Positions 1-64,000 of a stretch of 64,000 nt of DNA are shown here, piece after piece; positions within the stretch are counted from its first letter, which is position 1, and each line of letters starts with the position of its first letter. The notes under the pieces were generated by a model that saw only the letters and a list, made by a program, of their open reading frames with translations, did no database searches and was not told the DNA's origin. Origin of the DNA: Sphingomonas sp. J315 (lineage in GTDB: Bacteria; Pseudomonadota; Alphaproteobacteria; Sphingomonadales; Sphingomonadaceae); the NCBI RefSeq assembly GCF_024666595.1, contig NZ_CP088296.1:496001-560000 (forward strand), given 5' to 3'. The position numbers were made by a program, and so were the translations under genes.

Positions 1-1773
1 TAGGCGACCGGCCAAAACCACAGGATCAGCGGCGGCCCCACGATCAGCACGATCAGCGACAGCGGTGCCCCCAGCCGCGCATAGTCGCTGAACCGATACC
101 CGCCCGGCCCCATCACCAGCGTGTTGCACTGGTGCCCGATCGGGGTGAGGAAATCGCACCCCGCCCCCACTGCAGTCGCCATCAGGAATGCCTCCGGTCG
201 CAGCCCCAGGTCGCCCGCGAACGTCGCCGCGATCGGTGCCATCACCAGCACCGTCGCCGCGTTGTTGAGGAACGGCGTCACCGCCATCGCCGCCGCCATG
301 ATCAGCGCGACCGCGCCCCACGGCGGCAAGGTCGCGGCCGTCACCGACAGCCACTGGCCGATCAGCTCGGTCACCCCCGTCGAGCGCAGCGTATCGCTGA
401 CCGGGATCAGCGCGCCCAGCATGATCAGGATCGGCCATTCGACATGGTCATAGGCGTCACGCAGCGGCAGCGCGCCGAACAGCACGACCGCCGCAGCCGC
501 CGCGAAAAAGGCGATCGTCACGGGCACCGCCCCGGTCGCCGTCGCCGCCATCGCGACCGCGAGTACCGCGATCGGCAACAGCCCCTTGCGCACGCTTCCC
601 AGCCGCAATTCGCGCTCCGCCAGCGGCAATGCGCCCAGTTCGTTCAGCGTCTGGGGCAGGATGCCGAGCGGCCCCTGCAGCACCACCACGTCGCCCGCGC
701 GGAACACGACATTGGGCATGCGCCGGACGATCCGTTCGCCCTGGCGCGACACCGCGATCAGGTTGATGCCATAGCGCTGGCGCAGCATCAGCGACCCCGC
801 CGTGCCGCCGACCAGCGGTGACCCGGCGGAGACCACCGCCTCGATCACGCCGATCTCCTCGCCTTCCGGGCTTTCGGGCGCCTCGCTCGTGCCGACAAAG
901 TCCAGCTTGTCGCGCGCGATCACCCGCTCCAGGCTGTCGGGGGGTCCGCCCAGGATCAGGATATCGCCCTCGTGCAGCACCGTATCGGCGAGGGGCGTCG
1001 CGCGCACGCCATCGCGCAGGAACATGGTGATCGTCACCTCCTGTTCGTGTCGCTCGATAAAGTCAGCGACCCGCTCGCCATTGGGTGCCGATTGTTCGAC
1101 GATCTTCGCCTCGGTCGCATAGTCATGGATGTCGAGCGCCTCGCCCATTGTCGGTGCGGCGCGCCGGTCGGCGGGCAGCAGACGATAGCCGAAGCGCAGA
1201 AAGACGAGCCCGACCAGCGTCAGCCCGATCCCGACGGGTGCATAGTCGAACATGCCGAACGGCTCGCCGGTCATCTCCTCGCGCACCCGGCTGACGATGA
1301 TGTTGGGCGAAGTGCCGATCAGGGTGATCAGTCCCCCGAGCAGCGAGGCGAAGGCCATCGGCATCAGGAAGACGCTGGGCGAACTGTTCGACTTCTTTGC
1401 CATCTGGAATGCGGCGGGCATCATCATCGCCAGCGCGCCGATATTCTTGACCAGGGCCGATCCGAACCCGACGCTGGCAGAAAGCAACAGCAGTTGCGAG
1501 CGGACCCGCGTCACCCGCTTCTGCAAGTGCCGCATCAGCCGTTCGACCACGCCCGATCGCTGCACCGCGCCCGACAGCACCAGCGCCGAACCCACGATGA
1601 TGACGATATCGTCCGAAAAGCCGGAAAAGGCGTCGTCAGGCTTCACAATCCCGGCCGCGACCGCCGCGAGAAGCGCCATCACCGCAACGACGTCGTAGCG
1701 GAACCGCCCCCCACAGAAACAGCGCCATCATCCCGATCAGGACGGTGACGGACAGGATCTGCGGCAATGTCAT
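1..1773 (-). CDS. SLC13-family anion permease with two TrkA-C (RCK_C) domains; frame broken once
   Basis: Inner-membrane permease of the divalent-anion:Na+ symporter/ArsB-like superfamily, about 590 residues. After an N-terminal block of membrane helices (start MTLPQILSVTVLIGMMALFL), residues about 200-370 hold two soluble RCK_C-like domains (a typical stretch is RYGINLIAVSRQG). A second block of helices follows, ending near ILWFWPVA. The stop codon is cut by the window edge: only TA is visible. One extra C in the six-C run at 1707-1712 shifts the frame about 20 codons after the start. Removing it restores one continuous protein, so I treat the break as a base-call error. Substrate (sulfate, phosphate or dicarboxylate) cannot be told from sequence. 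Confidence 0.85.
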
Positions 1774-1822
1774 AACGCCCCCATGCCCGCTCAACGCGGC
1801 GAGGGCGCGGTGGTTGCCTGAT

Positions 1823-2035
1823 TTAGTGCACAGTGCCCACGGCGCGGTTCACGCTCATCAGGACGATCAGCCGCTCGATCTGGCGCCAGCGACAGAAATT
1901 GATGTGGTTGCCCAGGTCGCGGAACTTGTCCGCGCGCGCCGCCGCTTCCAGCCCCGCATCGTCGCCAAATGCGCGGATCAGGTCCGCGGCGTCGAACACA
2001 TGGGCGCGGTCGGCGAGGTAGGGGATGGGCGACAT
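1823..2035 (-). CDS. small conserved hypothetical protein, 70 aa
   Basis: The chosen start is preceded by AAGGA eight bases upstream, and the product begins MSPIPYLADRAHVFDAADLI. It is a soluble, Arg/Asp-rich alpha-helical protein with a well-conserved-looking core (DKFRDLGNHINFCRWRQIE). I recall this as a type of short protein common in sphingomonads, without a known function. No signal peptide or membrane segment. A longer reading frame continues upstream to about 2500, but it would run through the neighbouring genes, so I chose the internal ATG with the ribosome-binding site. Confidence 0.6.
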   Translation of the reverse strand: MSPIPYLADRAHVFDAADLIRAFGDDAGLEAAARADKFRDLGNHINFCRWRQIERLIVLMSVNRAVGTVH

Positions 2036-2215
2036 CGAGAATCCTTGACTAGAGCTCACGCGCACGCACGCATCGCGCGTGCCAGCATTGCCCGATCCGC
2101 GCAGCACTGCGGGTCGCGAGGGTGAATCTCCGTCAACCATGCCTCTCCGCCCCGTATCGCCCGTGCCGAACCGGGACGGTGGCGTCCCGTCGCGGGACGT
2201 GGCATGGCGCGGGGC

Positions 2216-2401
2216 ATGAGCCGTTCCCCCAAACCCGCCCCCATCGCCGGCGGCGCGCTTCTCGCCCTCTCGCTGGTCGTCGGCACCGTCATCGGCGTTC
2301 GGATGAGCCAGCCCTCGATCGGTTTCCTCGCCGGCCTTGGCGTCGGGATCGTGCTGCTGCTGATCGTCGCGCTGATCGACCGGATGCGCGGCAGCCGCTG
2401 A
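2216..2401 (+). CDS. small membrane protein with two predicted helices
   Basis: A 61-residue protein, MSRSPKPAPIAGGALLALSL at the N terminus, with two hydrophobic segments (about residues 11-28 and 36-53) separated by a short loop (GVRMSQPS) and closed by a basic tail (DRMRGSR). This is the layout of a small inner-membrane hairpin protein. An in-frame ATG twelve bases upstream (2204) is an alternative start. Function unknown. The following gene starts 38 bases downstream on the same strand, so co-transcription is possible. Confidence 0.5.
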   Translation: MSRSPKPAPIAGGALLALSLVVGTVIGVRMSQPSIGFLAGLGVGIVLLLIVALIDRMRGSR

Positions 2402-2439
2402 CACTTGCGGACGTGACCTGCCCGTGCAAGGTAGCCGGA

Positions 2440-3213
2440 ATGCTCGAGATTTTTCTCGCCGCCGTCGCGATTGCCACGCCCACCGATCCGCTGCCGCCAA
2501 ACGGAAAATGGACGGTCGACTGGGGTGAGACCCACTGCGCCGCGCATCAGAAATATGGGGATCCGGCGAAGCCGACGACCTTTGTCTTCAAGCCCTCGAT
2601 CGACGGTGGCGTCATTCACATGATGCTATCGCGCAAGGGATCGTATCAGAACGCCGCCCATTTCAACGTGACCGTCGGCGATCTCAAGACGACCGCGCTG
2701 ACCTTTACGCCCAAGGGGTCTGGTCTAGAAGTCTACTGGATCAACATCGCGCGCGCCGATTTCGACCGTCTCGCCAAGGAGCCTGCGCTTCAGATCGAGG
2801 GTCGCAAGCTCGCTCTCGAGCTCTCGACACTTGGCTTTGCGGCGGCGGCGGCGGCGATGGACACGTGCAATCGCGACTTGCGGAGCCACTGGAACGTGGA
2901 CGAGGCGGGGCAGGCGCGGATCGGCACCAAGGCAGTCGCGCTGTTGACGCCAGACCGCTACGTCACCGCGCGCGACTATCCCCGCCAGGCAAGCATTGAG
3001 GGACGCGACGGGTCGACCGCAGTTTCGCTACTGATCGACGAAGCGGGTTCGGTTAAGGACTGTCTCGTCGAGAAAGCGAGCGGCGTGGCGACGCTTGATG
3101 CCCAATCCTGTCTCATCATCAAGGCGCGCGCCAAGTTTCGGCCCGCCAGGGATGCCGAGGGCAAGCCGATCCGCAGTCGCATTACCTATCGCTTTAGCTG
3201 GAAGTCCCGCTGA
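2440..3213 (+). CDS. secreted protein with C-terminal TonB-like domain
   Basis: 257 residues. The N terminus (MLEIFLAAVAIATPTDPLPP) looks like a short signal peptide. The last 70 residues match the TonB C-terminal fold: VSLLIDEAGSVKDCLVEKAS followed by a conserved LDAQSCLIIKARAKFRPARD stretch and a terminal ITYRFSW strand. The middle (residues 20-180) is a domain I do not recognise. Proteins of this layout in sphingomonads are usually annotated as energy transducer TonB, but there is no Pro-rich periplasm-spanning linker and no clear N-terminal anchor helix. A classical TonB role is therefore doubtful and a periplasmic binding role equally possible. An upstream extension of the frame to 2122 would overlap the preceding small gene, so I chose the ATG at 2440. 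Confidence 0.65.
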   Translation: MLEIFLAAVAIATPTDPLPPNGKWTVDWGETHCAAHQKYGDPAKPTTFVFKPSIDGGVIHMMLSRKGSYQNAAHFNVTVGDLKTTALTFTPKGSGLEVYWINIARADFDRLAKEPALQIEGRKLALELSTLGFAAAAAAMDTCNRDLRSHWNVDEAGQARIGTKAVALLTPDRYVTARDYPRQASIEGRDGSTAVSLLIDEAGSVKDCLVEKASGVATLDAQSCLIIKARAKFRPARDAEGKPIRSRITYRFSWKSR

Positions 3214-3220
3214 CCCGTCC

Positions 3221-3853
3221 TCACACCAGCGCGCGGTGCATCCAAACCACCCGCCCGACCACCTCGATCGCGCGCACGGGTACGATCTCGCGCCCGTAAT
3301 CGGGGTTGTCGCTGGCCAGTTCGACCTCGCCCCCCATCAGCCTTAGCCGCTTGACCGCCAGCATCCCGTCGCGGCGAAAGACATGGATCGCCGGACGCGG
3401 CCCCGGCATGCGGCGTGCGCCGTCGACCAGGATCTCGTCGCCGTCGCACAAGGTCGGCTCCATCGACGCGCCTTCGACACGGACGGTCGAGGCCATGTCC
3501 GCGCGCACCCCCAGTCTCCGCAGCAGCGCGGGGTCGAGCAGCAGCGGGCTGATCCGCTCGCTCTCCACCACCCGCCCGCGCCCTGCCGCCGCGCCCGCAT
3601 CCACCCGCGCCACCGCGACCAGCCCCTCCGCGACCGGCCCGCCCAGCGCCGCATCGGCGACGCCCAGATAACGTGCGAGCCGCCGCCGGTCTGCCTCCGC
3701 CAGCACGCGCGGGCTGCCCCGCGTCACGAACTGCTGAAGATAGGCCGCATTGCGCCCGATCAGCCGCGACAACGCCGCCAGCGACTCCCCCCGCGCCGCC
3801 GCCGCCTGCTCCAACGCGCGCCGCTGATCTCCTGAGTCCATGATCGCATCCAT
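3221..3853 (-). CDS. S24-family (LexA/CI-like) transcriptional repressor
   Basis: 210 residues with an N-terminal helix-turn-helix region (about 10-70) and a C-terminal S24 peptidase domain. The catalytic pair is visible: Ser130 in GASMEPT and Lys168 in AVKRLRL, 38 residues apart, close to the 37 in LexA. An Ala-Gly pair (A90-G91) lies in the linker where LexA/CI repressors self-cleave, so autoproteolysis is possible. The frame has two candidate ATGs (3853 and 3841). I took the longer one; neither has a strong Shine-Dalgarno sequence. A GAAC-N7-GAAC box sits 36 bases upstream, between this gene and the divergent pair at 3944, which suggests autoregulation or LexA control. Confidence 0.8.
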   Translation of the reverse strand: MDAIMDSGDQRRALEQAAAARGESLAALSRLIGRNAAYLQQFVTRGSPRVLAEADRRRLARYLGVADAALGGPVAEGLVAVARVDAGAAAGRGRVVESERISPLLLDPALLRRLGVRADMASTVRVEGASMEPTLCDGDEILVDGARRMPGPRPAIHVFRRDGMLAVKRLRLMGGEVELASDNPDYGREIVPVRAIEVVGRVVWMHRALV

Positions 3854-3888
3854 AGCCGCAGGATTTTTCCTAGACAAGTTGGAAATGA

Positions 3889-3903
3889 GAACATTTAAAG
3901 AAC
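3889..3903. promoter_or_regulatory. candidate LexA/SOS-type operator (GAAC-N7-GAAC)
   Basis: GAAC, seven bases (ATTTAAA), GAAC. Read on the other strand it is GTTC-N7-GTTC, the known alphaproteobacterial LexA box. It lies in an AT-rich intergenic patch, 36 bases from the S24 repressor start and 41 bases before the 3944 gene, well placed to control both. Sites at 10604 and 43701 share the form. Confidence 0.5.
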
Positions 3904-3943
3904 ATATGAGTCGGGGAGCGGCCCCGCGAGTCGAGGAAAGGCA

Positions 3944-4138
3944 ATGGCGATTTTGGGAAAGATCGAACGGTATCTGCGGCGCTACGACATGCCGCGCACC
4001 AAATTCGGGCGGCTGGCGGTCAACGATCCGCGGCTCGTGGACGATCTGCGCAACGGCCGTGACCCAGGTCCGGAACTCTGCGCGTGGATCGAGGCACAAC
4101 TGGCGCGCAACCCCGCCGGTCCGGGGGCCGCACGATGA
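3944..4138 (+). CDS. small HTH-like protein, 64 aa
   Basis: Short protein starting MAILGKIERYLRRYDM, with a pattern of small helices (MPRTKFGRLAVNDPRLVDDL) that resembles a compact DNA-binding helix-turn-helix. I recall such proteins in sphingomonads without assigned function. The start is supported by AGGAAAGG a few bases upstream. Its stop overlaps the next start by four bases (ATGA), so the two genes are translationally coupled. It is divergent from the S24 repressor and probably shares its operator region. Confidence 0.6.
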   Translation: MAILGKIERYLRRYDMPRTKFGRLAVNDPRLVDDLRNGRDPGPELCAWIEAQLARNPAGPGAAR

Positions 4139-4449
4139 GCCGCGGTCCCGATGCAGGCGTGCTGCTCGAACGTGCGCTGCTCCGTCACGCGGCCGACGCG
4201 GGGATTGAGCTGTCGATCGTCTCGGCGGGCTGGACCCGCTGGGCAAGCGCAACCTTTGCCGGCGCGCGCCACGACCTGCTCCTCTCCGCTGTCCCCTCCC
4301 CGGCTCTCGACGACTGGATCGCGACCCTGCCAGAGGCGGAGTTCACGCTGCGCAGCCACCTGGTCGCGGATCTGACGGTCGAAGCGCGCACGCGCGTTGG
4401 CGACCGCGTCGAACTCCGGATCGGCGTGCTGACGGTGGAGGAAAGCTGA
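4135..4449 (+). CDS. hypothetical protein, 104 aa, coupled to the small HTH-like gene
   Basis: Starts inside the stop of the preceding gene (ATGA overlap), so it is translated from the same message. The product is soluble and alpha/beta (core residues ELSIVSAGWTRWASATFAGA, then a strand-rich C terminus RVELRIGVLTVEES). No motif I recognise, no signal peptide. Whether it acts with the HTH protein is inference from the coupling. Confidence 0.55.
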   Translation: MSRGPDAGVLLERALLRHAADAGIELSIVSAGWTRWASATFAGARHDLLLSAVPSPALDDWIATLPEAEFTLRSHLVADLTVEARTRVGDRVELRIGVLTVEES

Positions 4450-4450
4450 G

Positions 4451-5374
4451 TTACGCCCGCATCGCCATCCGGCGCAGCTCGGACAGCGTGTCCTCCAGCT
4501 TCTGCCTGGGGTCCGCAACCGGCTCGGGCGGCGGCGGGGCGAATTTGCCCAGCCCCTTTTCCAGTCGGTCGAGCAGCGCGTGAACGCTCGCATCGGTCTG
4601 GGGTGCCGCGATCGGGGGCGCGGGCGAAGGCTCCGGGTCAGGCACTGGAAGCGGCATCGGCGTCGCAGCCGGCCGCACCGGCGGGGTCAGTTCGAACGTC
4701 TCGAACCGCTCGCCCTCGTCATAGATCGGCAGGCGCGGCGCGTGGCGGCGGAGCGGGCGCACCGGCGGCGGCGGGGCGATCGGCACGGCGGGAATCGCCG
4801 ACGGATCGAACGCAGATAGCGGCTGGTTCAGATCGACCGGCAGCTCCTGCACCTCGGGCAGCGGCGCATGGAATGCCCGCCCCTCGGACGGCGCGCCCAG
4901 CGCAATCACTGGCTCTTCGGGCAGCGCTTCCTCCTCCAGGTCGAGGATCTCTTCGACGACCGGCTCAGCGACAGGCACGCGGCCATAGACCGGCACCTCC
5001 AGATCGCTGGCGCGCAGCGGCACGCGCGGGCGCGCGTCGGGATGCGCGTCGGCGCGGCGCACGGTCGGGCGGCGCTCGCCCTCCGGCCCGTCCGCATCGC
5101 GCGAATCGATCCAGGCCATCAGCGCCGACAGCCCCATCCACGCGACCAGCGCGATCAGGCCACCTGCAAACAGGCCGATGCACAGCCGCGCGGTGGTTCC
5201 CAGCGGCGGCTCGGCCGCAGGAACGAACGCCGCGATCCCGCTGGAGAGCACCATGTCCTCCAGCAGCGCGCCGGGCAGAATCAGGCTCGCCAACACCGCG
5301 CACACGCCCGCACCACCGGCGATCGCGAGCGCCGCATTGGGGGTCAGACGTTGAACGAGGGTGTACGCAACCAT
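4451..5374 (-). CDS. membrane-anchored Pro-rich hypothetical protein
   Basis: 307 residues: two hydrophobic helices at the N terminus (about 12-40 and 60-90), then a long acidic and proline-rich cytoplasmic or periplasmic stretch (PIAPPPPVRPLRRHAPRLP is typical). It ends in a short helical segment (HALLDRLEKGLGKF ... LEDTLSELRRMAMRA) that may form a coiled coil. Its first ten codons overlap the end of the upstream glycosyltransferase gene, so the two are probably one transcription unit. Function unknown; position suggests a link to the exopolysaccharide system. Confidence 0.65.
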   Translation of the reverse strand: MVAYTLVQRLTPNAALAIAGGAGVCAVLASLILPGALLEDMVLSSGIAAFVPAAEPPLGTTARLCIGLFAGGLIALVAWMGLSALMAWIDSRDADGPEGERRPTVRRADAHPDARPRVPLRASDLEVPVYGRVPVAEPVVEEILDLEEEALPEEPVIALGAPSEGRAFHAPLPEVQELPVDLNQPLSAFDPSAIPAVPIAPPPPVRPLRRHAPRLPIYDEGERFETFELTPPVRPAATPMPLPVPDPEPSPAPPIAAPQTDASVHALLDRLEKGLGKFAPPPPEPVADPRQKLEDTLSELRRMAMRA

Positions 5375-6585
5375 TTGGATTCCCGTGATCGGGCGTCGAT
5401 CAATCTTTGGTAAACAGGTTCGTAGCGTGAAATGTTTGACGACCAGTTACGCTCGGTCTCGACCCAGCGCCGCGCGCGTTCCCGCTGCGCGTCCCAGCCG
5501 GATCGATCGGCGAACACCCCTGCCACCGCCGCCGCCAGCGCTGCCGGATCGTCGGGCGGGAACAGCGTCCCCGTATCGCCATGCAGAATCAGCTCGCGAT
5601 GCCCGCCGACATCCGACGCCGCGACCAGCCGGTGCTGCGCCATCGCCTCGATCGGCTTCAACGGCGTCACCAGATCGGTCAGCCGCATGTGCTTGCGGGG
5701 ATAAACCAGCAGATCGATCAGCGAATAATAGCGCTCGACCTGTTCATGCGGAACGCGCCCCACGAAATGGATCGCGTGGGCAGCGCTCGACGCCGCCGCC
5801 TGAGCGCGCAGCGCCTGCTCCATCGGCCCGCCGCCGACCATCACCAGCCGCGCCCTGGGCCGCTGCGCCAGCAAGGCCGGCATCGCCGCGATCAGATCGT
5901 CCAGTCCCTCATAGTCATAGAAGCTTCCGATAAAGCCGATCGTGTCGGCCCCATCCAGCCCCAGCTGCGCCGCCAGCACTTCGTCGCGCGGGGCGGGTTC
6001 GCCGAACAGATGCAGGTCCACGCCATTGGGCGACACCATGATCTTGCCCGCGTCGATCCCGCGCGCGATCAGGTCGCGTTTCAGCCCTTCGCAGATCACC
6101 GCCACCGCATCCACGCGCCGCGCCGCCCAGGTCTCCAGCCCGCGGATCGCGCGATACTTGGCCGACCCTTCCGTCCCGGTGCCATTGCCGACCGCCGCAT
6201 CCTCCCAGAAGGCGCGGATTTCGTAGAGCAAAGGCAAGCCATAGCGTTTCGCCGCGCGCATTGCTGCGAGCGGGTCGATCACCGGCGAATGTGCATGCAG
6301 GATATCGGGCCGAAACCGCTCGACCACCTCCCCGATCCGCCGCGCAAACGCCGCGATCTCGGCCAGCTCGCCCACGACCGGCGGCAGACGCCGCATCTGC
6401 TTCGTGCGGTGAAAATCGATCCCGTCGAGCGTCTCGAATGGCGCATCGCCAGTATGGTATCGCGTCCCGGTCACCCCGGCGACGGTCCAGCCGCGCGCCA
6501 TCTGCGCCTTCAAGATCGCGCGCGTGCGAAAGGTGTAGCCGCTGTGCAGCGGCAGCGAATGGTCGAGGACGTGCAGGATCCGCAT
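5344..6585 (-). CDS. GT4-type glycosyltransferase, PEP-CTERM/XrtA (exosortase A) system-associated
   Basis: 413 residues. The N terminus MRILHVLDHSLPLHSGYTFR is characteristic of the exosortase A-associated glycosyltransferase family (TIGR04063). GT-B fold: N-terminal acceptor domain with DILHAHSPVIDPLAA, C-terminal donor-sugar domain with TIGFIGSFYDYEGLDDLI and a nucleotide-sugar-binding region LTDLVTPLKPIEAMAQ. Predicted to transfer a sugar from an NDP-sugar during exopolysaccharide assembly at the cytoplasmic face of the membrane. Divergent from the small gene and O-ligase at 6652-8153, with a 66-base shared promoter region. No exosortase gene is in the window. Confidence 0.85.
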   Translation of the reverse strand: MRILHVLDHSLPLHSGYTFRTRAILKAQMARGWTVAGVTGTRYHTGDAPFETLDGIDFHRTKQMRRLPPVVGELAEIAAFARRIGEVVERFRPDILHAHSPVIDPLAAMRAAKRYGLPLLYEIRAFWEDAAVGNGTGTEGSAKYRAIRGLETWAARRVDAVAVICEGLKRDLIARGIDAGKIMVSPNGVDLHLFGEPAPRDEVLAAQLGLDGADTIGFIGSFYDYEGLDDLIAAMPALLAQRPRARLVMVGGGPMEQALRAQAAASSAAHAIHFVGRVPHEQVERYYSLIDLLVYPRKHMRLTDLVTPLKPIEAMAQHRLVAASDVGGHRELILHGDTGTLFPPDDPAALAAAVAGVFADRSGWDAQRERARRWVETERNWSSNISRYEPVYQRLIDARSRESKWLRTPSFNV

Positions 6586-6651
6586 GCCCGCCCCAATGCC
6601 ACGCGATCACTTAACGGCCCGTCAACCGGATGCGGATATGGCCATTCCACC

Positions 6652-6798
6652 ATGATCGACACGCTGGTTCTCGCGCTGACCCACGGGCTGCTGCTCATCG
6701 TCGCCTGGCGTCTGATGAACAGCCCCGCAGTCGATGACGACAGCCTCGATGGCAAGCCCCCGCCGCCCAGGCGCAGCTGGAAACGCCCCGGTGCGTGA
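6652..6798 (+). CDS. small single-helix membrane protein before the O-ligase, 48 aa
   Basis: Begins MIDTLVLALTHGLLLIVAWR (one transmembrane helix) and ends in a basic Pro-rich tail (PPPPRRSWKRPGA). Its last eight bases overlap the GTG start of the O-ligase gene, which suggests a leader or coupled partner of the ligase. No homologue recognised. Real coding status rests on the start position, the overlap and the sensible membrane topology. Confidence 0.45.
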   Translation: MIDTLVLALTHGLLLIVAWRLMNSPAVDDDSLDGKPPPPRRSWKRPGA

Positions 6799-8153
6799 TC
6801 TTGCCTTCATCGCGTTCCTCGGAGCGATCTTCGCGCTCGGCCTGCGCCGGCCGTTCCTGTTCGTGCTCGCCTATGTCTATATCGACATCGTCTCGCCCCA
6901 GCGGATGAGCTATTTCCTGCTCAACGCCTTTCCGATTTCGGCAATGGCGGTGGCGTTCGCGGTGCTGTCCTGGGCGGCGATGGACGACAAGCGCGATATG
7001 CGCGTCGCGCCGCGCCAGGGGCTGATGCTCGCCTTGCTGGGCTGGTGCTACTACACCACGGTCAACGCCGATTTCCCGATCGACGCGGCGTTCAAATGGG
7101 ACTGGGTGTGGAAGGCATTGGCCTTCGCGATCTTCTTGCCCCTCACGCTGCGCACGCGATTGCGGATCGAGGCGCTGTTGCTGTTCATGCTCCTGTCGGT
7201 CGCGACGATCATCATCGCGGGCGGGGTCAAGACCGCATTGGGCGGCGGCGGCTATGGCCAGCTCAAGCTGATCGTCGACAACAACTCGGGCCTGTTCGAA
7301 GGCAGTATCATCTCCGCCGTATCGATTTGCCTGATCCCGCTGATCCTCTGGTTCACCAAATATGGCACGATCTTCCCCCCCAGACTGGCGGGTGAAAACT
7401 TTCGGCTACGCGCTGATCTTCGCCTGCCTGCTGATGCCGATCGGGACCCAGGCGCGCACCGGACTGGTCTGTGCCGGCCTGCTCGCGGTGCTGATGCTGC
7501 GCGACGTCAAGCGGCGCATCCTCTACGTCGCCGCCGCCGGCTTCCTCGGCATCGCGGCCATTCCCTTCCTGCCCACCGCCTTCACCGAGCGGATGGGAAC
7601 GATCCAGACCTATCGGGCCGATGCCTCCGCGTCGACCAGGATCGAGGTTTGGAAATGGACCTGGGACTACGTCAAGACTCACCCGATGGGTGGCGGGTTC
7701 GAAGCCTACCGCCAGAATGAGATCAAATACGACAAGGTCTCGATCGTCGGTGACGGCCCCAACCAGACCGTCGTTCGCACGCCCGAAATCGACAAGGCAC
7801 GCGCCTATCACTCGGCCTTTTTCGAGATGCTCGGCGAACAGGGCTGGCCCGGCTTCATCCTCTGGCTGATGATCCATCTGGGGGGCATTTTGCGCATGGA
7901 GGTGCTGCGCCGCCGCTACCGCGATGTCCCCCCGGACAAGGCATGGATCGCCCCGCTCGCCACCGCGCTTCAGCATGGGCACATCATCTATCTGTTCGGG
8001 TCGCTGTTCGTCGGCATCGCGCTCAACCCGTTCGTCTACATGCTGGTCGGTGCGCAGATCGGGCTCGACACCTATCTCGCGCGGAAGCGTGCCGAGGAAG
8101 GCATCCGCCCGATGGGCAAGCCGCGCGTTTCACCCGCGCCTGCGACGGCATGA
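6791..8153 (+). CDS. O-antigen-ligase-like protein, exosortase A system-associated; frame broken once
   Basis: Polytopic membrane protein of 453 residues once one extra C is removed from the seven-C run at 7375-7381. The N terminus, read from a GTG start (VRDLAFIAFLGAIFALGLRR), fits the PEP/exosortase A O-glycosylation-ligase family (TIGR03097). About ten helices are visible, with a large loop around YRADASASTRIEVWKWTW, the usual Wzy/WaaL periplasmic loop carrying Arg and His residues. Likely joins or polymerises lipid-linked glycans for exopolysaccharide or protein glycosylation. An ATG at 6734 in the same frame is possible but overlaps the upstream small gene more. The asparagine-synthase-like gene follows after 17 bases. 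Confidence 0.82.
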
Positions 8154-8170
8154 TCGGTTAGGAAGCGGTC

Positions 8171-9916
8171 ATGGCCAGCCTGTTTCTCGTCCGGAACGAC
8201 GACCCGCGCTTCGCGCAGACCGCGCTGGCCGAGGCACGGGCAGTCCTTTCGGAACAGGGGTTCCCCGAGCCTTCGGAACTGGGCCTGCCCGGCTGGACGC
8301 TGCTCCACGCTGGCCACATCATCGCTGGACCGCCCGCTATCCTCCAGCGCGGAGACGATCTCGTCGCGGTCGCCGGTACCCTGGTCGCCGACGGCAAGAT
8401 GGGCGACGCAGCCCTCGCCGCCTTGCTCGACATGGACCCGCTCGCGCTCGACTGGGATCGCCTCGGCGGCCAGTTCGTCGCGTTGGTCCGCCGCAATGGC
8501 CGCAATTTCCTGTTCGGCGACTATTTCTCCGCCTTCCAGCTGTTCCACGATACCGACGACCGCGTCTTCGCCACCGCCTTCCTCGCCGCCGCCCGCGCCC
8601 TCCCGCGCCTCAGCTTCGATGCGCAGGGCGTGTACGAACTCGTCTTCAACGTCATGCCGGTCGGCGACGACACGGTGTTCGAACAGCTCAGGACGCTGTC
8701 CCCCAACAGCGTCGTCGAGCTGACCGCGACCGGTACCGTGCGACATTCCGTTGCCAAGCCCCTGCCCGTCGTGCCCAGCAATGATGCGCTGCCCGACCGC
8801 ATCGCGCGCCACCGCGACCGGCTGCTCGGAATCGTCGGCGCGCATGTCGACGCGCTGGGCGGCAATGTCCGCGCGCCGCTGTCGGGCGGGCTCGACTCGC
8901 GCCTCGTCCTCGCCGCGCTGCGCAATCGCGGCTGCGCCCCGCACGTCTATGTCTACGGCGTGCCGGACGATGAGGATGTCGTGATCGCCCGGCAGATCGG
9001 CGACACGCTCGGCTTCCCGATCGAATGGCTCGACAAGGAGGACGGTACCGTCCCGCCCGACGCCTTCGCCGATCTGGTCGATCGCAACTACCGCCAATAT
9101 GACGGGCTCCCGACCTTCGGGAACATCTTCGACAACGGCACCAACGGCACGGCGCAGCTGGCCCGCCACGCCGATGGCGCGCTCGCCGTGTCGGGGGGCT
9201 GTGGCGAGATCTACCGCAATTTCTTCTACCTCCCCGACCGCCGCTTCACCGCGCACGATATCGCGCAGACCTTCTTCGCGCGCTTCACCTCCGCCGACGC
9301 CACCGACCGCTTCGACCCGCGCGGCTTCATCGACGCCATCTCCGGCAAGATCAGCGCATCGCTCGCCCCGCCTGATGCAACCGGCAAGCTCGCACGCAAC
9401 CGCGTTGAGCAGATCTACCCCCGCATCCGCTGTCGCGCCTTGTTTGGTCGCGAGATCAGCCTTGAGGCGCGGTTCAGCCCCTATCTCATGCCCTTTCTCG
9501 ACCATCGCGTCGTGGCGGAGGCGATGACGCTCCCGATGCCGCTCAAATATGCCGGGCGGTTCGAGGCTGCGTTGCTCAATGCGATCGACCCGGTCCTCGC
9601 CGCCCAGCCCTCCGCTTACGGCCACGACTTTACCGGCCCGCCCAGCCTGGCGCACCGCCGCACCGAATGGCTGACCCGGATCCGCCCGGTCTGGCTCCGC
9701 CGCCACAGCTACGCGCTGCGCCGCCGCCTTGGTCCGATGGGCGACGAACATGGCGGCGCGATGAGCGCCGACTATATGCGCCGCGTCATCGACCTCGACT
9801 TCCCGGCGATGCGTAGCTTCTTCAACCCCGACGCCATCACCGACAGCGCGGTGTGGCGCCGCGTCGCCAACCTCGAATATCTCGCCGCCCGGCTGGGGTC
9901 GCGGGTAGTGGGGTAA
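8171..9916 (+). CDS. asparagine-synthase-like protein without the N-terminal catalytic Cys
   Basis: 581 residues. The C-terminal half is an ATP-pyrophosphatase of the asparagine synthetase B type with the PP-loop SGGLDSRLVLAAL (about residue 238). The N-terminal half keeps the glutaminase-like fold (WDRLGGQFVALVRRNGRNFL) but starts MASLFLVRNDD: the Cys at position 2 needed for glutamine hydrolysis is missing. It would need another nitrogen or acceptor donor, or act as an amide ligase. Ribosome-binding site AGGA just upstream. As the third gene of the exopolysaccharide cluster, it probably amidates a sugar acid or builds a modified residue; that is inference. Confidence 0.75.
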   Translation: MASLFLVRNDDPRFAQTALAEARAVLSEQGFPEPSELGLPGWTLLHAGHIIAGPPAILQRGDDLVAVAGTLVADGKMGDAALAALLDMDPLALDWDRLGGQFVALVRRNGRNFLFGDYFSAFQLFHDTDDRVFATAFLAAARALPRLSFDAQGVYELVFNVMPVGDDTVFEQLRTLSPNSVVELTATGTVRHSVAKPLPVVPSNDALPDRIARHRDRLLGIVGAHVDALGGNVRAPLSGGLDSRLVLAALRNRGCAPHVYVYGVPDDEDVVIARQIGDTLGFPIEWLDKEDGTVPPDAFADLVDRNYRQYDGLPTFGNIFDNGTNGTAQLARHADGALAVSGGCGEIYRNFFYLPDRRFTAHDIAQTFFARFTSADATDRFDPRGFIDAISGKISASLAPPDATGKLARNRVEQIYPRIRCRALFGREISLEARFSPYLMPFLDHRVVAEAMTLPMPLKYAGRFEAALLNAIDPVLAAQPSAYGHDFTGPPSLAHRRTEWLTRIRPVWLRRHSYALRRRLGPMGDEHGGAMSADYMRRVIDLDFPAMRSFFNPDAITDSAVWRRVANLEYLAARLGSRVVG

Positions 9917-9924
9917 CCCTCGGC

Positions 9925-9944
9925 GCTCCTGCGCAGGCAGGAGC
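9925..9944. repeat. intergenic hairpin, GCTCCTGC type
   Basis: Perfect eight-base stem (GCTCCTGC, loop GCAG, GCAGGAGC) between convergent genes. The core CTCCTGC/GCAGGAG recurs in the longer inverted repeat at 49378-49451. It may act as a bidirectional terminator, although there is no T run. Confidence 0.55.
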
Positions 9945-9953
9945 ACAAAGTCC

Positions 9954-10580
9954 TCACGCCGGCTGCAACTCCGCCATCAGCGCGTCGTCCTTCGCATTCG
10001 CCCGGATCGCCGCATCGCGGCCCTGCACCCGTTCGACGAAGGCGACGAACGCATCGCGTTTCGGGATCGTCCCGAACTGCGTGCCCCAGCTCAGATGCGC
10101 CCCGACATACAGGTCCGCCGCAGTGAAGTGATCCGCCGCCAGCCAGCCGTCGCCCGCTGCCGTCACCGCATCCTCCAGCGTGTCGATCGTCCGGTCGAAA
10201 TTGCCGAAGCCCAGCATCCCCTGCTTCTGCGGATCGGCGTCGGCGCTCCACCCCATCGCCTTGCTCGTCACCGCCTGTTCCAGCGGCCCGGCGGCGAAGA
10301 ACAGCCAGCGATAATAGGCGCCACGCGCGTCGACCGGCGGGGCGAGCCTGGCCGCCGGAAAGGCATCGGCCAGATAGGCGCAGATCGCCGCGCATTCGGT
10401 CACCACCACGCCGTCATGGACGATCGTCGGCACCTTCCCCATCGGGTTGACGGCCAAAAACTCGGCCGTCTTGTTGCGCCAGTCGACCGTCACGATGTCA
10501 TAGTCGGCGCCGACCTCCTCGAGCGCCCAGCGCGCGATCCGGCCGCGCGACATCGGGTTCGTATAGAGCGTGATCGCCAT
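9954..10580 (-). CDS. glutathione S-transferase family protein
   Basis: 208 residues, cytosolic. N-terminal thioredoxin-like domain (MAITLYTNPMSRGRIARWAL; cis-Pro loop NPMGKVPTIVHDG; TECAAICAYLAD helix) and an all-helical C-terminal domain (FTAADLYVGAHLSWG, the N-capping/hydrophobic-staple motif region). The Ser in the MSRGR stretch is the likely glutathione-activating residue, as in Ser-type GSTs. Substrate unknown. A 14-base imperfect inverted repeat, holding a GAAC-N7-GAAC box, lies just upstream of the start and probably controls it. Confidence 0.88.
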   Translation of the reverse strand: MAITLYTNPMSRGRIARWALEEVGADYDIVTVDWRNKTAEFLAVNPMGKVPTIVHDGVVVTECAAICAYLADAFPAARLAPPVDARGAYYRWLFFAAGPLEQAVTSKAMGWSADADPQKQGMLGFGNFDRTIDTLEDAVTAAGDGWLAADHFTAADLYVGAHLSWGTQFGTIPKRDAFVAFVERVQGRDAAIRANAKDDALMAELQPA

Positions 10581-10590
10581 CGTCGTCCCT

Positions 10591-10631
10591 CCGAGTCGAT
10601 TGAGAACAAATTAGGAACTCATTCGACCCGG
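10591..10631. promoter_or_regulatory. inverted repeat with embedded GAAC-N7-GAAC box upstream of the GST gene
   Basis: Arms CCGAGTCGATTGAG (10591-10604) and CTCATTCGACCCGG (10618-10631) pair at 12 of 14 positions around an AT-rich centre. The centre also contains GAAC, AAATTAG, GAAC at 10604-10618. The site starts 11 bases before the GST start. It is either a dimeric-repressor operator or an SOS-type box; the palindrome favours the former. Confidence 0.5.
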
Positions 10632-10695
10632 AGGTCAAGCGCCTTTTGTCGTTGCGGGGCCAGCCCGCTCCCGTTTCAGCAAAGCTGAAGCCCGA

Positions 10696-11556
10696 TCAAA
10701 GCGCCTTGAACGTCGCCAGCAACCGGGCCCACGCCTTCTCCGCCTGAACCTGGTCGTAAACCTGACTGTCGGGCGGGCACCAACCGTGCATCGCCGGATA
10801 GACCTCGATCTCCGCCTTCAGCCCCGCGTCCGCAAACGCTTTGCGCACCAGTTCCTTCTCGCCCGGATTGCGCTTGTCGTCATTTTCGGCGACCGCGAAC
10901 AGGAAGCGCGCCTTCATCTTGGGCACCAGCAGATGCGGGCTGTCCGGCCGGTCGCTGCCGATCCCGCCGCCATGGAACGATGCCCCACCGCGCACCCGAT
11001 GGGGCAGCGCGGCGGCAGTGCGCATGGTGAACGGCCCGCCCATGCAATAGCCGGTGGTCCCCACCCCGCGCTTGACGTTCACTTCCTTCTGCGCGTCGAG
11101 CCAGGCGACATAGGCCGTCGCATCGCGCACCACCGCATCGGGGGTCAGCAGCGCGCGCCACGGCCCGATCTTCGCCCGCACCGCCGGGTCGGCATAGCTT
11201 TCGCCAGGCTGCAGGAACTGTCCCTTCACCGATCGGTAGAAGGGGTTGACCGTCAGCACCGCAAAGCCCGATTGCGCCAGCCGCTCGCCCATCTGTCGGA
11301 ACGCGGGGCGCATGCCCATTACATCGGGCCACACCAGCACCGCGGGATGCTTCCCGCTGGTCGGCGCGGCGAAATAGCCATCCGCGGTTCCGTCGGGCGT
11401 CGCAAAGGTCACATCGCGGCCCTTCACCTCCTTGGCGTTCGCCGGTGCGGGCAGCAGTGCGGCAAGCCCCGCCGCGCCCGCCATCGCGCCGAACTCGCGG
11501 CGGCTGACGCCCTTCATCAGCTTCTCGTTATCGGCGTTGGTCAGATCGTCGCACAT
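10696..11556 (-). CDS. exported dienelactone-hydrolase family protein (TAT signal)
   Basis: 286 residues. The N terminus carries a twin-arginine signal (SRREFGAMAGAAGLAALLP). The body is an alpha/beta hydrolase of the dienelactone hydrolase/carboxymethylenebutenolidase family, with the nucleophile Cys in GTTGYCMGGPF and the catalytic His in MHGWCPP. It probably hydrolyses an ester or lactone in the periplasm. I chose the ATG at 11556 because it places the RR motif near the N terminus; a longer frame to 11661 runs into a palindrome that looks regulatory. A 23-base perfect palindrome lies 51 bases upstream of the start. Confidence 0.82.
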   Translation of the reverse strand: MCDDLTNADNEKLMKGVSRREFGAMAGAAGLAALLPAPANAKEVKGRDVTFATPDGTADGYFAAPTSGKHPAVLVWPDVMGMRPAFRQMGERLAQSGFAVLTVNPFYRSVKGQFLQPGESYADPAVRAKIGPWRALLTPDAVVRDATAYVAWLDAQKEVNVKRGVGTTGYCMGGPFTMRTAAALPHRVRGGASFHGGGIGSDRPDSPHLLVPKMKARFLFAVAENDDKRNPGEKELVRKAFADAGLKAEIEVYPAMHGWCPPDSQVYDQVQAEKAWARLLATFKAL

Positions 11557-11606
11557 CGCATCGCTCTCCAGATTCGCGTCCCCGGCAACGAAGGCTAAAC
11601 CAGAGT

Positions 11607-11629
11607 CGGTTTCAGTTACACTGAAACCG
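11607..11629. promoter_or_regulatory. 23-bp perfect palindrome, probable repressor operator
   Basis: Arms CGGTTTCAGT and ACTGAAACCG around TAC, with no mismatch. The size and symmetry are typical of TetR/MarR-type operators. It lies between the dienelactone-hydrolase start (11556) and a large hairpin at 11638. No regulator gene is adjacent. Confidence 0.55.
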
Positions 11630-11637
11630 CGCGGCTT

Positions 11638-11705
11638 CGGCCCGCTCCCCCACCCGGCCACCCAACGTCAGTATTTTATGGGTGGCCGGGTGGGGGAGCG
11701 GGCCG
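11638..11705. repeat. 26-bp perfect inverted repeat with 16-base loop
   Basis: Arms at 11638-11663 and 11680-11705 are exact reverse complements (core GGCCCGCTCCCCCACCCGG) around an AT-rich loop. It sits between the MBL hydrolase end and the dienelactone-hydrolase promoter, both on the minus strand. Likely a strong RNA hairpin (terminator/insulator) or a dispersed repeat unit. Confidence 0.7.
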
Positions 11706-11723
11706 GTGCCGAACCAGCAAAGC

Positions 11724-12821
11724 TCAAGCTGAGGCGCGATACCACCACACGCCCTCGCGCACCTCGCGCACCGCTCGCCCTTCGACCTCAAGCCGCCGCA
11801 GATGCGCCAGCGTTTCGCCGGTCGCGAGGCCCAGCATGTCGCCGGTAATCGTCCGTCGAAACATCCGCCCGAAACAATCGACCGCACGGCGCGGCTCGAC
11901 CAGATGCTCGGCCAATATGTCGAGCCGCTTGCGATGCTCGTCACGCAGCGCCGCCAGCCGCGCGTGCAGGCCGGTGAACGGGGCGCCATGCGCGGGCAGA
12001 ACCAGCAGGTCATCGGCGAGTTCGAGCAGATTCTCGATCGATGCCAACCACTCGCCCAGCGGATCGCCTTCCGGCTCGGTCACGCCGAGCGACACGTTGG
12101 AGCTGATCCGCGGCAGCACCTGGTCCCCCGCGATCAGCACGCCATCGGCCTCGTTCCACAGGCACGCATGTTCCGGGCAATGCCCCGACCCGACCACCAC
12201 CCGCCAGATCCCGCCGCCGATCGCGATCGTCTCGCCATCGACGATCCGGCGATAGCCGAGCGGCATCGGCGCGACCATCCGGCGAAACTGGCCAAATCCC
12301 TTGGCACTGGCCGCCGCAATCTGTTCGTCATCCCATCCCGCCGCGCGCCAGAAGGCGATCTGCTCGTCTGGGACCGCATCGCGCACATCGGCGGTCAGCA
12401 GCCGCCCCATCAGCCACTCGCCCCGCGTCATCCACAGCGGCGCATCGAACTTGCGCGCCAGCCATCCCGCCAGGCCGATATGGTCGGGATGGAAATGGGT
12501 GCAGATCACCCGGCCCGGCGGCCGCTCCGTCAGCGGCTCCGCGTCGAACAGCGCACGCCATGCGTCAACCGAAGGCGGCACATTCAGGCCGGTGTCGACG
12601 ATCGTCGTCGCATCGCCATCGGCGACCAGCCAGCAATTGATATGGTCGAGCGGCCCGAGCATCGGGATGCGTACCCAGTGGACGCCCGGAGCGACCGCAA
12701 TCGCCTCGCCCACCGCCGGCGTTCGCTCGCCCAGCGGATAGGTCAGCCCACGATGGCTGGTCGCGACGAAGCTTTCGTCCTGCGTCAGCGAGATGTCAGG
12801 GGAAACGGCAGGGTCGGCCAT
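11724..12821 (-). CDS. MBL-fold metallo-hydrolase
   Basis: 365 residues, cytosolic. It shows the zinc-binding signature THFHPDHIGL (HxHxDH), later metal ligands in VGSGHCPEH and AGDQVLPRIS, and a terminal LPAHGAPF motif, typical of the glyoxalase-II-like MBL family. The C-terminal 80 residues (LDILAEHLVEPRRAVDCFGR) form a winged-helix-like tail seen in LACTB2-type enzymes. Likely a hydrolase of a thioester or lactone. The start MADPAVSPDI (12821) was chosen over an ATG fourteen codons upstream, which lies in a low-complexity stretch. Confidence 0.8.
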   Translation of the reverse strand: MADPAVSPDISLTQDESFVATSHRGLTYPLGERTPAVGEAIAVAPGVHWVRIPMLGPLDHINCWLVADGDATTIVDTGLNVPPSVDAWRALFDAEPLTERPPGRVICTHFHPDHIGLAGWLARKFDAPLWMTRGEWLMGRLLTADVRDAVPDEQIAFWRAAGWDDEQIAAASAKGFGQFRRMVAPMPLGYRRIVDGETIAIGGGIWRVVVGSGHCPEHACLWNEADGVLIAGDQVLPRISSNVSLGVTEPEGDPLGEWLASIENLLELADDLLVLPAHGAPFTGLHARLAALRDEHRKRLDILAEHLVEPRRAVDCFGRMFRRTITGDMLGLATGETLAHLRRLEVEGRAVREVREGVWWYRASA

Positions 12822-12901
12822 ACCCGAAACATTGACGGCGCGGGACCCGCTTGTCGAGTCCACGCGCCGTCACAATACCGTAAAACCGAAAAACCGACCG
12901 A

Positions 12902-13559
12902 TCAGCTCTTGAACAGCGTATCCCGGTCCAGCTCGACCCCGGGCGTGGCGTCGCGCGACGCCGCCTCGCGCTCGGCGCGCAGCTGTTCCAGCAACGCCTC
13001 GCGATCGCCCTCCAGCCTGGTGTCGACCGGGGCCTCGATCCCCGCCGCCTTCGCCGCCTTGGCCACCGCCGAATCCAGCTCGCGCTGGCTGGTCAGCCCC
13101 AGCGTCACCGGATCCTTGGGGGGTGATGTTGGAGATGTTCCAATGGGTGCGGTCGCGGATCGCGGCGATCGTCGTGCGCGTGGTGCCGATCAGCTTGCCG
13201 ATCGCGCCGTCGCTGATTTCCGGATGGTTGCGGATGATCCATGCGATGCCGTCGGGCTTGTCGGCGCGCTTGGACACCGGCGTGTAGCGCGGACCCTTGG
13301 TACGGCGAATCTGGTCGGGGCCCTTCATCATCTTCAGACGATAATCGGGGTCTGCCTGACCCTTTTCGATCTCTTCCAGCGCCAGTTCGTGCGCGCGGAC
13401 GGGATCGCGACCCGTCAGCTTGGTCGTGGCGGTGTCGTCGGCGATCGCCTGCACCTCCAGGATGTGCAGCCCGCAGAACTCGGCAATCTGCTCAAAGCTG
13501 AGCGCGGTGTTGTCGACCAGCCAGGAAGCGGTCGCATGCGGCATGAGCGGCTGAGCCAC
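12902..13559 (-). CDS. trcR: cell-cycle transcriptional regulator TrcR (DUF1013); frame broken once
   Basis: 218 residues after removing one base from the six-G run at 13118-13123. The N terminus (MAQPLMPHATASWLVDNTAL) and the central NHPEISDGAIGKLIGTTRTT helix-turn-helix are hallmarks of the alphaproteobacterial DUF1013 family, annotated as cell-cycle regulator TrcR. The C-terminal part (TLGLTSQRELDSAVAKAAKA) continues in another frame. Because the family is highly conserved, I consider the break a base-call error rather than gene loss. Confidence 0.85.
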
Positions 13560-13688
13560 GTCAAAGTCTCCAGAAACAATAAGGGCCGCCCTCCACGGGC
13601 GGCCGACTACAGGCTGGATTTAGGCGCATGGGGGCGCTGAGGCAAGCATTTTGGCCCCGGTCGATGCGCGATTGCCCTCCTCCGAAAC

Positions 13689-13713
13689 GGAACCTAGTTT
13701 CGCTTCGGGCGTC
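13689..13713 (+). promoter_or_regulatory. candidate EcfG general-stress promoter
   Basis: GGAAC (13689-13693), 16 bases, then CGTC (13710-13713), close to the alphaproteobacterial EcfG consensus GGAAC-N16/17-CGTT with one mismatch in the -10. It lies 39 bases before the lipoprotein gene at 13752, of a type often in the general stress regulon. Confidence 0.35.
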
Positions 13714-13751
13714 CTGCCCGGAACGACCCGAAGTTTCAGAGAGGAAATTCC

Positions 13752-14030
13752 ATGAAAAAGGCCCTTCTTCCGCTCGCCGCCGTCGCCGCGCTTGGCCTCG
13801 CCGCGTGCAGCGACAAGGCGCAGAACGAGACTGCCGAAGCCGCCGAGGCGATCGGCGCGGACGCCAATGCGACGATGAGCGAAGCCGCCGCCGATGTCGA
13901 GGCCGCAACCGACAGTGCGCTGGATACGGCCGAAAACGCCGCCGACCGTGCAGGCGCGGCGATCGGCGAGGGCGCGGACCGGGTCGGCAATGCTGCCGAT
14001 GCCGCCGAAGACGAACTCGACAAGAACTGA
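13752..14030 (+). CDS. small helical lipoprotein
   Basis: 92 residues. Starts MKKALLPLAAVAALGLAACS, a lipoprotein signal with lipobox LAAC, followed by an Ala/Asp/Glu-rich sequence with heptad-like repeats (AADVEAATDSALDTAENAAD) that should form a long amphipathic helix. The ribosome-binding site GAGAGGAAAT is directly upstream. Similar small Ala-rich lipoproteins are abundant stress-response products in sphingomonads, which fits a possible EcfG promoter 39 bases upstream. Outer-membrane or periplasmic location inferred. Confidence 0.75.
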   Translation: MKKALLPLAAVAALGLAACSDKAQNETAEAAEAIGADANATMSEAAADVEAATDSALDTAENAADRAGAAIGEGADRVGNAADAAEDELDKN

Positions 14031-14039
14031 AGACCAGCC

Positions 14040-14062
14040 GGGGCCGTCGCAATGACGGCCCC
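14040..14062. terminator. hairpin after the small lipoprotein gene
   Basis: Nine-base perfect stem (GGGGCCGTC and GACGGCCCC, loop GCAAT) ten bases after the stop. No T run follows, so it may attenuate or stabilise rather than fully terminate. Confidence 0.5.
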
Positions 14063-14081
14063 GCGCAATTCCGGGGGAATC

Positions 14082-14249
14082 ATGCGCGCCATCGCCCTGC
14101 TGCCACTCGCGCTGCTCGCAGCATGCGGCGGCACTGACGACACCACCGGTGTCTCGTCCGACGAAGCGGCCCAGCTCAACGCAGCCGCCGACCTGCTCGA
14201 CGCAAATGCCGCCGAACCCGCGCCGGAAACGACCCCGCCAACGGGTTGA
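14082..14249 (+). CDS. very small lipoprotein, 55 aa
   Basis: Starts MRAIALLPLALLAACGGTDD: a lipoprotein signal with lipobox LAAC and Cys15 as the lipidation site. The mature part is acidic and about 40 residues long (DEAAQLNAAADLLDANAAEP). An in-frame ATG at 14052 lies inside the preceding hairpin, so I used the later one, which gives a proper signal peptide. Function unknown. Confidence 0.6.
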   Translation: MRAIALLPLALLAACGGTDDTTGVSSDEAAQLNAAADLLDANAAEPAPETTPPTG

Positions 14250-14303
14250 CGGACCTCCGATCCGGTGAAAGCCTCGTGCGCGTAGCGCGTAGCGGAGGCC
14301 CGC

Positions 14304-15128
14304 ATGGATCATGTCGCCCAGTATCGGACAAACGGCTATGCCATTGTCCGCGGCGTCTTTTCACCCGATGAGGTGGCACGGATCGGTGCCGCGATCGACG
14401 CCGTCCATGCCGAGGGTGTCGCACATGGCCGCAGCTTCCGGCACGGCAACCTGTTCTACAATATCGCACCCGATGCCGACGGCGATCCGCTGGTGCGGAT
14501 GGTGCAATGGCCGTCCTACCATAATGCGGTGCTCGATTCCGTCCGGCTCGATCCGCGCTGGGTCGCATTGCTCGGGCCGCTGATCGGCGGCGATCTCAAA
14601 CAGATCATCAACCAGCTTCACTGGAAGGCACCGGGGTCGCGCGGCGACTTCGCCTGGCATCAGGACTCGCGCTTCCGCAAACCTGACGCCGCCTATCGCA
14701 ACCTCGGCGATTCCTACATCCAGACCGGCCTTGCGATCGATCCGCACACCCGCGACAGCGGCGCAATGCGGATGATTCCGAACAGCCACCGCGCCGGGCC
14801 GCTCGATCTCGACACCGATATCGAAGTGCTGGGCAACGAAATGACCGACCATGCGCTGCGCGACGCGGGCATCGATCCCGCCAGCGTCGTCGACCTCGAA
14901 CTCGCGCCCGGCGACATCGCGATGTGGAGCCCCTATCTGGTCCACGGATCGGGCCGCAACACCGCCGACCACCAGCGTCGCTTCTACATCAACGGCTATG
15001 TCCGCGCGGAGGACTGCGATCGCGGCGAATGGGCGTTCCGCGACGGTCGCCCTGTCCCGCTTGGCCCCGAACCCGCTTTGGTCCATTACGAAGCCCTGCA
15101 CGAAAAGCCCGAACCCCATTATGTCTGA
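14304..15128 (+). CDS. phytanoyl-CoA dioxygenase (PhyH)-family Fe(II)/2-oxoglutarate oxygenase
   Basis: 274 residues, no signal peptide, cytosolic. Double-stranded beta-helix oxygenase: the iron triad is visible as His119-x-Asp121 (AWHQDSRF) and His214 (YLVHGSGRN), and the 2-oxoglutarate-binding Arg lies in HQRRFYINGY. Predicted to hydroxylate a small acid using O2 and 2-oxoglutarate. It opens the long plus-strand locus: the LysR gene starts nine bases after its stop. The downstream genes handle D-amino-acid and gamma-glutamyl compounds, so the substrate may be an amino acid or its derivative; this is inference. Confidence 0.85.
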   Translation: MDHVAQYRTNGYAIVRGVFSPDEVARIGAAIDAVHAEGVAHGRSFRHGNLFYNIAPDADGDPLVRMVQWPSYHNAVLDSVRLDPRWVALLGPLIGGDLKQIINQLHWKAPGSRGDFAWHQDSRFRKPDAAYRNLGDSYIQTGLAIDPHTRDSGAMRMIPNSHRAGPLDLDTDIEVLGNEMTDHALRDAGIDPASVVDLELAPGDIAMWSPYLVHGSGRNTADHQRRFYINGYVRAEDCDRGEWAFRDGRPVPLGPEPALVHYEALHEKPEPHYV

Positions 15129-15137
15129 CCCTGCCTG

Positions 15138-16040
15138 ATGCGCCTGCGCCAGCTCGAAATCGTCCACGCCGTCTACCAGCACGGCTCGATCAGTGCCGCC
15201 GCGCGCGCACTCGGCGTCTCACAGCCTTCGGTGTCAAAGACCCTGCATCATGCCGAGGACAATCTGGGCTTCCGCCTGTTTCAGCTGTCGCGCGGTCGCC
15301 TGATCCCCACTGACGAGGCGCATGCGCTGATGCGTGAGGCGGGCGACCTGTTCGATCGGCTCGGCACGCTGCAGATCACTGCGCGCAACCTGTCGCATTC
15401 GGGCGGCGGACATATCCGGCTCGGCATCGTCCCCAGTCTCGCGCTCGACATGGTGCCCCAGGCAATGGCGCTGTTCCGGCGCGACTGGCCGCGTGTCACG
15501 TTCGAGGTGCACACGCACCACCATGACGATCTGCTGCGCTCGCTGATCGAGCGTGAGCTGGATCTCGCCATCGCCTACACTCCGCCGCCCCATCCCCGGC
15601 TGGCGCGAGAGGTGATGGCAGAGGGCGAACTGGTGGTGCAGTATCCGGATGGCATGTTCCCCGATCCGGGCGCGCGTTTCCCGCTCGAACAACTCGCCGA
15701 CCGCGACGTCATCGGCGTCGCCGCCGCCGGCCCGATCGGCGCGGTACTGACCGAAGCGGCGCGCGCGCGCGGCATCACGTTCCGCGAAACCGTGTCGGTC
15801 CAGACCTTCTTCATCGCCGCCCGCCTCGCCCAGCTTGAACGCGGGGTCACCGTGATCGACGAATTTACTGCACGAGCCTGGCGCGCGCCGGGCTTCACCT
15901 GGCGACCGACCAGCCCGCCGCTGCGGTTCACCATTTCCTGGGTGACGCTGGAGGAGCGCCAGCCGTCGCGCGCCGCCCGCGCTTTCCTGCGCACCTTCGA
16001 ACAGGTTCTCGAGGATAATCGCGCGAAAGCCATAACCTAA
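15138..16040 (+). CDS. LysR-family transcriptional regulator
   Basis: 300 residues. N-terminal winged HTH (MRLRQLEIVHAVYQHGSISA, then SQPSVSKTLHHAEDNLGFRL) and a periplasmic-binding-protein-like effector domain (HIRLGIVPSLALDMVPQAMA). Nine bases after the PhyH gene and followed by the catabolic operon. The 142-base gap to the next gene holds a perfect inverted repeat with an ATT-N11-AAT core (16111-16133), its probable binding site. Most likely the local activator, responding to a pathway intermediate. Confidence 0.9.
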   Translation: MRLRQLEIVHAVYQHGSISAAARALGVSQPSVSKTLHHAEDNLGFRLFQLSRGRLIPTDEAHALMREAGDLFDRLGTLQITARNLSHSGGGHIRLGIVPSLALDMVPQAMALFRRDWPRVTFEVHTHHHDDLLRSLIERELDLAIAYTPPPHPRLAREVMAEGELVVQYPDGMFPDPGARFPLEQLADRDVIGVAAAGPIGAVLTEAARARGITFRETVSVQTFFIAARLAQLERGVTVIDEFTARAWRAPGFTWRPTSPPLRFTISWVTLEERQPSRAARAFLRTFEQVLEDNRAKAIT

Positions 16041-16110
16041 ATCTATACCTATCGCAGCGATTGCGCGGTTTTCCGCGGCGGGGCGCACTTTAATGTCGCA
16101 TCTGGGAACG

Positions 16111-16133
16111 CGATTGGAATGTCGATCCAATCG
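16111..16133. promoter_or_regulatory. inverted repeat, probable LysR-regulator operator
   Basis: CGATTGGA, seven bases, TCCAATCG: a perfect eight-base inverted repeat in the only long gap of the locus, 72 to 50 bases before the flavoprotein start. It contains the T-N11-A pattern typical of LysR-type binding sites. Confidence 0.6.
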
Positions 16134-16182
16134 TATCCAGGGGGAGATGCACGCTGTTCGACCGCAACACATGGCTGGCGGC

Positions 16183-17400
16183 ATGACCGACCCACGTGAG
16201 GTGATCGTGCTGGGCGCGGGGGTGGTCGGCATGGCCACGGCGCTGACGCTTGCCGAACGCGGCCACCGCGTCACGGTGATCGATAGTGCCAAGGGACCGG
16301 GCCTCGGCACCTCCTTCGCGAACGGCGCGCAGCTCAGCTATGGCTATACCGATGCGCTCGCGAGCCCCGCCACGCTGGCACAGATACCGCGAGTGCTGCT
16401 CGGTCTCGATCGCGCGCTGCGCTTCCATCTGCGGCTCGATCCGGACTTCATCGCGTGGGGCCTTGCCTTCCTGCGCAACGGCACCGCCGCGCGCTTCCGC
16501 CGCAACACCCTTGCCGGGCTCGACCTTGCTGCCCGGTCGCGTGCGGCACTGGCGGGGCTTGCCGCGCGCCACCGGCTCGACTTCGGTCACGGCGCGCCGG
16601 GCAAGATCCATCTCTACCGCAGCGAAGCGTCCTTCGCGGGGGCGCAGGAAATGGCCGCGTTCAAGGCAGCGCACGGCATCGACCAGACGATCCTGGACCC
16701 CGATGCTGCCGTCGCCGCCGAGCCGATGCTCGCGCCGGTGCGCGATTCCATCGTCGGCGCGCTGCTGACCCGTGGCGAGGAGGTCGGCGACCCCCATCGC
16801 TTCTGCGTCAGCGCGCATGAAGCGCTTCTGCGCGCGGGCGGCAGCTCGATGATGGGCACTGGCATCGACCGGATCATCGCCAATGGCTCCGGTCCTGCGC
16901 TGATCACCAGCGACGGAACCCGCGTCGGTGCCGATCGCATCATCCTCGCCGCGGGTACCGGCTCCGCGCGGCTCGCGCGCCAACTTGGCGTGCGCCTGCC
17001 GATTCAGCCGATGAAGGGCTATTCGATCACCCTTGCGCCCGGCCCCGCCGCGCCGAGCATCAGCATCACCGATGTCGCCAACCGCGTGGTCTTCGCCCGT
17101 ATCGGCAACCGTATGCGGATCGCCGGCCTGGCCGAGCTCGGCGAGCGGGACACGCGGGTCGAACCGGCACGGCTGCGCGTGCTGGTCGACAGCGCCCGCG
17201 CGGCCTTGCCTCAGGCGGCGGACTATGAACAAATCGAATCGAGCTGGGCCGGCCTGCGACCGATGACCCCCAATTCGCTTCCGATCACCCGGACCATCGC
17301 GCCGGGCGTGATCGCTGCGACAGGGCATGGCGCTCTGGGCTGGACCTACGCCGCAGGCAGCGCGGAGCGCGTCGCGGAGATCATCGAAGAGAGGGGCTGA
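16183..17400 (+). CDS. D-amino-acid dehydrogenase (DadA)-like FAD oxidoreductase
   Basis: 405 residues. The dinucleotide-binding motif VIVLGAGVVGMATALTLAER is at the N terminus, and the C terminus shows the second FAD contact region (GVIAATGHGALGWTYAAGSA) of the DAO/DadA superfamily. It also has the DadA-like GLRPMTPNSLPIT stretch. Predicted to oxidise a D-amino acid to the 2-oxo acid at the inner face of the membrane, passing electrons to the respiratory chain. The start is uncertain: MTDPREV (16183) fits the family best; in-frame ATGs lie at 16093, 16147 and 16171. Neighbours support a role in using D-amino acids released by the downstream hydrolases. Confidence 0.82.
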   Translation: MTDPREVIVLGAGVVGMATALTLAERGHRVTVIDSAKGPGLGTSFANGAQLSYGYTDALASPATLAQIPRVLLGLDRALRFHLRLDPDFIAWGLAFLRNGTAARFRRNTLAGLDLAARSRAALAGLAARHRLDFGHGAPGKIHLYRSEASFAGAQEMAAFKAAHGIDQTILDPDAAVAAEPMLAPVRDSIVGALLTRGEEVGDPHRFCVSAHEALLRAGGSSMMGTGIDRIIANGSGPALITSDGTRVGADRIILAAGTGSARLARQLGVRLPIQPMKGYSITLAPGPAAPSISITDVANRVVFARIGNRMRIAGLAELGERDTRVEPARLRVLVDSARAALPQAADYEQIESSWAGLRPMTPNSLPITRTIAPGVIAATGHGALGWTYAAGSAERVAEIIEERG

Positions 17401-17453
17401 AGGCGCGTCAGACGCCAGGGCACGAAAGAACAAAACTCAGGGAAGGTGTAATC

Positions 17454-20400
17454 ATGAAAACCAGTATCCGGATCGCAAGTCTGTTGGGGAGCATCTCGCT
17501 TCTCGCCTCCGCCACCGCCGCCATGGCGCAGGACGCGCCGCAGACCGCCGCGGATGTGCAGGACGAGGCCGCCGAGGAAGTCGTGGTCATCGGGTCGCAG
17601 ATCAAGGGCGCCGACGTCGCCGGATCGCTGCCGGTCACCGTGCTGAACGAGGATGACATCGCCGCCACCGCCGCCACCAGCGGCGACGAGCTGTTCCGTT
17701 CGATCCCGCAGGCAGGCGACGTCGCCTTCAACGAGAGCCGAGACGCGGGCGGCATCAACGACGCGCGCGGCGACACCGCCTCGATCAACCTGCGCGCGCT
17801 CGGCACCGGCAACACGCTGGTGCTGCTCAACGGCCGCCGCATGGTCCTCCACCCCGGCACGCAGAGCGAAAACCTCGTTCCGGTGCAGAGCGTCAACACC
17901 AACACCATTCCCGTCCTGGGCGTCCGCCGCGTCGAGGTGCTGCTCGACGGTGCCGCCGCGATCTACGGATCGGATGCGGTCGCAGGCGTCATCAACACCG
18001 TGCTCAAGGACAATTTCCGCGGGCTGCGCACCACCGCAGAGATCGGCTTTACCGAGGATTCGGGCCAGGTCGAGGCCGAGTTCGCGTTCGAGGCAGGCCA
18101 CCGCTTCAACGGCGGCAAGTCGAACATCTCGGTATTCGGATCGTACAACCATCGCGACCCGCTCTATGCGCGCGACCGCCGCAACTCGCGCTCGGCCGAC
18201 ATGCGCCCGCTGGTCGCGGGCACGCCCTTTGCTGGCGATTCCGATTTCGACAACACATCGGTCGACAGCATCTGGGGCGAATTCCAGCGGCTGACCAACA
18301 GCTACGTCGCATCGACCACCGCAGCCCAGGTCAATGGCGTGACGCTGACCAGCAGCGGCATTTTCCATATTCAGCCCAACACCAATGAAGGCTGCATCGC
18401 CGCGACGCCCTATGCCGGGACGTGCTGGGACAACAGCTCGCTGTCGACCGCCTCGACCGACAACAACCTGAAATATGACGTCAACGATGTCCGCACGCTT
18501 CAGGGGCGCAACGACCGCATCAACCTGTTCGGCTTCCTCAATCACGAATTCGACAGCGGGCTCGAATTCTTCGCGGAAGCGGGCTGGTATCGCGCCGATT
18601 TCCAGTCGCAGCGCGAACAGGATACCGCGCTCGCCAGCCAGCGGCTGATCATCCCGGCGAACGGCTATTACAACCCGTTCGGCCCGACCGGCAGCGCGTT
18701 CCGCATCCCCGGCCTGACCGGCGTCGCCACCACCGGCGTGCCGATCGAGCTGATCGACTATCGCCCGGTCGATGCCGGTCCGCTGGTGGTCAGCGTCCGC
18801 AACGACACGACCCGCTTCCTCGCCGGCTTCCGCGGCGAAGTGCTCGGCTTCGACTTCGACAGCGCCGCGCTCTATTCGCGCGCCCGCACCTCCGACAGCA
18901 TGCGCACCGTCAGCCTGACCAAGTTCCAGGAAGCACTCAGCCGCACTGACGCCAGTGCCTATAATCCGTTCAACGGCGGCGACCCGCTCAACCCGGGCCG
19001 CCTGGATTCGTCACCCAATTCACAGGCGGTGATCGACAGCTTCATGGTGAACATCGGTCGCGTCAGCACGACCGAGCTGGCGATGGCGGATTTCAAGATC
19101 AGCAAGAACGACCTGTTCACGCTGCCCGGCGGCCGTGTCGGCATGGCGGCGGGTATCGAGTTCCGCCACGAAACCTTCGCCGACGACCGCGACGACCGGC
19201 TGGACGGCACGATCGTGTTCACCGCCCTGGACGGCAGCTCGAACGGCAGCGACACGATGGGCGCCAGCCCGACCCCGGACAGCAGCGGATCTCGCGACAC
19301 CGTGTCGGGCTATCTCGAATTCGCTGTGCCGTTGGTCGCGCCGGACATGAACGTGCCGCTGATCCGCTCGCTCGATCTCCAGCTCGCTGGCCGCGTCGAA
19401 TCCTATCAGGGGTTCAGCACGGTCGCGAAGCCAAAGGTCGCGGCGTCCTGGTATCCCTTCGCCAATCTCCAGCTGCGCGGCAGCTGGTCGCAGGGCTTCC
19501 GCGCGCCGAACCTGCCCCAGCTGTTCGAAAACGGCATCCAGCGGTCGAACACCCGCACCGACTGGGTGAAGTGCGAAGCCGACTTCCGTGCCGGTCGCAT
19601 CACCAATTTCGACGCCTGCACGCGCAGCCAGGGTGTGGTCAGCAACCGGTCGGGCAGCCAGTCGCTCACGCCGGAGGAATCGGACAACCTCTCGGTCGGT
19701 GGCACGTTCCAGCTGAACATGGGCAAGGCGGGTCGCCTCACCTTCACCGCTGACTATTGGGAAATCCGTCAACAGAATGTGATCGGCCTGTTCGGCGACG
19801 GCAATGCGCTGATCCTCGACTATCTGCTGCGCCTTCAGGGATCGTCCAACCCCAATGTCCAGCGCGCCGCCCCGACGCCGCAGGAAGTTCTGGACTTTGC
19901 CGGCACCGGCATCGCCCCCGTGGGTCGCGTGATCCAGGTCATCGACAATTACACCAACCTCTCGCCGCGCGCGGTGCGGGGCTATGACCTCGGCGTCTAT
20001 TATCAGGTCAAGGACACCGGCATCGGCGATTTCAGCGTCCGGGTGAACGCTGCGCGCCTGCTCGAATTCTACCAGACGCCCAGCCCGGCAGCCCAGGCAC
20101 TGATCGACGCACAGGCGGCCGGTACGATCGATGACACCATCGCGATCGCGGGCGCGCAGGATATCGTCGAACAGAATGGCCGCCCGAAATGGCGCGCCTC
20201 GGCCAGCGTGACCTGGCGTCACAACGGCTTCGGGCTCGGCTATTATGGCGGCTATGTCGGCGAGGTCACCGACACCTCGGCGTCGCTTCCGGATGGCACC
20301 CGCTTCCGCGTCGACGATTACATGACCCACAGCCTCTACGCACAGTATGAGGTCGATGGCGGGCCGATGGACAGCCTGCGCCTGCGCGTCGGCGCACGCA

Positions 20401-20510
20401 ATTTGTTCAACCAGCTCGCCCCGATTGCCGACAATTCCAACGGCTATATGGGCGAACTCTACAGCAACCGCGGCCGCCAGATCTATTTCTCGGTCAGCAA
20501 GCGGTTCTGA
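17454..20510 (+). CDS. TonB-dependent outer-membrane receptor of the catabolic locus
   Basis: 1018 residues. Signal peptide (ISLLASATAAMAQDA), a TonB-box-like EEVVVIGSQIKG, a plug domain (INLRALGTGNTLVLLNGRRM; AAAIYGSDAVAGVINTVLKD), then a 22-strand barrel ending in GRQIYFSVSKRF with a terminal Phe. The first gene in a tightly coupled series: its TGA overlaps the ATG of the deacylase gene by one base. Given its partners it likely imports a peptide, gamma-glutamyl or N-acyl-amino-acid compound across the outer membrane. The ligand cannot be read from sequence. Confidence 0.9.
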   Translation: MKTSIRIASLLGSISLLASATAAMAQDAPQTAADVQDEAAEEVVVIGSQIKGADVAGSLPVTVLNEDDIAATAATSGDELFRSIPQAGDVAFNESRDAGGINDARGDTASINLRALGTGNTLVLLNGRRMVLHPGTQSENLVPVQSVNTNTIPVLGVRRVEVLLDGAAAIYGSDAVAGVINTVLKDNFRGLRTTAEIGFTEDSGQVEAEFAFEAGHRFNGGKSNISVFGSYNHRDPLYARDRRNSRSADMRPLVAGTPFAGDSDFDNTSVDSIWGEFQRLTNSYVASTTAAQVNGVTLTSSGIFHIQPNTNEGCIAATPYAGTCWDNSSLSTASTDNNLKYDVNDVRTLQGRNDRINLFGFLNHEFDSGLEFFAEAGWYRADFQSQREQDTALASQRLIIPANGYYNPFGPTGSAFRIPGLTGVATTGVPIELIDYRPVDAGPLVVSVRNDTTRFLAGFRGEVLGFDFDSAALYSRARTSDSMRTVSLTKFQEALSRTDASAYNPFNGGDPLNPGRLDSSPNSQAVIDSFMVNIGRVSTTELAMADFKISKNDLFTLPGGRVGMAAGIEFRHETFADDRDDRLDGTIVFTALDGSSNGSDTMGASPTPDSSGSRDTVSGYLEFAVPLVAPDMNVPLIRSLDLQLAGRVESYQGFSTVAKPKVAASWYPFANLQLRGSWSQGFRAPNLPQLFENGIQRSNTRTDWVKCEADFRAGRITNFDACTRSQGVVSNRSGSQSLTPEESDNLSVGGTFQLNMGKAGRLTFTADYWEIRQQNVIGLFGDGNALILDYLLRLQGSSNPNVQRAAPTPQEVLDFAGTGIAPVGRVIQVIDNYTNLSPRAVRGYDLGVYYQVKDTGIGDFSVRVNAARLLEFYQTPSPAAQALIDAQAAGTIDDTIAIAGAQDIVEQNGRPKWRASASVTWRHNGFGLGYYGGYVGEVTDTSASLPDGTRFRVDDYMTHSLYAQYEVDGGPMDSLRLRVGARNLFNQLAPIADNSNGYMGELYSNRGRQIYFSVSKRF

Positions 20511-22105
20511 TGCGTCGCGCCGTCCGCGTTCTCGCGGCACCGCTCCTGCTCCTGCCCCTCGGGGCGGGGCAGGACCGGGTTCCCGCCCCCCGCACGATCG
20601 ACCTCGTCATCATCAATGGCCAGGTCATCGACGGCACCGGCACCCCGGCGCGGGTGGCGGAAGTGGGCGTGGACGGCGACCGCATCCTCTATGTCGGCCA
20701 GCGTCCGCGCGGCATCACCGCGCGGCGCACTCTCGATGCGAAGGGCCTCACGGTCGCCCCGGGCTTCATCGACCCGCACACGCATAGCGGCCCCGACGCG
20801 ACGTCCCCCGACGCGGCGAAGCGCCAGCTCGCCAACCATCTGCTGCAAGGCGTCACCAGTATCGCGATCGGCAATGATGGCGGCGGCGCCAGCGACATCG
20901 CCGGCCTGTTCGCGCGCCTCTCCGCCAACCCGACCGGCCCGAACGTCGCCAGCTTCACCGGCTATGGCACGATCCGAATTCAAGTCGTCGGCCACCGCGT
21001 CAGCCCGCCGAGCGGCACCGACGGAGGCGAGGCCTATAAGATGGAGCGTCTTGTCGAGCGTGCGATGTGCGATGGCGCACTCGGGCTTTCGGCCGGCCTG
21101 TTCTACGCCCCCCAGATGTTCGCGACCGCGAATGAAGTGGCGAACCTCGCCCGCATCGCGGGCAGGTATGACGGCATCTACGAAACCCACCTCCGCGACG
21201 AGGGCAGCAACTCGATCGGCCTGTCCGCTGCGATCGACGAAGCGATCCGCATCGCCCGTCTGGGGCATCTCCCGCTCCACATCGCGCATATCAAGGCGCT
21301 CGGCGTCGATGCACAGGGCACTGCGCCGCGCATTATCGAACAGATCCGCACCGCCCGCCTGTCCGGCGTGATGATCACCGCCGACCAATATCCGTGGGAA
21401 GCCTCCAGCACCTCGCTCGCCGCCGCCCTCGTTCCGCCGGATGCGCAAGAGGGCGGGAGCAAGGCGATGGTGACGCGGCTCCGCGACATCGGCGCGCAGT
21501 TGCGGAGCGAAATGACCGAACGCCTGCGCATCCGCGGCGGTGCGAACGCCATCCTCCTCGTCAGCGGCCCGCACAAGGGGCAGCGCCTCGACGCCCTCGC
21601 CGCCGCGTGGAAACTCGACCCGCTCGACGCCGCCGCACGCATCCTGATCGCCGATCCCGGCACCAGCATCGCCAGCTTCAACATGGTCCAGTCCGATATC
21701 GACGCCTTTGCGCGTCAGAATTGGGTCGTCACCTCCTCCGACGCCACCAACGGCCATCCGCGCCGCATGGGCAGCTTCGCGCGCGGCTGGCGGATGTTCG
21801 TGCACGAGAAGCAGCTGATGAGCCCTGAGCGCTTCGTTCAGCGCTCCTCGGCCCAGACTGCCCAAATCCTCGGCCTGCCCGATCGCGGCATCCTCGCGCC
21901 GGGCAAGTTCGCCGACATCGCGATCCTGGACCCAAACACCTACGCCGAACGCGCCACATACGACCGGCCCGACGAACCCAGCACCGGCGTCCGCTACGTC
22001 CTAGTCAACGGCCGCCTCGCAGTGGACAAGGGCAAGCTCACCGGCACGCTCGCCGGCCGCCCGCTGCCCAAGCCGCGCCAACCCGAATGGAACTGCCCCG
22101 CATGA
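20510..22105 (+). CDS. exported N-acyl-D-amino-acid deacylase (D-aminoacylase)-like amidohydrolase
   Basis: 531 residues with a signal peptide (VLAAPLLLLPLGAGQ). Amidohydrolase-superfamily TIM barrel: small beta-sandwich start TIDLVIINGQVIDGTGTPAR, metal-binding HxH in APGFIDPHTHSG (about residue 94), later metal ligands ETHLRDEG and HIAHIKALG, and the catalytic Asp region TSSDATNGHPRRMGSFARGW. This matches the D-aminoacylase/N-acyl-D-glutamate deacylase family, which releases a D-amino acid from its N-acyl form. Translationally coupled to both neighbours (TGATG at its start, ATGA at its end). Periplasmic action is inferred from the signal peptide. Confidence 0.85.
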   Translation: MRRAVRVLAAPLLLLPLGAGQDRVPAPRTIDLVIINGQVIDGTGTPARVAEVGVDGDRILYVGQRPRGITARRTLDAKGLTVAPGFIDPHTHSGPDATSPDAAKRQLANHLLQGVTSIAIGNDGGGASDIAGLFARLSANPTGPNVASFTGYGTIRIQVVGHRVSPPSGTDGGEAYKMERLVERAMCDGALGLSAGLFYAPQMFATANEVANLARIAGRYDGIYETHLRDEGSNSIGLSAAIDEAIRIARLGHLPLHIAHIKALGVDAQGTAPRIIEQIRTARLSGVMITADQYPWEASSTSLAAALVPPDAQEGGSKAMVTRLRDIGAQLRSEMTERLRIRGGANAILLVSGPHKGQRLDALAAAWKLDPLDAAARILIADPGTSIASFNMVQSDIDAFARQNWVVTSSDATNGHPRRMGSFARGWRMFVHEKQLMSPERFVQRSSAQTAQILGLPDRGILAPGKFADIAILDPNTYAERATYDRPDEPSTGVRYVLVNGRLAVDKGKLTGTLAGRPLPKPRQPEWNCPA

Positions 22106-23412
22106 CCGAAACCACTGCCCCGGACTCCACCGAGACGCCCGAACGACGCGGCCCGATCAAGCGCGCCTTCGCCTGGTGGTTCAGCGTTGCCTTGTGGAAG
22201 CGCATCCTCGCCGCGCTCGTTCTGGGCGCTGCGGCGGGCCTTGTCTGGGGTGAGGGTGCGACGTCGATCGGCTGGATCGGAACGCTGTTTGTCCGCCTGA
22301 TCCGGATGCTCGTGGTGCCGCTCGTCTTTCTCACCATCGCCTCGGGCGTTGCCGCGCTCGCCGATCCCAAAAGGCTCGGCAGCATCGGCGTCAAGACGCT
22401 GGCAATGTATGTCTTCACCACCGCGCTCGCCGTCACCACCGGTCTGATCGTCGCGACGCTGATCGCCCCGGGCCTCGGCGCAAGCTTCGCGGGGGCGGTG
22501 CCCAAGGCGATGGGCACGCCGCCCGACACCGCGCAGATGTTCATGGAGATCATCCCCGACAATCCCATCGGCGCGATGGCCGAAGGCAAGACGCTCGCAG
22601 TAATCTTCTTCGCGATCCTCGTCGGCGCGGGCGTCATCGCGGCTGGCAAGGGCGCGGAGCCGGTGCGCCAGTTCCTCAGCGCCGGGTCGGAGGTGATGCT
22701 CAAGATCGTCGGCTTCGTGATGGAAACCGCCCCGTTCGGCGTCTTCGCGCTGATCGCCGTGGTGATGGGCACCACCGGCCCGTCCAGCTTCCTCGCAGTG
22801 CTCAAGCTGGGTCTCTGCGTCGTGATCGGCTCGGCGATCGTCACCCTGCTGATCCACGGGCTGATCGTCGTGCGGCTGATGGCATGGCTCTCGCCACTTC
22901 CCTTCTTCCGCGGCATTGCCGATGCGATCATGGTCGGCTTCTCGACCTCGTCCAGCTCTGCCACCCTCCCCGTCGCGATCCGCGTGGCCGAGCGCAACCT
23001 CGGCGTCTCGCCCCCGGTCGCCTCGACCGTCCTGCCCTTGGGTGCGACGATCGGCATGGATGGCGCGGCGATGTATGTCGCGATGCTCACCCTCTTCTCG
23101 GCGCAGGCATTCGGCGTCGATCTGTCGATGGCCGACTATCTGGTGATCGCCGCCACCACGACCATCGTCGCGATGGGCGTCGCGCCGGTCCCGTCGGGAT
23201 CGCTGTTCGTCCTCGCCGCAGTGCTGCACGCCATCGGCATCACGCCGGAGCAGACCGCGATCGTCGTTGGCTTCATCCTCCCGTTCGACCGCATTCTCGA
23301 CATGACCCGCACCGTCCCCAACGTCACGTCGGACCTCGCCATCGCCACCGCCGTCGCGCGCTGGGAGGGAGAGATGGACGTCGCGGTGTACAATTCCGCC
23401 GACGATGTTTGA
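22102..23412 (+). CDS. dicarboxylate/amino acid:cation symporter (DAACS family)
   Basis: 436 residues, inner membrane, eight helices and two re-entrant hairpins. Family motifs are visible: the Ser-rich hairpin GFSTSSSSATLPVAIR and the TM7 cation/substrate motif PLGATIGMDGAAMY (family NMDGT). It takes up glutamate, aspartate or C4-dicarboxylates with Na+ or H+. Its ATG overlaps the stop of the deacylase gene (ATGA). The next gene is 46 bases away, behind a hairpin. In this locus it would carry the acidic (D-)amino acid released in the periplasm into the cell. Confidence 0.92.
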   Translation: MTETTAPDSTETPERRGPIKRAFAWWFSVALWKRILAALVLGAAAGLVWGEGATSIGWIGTLFVRLIRMLVVPLVFLTIASGVAALADPKRLGSIGVKTLAMYVFTTALAVTTGLIVATLIAPGLGASFAGAVPKAMGTPPDTAQMFMEIIPDNPIGAMAEGKTLAVIFFAILVGAGVIAAGKGAEPVRQFLSAGSEVMLKIVGFVMETAPFGVFALIAVVMGTTGPSSFLAVLKLGLCVVIGSAIVTLLIHGLIVVRLMAWLSPLPFFRGIADAIMVGFSTSSSSATLPVAIRVAERNLGVSPPVASTVLPLGATIGMDGAAMYVAMLTLFSAQAFGVDLSMADYLVIAATTTIVAMGVAPVPSGSLFVLAAVLHAIGITPEQTAIVVGFILPFDRILDMTRTVPNVTSDLAIATAVARWEGEMDVAVYNSADDV

Positions 23413-23421
23413 GGCACCAAA

Positions 23422-23444
23422 ATCCTCCCCGGAACGGGGAGGAT
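23422..23444. repeat. intra-operon hairpin, ATCCTCCCC type
   Basis: ATCCTCCCC, spacer GGAAC, GGGGAGGAT: a perfect nine-base stem between the symporter and the first gamma-glutamyltransferase. The same hairpin unit recurs at 27751 and in 42738-42872. It may modulate relative expression within the operon. Confidence 0.65.
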
Positions 23445-23458
23445 CTGAAAGGTATCCC

Positions 23459-25179
23459 ATGTTCCTGCGCACCCTTACCCTCGGCCTCTCGGCCTTCGCC
23501 CTCGCTCTCCCCACGCCCACGCTGGCGCAAAGCCGCCACCTCCTCGAATATCCCTCGATCCACTCCCCCGTCGTAGGCACGCGCGGAATGGTGGTCAGCC
23601 AGAACGAGATGGCGAGCGCGGTCGGGGCTCAGATCATGCGCGACGGCGGCAATGCCATCGACGCTGCGGTCGCGGTCGCCTTCGCCCTCGCCGTCACCCT
23701 GCCGCGCGCGGGCAATGTCGGCGGCGATGGCTTCATGACGGTCTATGACGCCAAGGCGAAACAGGTCCGCGTCATCGACTTTCGCGGCATCGCCCCGCGC
23801 GCGGCCACCGCGGCAATGTTCGTCGACAACAAGGGCAAGGAACGCGGCGTCGCTTCCTATGGCTATCTCGCCCCTTCGGTGCCCGGAAGCGTCGCGGGGC
23901 TGGAGCACGCTCACAAGAAATGGGGCAAGCTCCCCTGGGCCAAGGTCGTCGAACCCGCGCTCCGTCTCGCCCGCGATGGCGTCAAGCTCACCGCCGACGA
24001 AGCCTTCGTGTTTGGCTGGGGCCGCGAGCGGCTCGGCAACAGTGTCTCGGGCAAATCGGTCTTCTACAAGCCCGACGGAAGTCTCTACGCCAAGGACGAG
24101 GTGCTGAAACAGCCCGACCTCGCCTGGACGCTGGGCGAAATCCAGAAGGGCGGCGCCAAGGCCTTTTACACCGGGGAGATCGCCCGCCGGATCGAAGCGG
24201 ACATGAAGGCCAATGGCGGCCTCATCACCATGGCCGACCTCGCCGCCTACAAGGCCGTCGAGCGCGACCCGCTGGTCGGCACCTATCGCGGGCACACCGT
24301 ATATACCCCTCCACCGGCCAGCGCGGGCGGGGCGACATTGCTCAACATGCTCAACATCCTTGAGCATTTCGACATGAAGGCGATGGGTCAGGGCAGTGCC
24401 GCCTCGCTCCACATCCTCGCGGAGACGATGAAGCTTGCCTATGCCGACCGCTTCCGCGTGCTCGGCGACCCCGCCTTCGTCACCGCCCCGGTCAAGGGCT
24501 TCGTGTCCAAGGCCTATGCCGCCGAACGGGTGAAGCTGATCGCGCCCGACAAGGTGATCCCCGGTGCCGATGCCCCCGCATGGCGACCCGCTCAAATATG
24601 AAAGCCCCTCGACCACCCATTTCTCGGTCGCGGATGCCGACGGCAACGCCGTATCGGTCACCACCACGCTCGGCTCCGATTTCGGCTCCGGGGTGATGAT
24701 TGCGAAGACCGGCATCCTGCTCAACAACCAGATGAACAATTTCAGCCATGAACAGGCATGGGAGGCACAGCGCAGCGGCACCCCCGCCCCCGCTCAACGC
24801 GATGGCCCCCGGCAAGCGGATGCTGTCCACCCAGATGCCGACGATCGTCTTCAAGGGCGACAAGCCCTGGCTCGTCACCGGCACGCCGGGCGGCAGCACG
24901 ATCCCGACCACGGTGGTTCAGATCATCGTCAACGCGATCGACTATGGCCTCAACGTCGACGAGGCGACCCACCGTCCGCGCATCTATCAGGGAACCACCG
25001 CGTCGCTGCGCGTTGAACCCGGGTTCAACCCCGATACGGTTGCGGCGCTCAAGGCAAAGGGGCATCGCATCACTTCCGACGAAACCATGGGCAGCGCCCA
25101 GTCGATCATGATTACCGACTCTCTCTTCCTCGGCGGCGCCGATCCCCGCCGTCCCGGTGCCAAGGCAATCGAACCATGA
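23459..25179 (+). CDS. gamma-glutamyltransferase 1, exported; frame broken twice
   Basis: 572 residues after correcting two one-base insertions in C runs (24573-24577, and 24781-24791). The signal peptide is FALALPTPTLA. It has the large-subunit start MVVSQNEMASAVGAQIMRDG, then the autocatalytic cleavage site with the nucleophilic Thr in PSTTHFSVADADGNAVSVTT, and the small-subunit glycine motif GTPGGSTIPTTV. Family enzymes hydrolyse or transfer the gamma-glutamyl group of glutathione and gamma-glutamyl peptides in the periplasm. The 3' end overlaps gamma-glutamyltransferase 2 by four bases (ATGA). Confidence 0.85.
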
Positions 25180-26898
25180 ACTCCCTGTTGAAGCCGCTTA
25201 CCCTCACCCTCGCCGTCGCCGCGCTAGCCGCCTGCGCGCCGCGCGCGGGAACCGATACCAGTGCCACTGCGACCGCCCCCGCCGCGTCTGCGGAGCGTCA
25301 GGCCTTCGTCGCCGCCGCCCACCCGCTCGCGGTCGAAGCTGGCCTCAACGTGCTGCGCAAGGGCGGCAGCGCGGTCGACGCCGCGGTGGCGGTCCAGGCG
25401 ATGCTCAGCCTGGTCGAACCACAGAGCAGCGGCCTTGGCGGCGGTGCGTTCATGGTCCGCTACGACGCCAAGACCAAGGCCGTCACCGTCTATGACGGCC
25501 GCGAAACCGCCCCGGCGGGCGCAACCCCCGACATGCTGATGGGCCCGGACGGCAAGCCGCTAGGCTTCCGCACCGCCGTCCTGTCGGGCCGCGCGACCGG
25601 CGTCCCCGGCGTCGTCCGCATGATGGCGCTGGCGCAGGAGAGGCACGGCAAGCTCAAATGGCGCGATCTGTTCGCCGATAGCGAGCGCACCGCCGCGAAC
25701 GGCTTCACCGTCACCGGTCGCCTCGGCCGCTTCATCAACTCGGCCGCGCCTCAGGCCAGCACCCCCCGACTCGATCGCCTATTTCCGCAACGCGGATGGG
25801 ACGAAGACCAAGGCCGGCGACACGCTGCGCAACCCCGCCTATGCCGCCTTCCTCCGCCGTCTCGCTGCCCAAGGCCCGGACGCGATGTACCGCGGCGAGA
25901 CTGCCCGCCGCATCGTCGCCAGGGTGCGCGAAGGCGACTATGCCGGCAGCATGACCGAGGCGGACCTTGCCGCCTACAAGCCGGTCGTGCGCGAAGGCCT
26001 GTGCAACCCCTATCGCACCTATATCCTCTGCGCCCCGCCCCCGCCGTCATCGGGCGTCGGGCTGCTCCAGTTGATGGCGATGATCGAGCGCACCGACATC
26101 GGGGCACGCGGTCCCAACGACCCCGTCGCCTGGGTCAAATATGCCGAGGCCAGCCGCGTCATGTACGCCGACCGCGACGCCTATGTCGGCGATGTCGCGA
26201 CCGTGCCGGTCAAGGGCATGCTCGACCCCGCCTATGTCGCCAGCCGCGCCGCGCTGATCGGCGATCGCGCCGGCCCCGCGCCCCAGCCCGGTACGCCCCC
26301 CGGCGCGGTCACCGCGCGGATCGATGCCACCAACGAAGTCGCCGGCACCTCGCACTTCATCGTCATCGACGGCGACGGCAACGCGGTGTCGATGACCACC
26401 ACGGTCGAGAGCCTGTTCGGCACCGGCCGAATGGTCGATGGCTTCTTCCTCAACAACGAGATGACCGATTTCTCCTTCGTGCCCAGCGGCCCGAATGCGA
26501 TCGCACCGGGCAAGCGTCCGCGCTCATCGATGGTCCCGACGGTCATCCTCCACCCCGACCGCAGCCTCGCCGGCGCGATCGGCTCGCCCGGCGGCAATGC
26601 GATCCTGGGTTACGTGTCCAAGGCTCTGGTGGGCATGATCGACTGGAAGCTCCCCGTCGCCGACGCCATCGCGCTCCCCAACCTCGTCGCGCGCGGCACC
26701 AGCTTCAACGGCGAAGCCGACAAGTTCGCCCCCGCCATGCTCGCCGCAATGGCCGAGCGCGGCGTCACCGTCCGCGCCGGATCGGGCGAGGATTCCGGCC
26801 TCCACGGCGTGATGATCCGCGACGGCAAGTTCGACGGCGGTGCCGACCCGCGCCGGGATGGCGTGGCGAAAACCATCACCCTGCCAGCGAGGAAATAG
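25176..26898 (+). CDS. gamma-glutamyltransferase 2, lipoprotein; frame broken once
   Basis: 573 residues after deleting one C from the six-C run at 25762-25767. Begins with a lipoprotein signal (LTLAVAALAACAPRAG, Cys20), so unlike its upstream neighbour it should be membrane-anchored. The processing site keeps the catalytic Thr as GTSHFIVIDGDGNAVSMTTT (TSH in place of the common TTH), and SPGGNAILGYV is the small-subunit glycine loop. The sequence is only distantly related to gamma-glutamyltransferase 1, so this is not a recent tandem duplication. Coupled upstream by an ATGA overlap and followed after one base by the hydrolase gene. Confidence 0.85.
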
Positions 26899-26899
26899 G

Positions 26900-27748
26900 A
26901 TGCGCCACCTACTCGCCCCCATCGCCCTGATCATCGCCGCGCCCGTCGCCGCCCAGCAGGTACAGGTCGAGGAGGTCCAGTTCCTCAGCCGCGACGGCAA
27001 GACGCAGGTAAAGGGCTATCTGTTCAAACCAACCGACGCCCCCGCCAGGGCACCCGCAGTGGTGATGATGCACGGCCGCGGCGGCGCCTATTCGACCCTC
27101 GCCAAGGGCAAGTACGACGCCTCTACCCTCGCCTCGCGGCACAAGGCATGGGGCAAGCTCCTCGCCGAAAATGGTTATGTCGCGCTGATGGTCGATGATT
27201 TCGGCGCGGTCGGCCATCCCACCGGTTTCGCCGCCGGGACCTATGCCGATCGCCCGCCCGAGGTGGACGAGGTGAATTTCCGCCCGCTCCACGCCTATGG
27301 CGCGCTCCGCTACCTCCAGTCGCGCCCCGATGTCACCGGCAACCGCGTCGCCCTGCTCGGCTGGTCGAACGGCGGCAGTGCCACGCTCGCCGCAATGGCC
27401 GACGACAAGCCAGGCGACATGCGCAAGATCGGCTTCGCCGCCGGCGTCGCGCTCTACCCCGGCTGCGGCCTCAAGAAGCGTTTCGACAAGGACGGCTACA
27501 AACCCTACCACCCCGTCCGCGTCTTCATGGGCACCGCCGACGAAGAGGTCTCGCCCAAGCTCTGCGAAACCTTCGTCGCGCGCAGCAAGGCCAAGGGCCA
27601 CGACATCGCGCTCCGCATGTTCGAAGGCGCGACCCACAGCTACGACACCCCCACCAAATCGCGCCAGTCGGTCGCGGCGAACGTGACGGCCAAGGCCGCG
27701 ACGGAGGCCGATATCCTCGCCTTCCTGGCGGAGCGGCTAAAGAAGTAA
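26900..27748 (+). CDS. exported alpha/beta hydrolase of the dienelactone-hydrolase type
   Basis: 282 residues. Signal peptide MRHLLAPIALIIAAPVAAQQ. The serine-hydrolase triad is readable: Ser in GWSNGGSATLAA, Asp in MGTADEEVSPK, His in EGATHSYDTP; the oxyanion-hole region is VMMHGRGGAYS. Last gene of the catabolic unit, one base after gamma-glutamyltransferase 2 (TAGGATG). It probably cleaves an ester or amide in the same substrate in the periplasm. A hairpin-rich repeat follows and probably ends the transcript. Confidence 0.8.
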   Translation: MRHLLAPIALIIAAPVAAQQVQVEEVQFLSRDGKTQVKGYLFKPTDAPARAPAVVMMHGRGGAYSTLAKGKYDASTLASRHKAWGKLLAENGYVALMVDDFGAVGHPTGFAAGTYADRPPEVDEVNFRPLHAYGALRYLQSRPDVTGNRVALLGWSNGGSATLAAMADDKPGDMRKIGFAAGVALYPGCGLKKRFDKDGYKPYHPVRVFMGTADEEVSPKLCETFVARSKAKGHDIALRMFEGATHSYDTPTKSRQSVAANVTAKAATEADILAFLAERLKK

Positions 27749-27880
27749 AATTCCTCCCCGGAACGGGGAGGGGGACCATGCGCAGCATGGTGGAGGGGGC
27801 CCGAGGCAAAGGAATCCCGTGCCTCGGGCCCCCTCCGTCAGCGCTACGCGCTGCCACCTCCCCGTGCCGGGGAGGATTTG
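27749..27880. repeat. about 130-bp dispersed GC-rich repeat element, copy 1
   Basis: Composite of nested inverted repeats: CCTCCCCGGAACGGGGAGG at the left end, a CCATGC/GCATGG hairpin, a 14-base stem (GGGGGCCCGAGGCA with its complement), and CCTCCCCGTGCCGGGGAGG at the right end. The element at 42738-42872 has the same order of units, including ATGCGnAGCATG near the left and CTCCGTC...GCGC near the right. It carries no open reading frame of note and lies between a stop and the next gene. Confidence 0.75.
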
Positions 27881-27933
27881 CGACCAATCACCCCTTGCCC
27901 CCCACCCCCCGCCATACGCCAAAGCCCCCAGCA

Positions 27934-29430
27934 ATGACTGCCCGCATCGACATGGGACTCGACAGCGGCGGCAACCCGGTTGCCGTCGATCTGGAGGAGT
28001 TGCTCGCCACCCGCCTGCTCGTTCAGGGCAATTCGGGCTCGGGCAAGTCGCACCTTTTGCGCCGCCTGCTTGAGGGCAGCGCGGGTTACGTCCAGCAGGT
28101 CGTGGTCGACCCCGAGGGCGATTTCGTCAGCCTGTCCGACGCCTTCGGCCATATCGCGGTCGACGCCGCCGAATATAGCCTCACCGAACTCGCCCGCCTC
28201 GCGCTGCGCGTCCGCGAGCACCGCGCCAGCGTCGTCCTCAATCTCGAAGGGCTCGAGATCGACGGCCAGATGCGCGCCGCCGCCGCCTTCCTCTCCGCGC
28301 TGTTCGACGCCCCGCGGGAACATTGGTACCCCGTCCTCACCGTGGTCGACGAAGCCCAGCTCTTCGCCCCCGCCGCCGCCGGCGAAGTGACCGAGGAAGC
28401 CCGCCGCACTTCGCTCGCCGCGATGACCAACCTCATGTGCCGCGGCCGCAAGCGTGGCCTCGCCGGCGTCATCGCCACCCAGCGCCTCGCCAAGCTCGCC
28501 AAGAATGTCGCCGCCGAAGCCTCGAACTTCCTGATGGGCCGCACCTTTCTCGACATCGACATGGCCCGCGCCGCCGACCTGCTCGGCATGGACCGCCGTC
28601 AGGCCGACACGATCCGGGACCTTGCGCGCGGCGAGTTCCTCGCGCTCGGCCCGGCGATCACCCGCCGCCCGATCAGCGTCCGCATCGGCGCGGTGCAGAC
28701 CGGGTCGAAAGCGGTCAGCCCCAAGCTCACCCCGCTGCCCACCGCCCCGACCGGCGAGATGCGCGACATGCTCTTCGCCCCGCCGACTGAGGACGAGCTA
28801 CCACCCCCGCCGCCCCCGCCCCGGTGCCGATGGCCGATCTGATGCGCGCCGTCGCCACCCCCGCGCCCGCACCTGTCCCCGACATGCCGGTGCTTGAGGA
28901 AGGCGAACAGGAAGAGATCCGCCGCGCGATCCTCGCCGAAATCGGGTCAGAGGACAGCCGCGCCCCGCTCGCCACGATCTTTCAGGACTATGGCGTGCGC
29001 TGCAAAATGCGCGGCGTCGATCCGGGCATGGACTTGCCCGCCTTCCGCAGTGCGCTCGCGCTCGCCCGCGCCGGGATCACCGACCGCACCGGCTGGGACG
29101 ACGCGCTCACCCTCGCCGCGTCGCTGCCAGAAGAGATGCTCGCCCCCCTTCCTCGGCATCGCCAAGGCTGCGCGCGCGGGCGAGCCCTGCCCGTCGGACG
29201 CGCGCATCGCCGCGCTCTACGGCACCAGCTCGATGGGCCGCGCCAAGCGCATGATGGCGCATATCGAGGAAAAGGGCCTGATCGTCGCGCGCACCGACCT
29301 GTCGGGCAAGCGTAGCGTCAGCCTCCCCCATCTCGGCTGGACCACCGCGCCCTCCTGGCCCGACCCGGCCAAGCCCCCGCCCGTCGGCCGTACCGCAGTA
29401 CGCGCCGCCGAACGCGCGAAACTAATCTAG
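27934..29430 (+). CDS. HerA/DUF87-like ATPase; frame broken twice
   Basis: 498 residues after inserting one C in the run area 28804-28817 and removing one from 29143-29148. Walker A is GNSGSGKSHLLRR (about residue 33), Walker B is VLTVVDEAQLFAP, with a following ATQRLAKL sensor-like motif, as in HerA/FtsK-type hexameric ATPases of bacteria. After a Pro-rich linker the C-terminal 150 residues (EEIRRAILAEIGSEDSRAPL; YGTSSMGRAKRMMAHIEEKG) look like winged-helix DNA-binding segments. Probably a DNA-processing or DNA-binding ATPase; no nuclease partner is adjacent. Confidence 0.78.
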
Positions 29431-29459
29431 GGTCGTTTCAGCCAGCGGTTCCGGCGCGC

Positions 29460-29612
29460 TCAGCCGGCAGCGATCACCCATCCCGCGGCGACCAGTACGC
29501 CGCATGCGGCAATCGCTTCGATATAAACCAGAATTCGCGGTTCGCGCTGCGCCGGATCCTCCGGCACTTCGCGGAGCAGATCGGTTGCGGTGGCAATCAA
29601 CGGTATGCGCAT
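29460..29612 (-). CDS. small membrane protein, 50 aa
   Basis: MRIPLIATATDLLREVPEDP at the N terminus, then one hydrophobic helix (VYIEAIAACGVLVAAGWVIA) ending at the C terminus: a tail-anchored layout. The start is supported by GGGGGAG 8 to 14 bases upstream. It converges on the ATPase gene, 29 bases away. Function unknown. Confidence 0.55.
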   Translation of the reverse strand: MRIPLIATATDLLREVPEDPAQREPRILVYIEAIAACGVLVAAGWVIAAG

Positions 29613-29711
29613 CGTCACTCTCCCCCAAGAGTAGGGACATGCTGCGCCTCTCCACGCGCGATGTCGAGTCACAGATTCGTCACATCGCGCGCAGCATACC
29701 CGAAACGGGAT

Positions 29712-30464
29712 TCAAGGTGACACACCCGCCGCCCCGGCGCGCGCGGCGACCAGAAACTCGACATTCCCCTCCGGCCCGGTGATCGGGCTGGTCGTCACCC
29801 CCGCGACGCTCCAGCCCAGCTCTTCCAGCCACGCCACAACCTCACCGCACACCCGCTCATGCACCGCGGCATCGCGCACCACGCCGCCCTTGCCGACCTC
29901 GCCGCGCCCCGCCTCGAACTGCGGCTTGATCAGCGCGACCACCCACGCCCCTTCGCGCACGAACGCGAACGGCCGCTCCAGCACCTTGGACAGCGAAATG
30001 AAGCTCGCATCGCACACCACGATGTCTACGGACTCGGGAATGTGCGCCGCGGTCAGCACCCGCGCGCTGGTCTGCTCATGCACCACCACGCGCTCGTCCT
30101 GCCGCAGCTTCCACGCCAGCTGGTTGGTCCCGCTGTCCACCGCATAGACGCGGGTCGCCCCCCGGCTCAGCAGCACATCGGTAAAGCCCCCGGTCGACGA
30201 CCCCACATCGATCGCCACCATACCCGCAGGGTCGATCCCGAAATGGTCGAGCGCATGCGCCAGCTTGACCCCGCCGCGCGACACCCAGGGATGGTCGCGG
30301 CCCTTCACCATCAGCGGCGCATCGGGCGCGATCGGCTGGCCCGGCTTGTCCACGCGCTTGTCGCCGCTGAACACCAGCCCCGCCAGGATCAACGCCTGCG
30401 CCCGCGTGCGGCTCTCGGCAAGCCCGCGTTCGACGAGCAGCTGATCGGGTCGTGTCTTGGCCAT
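29712..30464 (-). CDS. tlyA: TlyA-family rRNA (cytidine-2'-O)-methyltransferase
   Basis: 250 residues. N-terminal S4 RNA-binding domain (MAKTRPDQLLVERGLAESRT, then RAQALILAGLVFSGDKRVDK) and a C-terminal FtsJ-like methyltransferase with the SAM-binding motif VAIDVGSSTGGFTDVLLSRG and the catalytic region LIKPQFEAGRGEVGKGGVV. TlyA proteins methylate 16S and/or 23S rRNA and affect ribosome function and capreomycin susceptibility; they are also annotated as hemolysin A. Full length and intact. Confidence 0.93.
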   Translation of the reverse strand: MAKTRPDQLLVERGLAESRTRAQALILAGLVFSGDKRVDKPGQPIAPDAPLMVKGRDHPWVSRGGVKLAHALDHFGIDPAGMVAIDVGSSTGGFTDVLLSRGATRVYAVDSGTNQLAWKLRQDERVVVHEQTSARVLTAAHIPESVDIVVCDASFISLSKVLERPFAFVREGAWVVALIKPQFEAGRGEVGKGGVVRDAAVHERVCGEVVAWLEELGWSVAGVTTSPITGPEGNVEFLVAARAGAAGVSP

Positions 30465-30490
30465 GCGCCCGTCTAACCGCTCCCCACCCT

Positions 30491-30530
30491 CTCGTCACCC
30501 CGGCCTTGAGCCGGGGCCCAGCTTCTTCTG
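30491..30530. repeat. GTCACCCCGG-type intergenic repeat, single unit
   Basis: A palindromic unit (GTCACCCCGG ... CCGGGGCCCAGC followed by TTCTTCTG) upstream of tlyA and of the endolysin gene. The same unit appears twice in inverted order at 33988-34068. Confidence 0.65.
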
Positions 30531-30631
30531 CCTGCCTGCCGGACGGCGAGGCCCGATGTGCCTCAGCGAAAAACCCCCTTTCCTACAACGAACCATATAG
30601 GTTATCGCGAGTCGGCAAAGAGGAACAAATC

Positions 30632-31174
30632 ATGACCATCGACCAACTGATCGACGACGTGATCGCCCGAGAGGGCGGCTATAGCGACCACCCCGCCGAC
30701 CGTGGCGGCCCGACGCGCTGGGGCGTGACCGAGCGGGTCGCCCGCGCCCACGGCTATTCCGGCGACATGCGCGTCTTTCCCCGCAGCGAAGCCGCCGCCA
30801 TCTACCGCCGCCTCTACTGGCTGCGTCCGCGCTTCGACCAGGTCGCGCAGCGCGCGCCCGCGCTCGCCGCCGAACTGTTCGACACCGGCGTCAACATGGG
30901 CCCGGCGGTCGCCGCGCGCTTCCTGCAACGCGCGCTCAACGGCCTCAACCGCAACGGCCGCGACTATCCCGACATGGGCGTCGACGGCCAGATCGGCCCC
31001 ATCACCCTCGCCGCCCTCGCCGCGTTTCTCGACACGCGCGGCCCGCCCGGCGAGCGCGTGCTGCTCAAGGCGGTCGAGGCACTGCAGGGCGAACGCTACA
31101 TCGCGCTCGCCGAAGGCCGCCCCGCCAACGAAGCCTTTCTCTACGGCTGGCTCGCGAACCGCATCGGTTCGTAA
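30632..31174 (+). CDS. GH108-family endolysin (N-acetylmuramidase)
   Basis: 180 residues. Starts MTIDQLIDDVIAREGGYSDH; the Glu14 in the REGGYS motif, followed by ADRGGPTRWGVT, is the catalytic signature of glycoside hydrolase family 108. The C-terminal half (VDGQIGPITLAALAAF) is the peptidoglycan-binding domain often paired with it. No signal peptide, as expected for a holin-dependent endolysin. It is followed after 36 bases by a 3TM holin, with no capsid or tail genes around: this matches the detached lysis cassette of alphaproteobacterial gene transfer agents. The enzyme would degrade the cell wall to release particles. Confidence 0.88.
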   Translation: MTIDQLIDDVIAREGGYSDHPADRGGPTRWGVTERVARAHGYSGDMRVFPRSEAAAIYRRLYWLRPRFDQVAQRAPALAAELFDTGVNMGPAVAARFLQRALNGLNRNGRDYPDMGVDGQIGPITLAALAAFLDTRGPPGERVLLKAVEALQGERYIALAEGRPANEAFLYGWLANRIGS

Positions 31175-31210
31175 GCCCGCAATTTTGTCAGCAGTGTCAG
31201 GAGACCCATC

Positions 31211-31624
31211 ATGAGTGTCATTGCCAGCCTGATCGGCCCGATCGCCGGTCTGATCGACAAGATCATCCCCGACCCCAAGGCGCGCGACGCCGCCAAGCTC
31301 GAACTTCTCAAGCTGCAAGGCACGCAGGAGATGGAGGCGGTCCGCACCCAGCTCTCGGCAATCGTCGCGGAGGCGCAATCCCCCGACCCCTGGACCAGCC
31401 GCGCCCGCCCCAGCTTCCTCTACGTCATGTATGCGCTGCTGCTCTGGGCGATCCCGATGGGCCTGATCGGCGCGGTCCAGCCCGACATGGCCACGGGCAT
31501 CGCGGCAAGCATGAACGCCTATCTCTCCGGCATCCCGGAATCGCTCTACGCGCTCTTCGGCACCGGCTATCTCGGCTACACCGCCGCGCGCCAATGGGGA
31601 AAGATCAAGGGCGTCGAGAAATAA
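31211..31624 (+). CDS. 3TM holin of the gene-transfer-agent type
   Basis: 137 residues. N-terminal amphipathic segment ([20 protein letters not shown]), a charged linker with a [10 protein letters not shown] motif, and hydrophobic segments [20 protein letters not shown] and [20 protein letters not shown]. This is the layout of the Pfam GTA_holin_3TM family, which forms membrane pores that let the endolysin reach the cell wall. It lies 36 bases after the endolysin gene. A strong start context is absent, but the ATG at 31211 fits the family. Confidence 0.85.
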
Positions 31625-31686
31625 GGGCGCGAAGCTGACAGGATCGCGGCGTTTCCGCGGAACTTCGTCAGTTTCGGGCGGGGGGT

Positions 31687-31716
31687 CTTGGCAAGTCCGA
31701 GACCCCTTCCCCATAT
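31687..31716 (+). promoter_or_regulatory. sigma32-type heat-shock promoter of hslVU
   Basis: CTTGGCA (31687-31693), 15 bases, CCCCATAT (31709-31716), very close to the consensus CTTGAAA-N13/15-CCCCATnT. Transcription should start about 31722, within a few bases of the hslV ATG at 31725, so the message would be nearly leaderless; no Shine-Dalgarno sequence is present. Confidence 0.75.
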
Positions 31717-31724
31717 CCCGGCGC

Positions 31725-32276
31725 ATGAGCGACAAGATACAATGGCACGGCACGACAATCCTTTCCGTGCGCAAGGGCGGCCGCGTGGTCATCGCCGGCG
31801 ACGGCCAGGTCTCGCAGGGTTCGACCGTGATGAAACCCAATGCCCGCAAGGTCCGCCCGCTGGGTGACGGCAGCGTCATCGCCGGGTTCGCCGGCGCCAC
31901 CGCCGACGCCTTCACCCTGTTCGAGCGGCTGGAAAGCAAGCTCGAACGCCATCAGGGCCAGCTGCTCCGCGCCGCGGTCGAGCTGGCCAAGGACTGGCGC
32001 ACCGACAAATATCTCCGCAACCTCGAAGCGATGCTGATCGTCGCGGACAAGGCGACGACGCTGATCGTCACCGGCAACGGCGACGTCCTCGAACCCGAAG
32101 CCGGCATCGCCGCGATCGGATCGGGCGGCAATTTCGCCCTCGCCGCCGCCCGCGCGCTCAACGATTACGAGCCGGATGCCGAGACGATGTGCCGCAAGGC
32201 AATGGCGATCGCCGCCGAGCTGTGCGTCTATACCAACGACCGCCTCACCATCGAATCGCTCGACGCAGCCGCATGA
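31725..32276 (+). CDS. hslV: ATP-dependent protease subunit HslV (ClpQ)
   Basis: 183 residues. Peptidase T1 fold with the catalytic Thr after a short propeptide ([13 protein letters not shown]; cleavage between Gly9 and Thr10 expected), and conserved [20 protein letters not shown] and [15 protein letters not shown] stretches. It forms a double-hexamer proteolytic core driven by the HslU ATPase. Its stop overlaps the start of a small STAS-like gene (ATGA), which separates it from hslU. Controlled by the sigma32-like promoter just upstream. Confidence 0.96.
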
Positions 32277-32680
32277 AATTCCGGATCGATTACAACCCCC
32301 GCCTGAACCGCCTTCAGGTCGAAATCCGCGACTTGTGGACGGTCGAGACGGTGCGCGATTTCGCGGCGGCATCGGGTGCCAAGGCACAGGAGGTCCGCGC
32401 GATCCGCGACGATTACGACGTGCTGATCGACTCGCGCCACTTCCCGGTTCAGACCAATGAGGTCGCCGACCTCCTGCCCCAGATCGCCGAGGGCGGACTG
32501 GCGCTCACCACCGGCCGCGCCGCATCGGTGGTCGGCAGCCACCTCAACAAGATGCAGGCGGAGCGCACCCAGACCCATCCGCGCCTGCGCATCTTCATGA
32601 CCATGGCGGAAGCCGAAGCATGGCTCGCCGCAGCACCCGACGCCGAACTTCAATCGACCGCATCGAACCAGAGAATTTGA
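32273..32680 (+). CDS. STAS/SpoIIAA-like protein between hslV and hslU
   Basis: 135 residues, no signal peptide. The alternating strand-helix pattern ([40 protein letters not shown]) resembles a STAS-like SpoIIAA fold. I recognise no catalytic motif. It is translationally coupled to hslV by an ATGA overlap, and hslU starts nine bases after its stop, so all three are one heat-shock unit. A role in regulating the protease or in a stress response is inference from position only. Confidence 0.7.
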
Positions 32681-32688
32681 TTCAAAAG

Positions 32689-33981
32689 ATGACCGACTCC
32701 CTCACCCCCAAAGCCATCGTCGCCGCGCTCGACGCGCACATCATCGGCCAGCGCGACGCCAAGCGCGCGGTCGCCGTCGCGCTGCGCAACCGCTGGCGCC
32801 GCCAGCAGCTCAAGGCCGATCTGCGCGACGAAGTGACGCCCAAGAACATCCTGATGATCGGCCCGACCGGCTGCGGCAAGACCGAGATCAGCCGCCGTCT
32901 GGCCAAGCTCGCCGACGCCCCGTTCGTGAAGGTCGAAGCGACCAAATTCACCGAAGTCGGCTATGTCGGCCGCGACGTCGAACAGATCGCCCGCGATCTC
33001 GTGGAAGAGGCGATCCGCCTCGAACGCGAACGCCGCCGCGCTGCGGTGAAGGACAAGGCCGAAGCCGCGGCGATGACCCGGTTGCTCGACGCGCTCACCG
33101 GCAAGGACAGCAGCCAGGCGACCCGCGAAGCCTTCCGTGCGCGCCTCAACGAAGGGCATCTCGACAACACCGAAATCGAGATCGAGGTCGAAGCCTCGGG
33201 CGGCATGCCGTTCGACATCCCCGGCGCGGGGCCGCAGATGATCAACCTCGGCGAGATGATGAAGGGCCTGGGCGGCCCCCAGCTCAAGCGCCGCAAGATG
33301 AATGTCCACGCCGCCTGGGCCAAGCTGGTCGAGGAGGAAGCCGACAAGCGCCTCGATCAGGACGATGTCGCCCGCGTCGCGCTGGCCGACGCCGAGGCGA
33401 ACGGCATCGTCTTCCTCGACGAGATCGACAAGATCGCGGTCAGCGACGTGCGCGGCGGCAGCGTCAGCCGCGAGGGCGTCCAGCGCGACCTGCTCCCGCT
33501 GATCGAGGGCACCACGGTCGCCACCAAATACGGCCCGATGAAGACCGACCATATCCTGTTCATCGCCAGCGGCGCGTTCCACGTCGCCAAGCCCAGCGAC
33601 CTGCTCCCCGAACTCCAGGGCCGCCTCCCCATCCGCGTTGAGCTCAAGGGCCTGACCGAGGATGATTTCGTCGCGATCCTCTCGGACACCAAGGCGTCGC
33701 TGCCCGAACAGTACCGCGCGCTGATCGGCACCGAGGGGGTCGACGTCCGCTTCACCGACGACGGCATCCGCGCCGTCGCCCGCATCGCCGCCGAGGTGAA
33801 TGGCGAGATCGAAAATATCGGCGCCCGCCGCCTCCAGACGGTGATGGAAAAGCTGCTCGAGGAAGTCAGCTTCGACGCCGAGGACCGCTCAGGTACAGCC
33901 CTCGTCGTCGACGCCGCTTATGTCGACAGCCAGCTGGCGAGCATCGCCCGGAATACGGATTTGAGCCGATACGTCCTCTAA
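32689..33981 (+). CDS. hslU: HslU ATPase subunit of the HslUV protease
   Basis: 430 residues. AAA+ Clp/Hsp100 ATPase with Walker [14 protein letters not shown] (about residue 58), the pore motif region [10 protein letters not shown], an I-domain insertion ([20 protein letters not shown] and following), Walker [13 protein letters not shown], sensor and C-terminal residues SRYVL, the last of which dock into HslV. It unfolds substrates and feeds them into HslV. The start ATG follows nine bases after the STAS-like gene. Confidence 0.96.
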
Positions 33982-33987
33982 CCTCTC

Positions 33988-34068
33988 GTCACCCCGGGCT
34001 TGACCCGGGGCCCAGCTTCTTCTGAAACGGCGGGAGGGCAGCTGGGCCCCGGTCAAGGCCGGGGTGAC
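33988..34068. repeat. pair of inverted GTCACCCCGG-type repeats
   Basis: Left unit at 33988-34017 and right unit at 34040-34068 are near-exact reverse complements (GTCACCCCGG ... CCCAGCT versus AGCTGGG ... CCGGGGTGAC), each itself able to form a smaller hairpin. Placed right after hslU, where it probably ends the heat-shock transcript. Related to the single unit at 30491. Confidence 0.75.
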
Positions 34069-34088
34069 GAAGAAAAGGACAGCAGGCG

Positions 34089-35118
34089 ATGAAACTCTGG
34101 GCCATCGCCGCCGCGCTGCTCGCAGCCCTCCCCGCCGCAGCCCAAAACCGCCCCCCGTGCCGCGAAGTCGCCGACACCCCCCCACATCCAGATCGCCCCA
34201 GACGCCGCCCAGCAACTCGCGCAAATCGGCCTCGACCGCACCGCGATCTTCGCCCGGATGCGCGAAACGTCGATCCCCGAGACGATGGGCTGCTGGGCAA
34301 TGCCCGTCGGCAATTTCGACAGCCAGCTCGTCTCGGTCGGCATGGCCCAGCGCAACTACGGCACCGGCAGCCTCCAGCCCCAGCTGATCGCCTGGCGCGA
34401 AAGCTTCCATAGCCGCCGCAAGTTCAAGCGAGCCCTCCGCGACCTCGCCCCGACCTATGGCAAACTGCTCTTCTCGAAGGACTGCCTGAAAGTCCCCGTC
34501 CGCGACAAATGCCGCACCGGCATCCTCGCGGCGCATGGCGAGGACGGAAAACTCAACCCCACCGCCCTCGCCGAACTCACCGCGCTGTTCGAACATGACG
34601 CGATGCTTCAGGTCCAGACCGACACCTATGTCACCCTCCTCCTCGAAGTCCGCGCCGAACTCTTCCGCCTCTGGCCCACCGGCCCGATCACCCCGCGCAA
34701 GGTCAAATGGGCGATCGACACCCGCGTCCAGCAAAAGACCCTGCCCGGCGACGAAGACGTCGCCCGCCTCCGCCGCAAGCTCGGCGACCTCACGCCCGAA
34801 CAGCGCCCGCAACGGCTCAAGGCGATGCTCGCCTGGTACCAAGGGCTCAGCGAAGCAGTCGATCAGGACGGCGTCAGCCGCGACTATGCCTGGAACGTAG
34901 CGCAATGGACCTGCCTGATCGACGCAGGCCGCGTCGACGACGAACAGTACGAACTCCTCCACCTCACCTTCCTGCGCAGCCGCACCGCCACCGGCAATGC
35001 CGGCCGCTGGCAGGCCCTGACCTTCTCCCGCCGGGCGAAAATCATTCTTGGCGTAGGTAGCGTCAGCGGGGTCCGGGACGGCGGTTGTCCCGCCGTCCCG
35101 TCGCCAACCGGCGGTTAG
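34089..35118 (+). CDS. secreted hypothetical protein, frame broken once
   Basis: 342 residues after removing one C from the seven-C run at 34177-34183. Signal peptide MKLWAIAAALLAALPAAAQN; the mature part is alpha-helical (HIQIAPDAAQQLAQIGLDRT; AELTALFEHDAMLQVQTDTY) with a few conserved-looking aromatic motifs (WNVAQWTCLIDAGRVDDEQY, GRWQALTFSRRAKIIL) and paired Cys. I do not recognise the family. The layout (helical repeats, exported) could be a peptidoglycan- or protein-binding factor. Its stop overlaps the convergent TonB receptor by four bases. Confidence 0.65.
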
Positions 35119-37145
35119 AAGCGCGCCCGCACCCCTCCAATCACCGTCCGCCCCTCACCCGGGTGAAAGATTGCACTCGCCGCGCTCGCGCTGATCGCCG
35201 CCGACTGATCCGACACATAATGCCTGTCGGTCAGGTTCCGCGCATCGACGAACAAAGTCACCCCACCCAGCTCAAACCCGGCGCCGATACCCAGCAACGC
35301 ATAGCCCGGCACCTTCATCATATTGCGATAGTCCGCCCAGGTCGCGCGCGGTCGCCAGTCGAAATTCGGCTCGACGAACACCCCGCTCCCGCCCTCATAC
35401 CGCAACGAGGCCCGGTACGAATGCACCGGCGCGATCGGCAGCCGATTGTCGCCATAGACCGCATCCCCATCGAACCGGAAATCCGACCAGCCATAGGTCT
35501 GGCGCAGCCGCAACCGCCCCTCCGGCCCATCCAGGATCCACCAGTCGACACTCGCCTCGATCCCCTGATGCACCGTCTCGTCGGCGTTGAAGATCGTCGA
35601 AGGAATCGTCGGCGACGTCAGGAAGCTCAGCAACTCCCCCTTCACCCACGCGCGATAGGCGGTGACATCCCACGCCACCGCGCCGCTGCGCCCGCGCGTC
35701 CCGATCTCCGCCGTCCACGCCCGCTGCGGATCGAGCGGCACGAACACCGACCCGAGCAGGTTCGTCTGCGCCAGCGCCCCGAAATGCGGCGGCTCGACCG
35801 ACCGCGTGACATTGGCATAAACCTGCGCATCGCCGGTCTCGAACAACAGCCCGACACGCGGCGCGAGCCATTCATAGTCCTGCTCGGCCACGCGCCCGTT
35901 CAGCCGGTTCAGATAATCGCGCCCGGCATGGCCCCAGCTCGCCCCGCCCACCAGCGCCAGTCCCTCGGTCACGAACAGCCGCCCCTCGGCAAACAGGTCG
36001 ATCGCATTGGCCATCTGCCGCGCATCGCCAATCCGCGCGCCCTGCGCCCCGGCGGCATTGACGAACAGATCCTGCTCCGTCCCGCCCTCGCGATAGAATG
36101 CGCCGAAGAACAAATCGGCCTTCATGCCCGCGAGCTCACCCTTCCAGTCGAACCGCCCGAACGCGCCCTGCGTATCGGTGTCCTGCAGGATGAACACGCC
36201 GACCGGGTGATACAGGTCGGTCTGCGTCGCATAGACCCCGCCCTCGAACGTCAGGCTGTCGCTCAGTCGCAACCGCGTCTGGAGCGTGCCACGGAACGTC
36301 CCCAGATTGCGCCGCTGGTTCTGCGCCACCACCGTCGTCCCCGGCGCACGCGGGTTGGTCAGCGCCTGCCCCAGCGTCACCGTCCCCGGCACGCCCTGAT
36401 AGATGTCCGCAGCATAGAGGATCGCGCGGACCTCATGATCCTCACCGAACGACCAGCCCAGATTCAGCGTGCCCCGAACCTGATCCTGATAGCCCTGCAC
36501 GCGATAGCCATCGCTGTGGAAGGCGTTGACCCCGGCATAGAAATCGAACGCGCCCGATGTGCCCGCGACCTGCGCCACCCCGCGCACCGTCTCGTAGCTC
36601 CCACCCTCGACCCGCACCAGCACCGGCGACTGCGCGGTCTTGCCATTGGGCGTCACGAAATTGATCGCCCCGCCCAGCTGCGCCCCGCCAAAGCGCAGCG
36701 CATTGCCGCCCTTGTAGACTTCGACAAAGCGCGCCCCCAGCGGATCGATCTTCTGGAAATCCGAAAAGCCGTCGGCATCGGCGAACGGCACCCCGTCCTG
36801 CGCCAGCATCACGCCGCGCTGGTGGAAACTCTGGTCCAGCCCCGATCCCCGGATCGACAGCCGCCCCTCCTCGCCATAGCGCTTGGCGGCGAGCACCCCC
36901 GGCACGTCGCGCAATATGTCGGGCGTCCCGACCGCGAACCGATCCTCATAGGCTTCGGCGGCGACCACCGACACCGACCCCGGCGTCCGCGCCAGCCGCT
37001 CGCGGGCTTCGGCGACGACGGGCGGGTCTTCGGGATTGGCCTTGGCGGTGACGATGATCACCGGCACCTGATCGCTGTCATCGGCAAGGGCCGGAGTCGC
37101 AAGGCAGCTGGCCGCAAGCAACGCGGCCGAAAAATGGGTCTTCAT
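35115..37145 (-). CDS. TonB-dependent receptor, probably copper-related
   Basis: 676 residues. Signal peptide (MKTHFSAALLAASCLATPAL), a TonB box-like DQVPVIIVTAKA, a plug domain (RYGEEGRLSIRGSGLDQSFH; GGAQLGGAINFV), and a barrel ending in RTVIGGVRARF with terminal Phe. The adjacent gene on the same strand is a DUF2946 protein, a family often found with copper homeostasis genes and TonB receptors, so copper import is the best guess. The chosen ATG gives a proper signal; a longer frame reaches into a repeat. The leader holds the inverted repeat at 37189-37287. Confidence 0.85.
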   Translation of the reverse strand: MKTHFSAALLAASCLATPALADDSDQVPVIIVTAKANPEDPPVVAEARERLARTPGSVSVVAAEAYEDRFAVGTPDILRDVPGVLAAKRYGEEGRLSIRGSGLDQSFHQRGVMLAQDGVPFADADGFSDFQKIDPLGARFVEVYKGGNALRFGGAQLGGAINFVTPNGKTAQSPVLVRVEGGSYETVRGVAQVAGTSGAFDFYAGVNAFHSDGYRVQGYQDQVRGTLNLGWSFGEDHEVRAILYAADIYQGVPGTVTLGQALTNPRAPGTTVVAQNQRRNLGTFRGTLQTRLRLSDSLTFEGGVYATQTDLYHPVGVFILQDTDTQGAFGRFDWKGELAGMKADLFFGAFYREGGTEQDLFVNAAGAQGARIGDARQMANAIDLFAEGRLFVTEGLALVGGASWGHAGRDYLNRLNGRVAEQDYEWLAPRVGLLFETGDAQVYANVTRSVEPPHFGALAQTNLLGSVFVPLDPQRAWTAEIGTRGRSGAVAWDVTAYRAWVKGELLSFLTSPTIPSTIFNADETVHQGIEASVDWWILDGPEGRLRLRQTYGWSDFRFDGDAVYGDNRLPIAPVHSYRASLRYEGGSGVFVEPNFDWRPRATWADYRNMMKVPGYALLGIGAGFELGGVTLFVDARNLTDRHYVSDQSAAISASAASAIFHPGEGRTVIGGVRARF

Positions 37146-37188
37146 AAGATTTGCATTCCTGATCGGCGCACCACCGGCCGTCGCCCGC

Positions 37189-37287
37189 GTCACCCTCACC
37201 CTTCCCACCGCCTTCGGCGGCGGGCCCCCTTCCCTCTCCCATTGGGAGAGGGAGGGAGGCGCGAAGCGCCGGAAGGGTGAGGGTGAC
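37189..37287. repeat. 17-bp perfect inverted repeat with nested hairpins
   Basis: Arms 37189-37205 and 37271-37287 (GTCACCCTCACCCTTCC and its complement) enclose smaller stems (CCGCC...GGCGG, CTCTCCC...GGGAGAG, GGCGCGAAGCGCC). Lies between the DUF2946 gene and the TonB receptor. Same general class as the other GC-rich intergenic elements. Confidence 0.7.
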
Positions 37288-37340
37288 CGCAAGGCGCGCT
37301 GACGCGGTGAGGCGCTAGCTATTCAAAACGGTCGAAAGGA

Positions 37341-37769
37341 TCAGGAAAAAACCGGCGGCCCGCGCATCGGCGGCCACAACTGCCGCGCCCGGGCAACGCG
37401 CGGAACCGCAACCCCGGCAAACCCCAGCGCGAGGATGAACGCCAGCGCCCCGGCCAGCAGCACCGGGTCCACCCCCGGCAGCATATCCAGCCCCAGCCCG
37501 GCAAATGTACAAGGCTGCCCCGCCACCCGGCTCGCGCCGTCCGGTTTCGTGGGCATCCCCGGCACGTCGATCTCGACTTGCTGCTGGCCCATGCCGGTAC
37601 ATACCATCACGGTGATCGTGCCAGCCTGCTGCACCGGCATATACCCCGCCGGCACGACAAGCTTCATCGCCAGCGCCAGCGCAATCAGCGCCGCCGCCCA
37701 CCAGCGATGCGAAAGGATCAGCCCCCGGAACACGGCGTGGCGGTTAGCGGCTGGAAACCCGCCTGTCAT
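37341..37769 (-). CDS. DUF2946-family membrane protein
   Basis: 142 residues. Helix near the N terminus (WWAAALIALALAMKLVVPAG) followed by a loop with Cys residues (TVMVCTGMGQQQVEI; GQPCTFAGLGLDM), a second helix (VLLAGALAFILALGFAGVAV) and a basic tail. This Cys/Met-bearing pattern between two helices fits DUF2946, a family linked to copper handling. Upstream of the TonB receptor on the same strand, separated by an inverted repeat. Confidence 0.75.
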   Translation of the reverse strand: MTGGFPAANRHAVFRGLILSHRWWAAALIALALAMKLVVPAGYMPVQQAGTITVMVCTGMGQQQVEIDVPGMPTKPDGASRVAGQPCTFAGLGLDMLPGVDPVLLAGALAFILALGFAGVAVPRVARARQLWPPMRGPPVFS

Positions 37770-37807
37770 CGGCTAAAGGGGCGGACAAATTGTCTCAGGG
37801 ACCGACC

Positions 37808-39322
37808 ATGGTAACGATCAAGACCGACGACCTCATCGACAGCGTCGCCGACGCGCTTCAGTTCATCAGCTACTATCACCCGATGGACTATATCCGCGCG
37901 CTGGGCGTGGCGTATGAGGCCGAACAGTCCCCCGCCGCCAAGGACGCGATCGCCCAGATCCTGACCAACAGCCGCATGTGCGCCGAGGGGCATCGCCCGA
38001 TCTGTCAGGACACCGGCATCGTCAACGTCTTCGTCAAATGGGGCATGAACTGCCAGCTCGACGACACCTCGCGCTCGCTTCAGGACGTGGTCGATGAAGG
38101 CGTCCGCCGTGCCTATCTCCACCCCGAAAACAAGCTGCGCGCCTCGGTCCTCGCCGACCCCGCCTTCACCCGCCGCAACACCCGCGACAACACCCCCTGC
38201 GTGCTCCATGTCGAGCTGGTCGCGGGTGACAAGGTCCATATCGACGTCGCGGCCAAGGGCGGCGGCAGCGAGAACAAGTCCAAGTTCAAGATGATGAACC
38301 CCAGTGACTCGATCGTCGACTGGGTGCTCGAAATGCTGCCCCAGATGGGCGCGGGCTGGTGCCCGCCCGGCATGCTCGGCATCGGCATCGGCGGCACCGC
38401 CGAACATTGCGTCCTCCTCGCCAAAAAGGCGCTGATGGAACAGATCGACATGGCCAGCCTCAAGCAGCGCGGGCCCCAGAACGACCTCGAAGCGCTGCGC
38501 ATCGAGATTTTCGACAAGGTGAACGCACTCGGCATCGGCGCACAGGGGCTGGGCGGCCTCGCCACCATCCTCGACGTCAAGATCATGGACGCGCCCTGCC
38601 ACGCCGCGGGCAAGCCGGTGGCGATGATCCCCAATTGCGCTGCCACTCGCCACGCGCACTTCACGCTGGACGGCAGCGGACCGGCCTATCTCGAAGCGCC
38701 GAAGCTCGACGAATGGCCGAACGTCAACTGGACGCCGGACAAGGCCGCGATCCGCGTCGATCTCGACGCGCTGACGCCCGAGGTCGTGCAAAGCTGGAAG
38801 CAGGGCGACCGCCTGCTGCTCAACGGCAAGATGCTCACCGGCCGCGACGCCGCGCACAAGCGGATCGCCGACATGCTCGCTGCGGGACAGGAGCTCCCCG
38901 TCGAGTTCAAGGGCCGCGTCATCTATTATGTCGGCCCGGTCGATCCGGTGGGCGAGGAAGTCGTCGGCCCTGCCGGCCCCACCACCGCGACGCGCATGGA
39001 CAAGTTCACCCGCATGATGCTTGACCAGGGCCTGCTCGCGATGGTCGGCAAGGCCGAACGCGGCCCCGCCGCGACCGACGCGATCCGCGACGCCAAGTCC
39101 GCCTATCTCATGGCCGTCGGCGGCGCCGCCTATCTCGTCGCCCGCGCGATCAAGGGCAGCAAGGTCGTCGGCTTCGAGGATCTCGGCATGGAAGCGATCT
39201 ACGAATTCGAGGTCCAGGACTTCCCCGTCACCGTCGCCGTCGATGCGGAGGGCAACAACGTCCACCAACTCGCGCCTTTGGTATGGAAGGACAAGATCGC
39301 GAAGGAAAAGCTGCTGGCCTGA
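37808..39322 (+). CDS. class I (iron-sulfur) fumarate hydratase
   Basis: 504 residues, cytosolic. Catalyses fumarate to L-malate in the TCA cycle with a [4Fe-4S] cluster. Family stretches are clear: EGHRPICQDTGIVNVFVKWG (first cluster Cys), KGGGSENKSKFKMMNPSDSI, PPGMLGIGIGGTAEHCVLLA, and the C-terminal GPTTATRMDKFTRMMLDQG swivelling domain. ATG at 37808 preferred over 37790 because CAGGGA lies ten bases upstream. Full length, intact. Confidence 0.95.
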   Translation: MVTIKTDDLIDSVADALQFISYYHPMDYIRALGVAYEAEQSPAAKDAIAQILTNSRMCAEGHRPICQDTGIVNVFVKWGMNCQLDDTSRSLQDVVDEGVRRAYLHPENKLRASVLADPAFTRRNTRDNTPCVLHVELVAGDKVHIDVAAKGGGSENKSKFKMMNPSDSIVDWVLEMLPQMGAGWCPPGMLGIGIGGTAEHCVLLAKKALMEQIDMASLKQRGPQNDLEALRIEIFDKVNALGIGAQGLGGLATILDVKIMDAPCHAAGKPVAMIPNCAATRHAHFTLDGSGPAYLEAPKLDEWPNVNWTPDKAAIRVDLDALTPEVVQSWKQGDRLLLNGKMLTGRDAAHKRIADMLAAGQELPVEFKGRVIYYVGPVDPVGEEVVGPAGPTTATRMDKFTRMMLDQGLLAMVGKAERGPAATDAIRDAKSAYLMAVGGAAYLVARAIKGSKVVGFEDLGMEAIYEFEVQDFPVTVAVDAEGNNVHQLAPLVWKDKIAKEKLLA

Positions 39323-39371
39323 CGGTCGCCCCGGCGAGGGCCGGGGCCGCCATGATCTTGGTCTTCAATTA

Positions 39372-39566
39372 CCTCTCCCCTTGATAGGGGAGAGGATAGC
39401 GAAGCATGGCAGCTTGCTGCCTTAGCGCAGCTTGGAGAGGGGTAGAGCGGAGCGACGCTCCGCGCGGCTGCGATGCAGCCGCCCACCCTCTCCCAGCTCC
39501 GACTAAGGCCTTGCTGCGCAAGACCAAGTCTGCGCAACCCTCTCCCCTCCTGCGGAGGGGGCGAGG
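39372..39566. repeat. GC-rich repeat region with CCTCTCCCC hairpins
   Basis: Starts with a perfect stem (CCTCTCCCC, loop TTGATA, GGGGAGAGG at 39372-39395) and ends with CCCTCTCCCCTCCTGCGGAGGG. In between are GCAGC-rich stems. The layout resembles the elements at 27749 and 42738 with CTCTCCC in place of CCTCCCC. No coding sequence supported in the 277-base gap. Confidence 0.6.
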
Positions 39567-39599
39567 GAAGAAGAGCTCGAACGCGATGCCACCCAACCC

Positions 39600-40520
39600 A
39601 TGATCACCTCCCCCATCTGGCTCCCCGCCACGCTCCTCGCCGCGATCTTCCAGCCCTGGCGCACCGCGATCCAGCGCCGGGTCAGCAAAGACCTGTCGAT
39701 CAACGCTGCAGGGCTGGTCCGCTACCTCTACGGCCTACCCTTCGCGCTCGCGATGGCGGCCGCCTATCAGTGGCTCATCGCACCCGCCGCCTTCCCCACG
39801 CTCGGCCCGTGGTTCCTCACCTATTGCATCGGCGGCGGGCTCGCGCAGATCGTCGCCACCAACCTCCTCCTGATGGCGTTCGACCAGCGTAATTTCGTGG
39901 TCGGCACCGCCTATTCGAAAACCGAAGCCGTGCAGGGCGCATTGCTCTCGATCGTCCTGCTCGGCGAACATCTCGCTCCGCTAAGCTGGCTCGGCATCGC
40001 GCTCGGCGTCGCCGGGGTGATGATCCTCTCCGCCGGCGGCAAGCGCATGACGCCCGGCGAACTGCTCCGCGCGCTCGGCCAGCCCGGCGCGCGCTTCGGC
40101 ATCGCCTCGGGCTTCTTCTTCGCGCTCACCGCCATCGCGATCCGCAGCGCGACGGTCCAGGTCGGCACCCCCGACCCGATCCGCGCCGCGCTGATCGTCC
40201 TCGCCACCACCGTCGCGCTTCAAACGCTGATGCAGGGCGCGTTCGTCATCTGGCGGGAACGCGATCAGGTCGGCCCGGTGCTGCGCGGCTGGCGCGTTTC
40301 GGGCCAGGTCGGCCTGCTCTCCGCGCTCGGCTCGGCCTGCTGGTTCACCGGCTTCGCCACCGCGCCCGTCGCCTTGGTCCGCGTCGTCGGCCAGATCGAG
40401 GTCGCCTTCACTATCGCCTTCGGCCATTTCTATCTCGGCGAGCGCGTGTCGCGCAGCGAGGTTGCCGGGCTGCTGCTGGTCACCGCCGGGGTCGTCGCGG
40501 CACTCGCCGGATCGCTGTAA
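39600..40520 (+). CDS. EamA/DMT-superfamily transporter
   Basis: 306 residues with about ten hydrophobic helices in two EamA repeats (first: LPATLLAAIFQPWRTAIQRR through LGIALGVAGVMILSAG; second: ASGFFFALTAIAIRSATVQV through EVAGLLLVTAGVVAALAG). Likely exports or exchanges a small metabolite across the inner membrane. No neighbours hint at the substrate. Confidence 0.88.
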   Translation: MITSPIWLPATLLAAIFQPWRTAIQRRVSKDLSINAAGLVRYLYGLPFALAMAAAYQWLIAPAAFPTLGPWFLTYCIGGGLAQIVATNLLLMAFDQRNFVVGTAYSKTEAVQGALLSIVLLGEHLAPLSWLGIALGVAGVMILSAGGKRMTPGELLRALGQPGARFGIASGFFFALTAIAIRSATVQVGTPDPIRAALIVLATTVALQTLMQGAFVIWRERDQVGPVLRGWRVSGQVGLLSALGSACWFTGFATAPVALVRVVGQIEVAFTIAFGHFYLGERVSRSEVAGLLLVTAGVVAALAGSL

Positions 40521-40596
40521 CGCCCCGCCGACGCGACCGTCGCTTGAGATCGCATGGTGGCGCGATACACTCGCGCCGAATAGACCGGGGGACCGC

Positions 40597-40989
40597 ATGA
40601 AACCGACTCGTATCGCGCTGATCGCCGCCAGCCTCGCCCTGCTCGGTGCGCAGCCGGCACTGGGCCAGCTGTTCGACGGGCTCAAGGGCAAGAAGCTCCG
40701 CACCGCGATTACCGCCGCGCAGGCGCATCCGCTGGGCAGCGAGAAGAACCCGATCCGCGCCGATATGCCGCCCGGCGAGCGCGCCTATCTTGCCCGCCTG
40801 CGCTGTGCGGACGGCGCTGCGCCCGCATTTCAGAGGCTGGGCAGCGCGGGGATCGGCCCCTATCACAACATCCTCGACCTCTACACGGTCCAGTGCGCAG
40901 GTGCGCAGCCGGTGTCGGTCTATATCGACATGTACCACGACCATGTCGAAACCGCGCCGGTCGCAGGCTTCACCATCATCGCGCCCTGA
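40597..40989 (+). CDS. small secreted hypothetical protein
   Basis: 130 residues. Signal peptide [20 protein letters not shown], cleavage near ALGQ; the mature part holds two Cys ([40 protein letters not shown]), which may form a disulfide. No family recognised. Nine bases before the next gene, so probably co-transcribed. Confidence 0.6.
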
Positions 40990-40997
40990 TCGCCCGC

Positions 40998-41497
40998 ATG
41001 GCCCGGATCGATCTCCTCTCCCCCATTCGCCGGTCAACGCGGCAAACCGCCTCAAGGCGGCGATGGAGGGGGTGACGCCGGATACCCCCCGCCGTGTGCT
41101 CGGCACCGGGACCGATCAGAGCATGACCCTGTGGGTTCACCGTCCAAATTTCCGCAACGACTTCAAGACCATGCTCCGCGCCACGATGGAACCGCATGCC
41201 GGCGGCACGCGCATCCGCGGGCGCGTCGGCGCACCGCGGTCGGTGGCGCTGTTCATGCTTCTCTGGTTCGGCTTCGTCGGCGCGTTCCTGCTCTTCGGCC
41301 TGACCATGGCCTTCGCGGACGGCATCGGCGAGCGGCTGGTCAGCCTGCCCTTCGTCGCCATCCCCGCGCTGATGCTCGCCATGGGCGCTTTCATGGTCTG
41401 GATCGGTCGCCGCCACGGGCTGGAGGATCAGGCCGCGATCCTCGCCTTCCTCCACGCAACCCTCGCGACCCGCAGCTACAGCGCCCGCGATCTCTAG
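40998..41497 (+). CDS. membrane protein, 166 aa, frame broken once
   Basis: Read from ATG at 40998 (MARIDLLSP), continuing after adding one C to the five-C run at 41020-41024 into [20 protein letters not shown]. The middle is a soluble strand-rich part ([20 protein letters not shown]), followed by two helices ([40 protein letters not shown]). I recall proteins of this design in sphingomonads with no known function. Its stop overlaps the convergent purT stop by three bases. Confidence 0.6.
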
Positions 41498-42660
41498 CGA
41501 TAGACGATCCGCACCTTCCCCGCCGCTTCGACCGCCACCCGCCGCGCCGCATCGACATCCCCCCGCCAGCGCCAGCGCCACGCCCATCCGCCGGTACGGC
41601 CGCGTCGTCGGCTTCCCGAAGATGCGCACATCCACCTCCCCGCCCGGCGTCGCCAGCGCCTCGGCGAGTCCCGCATAGCCCGGCCCCGCGCTGTCCCGAT
41701 CCGCCAGGATCACCGCCGACGCCGCCGCCCCGCGCAGCACCACCTCCGGCACCGGCAGCCCCAGCACCGCGCGCGCATGCAGGTCGAACTCGCTCAGATT
41801 CTGCGAGATCGACGTCACCATCCCCGTATCATGCGGCCGCGGCGAGAGTTCGGAGAAGATCACCTCCTCCCCCTTCACAAAGAACTCGACCCCGAACAGC
41901 CCATAGCCGCCCAGATCGTCGACGATCCTCCGCGCCATATCCTGCGCCGCGGCAATCGCGCCCGCAGTCATCGCCGCCGGCTGCCAGCTTTCCTGATAGT
42001 CCCCCGCTCCTGCCGATGCCCGATCGGCGGACAGAACACGGCGCCCTCGCGCGTCCGCACCGTCAGCAACGTGATCTCGTAATCGAAATCGACGAACTCC
42101 TCGACGATCACCCGCCGCCGGTCGCCGCGCATGTTCGCGACCGCATAGTCCCACGCCGCCTCCAGGCCCTCCGCCGCGCGCACCGTCGTCTGCCCCTTGC
42201 CCGACGAGGACATGACCGGCTTGATCACGCACGGCAGCCCCGTATGCGCCGCCCCCGCCAGCACCTCCTCCAGGCTCTCGGCATAGCGGTAGCGCGACGT
42301 GCGCAGCCCCAGCTCGACCGCCGCCACCTCGCGGATCGCATCGCGGTTCATCGTCATCATCGTCGCGCGCGCCGAGGGCACCACCGTTACCCCCGCCGCC
42401 TCGACCTGCGCCAACACCTCGGTGCGGATCGCCTCGATCTCCGGCACCACCAAATCGGGCGCATGCCGGTCGATCGCCGCGCGCAGCGCATCGCCGTCGA
42501 GCATCGAAAACACCTCGCACCCGTCCGCCACCTGCATCGCCGGCGCACCCGCATAGGAATCGCACGCAATCACCTGCGCCCCGAGCCTTTTGGCCGAAAT
42601 GACAAACTCACGCCCCAGCTCGCCCGAGCCCAGCAACAGGATTTTCGCGGTAAAGGTCAT
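41494..42660 (-). CDS. purT: formate-dependent GAR transformylase PurT; frame broken twice
   Basis: 388 residues after correcting one extra base (C run 41559-41564) and one missing base (C run 42001-42005). ATP-grasp enzyme that forms formylglycinamide ribotide from GAR, formate and ATP in purine synthesis. It begins [20 protein letters not shown] and shows the ATP-grasp motifs [15 protein letters not shown] and [18 protein letters not shown], then [20 protein letters not shown] and [10 protein letters not shown]. Family length is about 390, so the corrected reading is complete. Confidence 0.9.
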
Positions 42661-42737
42661 GGCATCCACTCGGTAAAACAGCGTCCCCGCCGCCTCGCAC
42701 ATCCCTCAGGGTGCCGTAAATGCCAAACGCCCAATTC

Positions 42738-42872
42738 AATCCTCCCCCGCCAGGGGGAGGTGGCATGCGAAGCATGACGGAGGGGGAGGAAGCAATGAGC
42801 AAGAGGCGCAGGCGCACAGCCGTCCTCCCCCTCCGTCGCCTACGGCGCCACCTCCCCGTGCCGGGGAGGATT
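42738..42872. repeat. about 130-bp dispersed GC-rich repeat element, copy 2
   Basis: Same order of units as 27749-27880: AATCCTCCCCC stem at the left, GGCATGCGAAGCATGACGG, a GC-rich centre, CCCCCTCCGTCGCCTACGG, then CCTCCCCGTGCCGGGGAGG ending in ATT. Left and right ends are themselves complementary, so the whole can fold as a stem. It lies just upstream of the purT start. Confidence 0.75.
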
Positions 42873-42877
42873 GCCCC

Positions 42878-43639
42878 TCACGGCACCAGCCCCGGCCGCT
42901 CCCCCGCCAGCACCGCGCGCTCATATTCCTGCCACGCATCCGCCCGCACCACCGCCTCGCGCCGCCGATGCTGCGCGATCCGGTCCAGCGCCTTCAGCAA
43001 CGCCGTGTCGGTCTCGTCGCGCGTCGCATATTCCGGCACCGTCCGCGCCTTCGCCGCCACCACCCGCTCCGCCTGCCGCGCCGCCTGTTCGCGGACCAGC
43101 AACGTGCGCAGCAGCGTCTCCGAATAGCGCCGCCGAGTCCCCGTCACCTTGCCGCCATGGACGATCGGCTCGTCCCAGCCCTCGACCGCGCGCTCCCACG
43201 CCACCTGCTCCAGGCACGGCAGCGCCCGCGCCAGCGCCGCCGCGCACGCCGCCGCAAATTCGGGTGAGCGCGCCTTCAGCCGCGTCACCGCACTGCGCGA
43301 CAACCCCACCCGTTCCGCAGCTTCGGCAATCCCGCCCGTCTCGGCCAGCGCGCGCAGAAACGCCCGCCGCCGCACGTCCGACCACCCGTCCCAGCGTTCG
43401 CGCGGCGCAGTCTCCGCGACCTTGGTCCCGCGCTGCTCGATCCACTGCGCCTGCCACTCAGCCACCATCGCGTCCCAGCGTTCGCGAAACTCCGGCCGCC
43501 GCTGCCGCCGCTTATAGGCCGACCCGACACACCGCCCGACCGCATCCGCCGCCGCCCGCACCGTCCCCGTCGCCTTGAGCGCCAGCAGAAACGCCGTCTC
43601 GGTATCCTGCGTCCAGCGCATATAAGGTTGCTTGATCAT
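42878..43639 (-). CDS. HTH-repeat protein resembling phage terminase small subunits
   Basis: 253 residues with two helix-turn-helix-like blocks (TETAFLLALKATGTVRAAAD ... GSAYKRRQRRPEFRERWDAM; AFLRALAETGGIAEAAERVG ... SAVTRLKARSPEFAAA). The RAVEGWDEPIVHGGKVTGTR stretch is common to sphingomonad proteins often listed as terminase small-subunit-like. No phage structural genes are near. Start at MIKQPYMRW (43639) or six codons later at MRWTQD. A GAAC-N7-GAAC box lies 62 bases upstream. Confidence 0.6.
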   Translation of the reverse strand: MIKQPYMRWTQDTETAFLLALKATGTVRAAADAVGRCVGSAYKRRQRRPEFRERWDAMVAEWQAQWIEQRGTKVAETAPRERWDGWSDVRRRAFLRALAETGGIAEAAERVGLSRSAVTRLKARSPEFAAACAAALARALPCLEQVAWERAVEGWDEPIVHGGKVTGTRRRYSETLLRTLLVREQAARQAERVVAAKARTVPEYATRDETDTALLKALDRIAQHRRREAVVRADAWQEYERAVLAGERPGLVP

Positions 43640-43700
43640 CCCCCACCCCGTCCGTCACGTTGAGGGGGAACCAGATATACGCGACGGGGCTTGTAGGAAA

Positions 43701-43715
43701 GAACATTTTGGGAAC
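43701..43715. promoter_or_regulatory. candidate LexA/SOS-type operator (GAAC-N7-GAAC)
   Basis: GAAC, ATTTTGG, GAAC. It lies between the divergent HTH-repeat gene (start 43639) and the DUF5677-type pseudogene (start 43764), at 62 and 49 bases. No larger palindrome surrounds it, unlike the one at 10604. Confidence 0.5.
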
Positions 43716-44534
43716 ATTCATTGCTGTGTGGTGCTTGATGGCGCCTTTAGATACGATAGCGAAATGAGCGACGCATGGCATCTCAACGACTATCAGCGAG
43801 CTATTGAGGCGCTAATTGCCGATGCGATGGCAGTTCACGGCGAAGATGTGGTCACTGACGATCTGATTGATGAGGTAATTGACGGCACTTTTCCCAAAAT
43901 GACCGACACGCTCTATGCTGAGCTTTCACGTCGCTCTTCAGCCATGCTGAGGGAGCATCGGAAGATACGCAAAGGTTTTGTTCGAAGAAATTTCAGGAGA
44001 TGGCGGGCGGGTTTTGATCTCTTGGAACAATTGATCGTGATAAGTCAAGAAACCGGGCAAGCCATTAATGAGGCGCTGCGCCCGGCAGCGATTGAAGCCA
44101 ACGACGCGCTATTTGAGGCCGTTATTACGAACCACGCACGGGCCGTTCAAGTTTCCCGAGAAATTATGACACTGATGATTGGCGGTTTTCCAGATGGAGC
44201 TCTAGCCAGATGGAGAACTCTTCATGAAATTGGGGTGACTTCAGTTTTCCTCTCTCAACAGGGACCAACCGTCGCCAAGAGGTACATCCTCCATGATCAC
44301 ATTACATCGTACAAGCGCGCACTCAACTACATGGAGCACCATGAGCGCGCAGAATCTTGAACCTATTGAAGATGAGGTACTAGTCGAACTGAAACAGGCC
44401 AACGATCAGATCATTTCTGAATATGGCCCTGCCATGCGGCACGATTATGGCTGGGCGGCTGAGTGCTTAGGGAAAGAAAAGCCAATTTTTGTCGATCTGG
44501 AAATTGCGACGGGGCTGGATCATTGGCGACCTAG

Positions 44535-45369
44535 GGTCGGGACCCATAAACGGGATTCCCTTGGCGGCTGGGATGTGATTCATGCGCTGCGCCAGCAGGA
44601 GCGTGGATTTGAGCGAGTTTTGGTTGAGTGAAGCCCAGTTCGAGCGGCTGCGTCCGCTGCTGCCGGACAAGGTGCGCGGTGTGGCGCGGGTCGATGATCG
44701 GCGGGTGATCAGCGGCATCATTCATGTGGTGAAGTCGGGCGGGCGCTGGGTCGACGCGCCGGCCTGCTACGGGCCGAGGAAGACGCTCTACAACCGGTTC
44801 GTGCGCTGGGCGGCAAAGGGTGTGTGGCAGGAGCTGTTCGTCACGCTCGCGGCAGCAGGCGGGCCGCCCGCCGAGGTCCTGATCGACAGCACGCATATGA
44901 AGGCGCACCGCTCCGCGGGCGGTGGAAAAGGGGGGCGCTCGTCCAGGCGATCGGGATCAGCCGGGGCGGCCGCAACAGCAAGCTCCACGCGCTCACCGAC
45001 GGCGAAGGTCGGCCGCTCCGCTTCCTGCTGACCGGTGGCCAGGTCGCCGACTGCCGCGCAGCCGATGTGTTGCTCGATGATCTCGCGCCGCGCACCATCG
45101 TGCTCGCGGACAAGGCTTACGACAGCAATGCGATCCGCGACCTGATCGAGCGGCAGGGTGCCGTTCCGAACATCCCCTCCAAGACGAACCGCCGCTGGAA
45201 AAGCTGCTTCTCCAAGACGCTCTACAAGGGCCGCAACGCCGTCGAGCGCATGTTCTGCCGCCTCAAGGATTATCGCCGCATCGCCACCCGCTACGACAAG
45301 CTCGCCACCAACTTCCTCAGCGCCATCTACCTCGCCGCAGCCGTCACATGGTGGTTATGAGTCCCGACC
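44535..45369 (+). mobile_element. IS5-family insertion sequence (IS427-like), 835 bp
   Basis: Terminal inverted repeats: left GGTCGGGACCCATAA, right (reverse complement) GGTCGGGACTCATAA, 14 of 15 identical. Flanked by a four-base CTAG duplication (44531-44534 and 45370-45373), the typical target of this group. It encodes one DDE transposase in two overlapping frames. Inserted in a DUF5677-type gene, which can be restored exactly by excision with one CTAG copy. Confidence 0.93.
44582..45360 (+). CDS. IS5-family DDE transposase in two frames (-1 shift at 44926-44935)
   Basis: First frame: WLSEAQFERLRPLLPDKVRG to DSTHMKAHRSAGGGKGG, with the first catalytic Asp in LIDSTHMKAHR. A -1 shift at AAAAGGGGGG (44926-44935) leads into ALVQAIGISRGGRNSKLHAL, with the second Asp in VLADKAYDSNAIR and the Glu in GRNAVERMFCRLKDYRR. 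The total is about 258 residues, complete for the family. In this IS group the shift is often programmed; it could also be a homopolymer base-call error as elsewhere here. The start is uncertain (ATG 44582, or GTG/TTG about 20-30 bases on). Confidence 0.85.
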
Positions 45370-45715
45370 CTAGATACAAATGGTCTGCGATAAACACCCA
45401 CGGATCATATCGCAGGCCCAACAGCACCCTTGCGACATCGGAAGCAGATCGACCAGTCTTAGCTGTCGGTGAGAGCAATTCGGGAATGACGGATCCAGCT
45501 CACATGACCGCAATCTCTCTCAATTTGGCAACTACCCCAGTCATCACGCTGCAACCAAACCTCGATCGGCTGGTAGTGGCACAGATCATGCTACGTCTGT
45601 CGGACAGTATAGGTGAAACTTTTCTCCGCTTGGACGGAGAGACATGGGATCGTGAGATGAAGAGGCGACAGCGAACAACATTCTTCACGAGATGGTTTAG
45701 ATAGTCACTTTCGCT

Positions 45716-45785
45716 CTGCAACTCCCGATCCCGCGCCCGGCATAGGCGCGATCGACCGCCAGCCGGCCGATCACCGGCACCGTCC
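45716..45785 (-). pseudogene. remnant of a GNAT acetyltransferase
   Basis: A 24-residue stretch on the minus strand reads GTVPVIGRLAVDRAYAGRGI followed by G, the acetyl-CoA-binding motif A of GNAT enzymes (family: V.LLGRLAVDR.YQGRGLG). A stop codon precedes it and the sequence diverges right after GRGIG at the edge of the low-GC patch. The form is that of TacT-type toxin acetyltransferases. A truncated leftover, not a functional gene. Confidence 0.6.
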
Positions 45786-45985
45786 CTCCCGCGATCCCTC
45801 AGCTTCCCTTATACCCCCCAACAAAATCCCTCCCCCTCCCCACACCCCCTCCCCTTCCCCCCACGCCCCCTCCCTGCTATCGGCCACGCGAATCTTCGCA
45901 TTCGCACACCGGCGCGCTCGTGCGGCATCTTGCCGCCTCCCCGTGACGCCCGGCGTCAACTGGACAGGGAAAGGGACCCGCACAC

Positions 45986-48651
<2,666 letters not shown>

Positions 48652-48655
<4 letters not shown>

Positions 48656-49020
48656 TCGCCCTGGCGCTCCCGCTGCTTGCGGCCGGGCTCCTGCCCGACC
48701 GTGAACCGGGAGCGCCATGGGTCAAGTTCCAGGCGGAGGGCCAGGGGCCGGTCTATATCGACCCGACCAGCGTCAAGGATGCGGACGGGGAGAAGACTAT
48801 CCGCCTGCTCGACACCGCAGAAACCAACGCGACCAGCGACATCTATATCGACCTGTCGGTGTCCTGCACGAAGCGGGAGGCGGTGATGATCCGCCTGACC
48901 GACGCAAAGTCCGGAAAAGCCAACGAGATCGCCCCCGCCGACCGGAAGCCCGCAGATCCCGGCCATCCGACGATGCGCAAGCTGATCGACTTCGTCTGCG
49001 ACGGAAAGCCGCTGCAATGA
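48652..49020 (+). CDS. small secreted protein coupled to acnA
   Basis: 122 residues. The ATG overlaps the acnA stop (ATGA). N-terminal signal [17 protein letters not shown], then a strand-rich domain ([40 protein letters not shown]) with two Cys, similar in layout to small surface-adhesin-like periplasmic proteins. Function unknown. It overlaps the next gene by four bases. Confidence 0.7.
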
Positions 49021-49370
49021 TCCGCGCCGCCCTGATCATCAGCCTGTTCGCGCTGCCCGCCAGTGCGCAAACGTGGAAGCCGGTCCCGGGTGCCGCCAAC
49101 GCCTCGCTGTCGATCGACACCGCGGGCATCAAGCGCGAAGGCAAGTGGCGCGTGTTCCGCACCCGCACCACCGCACTGGGCATGGAGGGGACGATCATCG
49201 GCACGGTCGCGATGGATTGTGCCGCCGGGATCACCGAACTGCGCGGCCAGCGGCTGCTCGCACGCGGCAAGGTCGTGCGCGAGCGCGTGTTCCCCGTCGC
49301 CAAGCGCCCGCGTCAGAAAATTCCCAACCCGGCGAAGGACCCGGCGTTCAGGATGGTGTGCCGGAGCTGA
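49017..49370 (+). CDS. small secreted protein, second in the acnA-coupled pair
   Basis: 117 residues. ATG overlaps the previous stop (ATGA). Signal [19 protein letters not shown], then a strand-rich mature part (GAANASLSIDTAGIKREGKW; TALGMEGTIIGTVAMDCAAG) with two Cys. It resembles its upstream neighbour in fold pattern (signal, WxxF/P start, strands, paired Cys), so the two may be distant paralogues. A long inverted repeat follows and probably terminates the transcript. Confidence 0.7.
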   Translation: MIRAALIISLFALPASAQTWKPVPGAANASLSIDTAGIKREGKWRVFRTRTTALGMEGTIIGTVAMDCAAGITELRGQRLLARGKVVRERVFPVAKRPRQKIPNPAKDPAFRMVCRS

Positions 49371-49377
49371 CCCTTGC

Positions 49378-49451
49378 GCTTCTGCGAAAGCAGGAGCCCA
49401 GAGCCACAAGCGATAGAGGTTGAAACCCTGGGCTCCTGCCTTCGCAGAAGC
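49378..49451. repeat. 24-base inverted repeat between convergent genes
   Basis: Arms 49378-49401 and 49428-49451 pair at 23 of 24 positions (GCTTCTGCGAAAGCAGGAGC and so on); each arm contains its own CTCCTGC/GCAGGAG palindrome, as in the hairpin at 9925. Sits between convergent genes and may serve as a two-way terminator. Confidence 0.75.
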
Positions 49452-49461
49452 ACTGGAACGA

Positions 49462-50394
49462 TCACCGTCGCGCAATCACCGCGATCCGCTCGGCCAGGTC
49501 ATTGTCGCGCACCGTCACCGCATCGCGCGACCAGTTGCCGACGAACGTCGTCGATTCCTTGAACCCCGGCGACAGCCACGCCTTGTTGCCCTCGATCACC
49601 AGGCCCGCCGAGCTGTGCTTAACCCCTTCGGGCGCGACAGCGATGATCGTGCCGTAATTGTCCTTGGTCGGCCCCTGTTCGAACGCATTGCCCGCGATCC
49701 GGCCCGACGCGCCGTTGGACAGGTCGATCGCATAGTTGGTGTTGCGGCCGAGGCTGTCGTCAAAGCTGGAGTTGAGGATTTCGACGCGCGGCGCGCGGAC
49801 CTTCACATAATGGCCGCCAGTGCCGCGTTCGAACCGCGACTCCACGACTTTCAGGCTGCCATAAGCGCCGACATAGATGGCGTGCGCGCCATTGCCGGTC
49901 GGATCCTTGCCCAGCCCCGCGAAGGTCGATCGCTCGACGGTGATCGACCCACGCGGATCGCTCGCGGTCAGTATCCCGCACTGGCCGTCGATAAACATCG
50001 CGTTGGTTACGTGCAGGTTGCCCGTCTCCAGCCGGATGCCCGCGCCGTTGCCGTCCTCGACCAAAGTCCGCATGAACACGATGCCGTCGACCTTGGCGCC
50101 CCGCCCGCGCAAGACCAGCGTCGCCTTGCCCTCACAGATCGCCCGGTCGAACACCGCCTTTCCGGGAACCAGCGAGACATAGGCGATGTCGCCCGCCTCC
50201 TGGACCGCACATTCTCCATAACGACCGGGCGCGATCCGGATCGTGCCGCGGCGCTCGCCGATGGCGCTGACCGCTTCCTGCAGGGTGGCGAAGGACTGCC
50301 CGGTCTCCTCGACCGTGAAGGGCGTGCCCTGCCCCTGTGGCAGTGCAGGTCCGGTCGTGGTGAGCAGGGCGGCGGCAAGTGCGAACAGGCGCAT
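49462..50394 (-). CDS. secreted right-handed beta-helix protein
   Basis: 310 residues with a signal peptide (MRLFALAAALLTTTGPALPQ). The mature part shows the repeated short-strand pattern of parallel beta-helices: GSITVERSTFAGLGKD, GSLKVVESRFERGTGGHYVK, APRVEILNSSFDDSLGR, GRIAGNAFEQGPTKDNYG. Such proteins are pectate-lyase-like folds that bind or cleave polysaccharide. No catalytic residues could be fixed, so cell-surface glycan binding is as likely as lyase activity. Transcribed downstream of the DJ-1/PfpI gene but behind a terminator, so probably separately. Confidence 0.75.
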   Translation of the reverse strand: MRLFALAAALLTTTGPALPQGQGTPFTVEETGQSFATLQEAVSAIGERRGTIRIAPGRYGECAVQEAGDIAYVSLVPGKAVFDRAICEGKATLVLRGRGAKVDGIVFMRTLVEDGNGAGIRLETGNLHVTNAMFIDGQCGILTASDPRGSITVERSTFAGLGKDPTGNGAHAIYVGAYGSLKVVESRFERGTGGHYVKVRAPRVEILNSSFDDSLGRNTNYAIDLSNGASGRIAGNAFEQGPTKDNYGTIIAVAPEGVKHSSAGLVIEGNKAWLSPGFKESTTFVGNWSRDAVTVRDNDLAERIAVIARR

Positions 50395-50444
50395 GGGGAT
50401 GGGCTCCGGCGGTTTGCCGAAGGATATGCGCGCGGAATGTTAAA

Positions 50445-50472
50445 AAGCCCCTCCCGGGCGCGGGAGGGGCTT
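50445..50472 (-). terminator. intrinsic terminator of the DJ-1/PfpI gene
   Basis: On the minus strand, a 12-base perfect stem (AAGCCCCTCCCG with its complement, tetraloop) followed by a run of T, starting nine bases after the stop at 50481. Classic Rho-independent form. Confidence 0.85.
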
Positions 50473-50480
50473 AGCCCTGG

Positions 50481-51032
50481 TCAGGCGTCCGCTGCTTCCT
50501 TGACCAGCGCCGCCTTAATCGCATCGACAAATGCGGGGATGTCATCCGGATTGCGGCTGGTGATCAGGTTGCCGTCGACGACGGCCTCCTCGTCCACCAC
50601 CGTCGCCCCGGCATTTTCCAGATCGGTGCGCAGGCTGGGCCAGCTCGTTGCGCGCTTGCCATCGACGATATCGGCCTCGATCAATAGCCACGGCGCGTGA
50701 CAGATCGCGGCGACGGTCTTGCCGTCGTCGAAGAATTCCTGGACCAGATCGACCGTCGTCTCGTCCATTCGCAGCTTGTCGGGATTGCCGACCCCGCCGG
50801 GCAGCACCAGCGCGTCATAGTCGGCGCTGTCGACGTCGCTCACCAGCATGTCGGGGGTGATGCTCTGCCCCTTCTCTCCGCCGGTCTCGCCCTGGATCGG
50901 ATCGGTCTTGAGCGACGCGAGGGTCACCTGCGCCCCCGCATCGATCAGCGCCTGGCGCGGCTTCATCAGCTCGGATTCCTCGAACCCGTCGGTCGCGATC
51001 ATCAGCACGCGCGCATGGGATAGCTCGGCCAT
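50481..51032 (-). CDS. DJ-1/PfpI-family protein (type 1 glutamine amidotransferase-like)
   Basis: 183 residues. The nucleophile elbow AAICHAPWLL has Cys111 and His112, with the acidic partner Glu18 in GFEESELMKP: the arrangement of the PfpI/YhbO subfamily (deglycase or stress protease). Ribosome-binding GGAG nine bases upstream. An EcfG-type promoter (GGAAC-N16-GGTT) sits at 51066-51090 and overlaps a divergent one for the topoisomerase gene. Probably induced in the general stress response. Ends at a strong terminator. Confidence 0.9.
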   Translation of the reverse strand: MAELSHARVLMIATDGFEESELMKPRQALIDAGAQVTLASLKTDPIQGETGGEKGQSITPDMLVSDVDSADYDALVLPGGVGNPDKLRMDETTVDLVQEFFDDGKTVAAICHAPWLLIEADIVDGKRATSWPSLRTDLENAGATVVDEEAVVDGNLITSRNPDDIPAFVDAIKAALVKEAADA

Positions 51033-51065
51033 CTTGTGTCTCCAGTTGGTTGGGGTTGCCCACTC

Positions 51066-51090
51066 AACCGGTCAGCATCAGCGCAGTTCC
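51066..51090 (-). promoter_or_regulatory. EcfG-type general-stress promoter (minus strand)
   Basis: On the minus strand, GGAAC (51090-51086), 16 bases, GGTT (51069-51066), matching the alphaproteobacterial GGAAC-N16/17-CGTT consensus except the first -10 base. The start of the DJ-1/PfpI gene is 33 bases further on. The -35 is half of a GTTCCGGAAC palindrome shared with the opposite promoter. Confidence 0.55.
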
Positions 51091-51115
51091 GGAACGATGC
51101 GACGGGACGCGCATT
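51091..51115 (+). promoter_or_regulatory. EcfG-like promoter (plus strand), weaker match
   Basis: GGAAC (51091-51095), 16 bases, CATT (51112-51115). One mismatch to CGTT. It abuts the minus-strand copy through the ten-base palindrome GTTCCGGAAC at 51086-51095, and precedes the topoisomerase IB start by 22 bases. Confidence 0.4.
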
Positions 51116-51137
51116 GATCGCGCATGATGAGGGCAAA

Positions 51138-52145
51138 ATGAGCGGCAAGCTGCGTTATTGCGACGACGGAGCGCCCGGCATCACACGCCGCAAGGTGCGC
51201 GGCGGCTGGGGCTATTGGGACGCCGCCGGGAGCCGCATCACCGATCGCGACGAGATCGACCGGCTCAACGCGGTTGCCCTGCCCCCGGCCTATACCGACG
51301 CCTGGTACTGTCCGCATCCCAACGGTCATCTTCAGGCGACCGGGATCGATGCGCGCGGGCGCAAGCAATATCGCTATCACCCCGATTTCCGCGCGGCGCA
51401 GGAGGCTGCGAAGTATGACCGCTGCGCCAGCTTCGGCCATCGCCTTGCGCGACTGCGCGCAACGATCAAGGCTGACCTGCGCACGCGTGCACTGACCCGC
51501 GAGCGCGCCGTTGCGGCGGTTGTCCGCCTGCTCGACCTCGGCCATGTCCGCGTCGGGAATGAGGGCTATGCCAAGGCGAACAAGAGCTTCGGCGCCACTA
51601 CGCTGCGTCGCCGCCATGCAAAGCTGGAGGGGCGCACATTGCGGCTGCAATATCGCGCCAAATCCGGGCGGATCCGCGTGCTTCGGATAACCGACAACAG
51701 CCTGATCGGCTTCGTCAAGAAATGCCAGGACCTTCCCGGCCAGCATCTGTTCGGCTGGCTCGACGACGCGGGCGAGGCGCATCCGGTGACGTCCAGCGAC
51801 GTCAACGCCTATATCCGCGACGCGATGGGCGAGGATTTCACTGCCAAGCATTTCCGCACCTGGGGGGCGAGTGTGATCGCCTATGAGACGCTGGCGACCG
51901 CCGAAAGTCACGTCGGGCTCAAGGCGCTGCTGGAGCCGGTGACCGCCGCACTCGGCAATACGCCCAGCATCGCGCGCAAATCCTATGTCCACCCCGATCT
52001 GATCGAACTCGCCAAGGATCGCGATGCGCAGACTGCGTTTCGTGAGGGCCTCGCCCTGCCGCGCAGCACGCGCTACCTGTCCCGCGCCGAACGTGGCCTC
52101 ATCGCGTTTCTCGAACGCGGAGGAATCACGGCAAAGGCTGCCTGA
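51138..52145 (+). CDS. DNA topoisomerase IB (eukaryote/poxvirus type)
   Basis: 335 residues. Relaxes supercoils by a 3' phospho-Tyr intermediate. N-terminal domain with GITRRKVRGGWGYWDAAG and DAWYCPHPNGHLQATGIDAR; catalytic domain with the Arg/Lys motif VRVGNEGYAKANKSFGATTL, KHFRTWGASVIAYETL (His/Arg of the pentad) and the active-site Tyr in IARKSYVHPDLIEL (about residue 283). Bacterial members are commonly part of the stress regulon. ATG at 51138 has GAGGG upstream. Confidence 0.92.
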   Translation: MSGKLRYCDDGAPGITRRKVRGGWGYWDAAGSRITDRDEIDRLNAVALPPAYTDAWYCPHPNGHLQATGIDARGRKQYRYHPDFRAAQEAAKYDRCASFGHRLARLRATIKADLRTRALTRERAVAAVVRLLDLGHVRVGNEGYAKANKSFGATTLRRRHAKLEGRTLRLQYRAKSGRIRVLRITDNSLIGFVKKCQDLPGQHLFGWLDDAGEAHPVTSSDVNAYIRDAMGEDFTAKHFRTWGASVIAYETLATAESHVGLKALLEPVTAALGNTPSIARKSYVHPDLIELAKDRDAQTAFREGLALPRSTRYLSRAERGLIAFLERGGITAKAA

Positions 52146-52154
52146 AGGATCTCA

Positions 52155-53348
52155 ATGACTGTTTCCAACACCACCGCCGCTGCCGAGAATGCGGCCACCA
52201 ACACGGTCGACGCCATGCAGGCGCAGACCCAGGCATTCTTCGTCGATGCCACGGCCTGGCTGCAATCGCACTGGCTCCAGATCCTGATCGCCACCGGCAT
52301 CGCCATTGGCATCGTGCTGTTGCTCCATGTCCTGCGCCGGTGGGGGATGAAGCTGTGCGAGCGCTCCGAAGGACCGGCGGGTTGGGGCACGATCATCGGC
52401 CGTGCGGTGTCGCGCACCGGCAATTTCTTCATCACCATGATCGCCGCCCGGCTCGTCTCCAGCTACGCCGCCCCGCCCGAGATGCTCGGCCAGACCATCG
52501 ATTTCCTGTTCACCGTTTCGGCGGTGTTTCAGGCCGCCATTTGGGCGCGCGAGATCATCCTCGGCGCGATCGAGAAGAAGACCGAAGCCGAAAATTATCA
52601 TGGCGAGGCGCTGCTGTCCGCGCTCGGCCTGATCCGCCTGCTTGTCACCGTGGCGCTGTTCGCGATCGCGCTGGTGGTGGTGCTCGACAATCTCGGCGTC
52701 AACGTCACTGGTCTCGTCGCGGGTCTCGGCGTCGGCGGCATCGCGATCGGCCTGGCTGCACAGGGCATCTTCGCCGACCTGTTCGCCGCGCTCGCGATCA
52801 TCTTCGACAAGCCGTTTCGGCGCGGCGACAAGGTCATGTACGATCAGACGGTCGGCGTGGTGGAAGAGATCGGTCTGAAGTCTACCCGCGTGCGTTCGTT
52901 CGACGGCGAAGTCCGTGTCATCTCGAACAAGCAGTTGCTCGACAAGGAGATCCAGAACATCTCGAACCGCGATCACGTTCGGGTCAAGCTGTCCATCGGC
53001 GTCGCCTATGAAACCCCGCCCGAACAGCTTGAGGCGCTGCCCGACATGCTGACCGGCATCGTCGAAGAAGCTGGCGGCACGATAGCGCGCGCCAGCTTCG
53101 AGGGGCTGGGCGCGAGTTCGGTCGATTTCTTCCTGTGGTTCGATATTCCCGGAGACGACTGGCCGACCGCGCACAAAGTGCGCGACAAGGTCATCATCGC
53201 CATCCTGCGCCGTTTCGCCGCAGAGGGCATCTCGATCCCCTACCCCACCCAGACGACCTACACCGCCGATCCCAGCGGGAAGCTGATTTTGCCCTATCCC
53301 GAGGTGCAGCCCGTGATGCGCGTGGACAAGGGCGCCGGAGAACGCTGA
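52155..53348 (+). CDS. small-conductance mechanosensitive channel (MscS family)
   Basis: 397 residues. N-terminal helices (LQILIATGIAIGIVLLLHVL; AVFQAAIWAREIILGAI; LLVTVALFAIALVVVLDNLG) and the pore-lining TM3 with GLAAQGIFADLFAALAIIFD, then the cytoplasmic beta domain (FRRGDKVMYDQTVGVVEEIG; VRVISNKQLLDKEIQN). Protects against osmotic downshock by opening under tension. Nine bases after the topoisomerase stop, so likely co-transcribed with it. Confidence 0.93.
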   Translation: MTVSNTTAAAENAATNTVDAMQAQTQAFFVDATAWLQSHWLQILIATGIAIGIVLLLHVLRRWGMKLCERSEGPAGWGTIIGRAVSRTGNFFITMIAARLVSSYAAPPEMLGQTIDFLFTVSAVFQAAIWAREIILGAIEKKTEAENYHGEALLSALGLIRLLVTVALFAIALVVVLDNLGVNVTGLVAGLGVGGIAIGLAAQGIFADLFAALAIIFDKPFRRGDKVMYDQTVGVVEEIGLKSTRVRSFDGEVRVISNKQLLDKEIQNISNRDHVRVKLSIGVAYETPPEQLEALPDMLTGIVEEAGGTIARASFEGLGASSVDFFLWFDIPGDDWPTAHKVRDKVIIAILRRFAAEGISIPYPTQTTYTADPSGKLILPYPEVQPVMRVDKGAGER

Positions 53349-53506
53349 TTCGCTCTGACATCCTACATTTTCGAATATAGGGTTTGCAGTCGCGCCCTTA
53401 GCTTACCTTACGGCATGGTCGATTTTCGCGATTGCAGTAGGCCACCTCTTGCCGATGGCTGGGGGTTGGCCTAGATGCCCCTGAGCAGGCCATCGCGGGG
53501 ACCAGA

Positions 53507-53980
53507 ATGTCCGACACCGACACAGTGGAAAGCGTCACGATCCAGCAACTCGCCGCGGGCATGGGCGAGGAACGTGTGTCCGACTGGGTCACGGTATCGC
53601 AGGAGATGATCGACAAGTTCGCCGACGCGACCGGCGATCATCAGTTCATCCATGTCGATCCGGCCAAGGCCGCGATGACTCCGTTCGGCGGCACCATCGC
53701 GCACGGCTTCCTCACCCTCTCACTGATGCCGTTGCTCAGCCAGAAAACGCCCCAGCCCCGGATCGAGGGGCTGAAAATGGGCGTCAACTATGGCGGCAAC
53801 AAAGTCCGTTTCCTGACCCCGGTACGCTCTGGCAGCCGCGTGCGCGGGCGTTTCAAGACGCTTGAGCTGGTCGAGAAGCGCCCTGGCCAATGGCAACAAA
53901 CCGTCGAATTCACCATCGAGATCGAGGGGCAGGACAAGCCCGCCCTGATCGCCGAATGGATCAGCCAGCTTTTTGTATAG
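53507..53980 (+). CDS. MaoC-family (R)-enoyl-CoA hydratase-like protein
   Basis: 157 residues, single hot-dog domain. The hydratase-2 motif is [12 protein letters not shown] with catalytic Asp44 and His49, followed by [15 protein letters not shown]. It hydrates enoyl-CoA to (R)-3-hydroxyacyl-CoA in fatty-acid or PHA metabolism. Twenty-six bases before a thiolase gene on the same strand, so both probably belong to one acyl-CoA unit. A PhaZ depolymerase lies 3 kb on. Confidence 0.9.
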
Positions 53981-54006
53981 ACAATAAAATCGAAGGGACC
54001 GTCCGC

Positions 54007-55182
54007 ATGCGTTCTGCCGTCATCGTTTCCACCGCCCGTACCCCGATCGGCCGCGCCTATCGCGGCGCGTTCAACGCCCTCCCCTCCCAGACGCTCGCCG
54101 CCAGGTCGATCGAGGCCGCGGTCGCCCGCGCCGGGATCGACGGGGCCGAAGTGCAGGACGTGATCCTCGGCGCGGCGCTCCAGCAGGGGCATCAGGCCGG
54201 CAACATCGCGCGTCAGGCGCTGCTGCGTGCCGGCCTTCCCACCAGCGTATCGGGCATGTCGGTCGACCGCCAGTGCGCCAGCGGCCTGATGGCGATCGCG
54301 ACCGCCGCCAAGCAGATCGTGGTCGATAACATGGACATCACCATCGGCGGCGGTGTCGAGAGCATCAGCCTGGTTCAGACGCCGCAGATGCGCGTCGCCC
54401 CGGATCCCGAGCTGCTGGCGATGCACAATGACGTGTACATGCCGATGCTGCAGACCGCCGAAGTGGTCGCCGCGCGCTACAACATCGGTCGCGACGCGCA
54501 GGACGCCTATGGCTTCCAGTCGCAGCAGCGCACCGCCGCTGCCCAGGCCGCCGGCAAGTTCGACGACGAGATCATCCCCGTCACCGCGACGATGAACATC
54601 GTCAACAAGGAAACGAAGGAAGTCACCCAGAAGGAAGTGACGCTGACCAAGGACGAGGGCAACCGCCCCGACACCACGCTGGAGGGGCTTCAGTCGCTCC
54701 AGCCGGTCGTCCCCAATGGCACCGTCACCGCGGGCAATGCCTCGCAGCTGTCGGACGGTTCGTCGGCCAGCGTGCTGATGGAGGAAAAGGTCGCCGAGAA
54801 GCGCGGCCTCACCCCGCTCGGCCGCTATGTCGGCATGGCGGTCGCGGGCACCAAGCCCGACGAGATGGGCATCGGCCCGGTCTATGCGATCCCGGCGCTG
54901 CTCGACCGCTTCAACCTGAAGATGGACGATATCGGCCTGTGGGAGCTGAATGAGGCGTTCGCGGTGCAGGTGCTGTACTGCCGCGACAAGCTCGGCATCC
55001 CGGACGAACTGCTCAACGTCAATGGCGGCTCGATCTCGATCGGCCACCCCTATGGCATGACCGGCGCGCGCTGCACCGGCCACGCGCTGATCGAAGGCAA
55101 GCGTCGCGGTGCCAAGTACGTCGTCGTGACGATGTGCGTCGGCGGCGGCATGGGCGCAGCGGGGCTGTTCGAGGTTCTTTGA
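54007..55182 (+). CDS. acetyl-CoA acyltransferase (thiolase)
   Basis: 391 residues. Catalytic Cys90 in [17 protein letters not shown], His in [20 protein letters not shown], second Cys in [18 protein letters not shown]. Either degradative thiolase or acetoacetyl-CoA synthase (PhaA-like); sequence alone does not settle it. ATG at 54007 gives the standard N terminus [21 protein letters not shown] strong terminator follows 25 bases after the stop. Confidence 0.94.
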
Positions 55183-55207
55183 GCCTTACCCGCGCAGAAT
55201 ATTGAAG

Positions 55208-55234
55208 AGCCGGTGGAGCGATCCACCGGCTTTT
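55208..55234 (+). terminator. intrinsic terminator after the thiolase gene
   Basis: Ten-base perfect stem (AGCCGGTGGA, loop GCGA, TCCACCGGCT) followed by TTTT. Confidence 0.9.
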
Positions 55235-55250
55235 CATATTTGGGAGTGCC

Positions 55251-55697
55251 TCAGCAACCCGCCGCAGCGCCGCGCTTCAACGTGATGTCGCCATATTTCG
55301 GTCGGCCAGCCGCCGCGCCCTGTTTCAGCGTGATCGAGTCCATCTTGTGGGCCTTGCCGTCCGCGCGTCCGTCGCCGGTGACGTCACCCACCGCAACTTG
55401 CACGCCGCCGCGCGCTTCCTGCGGTTTGGGCGGAGGGCCCTTCGGAATTCGGCGGATGATGTCACGGTCGAGGCCGCCCTGGATCGCCTCGCCATTGCCG
55501 CCGCCACCTGCTTTGCGCGGGGTCAGCTTTGCTTGCTTCATCGCACCGCTGCCGGCCCCGGCACCTGCGCCGGCAACGATGTCGATGCAGCGGACGTCGT
55601 CCCGCGATTCACCCTTCACCCCGTCGAACTTCAAAAACTGCCCGCCCGCCGCCGGCACCGCGATCGCCATCATCGCGCCCACAATAATCAGTCGCAT
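55251..55697 (-). CDS. secreted hypothetical protein with an Hcp-like N-terminal motif
   Basis: 148 residues with a signal peptide (MRLIIVGAMMAIAVPAAGGQ). Right after it comes FLKFDGVKGESRDDVRCIDI, which resembles the first strand of Hcp tube proteins (FLKxDGIKGES.DD). The rest is a Gly/Ala-rich linker, a GDVTGDGRADGK segment like a calcium-binding loop, and two near repeats (SITLKQGAAAG; DITLKRGAAAG). Too short and too different to be a true Hcp. Function unknown; convergent with the thiolase terminator. Confidence 0.6.
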   Translation of the reverse strand: MRLIIVGAMMAIAVPAAGGQFLKFDGVKGESRDDVRCIDIVAGAGAGAGSGAMKQAKLTPRKAGGGGNGEAIQGGLDRDIIRRIPKGPPPKPQEARGGVQVAVGDVTGDGRADGKAHKMDSITLKQGAAAGRPKYGDITLKRGAAAGC

Positions 55698-55815
55698 CGT
55701 CCCGTCTCCCGTCGCTGTGTGATTGCCCTGCCCTCGCGCTGCGGCTATGCCGATTGGAGCGTTGCGCTAGACTTGTACTCTAGAGCATTAATCCAGTCTG
55801 AACTGTTTCGAGTAG

Positions 55816-56415
55816 ATGCGTATGGCGACCAAGGCAGGTGAAACCCGAACCCGTGTGCTAGAGGCGGCCGCCCGCCTGTTCGCCGAACGCGGGCTGGAGG
55901 CGGTGTCGATCCAGGATATCCGCGACGCATCGGGCGTCTCGAACGGCAGCATTTTCCACCATTTCGGCTCGAAGAACGGCGTTGCGCTCCATGTCTATCT
56001 CGACGAACGCCGCGCCTATTGGGAGCATGCCATCGCGGCGGTCGAGGCGCATGACGGCGACCCCGTCGACGCGCTGGGTGCGGCGGTCCGCGCCACGCTC
56101 GCCTATCAGCAGGAACATCCCGAGCGGCACAATTTCATGATCGAATGCGCCAGTTCGACCTGGACCCGCGCGCATGCCGAGCCGGTTCAGGCGCTCAACG
56201 CCGAGTTTACGACGCGCTTCATCGCATGGGGCGCGCCGCACGTGATGGCCGGACGGCTCCGCCCGATCGACCCGCAACTCGTCGCCGCGCTCGTCTTCGG
56301 CCCCAGCCAGTGGCTCGCCCGTTCCTGGCTCACGGGCCTGACCCCCGAGCCGCCGACCCATTATGCCGACATGCTGGTCGACCTCGTCACCCGCGCGCTG
56401 CGTCCCGACGCTTGA
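55816..56415 (+). CDS. TetR-family transcriptional regulator
   Basis: 199 residues. N-terminal HTH (TRTRVLEAAARLFAERGLEA, then SGVSNGSIFHHFGSKNGVAL) and a helical ligand-binding C terminus (LVAALVFGPSQWLARSWLTG). Start at 55816 (MRMATK) or two codons later. The upstream 118-base region contains CTAGA-N7-TCTAG (about 55767-55783), a weak operator candidate. The DUF1232 gene follows on the same strand. Confidence 0.9.
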   Translation: MRMATKAGETRTRVLEAAARLFAERGLEAVSIQDIRDASGVSNGSIFHHFGSKNGVALHVYLDERRAYWEHAIAAVEAHDGDPVDALGAAVRATLAYQQEHPERHNFMIECASSTWTRAHAEPVQALNAEFTTRFIAWGAPHVMAGRLRPIDPQLVAALVFGPSQWLARSWLTGLTPEPPTHYADMLVDLVTRALRPDA

Positions 56416-56446
56416 CGCCGCCCCGCCGTCGGGCAAAGCCGCGCGC

Positions 56447-56815
56447 ATGGGAATGAGCTTCACGCACCGCATCCGGATCGAGGCGCACGCCGTCTGGCTC
56501 GCCGTCCGCGATCCCCGCACGCCCTTGTTCGCGAAGCTGGTCGGGCTGCTCGTCGCCGCCTACGCACTCTCGCCGATTGACTTGATCCCTGACTTCATCC
56601 CGGTGTTGGGGCTGGTCGACGACGCGCTGCTGATCCCGGCAGGGGTGTGGCTGTTCGGGAAGCTGGTCCCCGCCGCGCTGCTCGCCGAACATCGCGCGAC
56701 CGCCGCCGCAGCAGCGGAGCGCCCGGTCAGCAAATGGGGCATCGCCATCGTGATCGCGATCTGGGCGCTGATCGCCTTGGTGGTCTATGAGTTCCTGATG
56801 CTCGGCTATGACTGA
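56447..56815 (+). CDS. YkvA/DUF1232-family membrane protein
   Basis: 122 residues. The DUF1232 signature YALSPIDLIPDFIPVLGLVD is clear, followed by a hydrophobic segment (LLIPAGVWLFGKLVPAALLA) and a C-terminal helix (GIAIVIAIWALIALVVYEFL). Family role unknown. Thirty-one bases after the TetR gene; start at MGMSFTHR (56447) or MSFTHR (56453). Confidence 0.88.
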   Translation: MGMSFTHRIRIEAHAVWLAVRDPRTPLFAKLVGLLVAAYALSPIDLIPDFIPVLGLVDDALLIPAGVWLFGKLVPAALLAEHRATAAAAAERPVSKWGIAIVIAIWALIALVVYEFLMLGYD

Positions 56816-56847
56816 GCGCTGAAGCTGCGGGCGAACCGTCGCCCCGC

Positions 56848-58077
56848 TCAGCTATGCTTCGCCATCCATTCTTCCAGCACCGGCGCGATGCGGGTGCGCC
56901 ACTTGCTGCCGTTGAAGATCCCATAATGGCCGACATCCTCGGCCATGTGGTATTTCTTCATCTTCGCAGGCAGCTTGGTCGCAATGGTCAGCGCCGCCCT
57001 GGTCTGGCCCAGCCCTGAAATATCATCCTTCTCACCCTCGATCGCCAGCAGCGCGGTGTCGGTGATCGCGCCCGGATCGACCCGGCGACCGCGATGCATC
57101 ATCTCGCCCTTGGGCAGCGCGTGCGACTGGAACACCACGTCGATCGTCTGGAGGTAGAATTCCGACGTCATATCGCACACCGCGCGATACTCGTCGTAGA
57201 AGCGCATGGTCGGATCGGCGCTCTCGCCATCGCCCTTGACCAGATGCTTGAACATTTCCCAGTGGGAAATCATGTGGTTGCCCAGGTTCATCGTCATGAA
57301 GCCGGCGAGCTGAAGGAAGCCCGGATAGACGGTCCGCCCCGCGCCCGGATAGGTGCCGGGGACCGTCGCGATCACATTCTGCTTGAACCAGCTATGCGGC
57401 CGCTCGGTCGCCAGCGTGTTGACCGCAGTCGGCGCCTCGCGCGTGTCGATCGGCCCGCCCATCATGGTCAGCGTACGCGGCGTGTTGGGGTGCTTGTCGG
57501 CATTCATCAGCGCCACGGCGGCATAGGCCGGGACGGAGGGCTGACACACGGCGAGTACATGCGGGCGCGCATCGCCCTCAGCGCCGATCGTCGCGAGGAA
57601 TTCGACCAGATAATCGACATAATCATCGAGGTCGAAGCGCCCGTCGCTCAACGGCACCTGTCGCGCGTCGCGCCAGTCGGTGATGTAGACATCGGCAACC
57701 GGCAGCATCCGCTGCACCGTGCCGCGCAGCAGCGTCGCGAAATGCCCGCTCATCGGCGCGACGATCAGCAGCTTGGGGCCGCCCTCGACGCCCTCGCGCA
57801 CGAAGCGCTTGAGCTGGCCGAACGGTTTGCGGAGCACGATCTCCTCACGCACCGCGATCTGCTTGCCGTCGATCTCGGTGTAATCCAGCCCGAATTCCGG
57901 CTTGCCGCGCGGTGCAGAGGCATGGGCGAACACTTCGAGCGCGGAGGCGAGGATCGGGCCGCCGCCGAAATAGGCAAAGGGATTGGCCGGATTGTTGAGC
58001 AGGCCCGCGCTGAAATTCGCCAGCGCGCTCGCGCCGGCCAGCATCGAGCGCTGAAGTTCATAGGCGTTATACAACAT
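56848..58077 (-). CDS. phaZ: intracellular polyhydroxyalkanoate depolymerase PhaZ
   Basis: 409 residues. N terminus MLYNAYELQRSMLAGASALA is the standard start of the family. The lipase-box Ser is replaced by Cys in AVCQPSVPAYAAVAL, as in native-PHB depolymerases; the C-terminal His is in EDVGHYGIFNGSKWRTR and the acidic residue near LLAIEGEKDDISGLGQ. It mobilises stored PHA granules. An ATG two codons upstream (58083) is possible. The nearby MaoC and thiolase genes fit a PHA cycle, but no PHA synthase is in the window. Confidence 0.93.
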   Translation of the reverse strand: MLYNAYELQRSMLAGASALANFSAGLLNNPANPFAYFGGGPILASALEVFAHASAPRGKPEFGLDYTEIDGKQIAVREEIVLRKPFGQLKRFVREGVEGGPKLLIVAPMSGHFATLLRGTVQRMLPVADVYITDWRDARQVPLSDGRFDLDDYVDYLVEFLATIGAEGDARPHVLAVCQPSVPAYAAVALMNADKHPNTPRTLTMMGGPIDTREAPTAVNTLATERPHSWFKQNVIATVPGTYPGAGRTVYPGFLQLAGFMTMNLGNHMISHWEMFKHLVKGDGESADPTMRFYDEYRAVCDMTSEFYLQTIDVVFQSHALPKGEMMHRGRRVDPGAITDTALLAIEGEKDDISGLGQTRAALTIATKLPAKMKKYHMAEDVGHYGIFNGSKWRTRIAPVLEEWMAKHS

Positions 58078-58227
58078 CGGCAATCAACATCCCCGCCCCG
58101 CACGGGGCAATGACAACGGTCTCATTGGGTTTATAGCGGGCTCATGCTGCAGTGCAAACGCGACGTACCGGATTTTCGATCCGCGAAGCCTGTTTCCTTG
58201 TCCTGCGCTTCGGGCTAGGCGGCGGCC

Positions 58228-60011
<1,784 letters not shown>

Positions 60012-60015
<4 letters not shown>

Positions 60016-60329
60016 TAGCGCGAGAGATACCAGGCAGCGAAGGCAAGCACTGCACCCAGCACGATCGCGACCCGAAGCTTCGGGTTGCGTTCGCGGCTGC
60101 GATCCTGCCCGATCCGGTCGAGGTCGAACCAGTAATGCGCCGGGTGCGCCTCGCGGATCACCCCCATGTCGCGCAGACGGTCGAACGCCTGGCGCTCGGC
60201 GGGACTCGATGGAGCATATTCGATCGCCGTGCCGGGAGAGATCGCGCGGTGGTCGGCAAAGTGACGCTGGACCCGGAATTGTGACAGGTCGGACGCGCCA
60301 TTGGCGGAGAGGGAATGGACGTTGAGCAT
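60012..60329 (-). CDS. small tail-anchored protein, paralogue A
   Basis: 105 residues: a soluble winged-helix-like N-terminal part (LSQFRVQRHFADHRAISPGT; AFDRLRDMGVIREAHPAHYW) and one helix at the C terminus (LRVAIVLGAVLAFAAWYLSR). It shares a pattern with the protein at 61812 (F-x-V-x-R..F..H.A..P...I.Y.P; F..L...V IR; YW.DL), so the two are paralogues about 1.5 kb apart. Function unknown. Confidence 0.7.
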
Positions 60330-60410
60330 GGCCGTGCCGGATAGTCGGCGTGCACGTCCGCAGTTTCAAGGCCTCTGGTCGCGTCGCCATCGCCTCCGCC
60401 AAAGGGCGCC

Positions 60411-60601
60411 ATGCCGTTCCACCTGTTCCGCCCGGTCATCGCCGGTGCCGTCCGCTCGACCGCATCGTCGCGTGCGTCGGCGCAACGATCTGCATCGCGC
60501 TGACCGTGTTCGTCTGCGCGGGTCTTGATCTCGACGTGCTGCTCTTGCTCGCCGAGGGCCACGCTCAGGTGCGGCGCGGCAGGAGCGCGGCTTCCCAATA
60601 A
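60411..60601 (+). CDS. possible small membrane protein, frame uncertain
   Basis: Fills the otherwise empty gap 60330-60642. From ATG 60411, with AAGGG seven bases upstream, the frame reads MPFHLFRPVIAGAV. A missing base near 60450 would lead into PLDRIVACVGATICIALTVF and a helix (DLDVLLLLAEG) to the stop at 60601, giving about 63 residues with one or two hydrophobic segments. Without the correction it stops early. Support is the ribosome-binding site and hydrophobic profile only; it may not be a gene. Confidence 0.3.
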
Positions 60602-60642
60602 TTTGAAAGCGCGGTACGGTCGCCAAAAGACCGGAGAGGATG

Positions 60643-61809
60643 ATGACCCGCGAGTTCGACCTGATCGTCTATGGCGCCACCGGCTTCACCGGCCGCCTCG
60701 TCGCCGAGTATCTGGCACAGCATTACAGCGACGGATCGCTCAACTGGGCGATGGCCGGGCGCTCGCTGACCAAGCTCGAAGCGGTGCGCGACGAGATCGG
60801 CGCGCCCGCTGACACGCCCTTGCTCACCGCCAATGCCGACGATCCCGCCGCGCTGCGCGCCCTGACTGCCCGGACCAAGGTCGTGCTGACCACCGTCGGC
60901 CCCTATCAGCTTTACGGCAACGACCTCGTCGCCGCCTGCGTCGAGACCGCCACCGGCTATGTCGACCTGTGCGGCGAGCCCAACTGGATGCACGACGTCA
61001 TCGCTCGCCACCACGATGCGGCGAAGGCAAGCGGCGCGCGGATCGTCCTGTCGTGCGGCTTCGATTCGATCCCCTTCGACCTTGGCGTGTGGACCGTCGA
61101 GCAGGCCGCGATCGCCAAATGGGGCCAGCCCGCCCCGCGCGTAAAGGGCCGCGTACGCAAGATGCAGGGCACCTTCTCCGGCGGCACCTTCGCCAGCGGC
61201 AAGGCAACCGCCGCGGCGGCGGCAAAGAACCCCGCGATCTTCAAGATCCTGCTCGACCCCTTCGCGCTCACCCCCGGCTTTACCGGGCCGGACCAGCCCA
61301 AGGGGGTGATGCCCGAATATGACGACGCGGTCGGCGGCTGGGTCGCGCCGTTCGTGATGGCGGTGATCAACACCAAGAATGTCCACCGCACCAATTTCCT
61401 CGCCCACCACCCCTATGGCCGCGACTTCCGCTATGACGAGATGATGGTCGCGCCGGGGCTGGGCGAACTCGGCAAGGCGGCGGCGGAGGCGATCTCGAAG
61501 ATGAACCCGATGAACGCCGACAAGGGGCCTGCCCCCGGCGAGGGACCGTCGAAGGAAGAGCGCGAGGCCGGCTTCTACGAAATCGACTTCATCGCTGAAA
61601 TGCCGACCGGCGAGCGCCTGACCTGCACCGTCACCGGCGACCGTGACCCGGGCTATGGATCGACATCGAAGATGATCGCGGAGGCAGCGCTCTGCCTGAT
61701 CCGCGACGTCGATGGCGACGGCGGCGTCTGGACCCCCGGTGCGCTGATGGCCGAGCCGTTGAAGGCGCGGCTGGAGGCCAATGCGGGGCTGACGTTCAGG
61801 GTTCGCTGA
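60643..61809 (+). CDS. saccharopine-dehydrogenase-like oxidoreductase (trans-acting enoyl reductase type)
   Basis: 388 residues. N-terminal Rossmann motif FDLIVYGATGFTGRLVAEYL, then TVGPYQLYGNDLVAACVETA and YVDLCGEPNWMHDVIARHHD, the pattern of the saccharopine dehydrogenase family that includes mycobacterial trans-acting enoyl reductase. NAD(P)-dependent reduction of a lipid-linked substrate is likely; the real substrate is unknown. Start chosen at the second of two ATGs because of the spacing from GGAGAGG. Flanked by the two paralogous small membrane proteins. Confidence 0.85.
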   Translation: MTREFDLIVYGATGFTGRLVAEYLAQHYSDGSLNWAMAGRSLTKLEAVRDEIGAPADTPLLTANADDPAALRALTARTKVVLTTVGPYQLYGNDLVAACVETATGYVDLCGEPNWMHDVIARHHDAAKASGARIVLSCGFDSIPFDLGVWTVEQAAIAKWGQPAPRVKGRVRKMQGTFSGGTFASGKATAAAAAKNPAIFKILLDPFALTPGFTGPDQPKGVMPEYDDAVGGWVAPFVMAVINTKNVHRTNFLAHHPYGRDFRYDEMMVAPGLGELGKAAAEAISKMNPMNADKGPAPGEGPSKEEREAGFYEIDFIAEMPTGERLTCTVTGDRDPGYGSTSKMIAEAALCLIRDVDGDGGVWTPGALMAEPLKARLEANAGLTFRVR

Positions 61810-61811
61810 GG

Positions 61812-62144
61812 CTAGCCAATCGCGCCGATCGGGATATCCGTGTAGAAGGCCATCGCGACGATCGCGAGCAGCACGGCCACCACGATCGCCACCGGCACAT
61901 ATTTGCGCCGGTGGTGCAGGATCACCGCATCGAGCACGCGCAGATCGAGCCAATAATAGCCCTGCCCTTCACGGCGGATCACGCGCTGTGCGATCAGCTT
62001 GTCGAACACCGGCTTCAACTCGGCGGGCGGCGTGTAAATGATCGTGTCGAGCGGCGTCACCGCATGCTGCGCGCAAAAATGATCGACGATCTTCCGCCGC
62101 GCGCGCGCGAATTTGGTGATCGGGACCGATTCAACGACCGCCAT
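61812..62144 (-). CDS. small tail-anchored protein, paralogue B
   Basis: 110 residues: soluble part (KFARARRKIVDHFCAQHAVT; VFDKLIAQRVIRREGQGYYW) and a C-terminal helix (YVPVAIVVAVLLAIVAMAFY). Paralogue of the protein at 60012, with the shared marks F-x-x-x-R, DH.CA..AV.P, I-Y-PP, VIRR and YYW-DL. Its ATG overlaps the rnr stop by one base (TGATG), so it is translated from the rnr message. Confidence 0.75.
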   Translation of the reverse strand: MAVVESVPITKFARARRKIVDHFCAQHAVTPLDTIIYTPPAELKPVFDKLIAQRVIRREGQGYYWLDLRVLDAVILHHRRKYVPVAIVVAVLLAIVAMAFYTDIPIGAIG

Positions 62145-64000
62145 CAGCGTTTCCGCCCCTGATGCTTGATGTTCGCAGGCCGCCCACGCCGCTTGAGCGG
62201 GCGTGGCGGACCGGACTTGCGGCGCTCGCCGTCAGGACGCGGGCCGGACCCGCTACCCTTGCCGTCGGGTAGCTCGAAGCGCAGCGCCCCCGACACCGGG
62301 TTCGCCTCGACCAGCTTCAGCTGCAGCCGCTGGCCCAGCGCGAACTCCGCGCCGGTATCCTCGCCCACCAGTCGTTGCCCCGCCTCGTCATAGCGGAAAT
62401 ATTCGCGCCCCAGATCGCGCGCGGGAACCAGCCCGTCGCCGCCGATCCCATCGACGGTCGCAAAGAACCCAAATGACTGCACCCCGGTGATCCGCGCATC
62501 CAGCACCTCGCCGACATGGCTCGCCAGATAGGCGGCAACATAGCGATCGATCGTGTCGCGCTCGGCCTCCATCGCGCGGCGCTCGAGCTTGCTGATCAGC
62601 TCGCCGGTCTTCTCCATGTCCTTGTCGGCGGGCAGCTCGCCGCCCGGCCCCAGCTTGAACGCTTCGGTCAGCGCGCGGTGGACGACCAGATCGGCATAGC
62701 GCCGGATCGGTGAGGTGAAGTGCGCATAGCTGCCCAGCGCCAGCCCGAAATGCCCGGCATTTTGCGGGCCGTAATAGGCCTGGGTCTGCGTCCGCAGCAC
62801 CTTGGGTCATCACCTCGGCGTGATAATCCGCCTCCTTGGTCCGCGCGATGACATGGTTGAACGTCTTGGGCCGGATCACCTGCCCCAGTGCGAACTCCAC
62901 ATCGAGCGTCTTCAGATACTCCTTGAGCGCGACCAGCTTCTCGCGGCTCGGCGGCTCGTGGATGCGGTACATCACCGGCGCCTTCTTCTTCTCCAGCGCC
63001 TTGGCCGCCGCGACATTGGCGGCGATCATGTAATCCTCGATCAGCTTGTGCGCGTCCAGTCGCTCGCGCGGCGCGACCGAGAGGATACGACCCTTTTCGT
63101 CGAGCACGATGCGCCGTTCGGGCAGGTCGAGGTCGAGCGGCTCACGCTTCGCCCGCGCCTTGTTGAGCGCGGCCCAGCAGTCCCATAGGGGGCGCAGCGC
63201 GGTTTCGGTCAGCGGGTGCTCCTCCGCACCGTCGATCGCCGCCTGCGCATCCTCATACGCGATGTTCGCAGCCAGCTTGACCACCGCGCGGCTGAACCGC
63301 CAGTCCTTGATCTCGCCATCGGCCGAAATCCGCATGTGGCACGCCAGCGCCGCGCGCTCGACGCCCTCCTTCAGCGAACACACATCCGCCGACAGCACCT
63401 CGGGCAGCATCGGCACGACGCGGTCGGGGAAATAGACGCTGTTCCCCGCTTGCGTGCCTCGCGGTCGAGCAGCGAGCCGGGGCGGACATAGAAGCTGACA
63501 TCGGCAATCGCGACGATCGCCTTCCACCCGCCCTTGTTCGCAGGGTCGTCGTCGGGCGTCGCCCACACCGCATCGTCATGGTCGCGCGCATCGGCCGGGT
63601 CTATCGCGACGATCGGCAGATGACTCAGATCCTCGCGCCCCTCCCCCAAGGGCTGCTTCGCCACCCGTTCGGCTTCGGCGAGCAATTCCTCCGAGAAGAT
63701 GTGCGGGATTTCATGCTTGTGGATGGCGATCAGCGAAAAGCTGCGCGGCGCGAAGGGATCGCCGAGAATCTCGCTGACCTTAGCGAACAGGCGCGGCCCC
63801 TTGCCCGTAACCTCCGCCATCACCAGGTCACCCGGCTCCGCGCCATTGCGGTCGGAGATGACGGGGCTGGTACGCTCCTTCTTGTCCAAGCCCTGCAGAT
63901 AGAGCCGGCCGCCCTCTTCATGGACGACACCCAGCACCGCCGCATCGCCCTTGGCGAGCTTCTTCATCGGATGCGCGATCAGGCCCTTCCCGGCCTCCTC
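62144..64000 (-). CDS. rnr: ribonuclease R, partial at the window edge; frame broken twice
   Basis: About 619 residues are in view; the N terminus lies beyond 64000. RNase II/R family 3'-5' exoribonuclease. The active-site Asp motif is IVAIDPADARDHDDAVWATP, followed by KRGNSVYFPDRVVPMLPEVLS and SFTLKEGVERAALACHMRIS in the corrected reading, the RNB region HFGLALGSYAHFTSPIRRYA, and an S1 domain near the end (GEVLDARITGVQSFGFFATV) before a basic C-terminal tail. Two base-call errors: one G missing at 63444-63447 and one extra in the GGG at 62804-62806. Degrades structured RNA. Confidence 0.92.

Follow-up and report, generated by a model that had tools for sequence, protein, structure and literature searches.

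A conserved nine-gene cluster in Sphingomonas as a candidate locus for the catabolism of peptide-bound D-glutamate

The window analysed here is a stretch of 64,000 nucleotides from Sphingomonas sp. J315, and positions 14304-27748 carry nine genes, all on the plus strand, whose co-direction and family names, as given in the original prediction, are confirmed by the open reading frame (ORF) coordinates and by Pfam matches for every family. The first gene encodes a PhyH-family oxygenase of the Fe/2-oxoglutarate type (14304..15128; PF05721, 93 bits) and is followed by a LysR-type regulator presumed to control the cluster (15138..16040; HTH_1 and LysR_substrate, 114 bits for the substrate domain). 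The third gene encodes a DadA-like FAD D-amino-acid dehydrogenase (16180..17400; DAO, PF01266, 208 bits) in which no signal peptide is apparent by eye. Upstream of it lies the palindrome ATTGGA-N7-TCCAAT (16113..16131, plus strand), a candidate LysR site that is the only match to its pattern in the window and has none in 100 shuffles; its arms are exact in the related loci L037 and L038, and one base of one arm is altered in L039 and L041. A TonB-dependent outer-membrane receptor of 1018 amino acids (17454..20510; barrel PF00593, plug PF07715) precedes an exported amidohydrolase of the D-aminoacylase/N-acyl-D-glutamate deacylase family (20510..22105; Amidohydro_3, 67 bits), which belongs to a subfamily with Asp in place of Cys, and a DAACS (SDF) symporter proposed to import D-glutamate (22102..23412; PF00375, 365 bits). 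The set ends with two members of the gamma-glutamyltransferase (GGT) family, the exported GGT1 (23459..25179) and GGT2 (25176..26898), which has a lipobox-like start by eye, and with an exported alpha/beta hydrolase of the dienelactone-hydrolase family (26900..27748; PF01738, DLH, 47 bits).

Several of these genes are tightly joined, with base 20510 common to the stop codon of the receptor gene and the ATG of the amidohydrolase gene, ATGA junctions at 22102 and 25176, and a single base, 26899, separating the end of GGT2 from the start codon of the final hydrolase gene. These four junctions agree with the original prediction. The symporter and GGT1 genes do not overlap and, with the GGT1 start taken at 23459, are separated by 46 bases containing a palindrome from a repeat family (23423..23443, no strand assigned); in locus L043 the two ORFs overlap. 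As gaps of about 130-140 bases and of 53 bases separate LysR from DadA and DadA from the receptor, respectively, transcription of all nine genes as one unit is not established. The nine-gene set is also found between the same flanking genes, TrcR and HerA, in L037, L038, L039 and L041, a conservation of synteny that indicates more than chance adjacency. Among the matches listed from the openly licensed literature, as represented by titles and the openings of abstracts, a description of the set was not found.

Neither GGT gene forms one open frame in this assembly, so that the earlier assumption of two intact genes does not stand. GGT1 is spread over three frames (23459-24601, within 24564-25016, and 24748-25179) and GGT2 over two (from 25176, and 25885-26898), with a Pfam GGT match in each piece given. 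That both of the two GGTs are split could signify a strain that is losing the pathway through genuine decay, and this reading is judged quite improbable, since the TrcR, HerA and aconitase genes of the same window are equally split, whereas the cluster's seven remaining genes have open frames. Both GGTs are moreover intact in the related loci read (GGT1 in 5/5, GGT2 in 7/7), and the frame-shifting differences within genes relative to three relatives are mostly single bases in runs of C or G. On these three grounds, the split neighbours, the intact relatives and the C/G-run shifts, consensus or sequencing error is the likelier cause of the frameshifts.

The active sites of the two GGT proteins differ, and GGT1 departs from the E. 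coli enzyme (2dbu, 2e0w). The catalytic Thr391 and Arg114, which we take to be the binder of the alpha-carboxylate, are present in all 120 GGT1 homologues among the matches listed. The same 120/120 carry Gly at position 411, Thr at 463 and, at the position of E. coli Asp433, Asn. The GGT1 clade thus keeps Thr391, Arg114, Ser462 and the Gly pair of the E. coli enzyme but has the changes N411G, D433N and S463T. The position of Asp433 is occupied by Asp in all 17 GGTs of 41-47% identity (L094, L095 and L100-L114), and GGT2, as read on the intact L037 copy, retains Thr391, Arg114 and Asp433, with Glu at 411. In the E. coli enzyme, Asp433 is reported to bind the alpha-amino group of the donor, and its replacement by Asn to abolish transpeptidation while keeping 82% of hydrolysis and conferring glutaryl-7-ACA acylase activity (PMC8062742). 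According to the same source, the class IV cephalosporin acylases of this family also have Asn at 433; the GGT1 clade differs from that branch in its genomic setting. With the alpha-amino-binding Asp lost, GGT1 probably hydrolyses N-blocked donors and does not act as a transpeptidase, and the prediction of two ordinary gamma-glutamyltransferases is not upheld.

These residues bear on a reading in which the locus scavenges gamma-glutamyl compounds in general, glutathione and poly-gamma-glutamate for instance, with the GGTs doing the main work, the symporter taking up L- or D-glutamate, and side products left to DadA and the amidohydrolase. Such a role would fit the presence of two GGT-family proteins beside a symporter of the acidic-amino-acid type, the Asp433 retained in GGT2, and locus L141, where the order is DadA-TonB-GGT1-GGT2-hydrolase and the amidohydrolase and symporter were not found. 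We consider general scavenging unlikely, though it is the strongest competitor among the readings of the whole locus: the GGT1 clade lacks the Asp responsible for holding the alpha-amino group of the donor, DadA and DgcN/DgcA (below) would be superfluous for L-glutamate, and the amidohydrolase, the bait of the neighbourhood search, adjoins D-glutamate and cell-wall genes in sister loci.

In the amidohydrolase, H90, H92, H227, H260 and D411 (HxH, two further His and an Asp), presumably the metal-site residues, are invariant in 52/52 rows aligned to 3gip and 1m7j. The Cys metal-ligand position (GNCG) is Asp in all 52 rows and Cys in the aligned 3gip, 1m7j and 9g5m. The protein further differs from the N-acyl-D-glutamate deacylase and D-aminoacylase structures 3gip and 1m7j, to which its identity is about 30%, in that it is without a loop of approximately 22 residues after the Asp-for-Cys site. 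A fold search, in which VIA-align 2 was applied to the 1000 chains ranked best by Foldseek, confirms the family and, as it does not separate the family members, is silent on the substrate.

The symporter has an aspartate transporter as its best PDB sequence match, and the Asp and Arg of TM8, which we assume to be binding-site residues, are present in 29/31 rows (two gapped), with DMTRT aligning to DMART of 9bgz. The NMDGT motif is absent, with GMDGA in 8 of the 31 rows (the window included), GKDGT in 10, NMNGT in 11 and gaps in two. The DadA-like protein scores 340.9 bits against the D-amino acid dehydrogenase model NF001933, which has a cut-off of 383, and was rejected as a glycine oxidase (100 bits vs 251) and as a D-proline dehydrogenase (66 bits vs 600). 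Expression of dadA is reported to increase during growth on D-glutamate (PMC6131576); a paper on D-glutamate uptake by GltS (PMC12502697) has no part in the present reading. The hydroxylation step predicted for PhyH is speculative, but the linkage of PhyH to the locus is real: orthologues of at least 71% identity occur in six of 61 genomes, the strain's own included, and five of the six, among them the copy in the window, are no more than about 6 kb away from the amidohydrolase gene. Assignment of PhyH as a methylphosphonate hydroxylase was rejected, the score being 27 bits where the cut-off is 500.

The neighbours of the amidohydrolase in other genomes connect it to D-glutamate. Leaving the window aside, DgcN/DgcA or a DadA-like dehydrogenase lies within 10 kb in 45 of 54 loci and the symporter is nearby in 29/54, and a LysR of the cluster's family is found within 10 kb in 39/54; these loci are not independent, as the amidohydrolases of L044 and L045 are identical and L131 and L132 represent distant paralogues in the genome to which the window belongs. 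The amidohydrolase served as bait for all loci but L144, which was found via GGT1. Left out were L071, L072 and L089 (repeats of L041, L040 and L053) and L133, with its amidohydrolase cut by a contig end. Each row of the tree was labelled manually with a single label, although L060 and L087 might carry others. DadA alternates with DgcN/DgcA beside the same amidohydrolase across loci, the order in L076 being LysR-DgcN-DgcA-amidohydrolase-symporter-PhyH, and in L044 both proteins pass the NCBIfam cut-offs (516.6/480 for DgcN and 437.3/400 for DgcA). GGT1 is accompanied by DadA, LysR and TonB in L134, L143 and L144, and by DadA and TonB in L141. Of 42 DgcN matches in the 61 genomes, at least 21 have the amidohydrolase or one of its homologues no more than 8 kb away, against 0.45 expected. 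Nine of the 21 are beside close family members and 12 beside more distant homologues among the amidohydrolase matches listed, which comprise 57 rows; 42 of 43 DgcN rows were used, one split gene being represented by its first piece alone. Cell-wall genes show a similar pattern in sister Sphingomonas loci, where 13 of 20 PBP4 genes (0.13 expected) and nine of 76 AmpG-family genes (0.26 expected) lie within 10 kb of the amidohydrolase, all nine of the latter from genomes with two copies; this count used 24 strong amidohydrolase rows and merged two pieces of one PBP4 gene. Expected counts, computed only for DgcN, PBP4 and AmpG, are based on genes placed uniformly in a genome of average size, 3.7 Mb. 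Hydrolases resembling PBP4B/AmpH are also present in sister loci.

DgcN-DgcA converts D-glutamate to N-acetyl-L-glutamate in a reported catabolic pathway (Yu et al. 2023, via PMC12363236; PMC10845958; PMC11747546). The window's locus resembles this pathway in that an amidohydrolase and a symporter of the same families adjoin dgcN/dgcA in many sphingomonads and D-glutamate is the same presumed metabolite, but it has a DadA-like dehydrogenase instead, together with GGT1, GGT2 and PhyH. The nine genes include neither dgcN nor dgcA, and the DgcN-family genes elsewhere in the genome are below the cut-off. The AmpG-family and PBP4 genes of the sister loci recall peptidoglycan recycling, which has been described in Caulobacter (PMC13046382), whereas both are missing from the window's cluster, with own-genome matches at 3.89 Mb (AmpG) and 0.71 Mb (PBP4), and D-glutamate would here be catabolised and not reused.

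Less likely still than general scavenging is a role in using a secondary metabolite that holds an N-acyl-D-amino acid or D-isoglutamate, such as a peptide of cyanobacterial or non-ribosomal origin in which a D-isoglutamyl residue is N-acylated, with PhyH hydroxylating a product. An N-acylated, gamma-linked D-glutamate would suit both the amidohydrolase and a GGT1 that needs no free amino group, the linkage of PhyH is genuine, and N-acyl-D-amino-acid derivatives have been proposed for a TonB receptor adjoining a D-aminoacylase gene (PMC3400609). However, the PBP4, AmpG-family permease and PBP4B/AmpH-like genes of sister loci point to cell-wall peptides, and the spread across several sphingomonad genera suggests a common substrate.

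Taken together, the conservation of the set, the alternation of DadA with DgcN/DgcA, the clustering of PBP4 and AmpG-family genes in sister loci and the altered GGT1 site are direct results of the computation, and the presence of DgcN/DgcA, PBP4 and AmpG-family genes beside this amidohydrolase in other loci narrows the substrate to D-glutamate-containing peptides. The preferred reading, to which we give a probability of roughly 0.55, is that the cluster serves sphingomonad catabolism of peptide-bound D-glutamate, most likely from peptidoglycan stem peptides (L-Ala-gamma-D-Glu-diaminopimelate...). Here we infer, in line with the predicted order of import, cleavage of gamma-glutamyl and N-acyl groups, entry of an acidic amino acid into the cell and oxidation of its D-form, that the receptor would bring the peptide into the periplasm. 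There, judging from their residues, GGT1 may hydrolyse the gamma-amide of D-glutamyl residues that are N-blocked, and GGT2 that of gamma-glutamyl residues with a free amino group. The amidohydrolase, by its family, would strip an acyl or L-alanyl group and free D-glutamate, to be taken up by the symporter and oxidised by the DadA-like enzyme to 2-oxoglutarate and ammonia, with LysR as the putative regulator of the cluster and PhyH and the last hydrolase as linked accessories. More tentatively, and with the odds clearly against it, the GGT1 clade might function as an N-acyl- (or L-alanyl-) gamma-D-glutamyl amidase and split free stem peptides between D-Glu and diaminopimelate, after which the Asp-bridged amidohydrolase would serve as an L-Ala-D-Glu hydrolase.

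The D-glutamate of peptidoglycan debris is organic matter that is hard to use, and the cluster offers a concrete gene set for how a common group of bacteria in soil and water may consume it. The data also suggest that a sphingomonad clade named gamma-glutamyltransferase carries the name of a reaction that is not its own, and that the Asp-for-Cys branch of the D-aminoacylase family is a marker of D-glutamate and cell-wall loci. If the GGT1 clade were indeed such an amidase, it would represent a new enzyme activity, and with the amidohydrolase as an L-Ala-D-Glu hydrolase sphingomonads would eat cell-wall peptides in the periplasm for their D-glutamate, without recycling.

The locus at window positions 14304-27748 lies on the forward strand of a genome assembled as one contig of 3.93 Mb, and the named records nearest to it are from Sphingomonas. 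Its nine genes encode a PhyH protein, a LysR regulator, a DadA-like flavoprotein, a TonB receptor, an exported amidohydrolase of the D-aminoacylase/N-acyl-D-glutamate deacylase family, a DAACS (SDF) symporter, two proteins of the gamma-glutamyltransferase (GGT) family, GGT1 and GGT2, and an alpha/beta hydrolase. The original prediction gives the gene junctions that it names correctly; a 46-base gap separates the symporter from GGT1, and overlap therefore does not couple these two genes here. The corresponding reading frames overlap in the related locus L043, and the gap in the window contains a palindrome of a repeat family seen elsewhere in the window. This GC-rich palindromic repeat (TCCTCCCC...GGGGAGG) occurs at 23423, 27752/27857 and 42740/42851, two of these places being inverted pairs about 105-111 bases apart that resemble a small mobile repeat element. 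At the NMDGT motif of the DAACS sodium site, the symporter (22102-23412) reads GMDGA and those of other loci GKDGT or NMNGT, and with these alterations ion coupling may differ.

In this assembly GGT1 is spread over three frames and GGT2 over two, and frameshifts likewise split TrcR (12870-13544, reverse strand), HerA (27934-29315, forward strand) and, into three pieces, aconitase (45986-48655, forward strand). Related loci have an open frame for GGT1 in 5 of 5 cases and for GGT2 in 7 of 7, and frame-shifting differences inside genes relative to three relatives are mostly single bases in runs of C or G. Consensus error appears the likelier reading of the GGT breaks.

All nine genes are conserved in the same order and flanked by TrcR and HerA in four loci (L037, L038, L039 and L041), which bears out the synteny sought among sphingomonads. 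Locus L043 has eight of the nine, without PhyH, at a different site, while DadA, amidohydrolase, symporter and GGT2 are retained in L040 and L042, the latter with LysR as well. Between LysR and DadA lies the palindrome ATTGGA-N7-TCCAAT (16113-16131; one match in the window versus none in 100 shuffles). Both of its arms are unchanged in L037 and L038, whereas L039 and L041 differ by one base. A small lipoprotein-like gene directly upstream of the cluster (13752-14030) is kept in the four complete loci. A PhyH orthologue (71% identity or more) is present in 6 of 61 genomes, its own counted, about 6 kb or less from the amidohydrolase in G000, G015, G012, G027 and G032 and not in G004.

Judged by its residues, numbered as in E. 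coli GGT by counting along the light chain from the alignment, GGT1 is predicted to be no ordinary GGT. It has Arg114, Thr391 and Ser462 in common with the E. coli enzyme but differs in Gly411, Asn433 and Thr463, a pattern present in all 120 homologues listed (8000 scored). Asn411, Asp433 and Ser463 are found in 17 of 17 GGTs of 41-47% identity, and Asp433 is retained in GGT2 and in the third GGT of the same genome; reading GGT1 and GGT2 alike as ordinary GGTs, as originally predicted, is not supported. The D433N variant of E. coli GGT is reported to lose transpeptidation, keep 82% of hydrolysis and gain glutaryl-7-ACA acylase activity; the equivalent Asp445 of the B. subtilis enzyme reportedly contacts the donor alpha-amino group, and D445N lowers activity by 90% and raises acylase activity 55-fold (PMC8062742). 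A third sphingomonad GGT type (L096-L099) carries Tyr114, Ser411, Ser430 and Asn433, and its donor site would be altered even more. GGT1 occurs together with DadA and TonB in L134, L141, L143 and L144, with LysR too in three of these four; in L142 none of the partners looked for accompanies it.

In the proposed pathway, each catalytic step of which we infer, the TonB receptor would import a peptide, GGT1 and GGT2 would cleave gamma-amides, the former acting on an N-blocked D-glutamyl residue and the latter on one with a free amino group, and the amidohydrolase would release D-Glu, to be taken in by the symporter and converted to 2-oxoglutarate by the DadA-like enzyme. Raoultella is reported to grow on D-Glu with raised dadA expression (PMC6131576). 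Going by the sister loci, related amidohydrolase loci elsewhere, the D-Glu would most simply come from peptidoglycan stem peptide. Against this pathway and source, the window cluster contains neither AmpG nor PBP4, and D-Ala is another possible substrate of DadA; the gene arrangements of L141 and L142 also count against them. The GGT and D-aminoacylase families are known, as are the DgcN-DgcA pathway from D-glutamate to N-acetyl-L-glutamate (PMC10845958, PMC12363236, PMC11747546) and a TonB receptor adjoining a D-aminoacylase gene (PMC3400609); no description of the nine-gene set or the GGT1 clade was found among the openly licensed papers listed by the searches.

Neighbours of the amidohydrolase (within 10 kb, at least 100 bits against one reference protein per family) were compared across 54 loci, namely 51 after three repeats were dropped, plus L131, L132 and L144. 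DgcN or DgcA is found in 18, DadA in 28 and either one in 45, and the symporter in 29; LysR (39) and a TonB receptor (42) are generally common genes, as are serine hydrolases. A D-aminopeptidase/AmpH/PBP4B-like gene is found in 25, PBP4 in 12, AmpG in 8, an M14 peptidase in 13, a GGT in 9 and PhyH in 6, and all 54 have DgcN/DgcA, DadA or one of the scored peptidase, AmpG or GGT genes. Nine lack both DgcN/DgcA and DadA (L048, L073, L074, L075, L080, L081, L084, L085 and L086); within 10 kb, PBP4 and AmpG matches occur in the genomes of L074, L075, L080 and L081, a PBP4 match in those of L084 and L086, and an AmpG match in that of L085. DgcN and DgcA of L044 and PBP4 of L133 and L075 exceed NCBIfam cut-offs, and the AmpG-family proteins score 302 bits (L133) and 298 bits (L075) against a cut-off of 350. 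In L133 and L075 a single run contains an AmpG-family permease, PBP4B-like hydrolase, PhyH, PBP4, second amidohydrolase, symporter and D-Glu-type amidohydrolase, and is likely a muropeptide scavenging locus.

Across 61 genomes, assuming uniform placement in an average genome of 3.7 Mb, 21 of 42 DgcN matches have the amidohydrolase or a homologue no more than 8 kb away (0.45 expected), 9 adjoining close family members and 12 more distant homologues. For 13 of 20 PBP4 matches (0.13 expected) and 9 of 76 AmpG-family matches (0.26 expected) a close member is found within 10 kb, the 9 all coming from among 16 genomes carrying two copies. The host genome itself has two distant amidohydrolase paralogues (L131 and L132, near 2.10 and 3.31 Mb), and both DgcN- and DgcA-like genes stand about 7 kb or less from either one; at the amidohydrolase Cys/Asp place both align Gly, immediately preceded by Glu. 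In a tree of 55 amidohydrolases, those of the window and L037-L043 form a single group with full support, and labels assigned by hand change 5 times for DadA and 11 times for DgcN/DgcA. On this distribution, it is as if the DadA and DgcN/DgcA routes replace each other.
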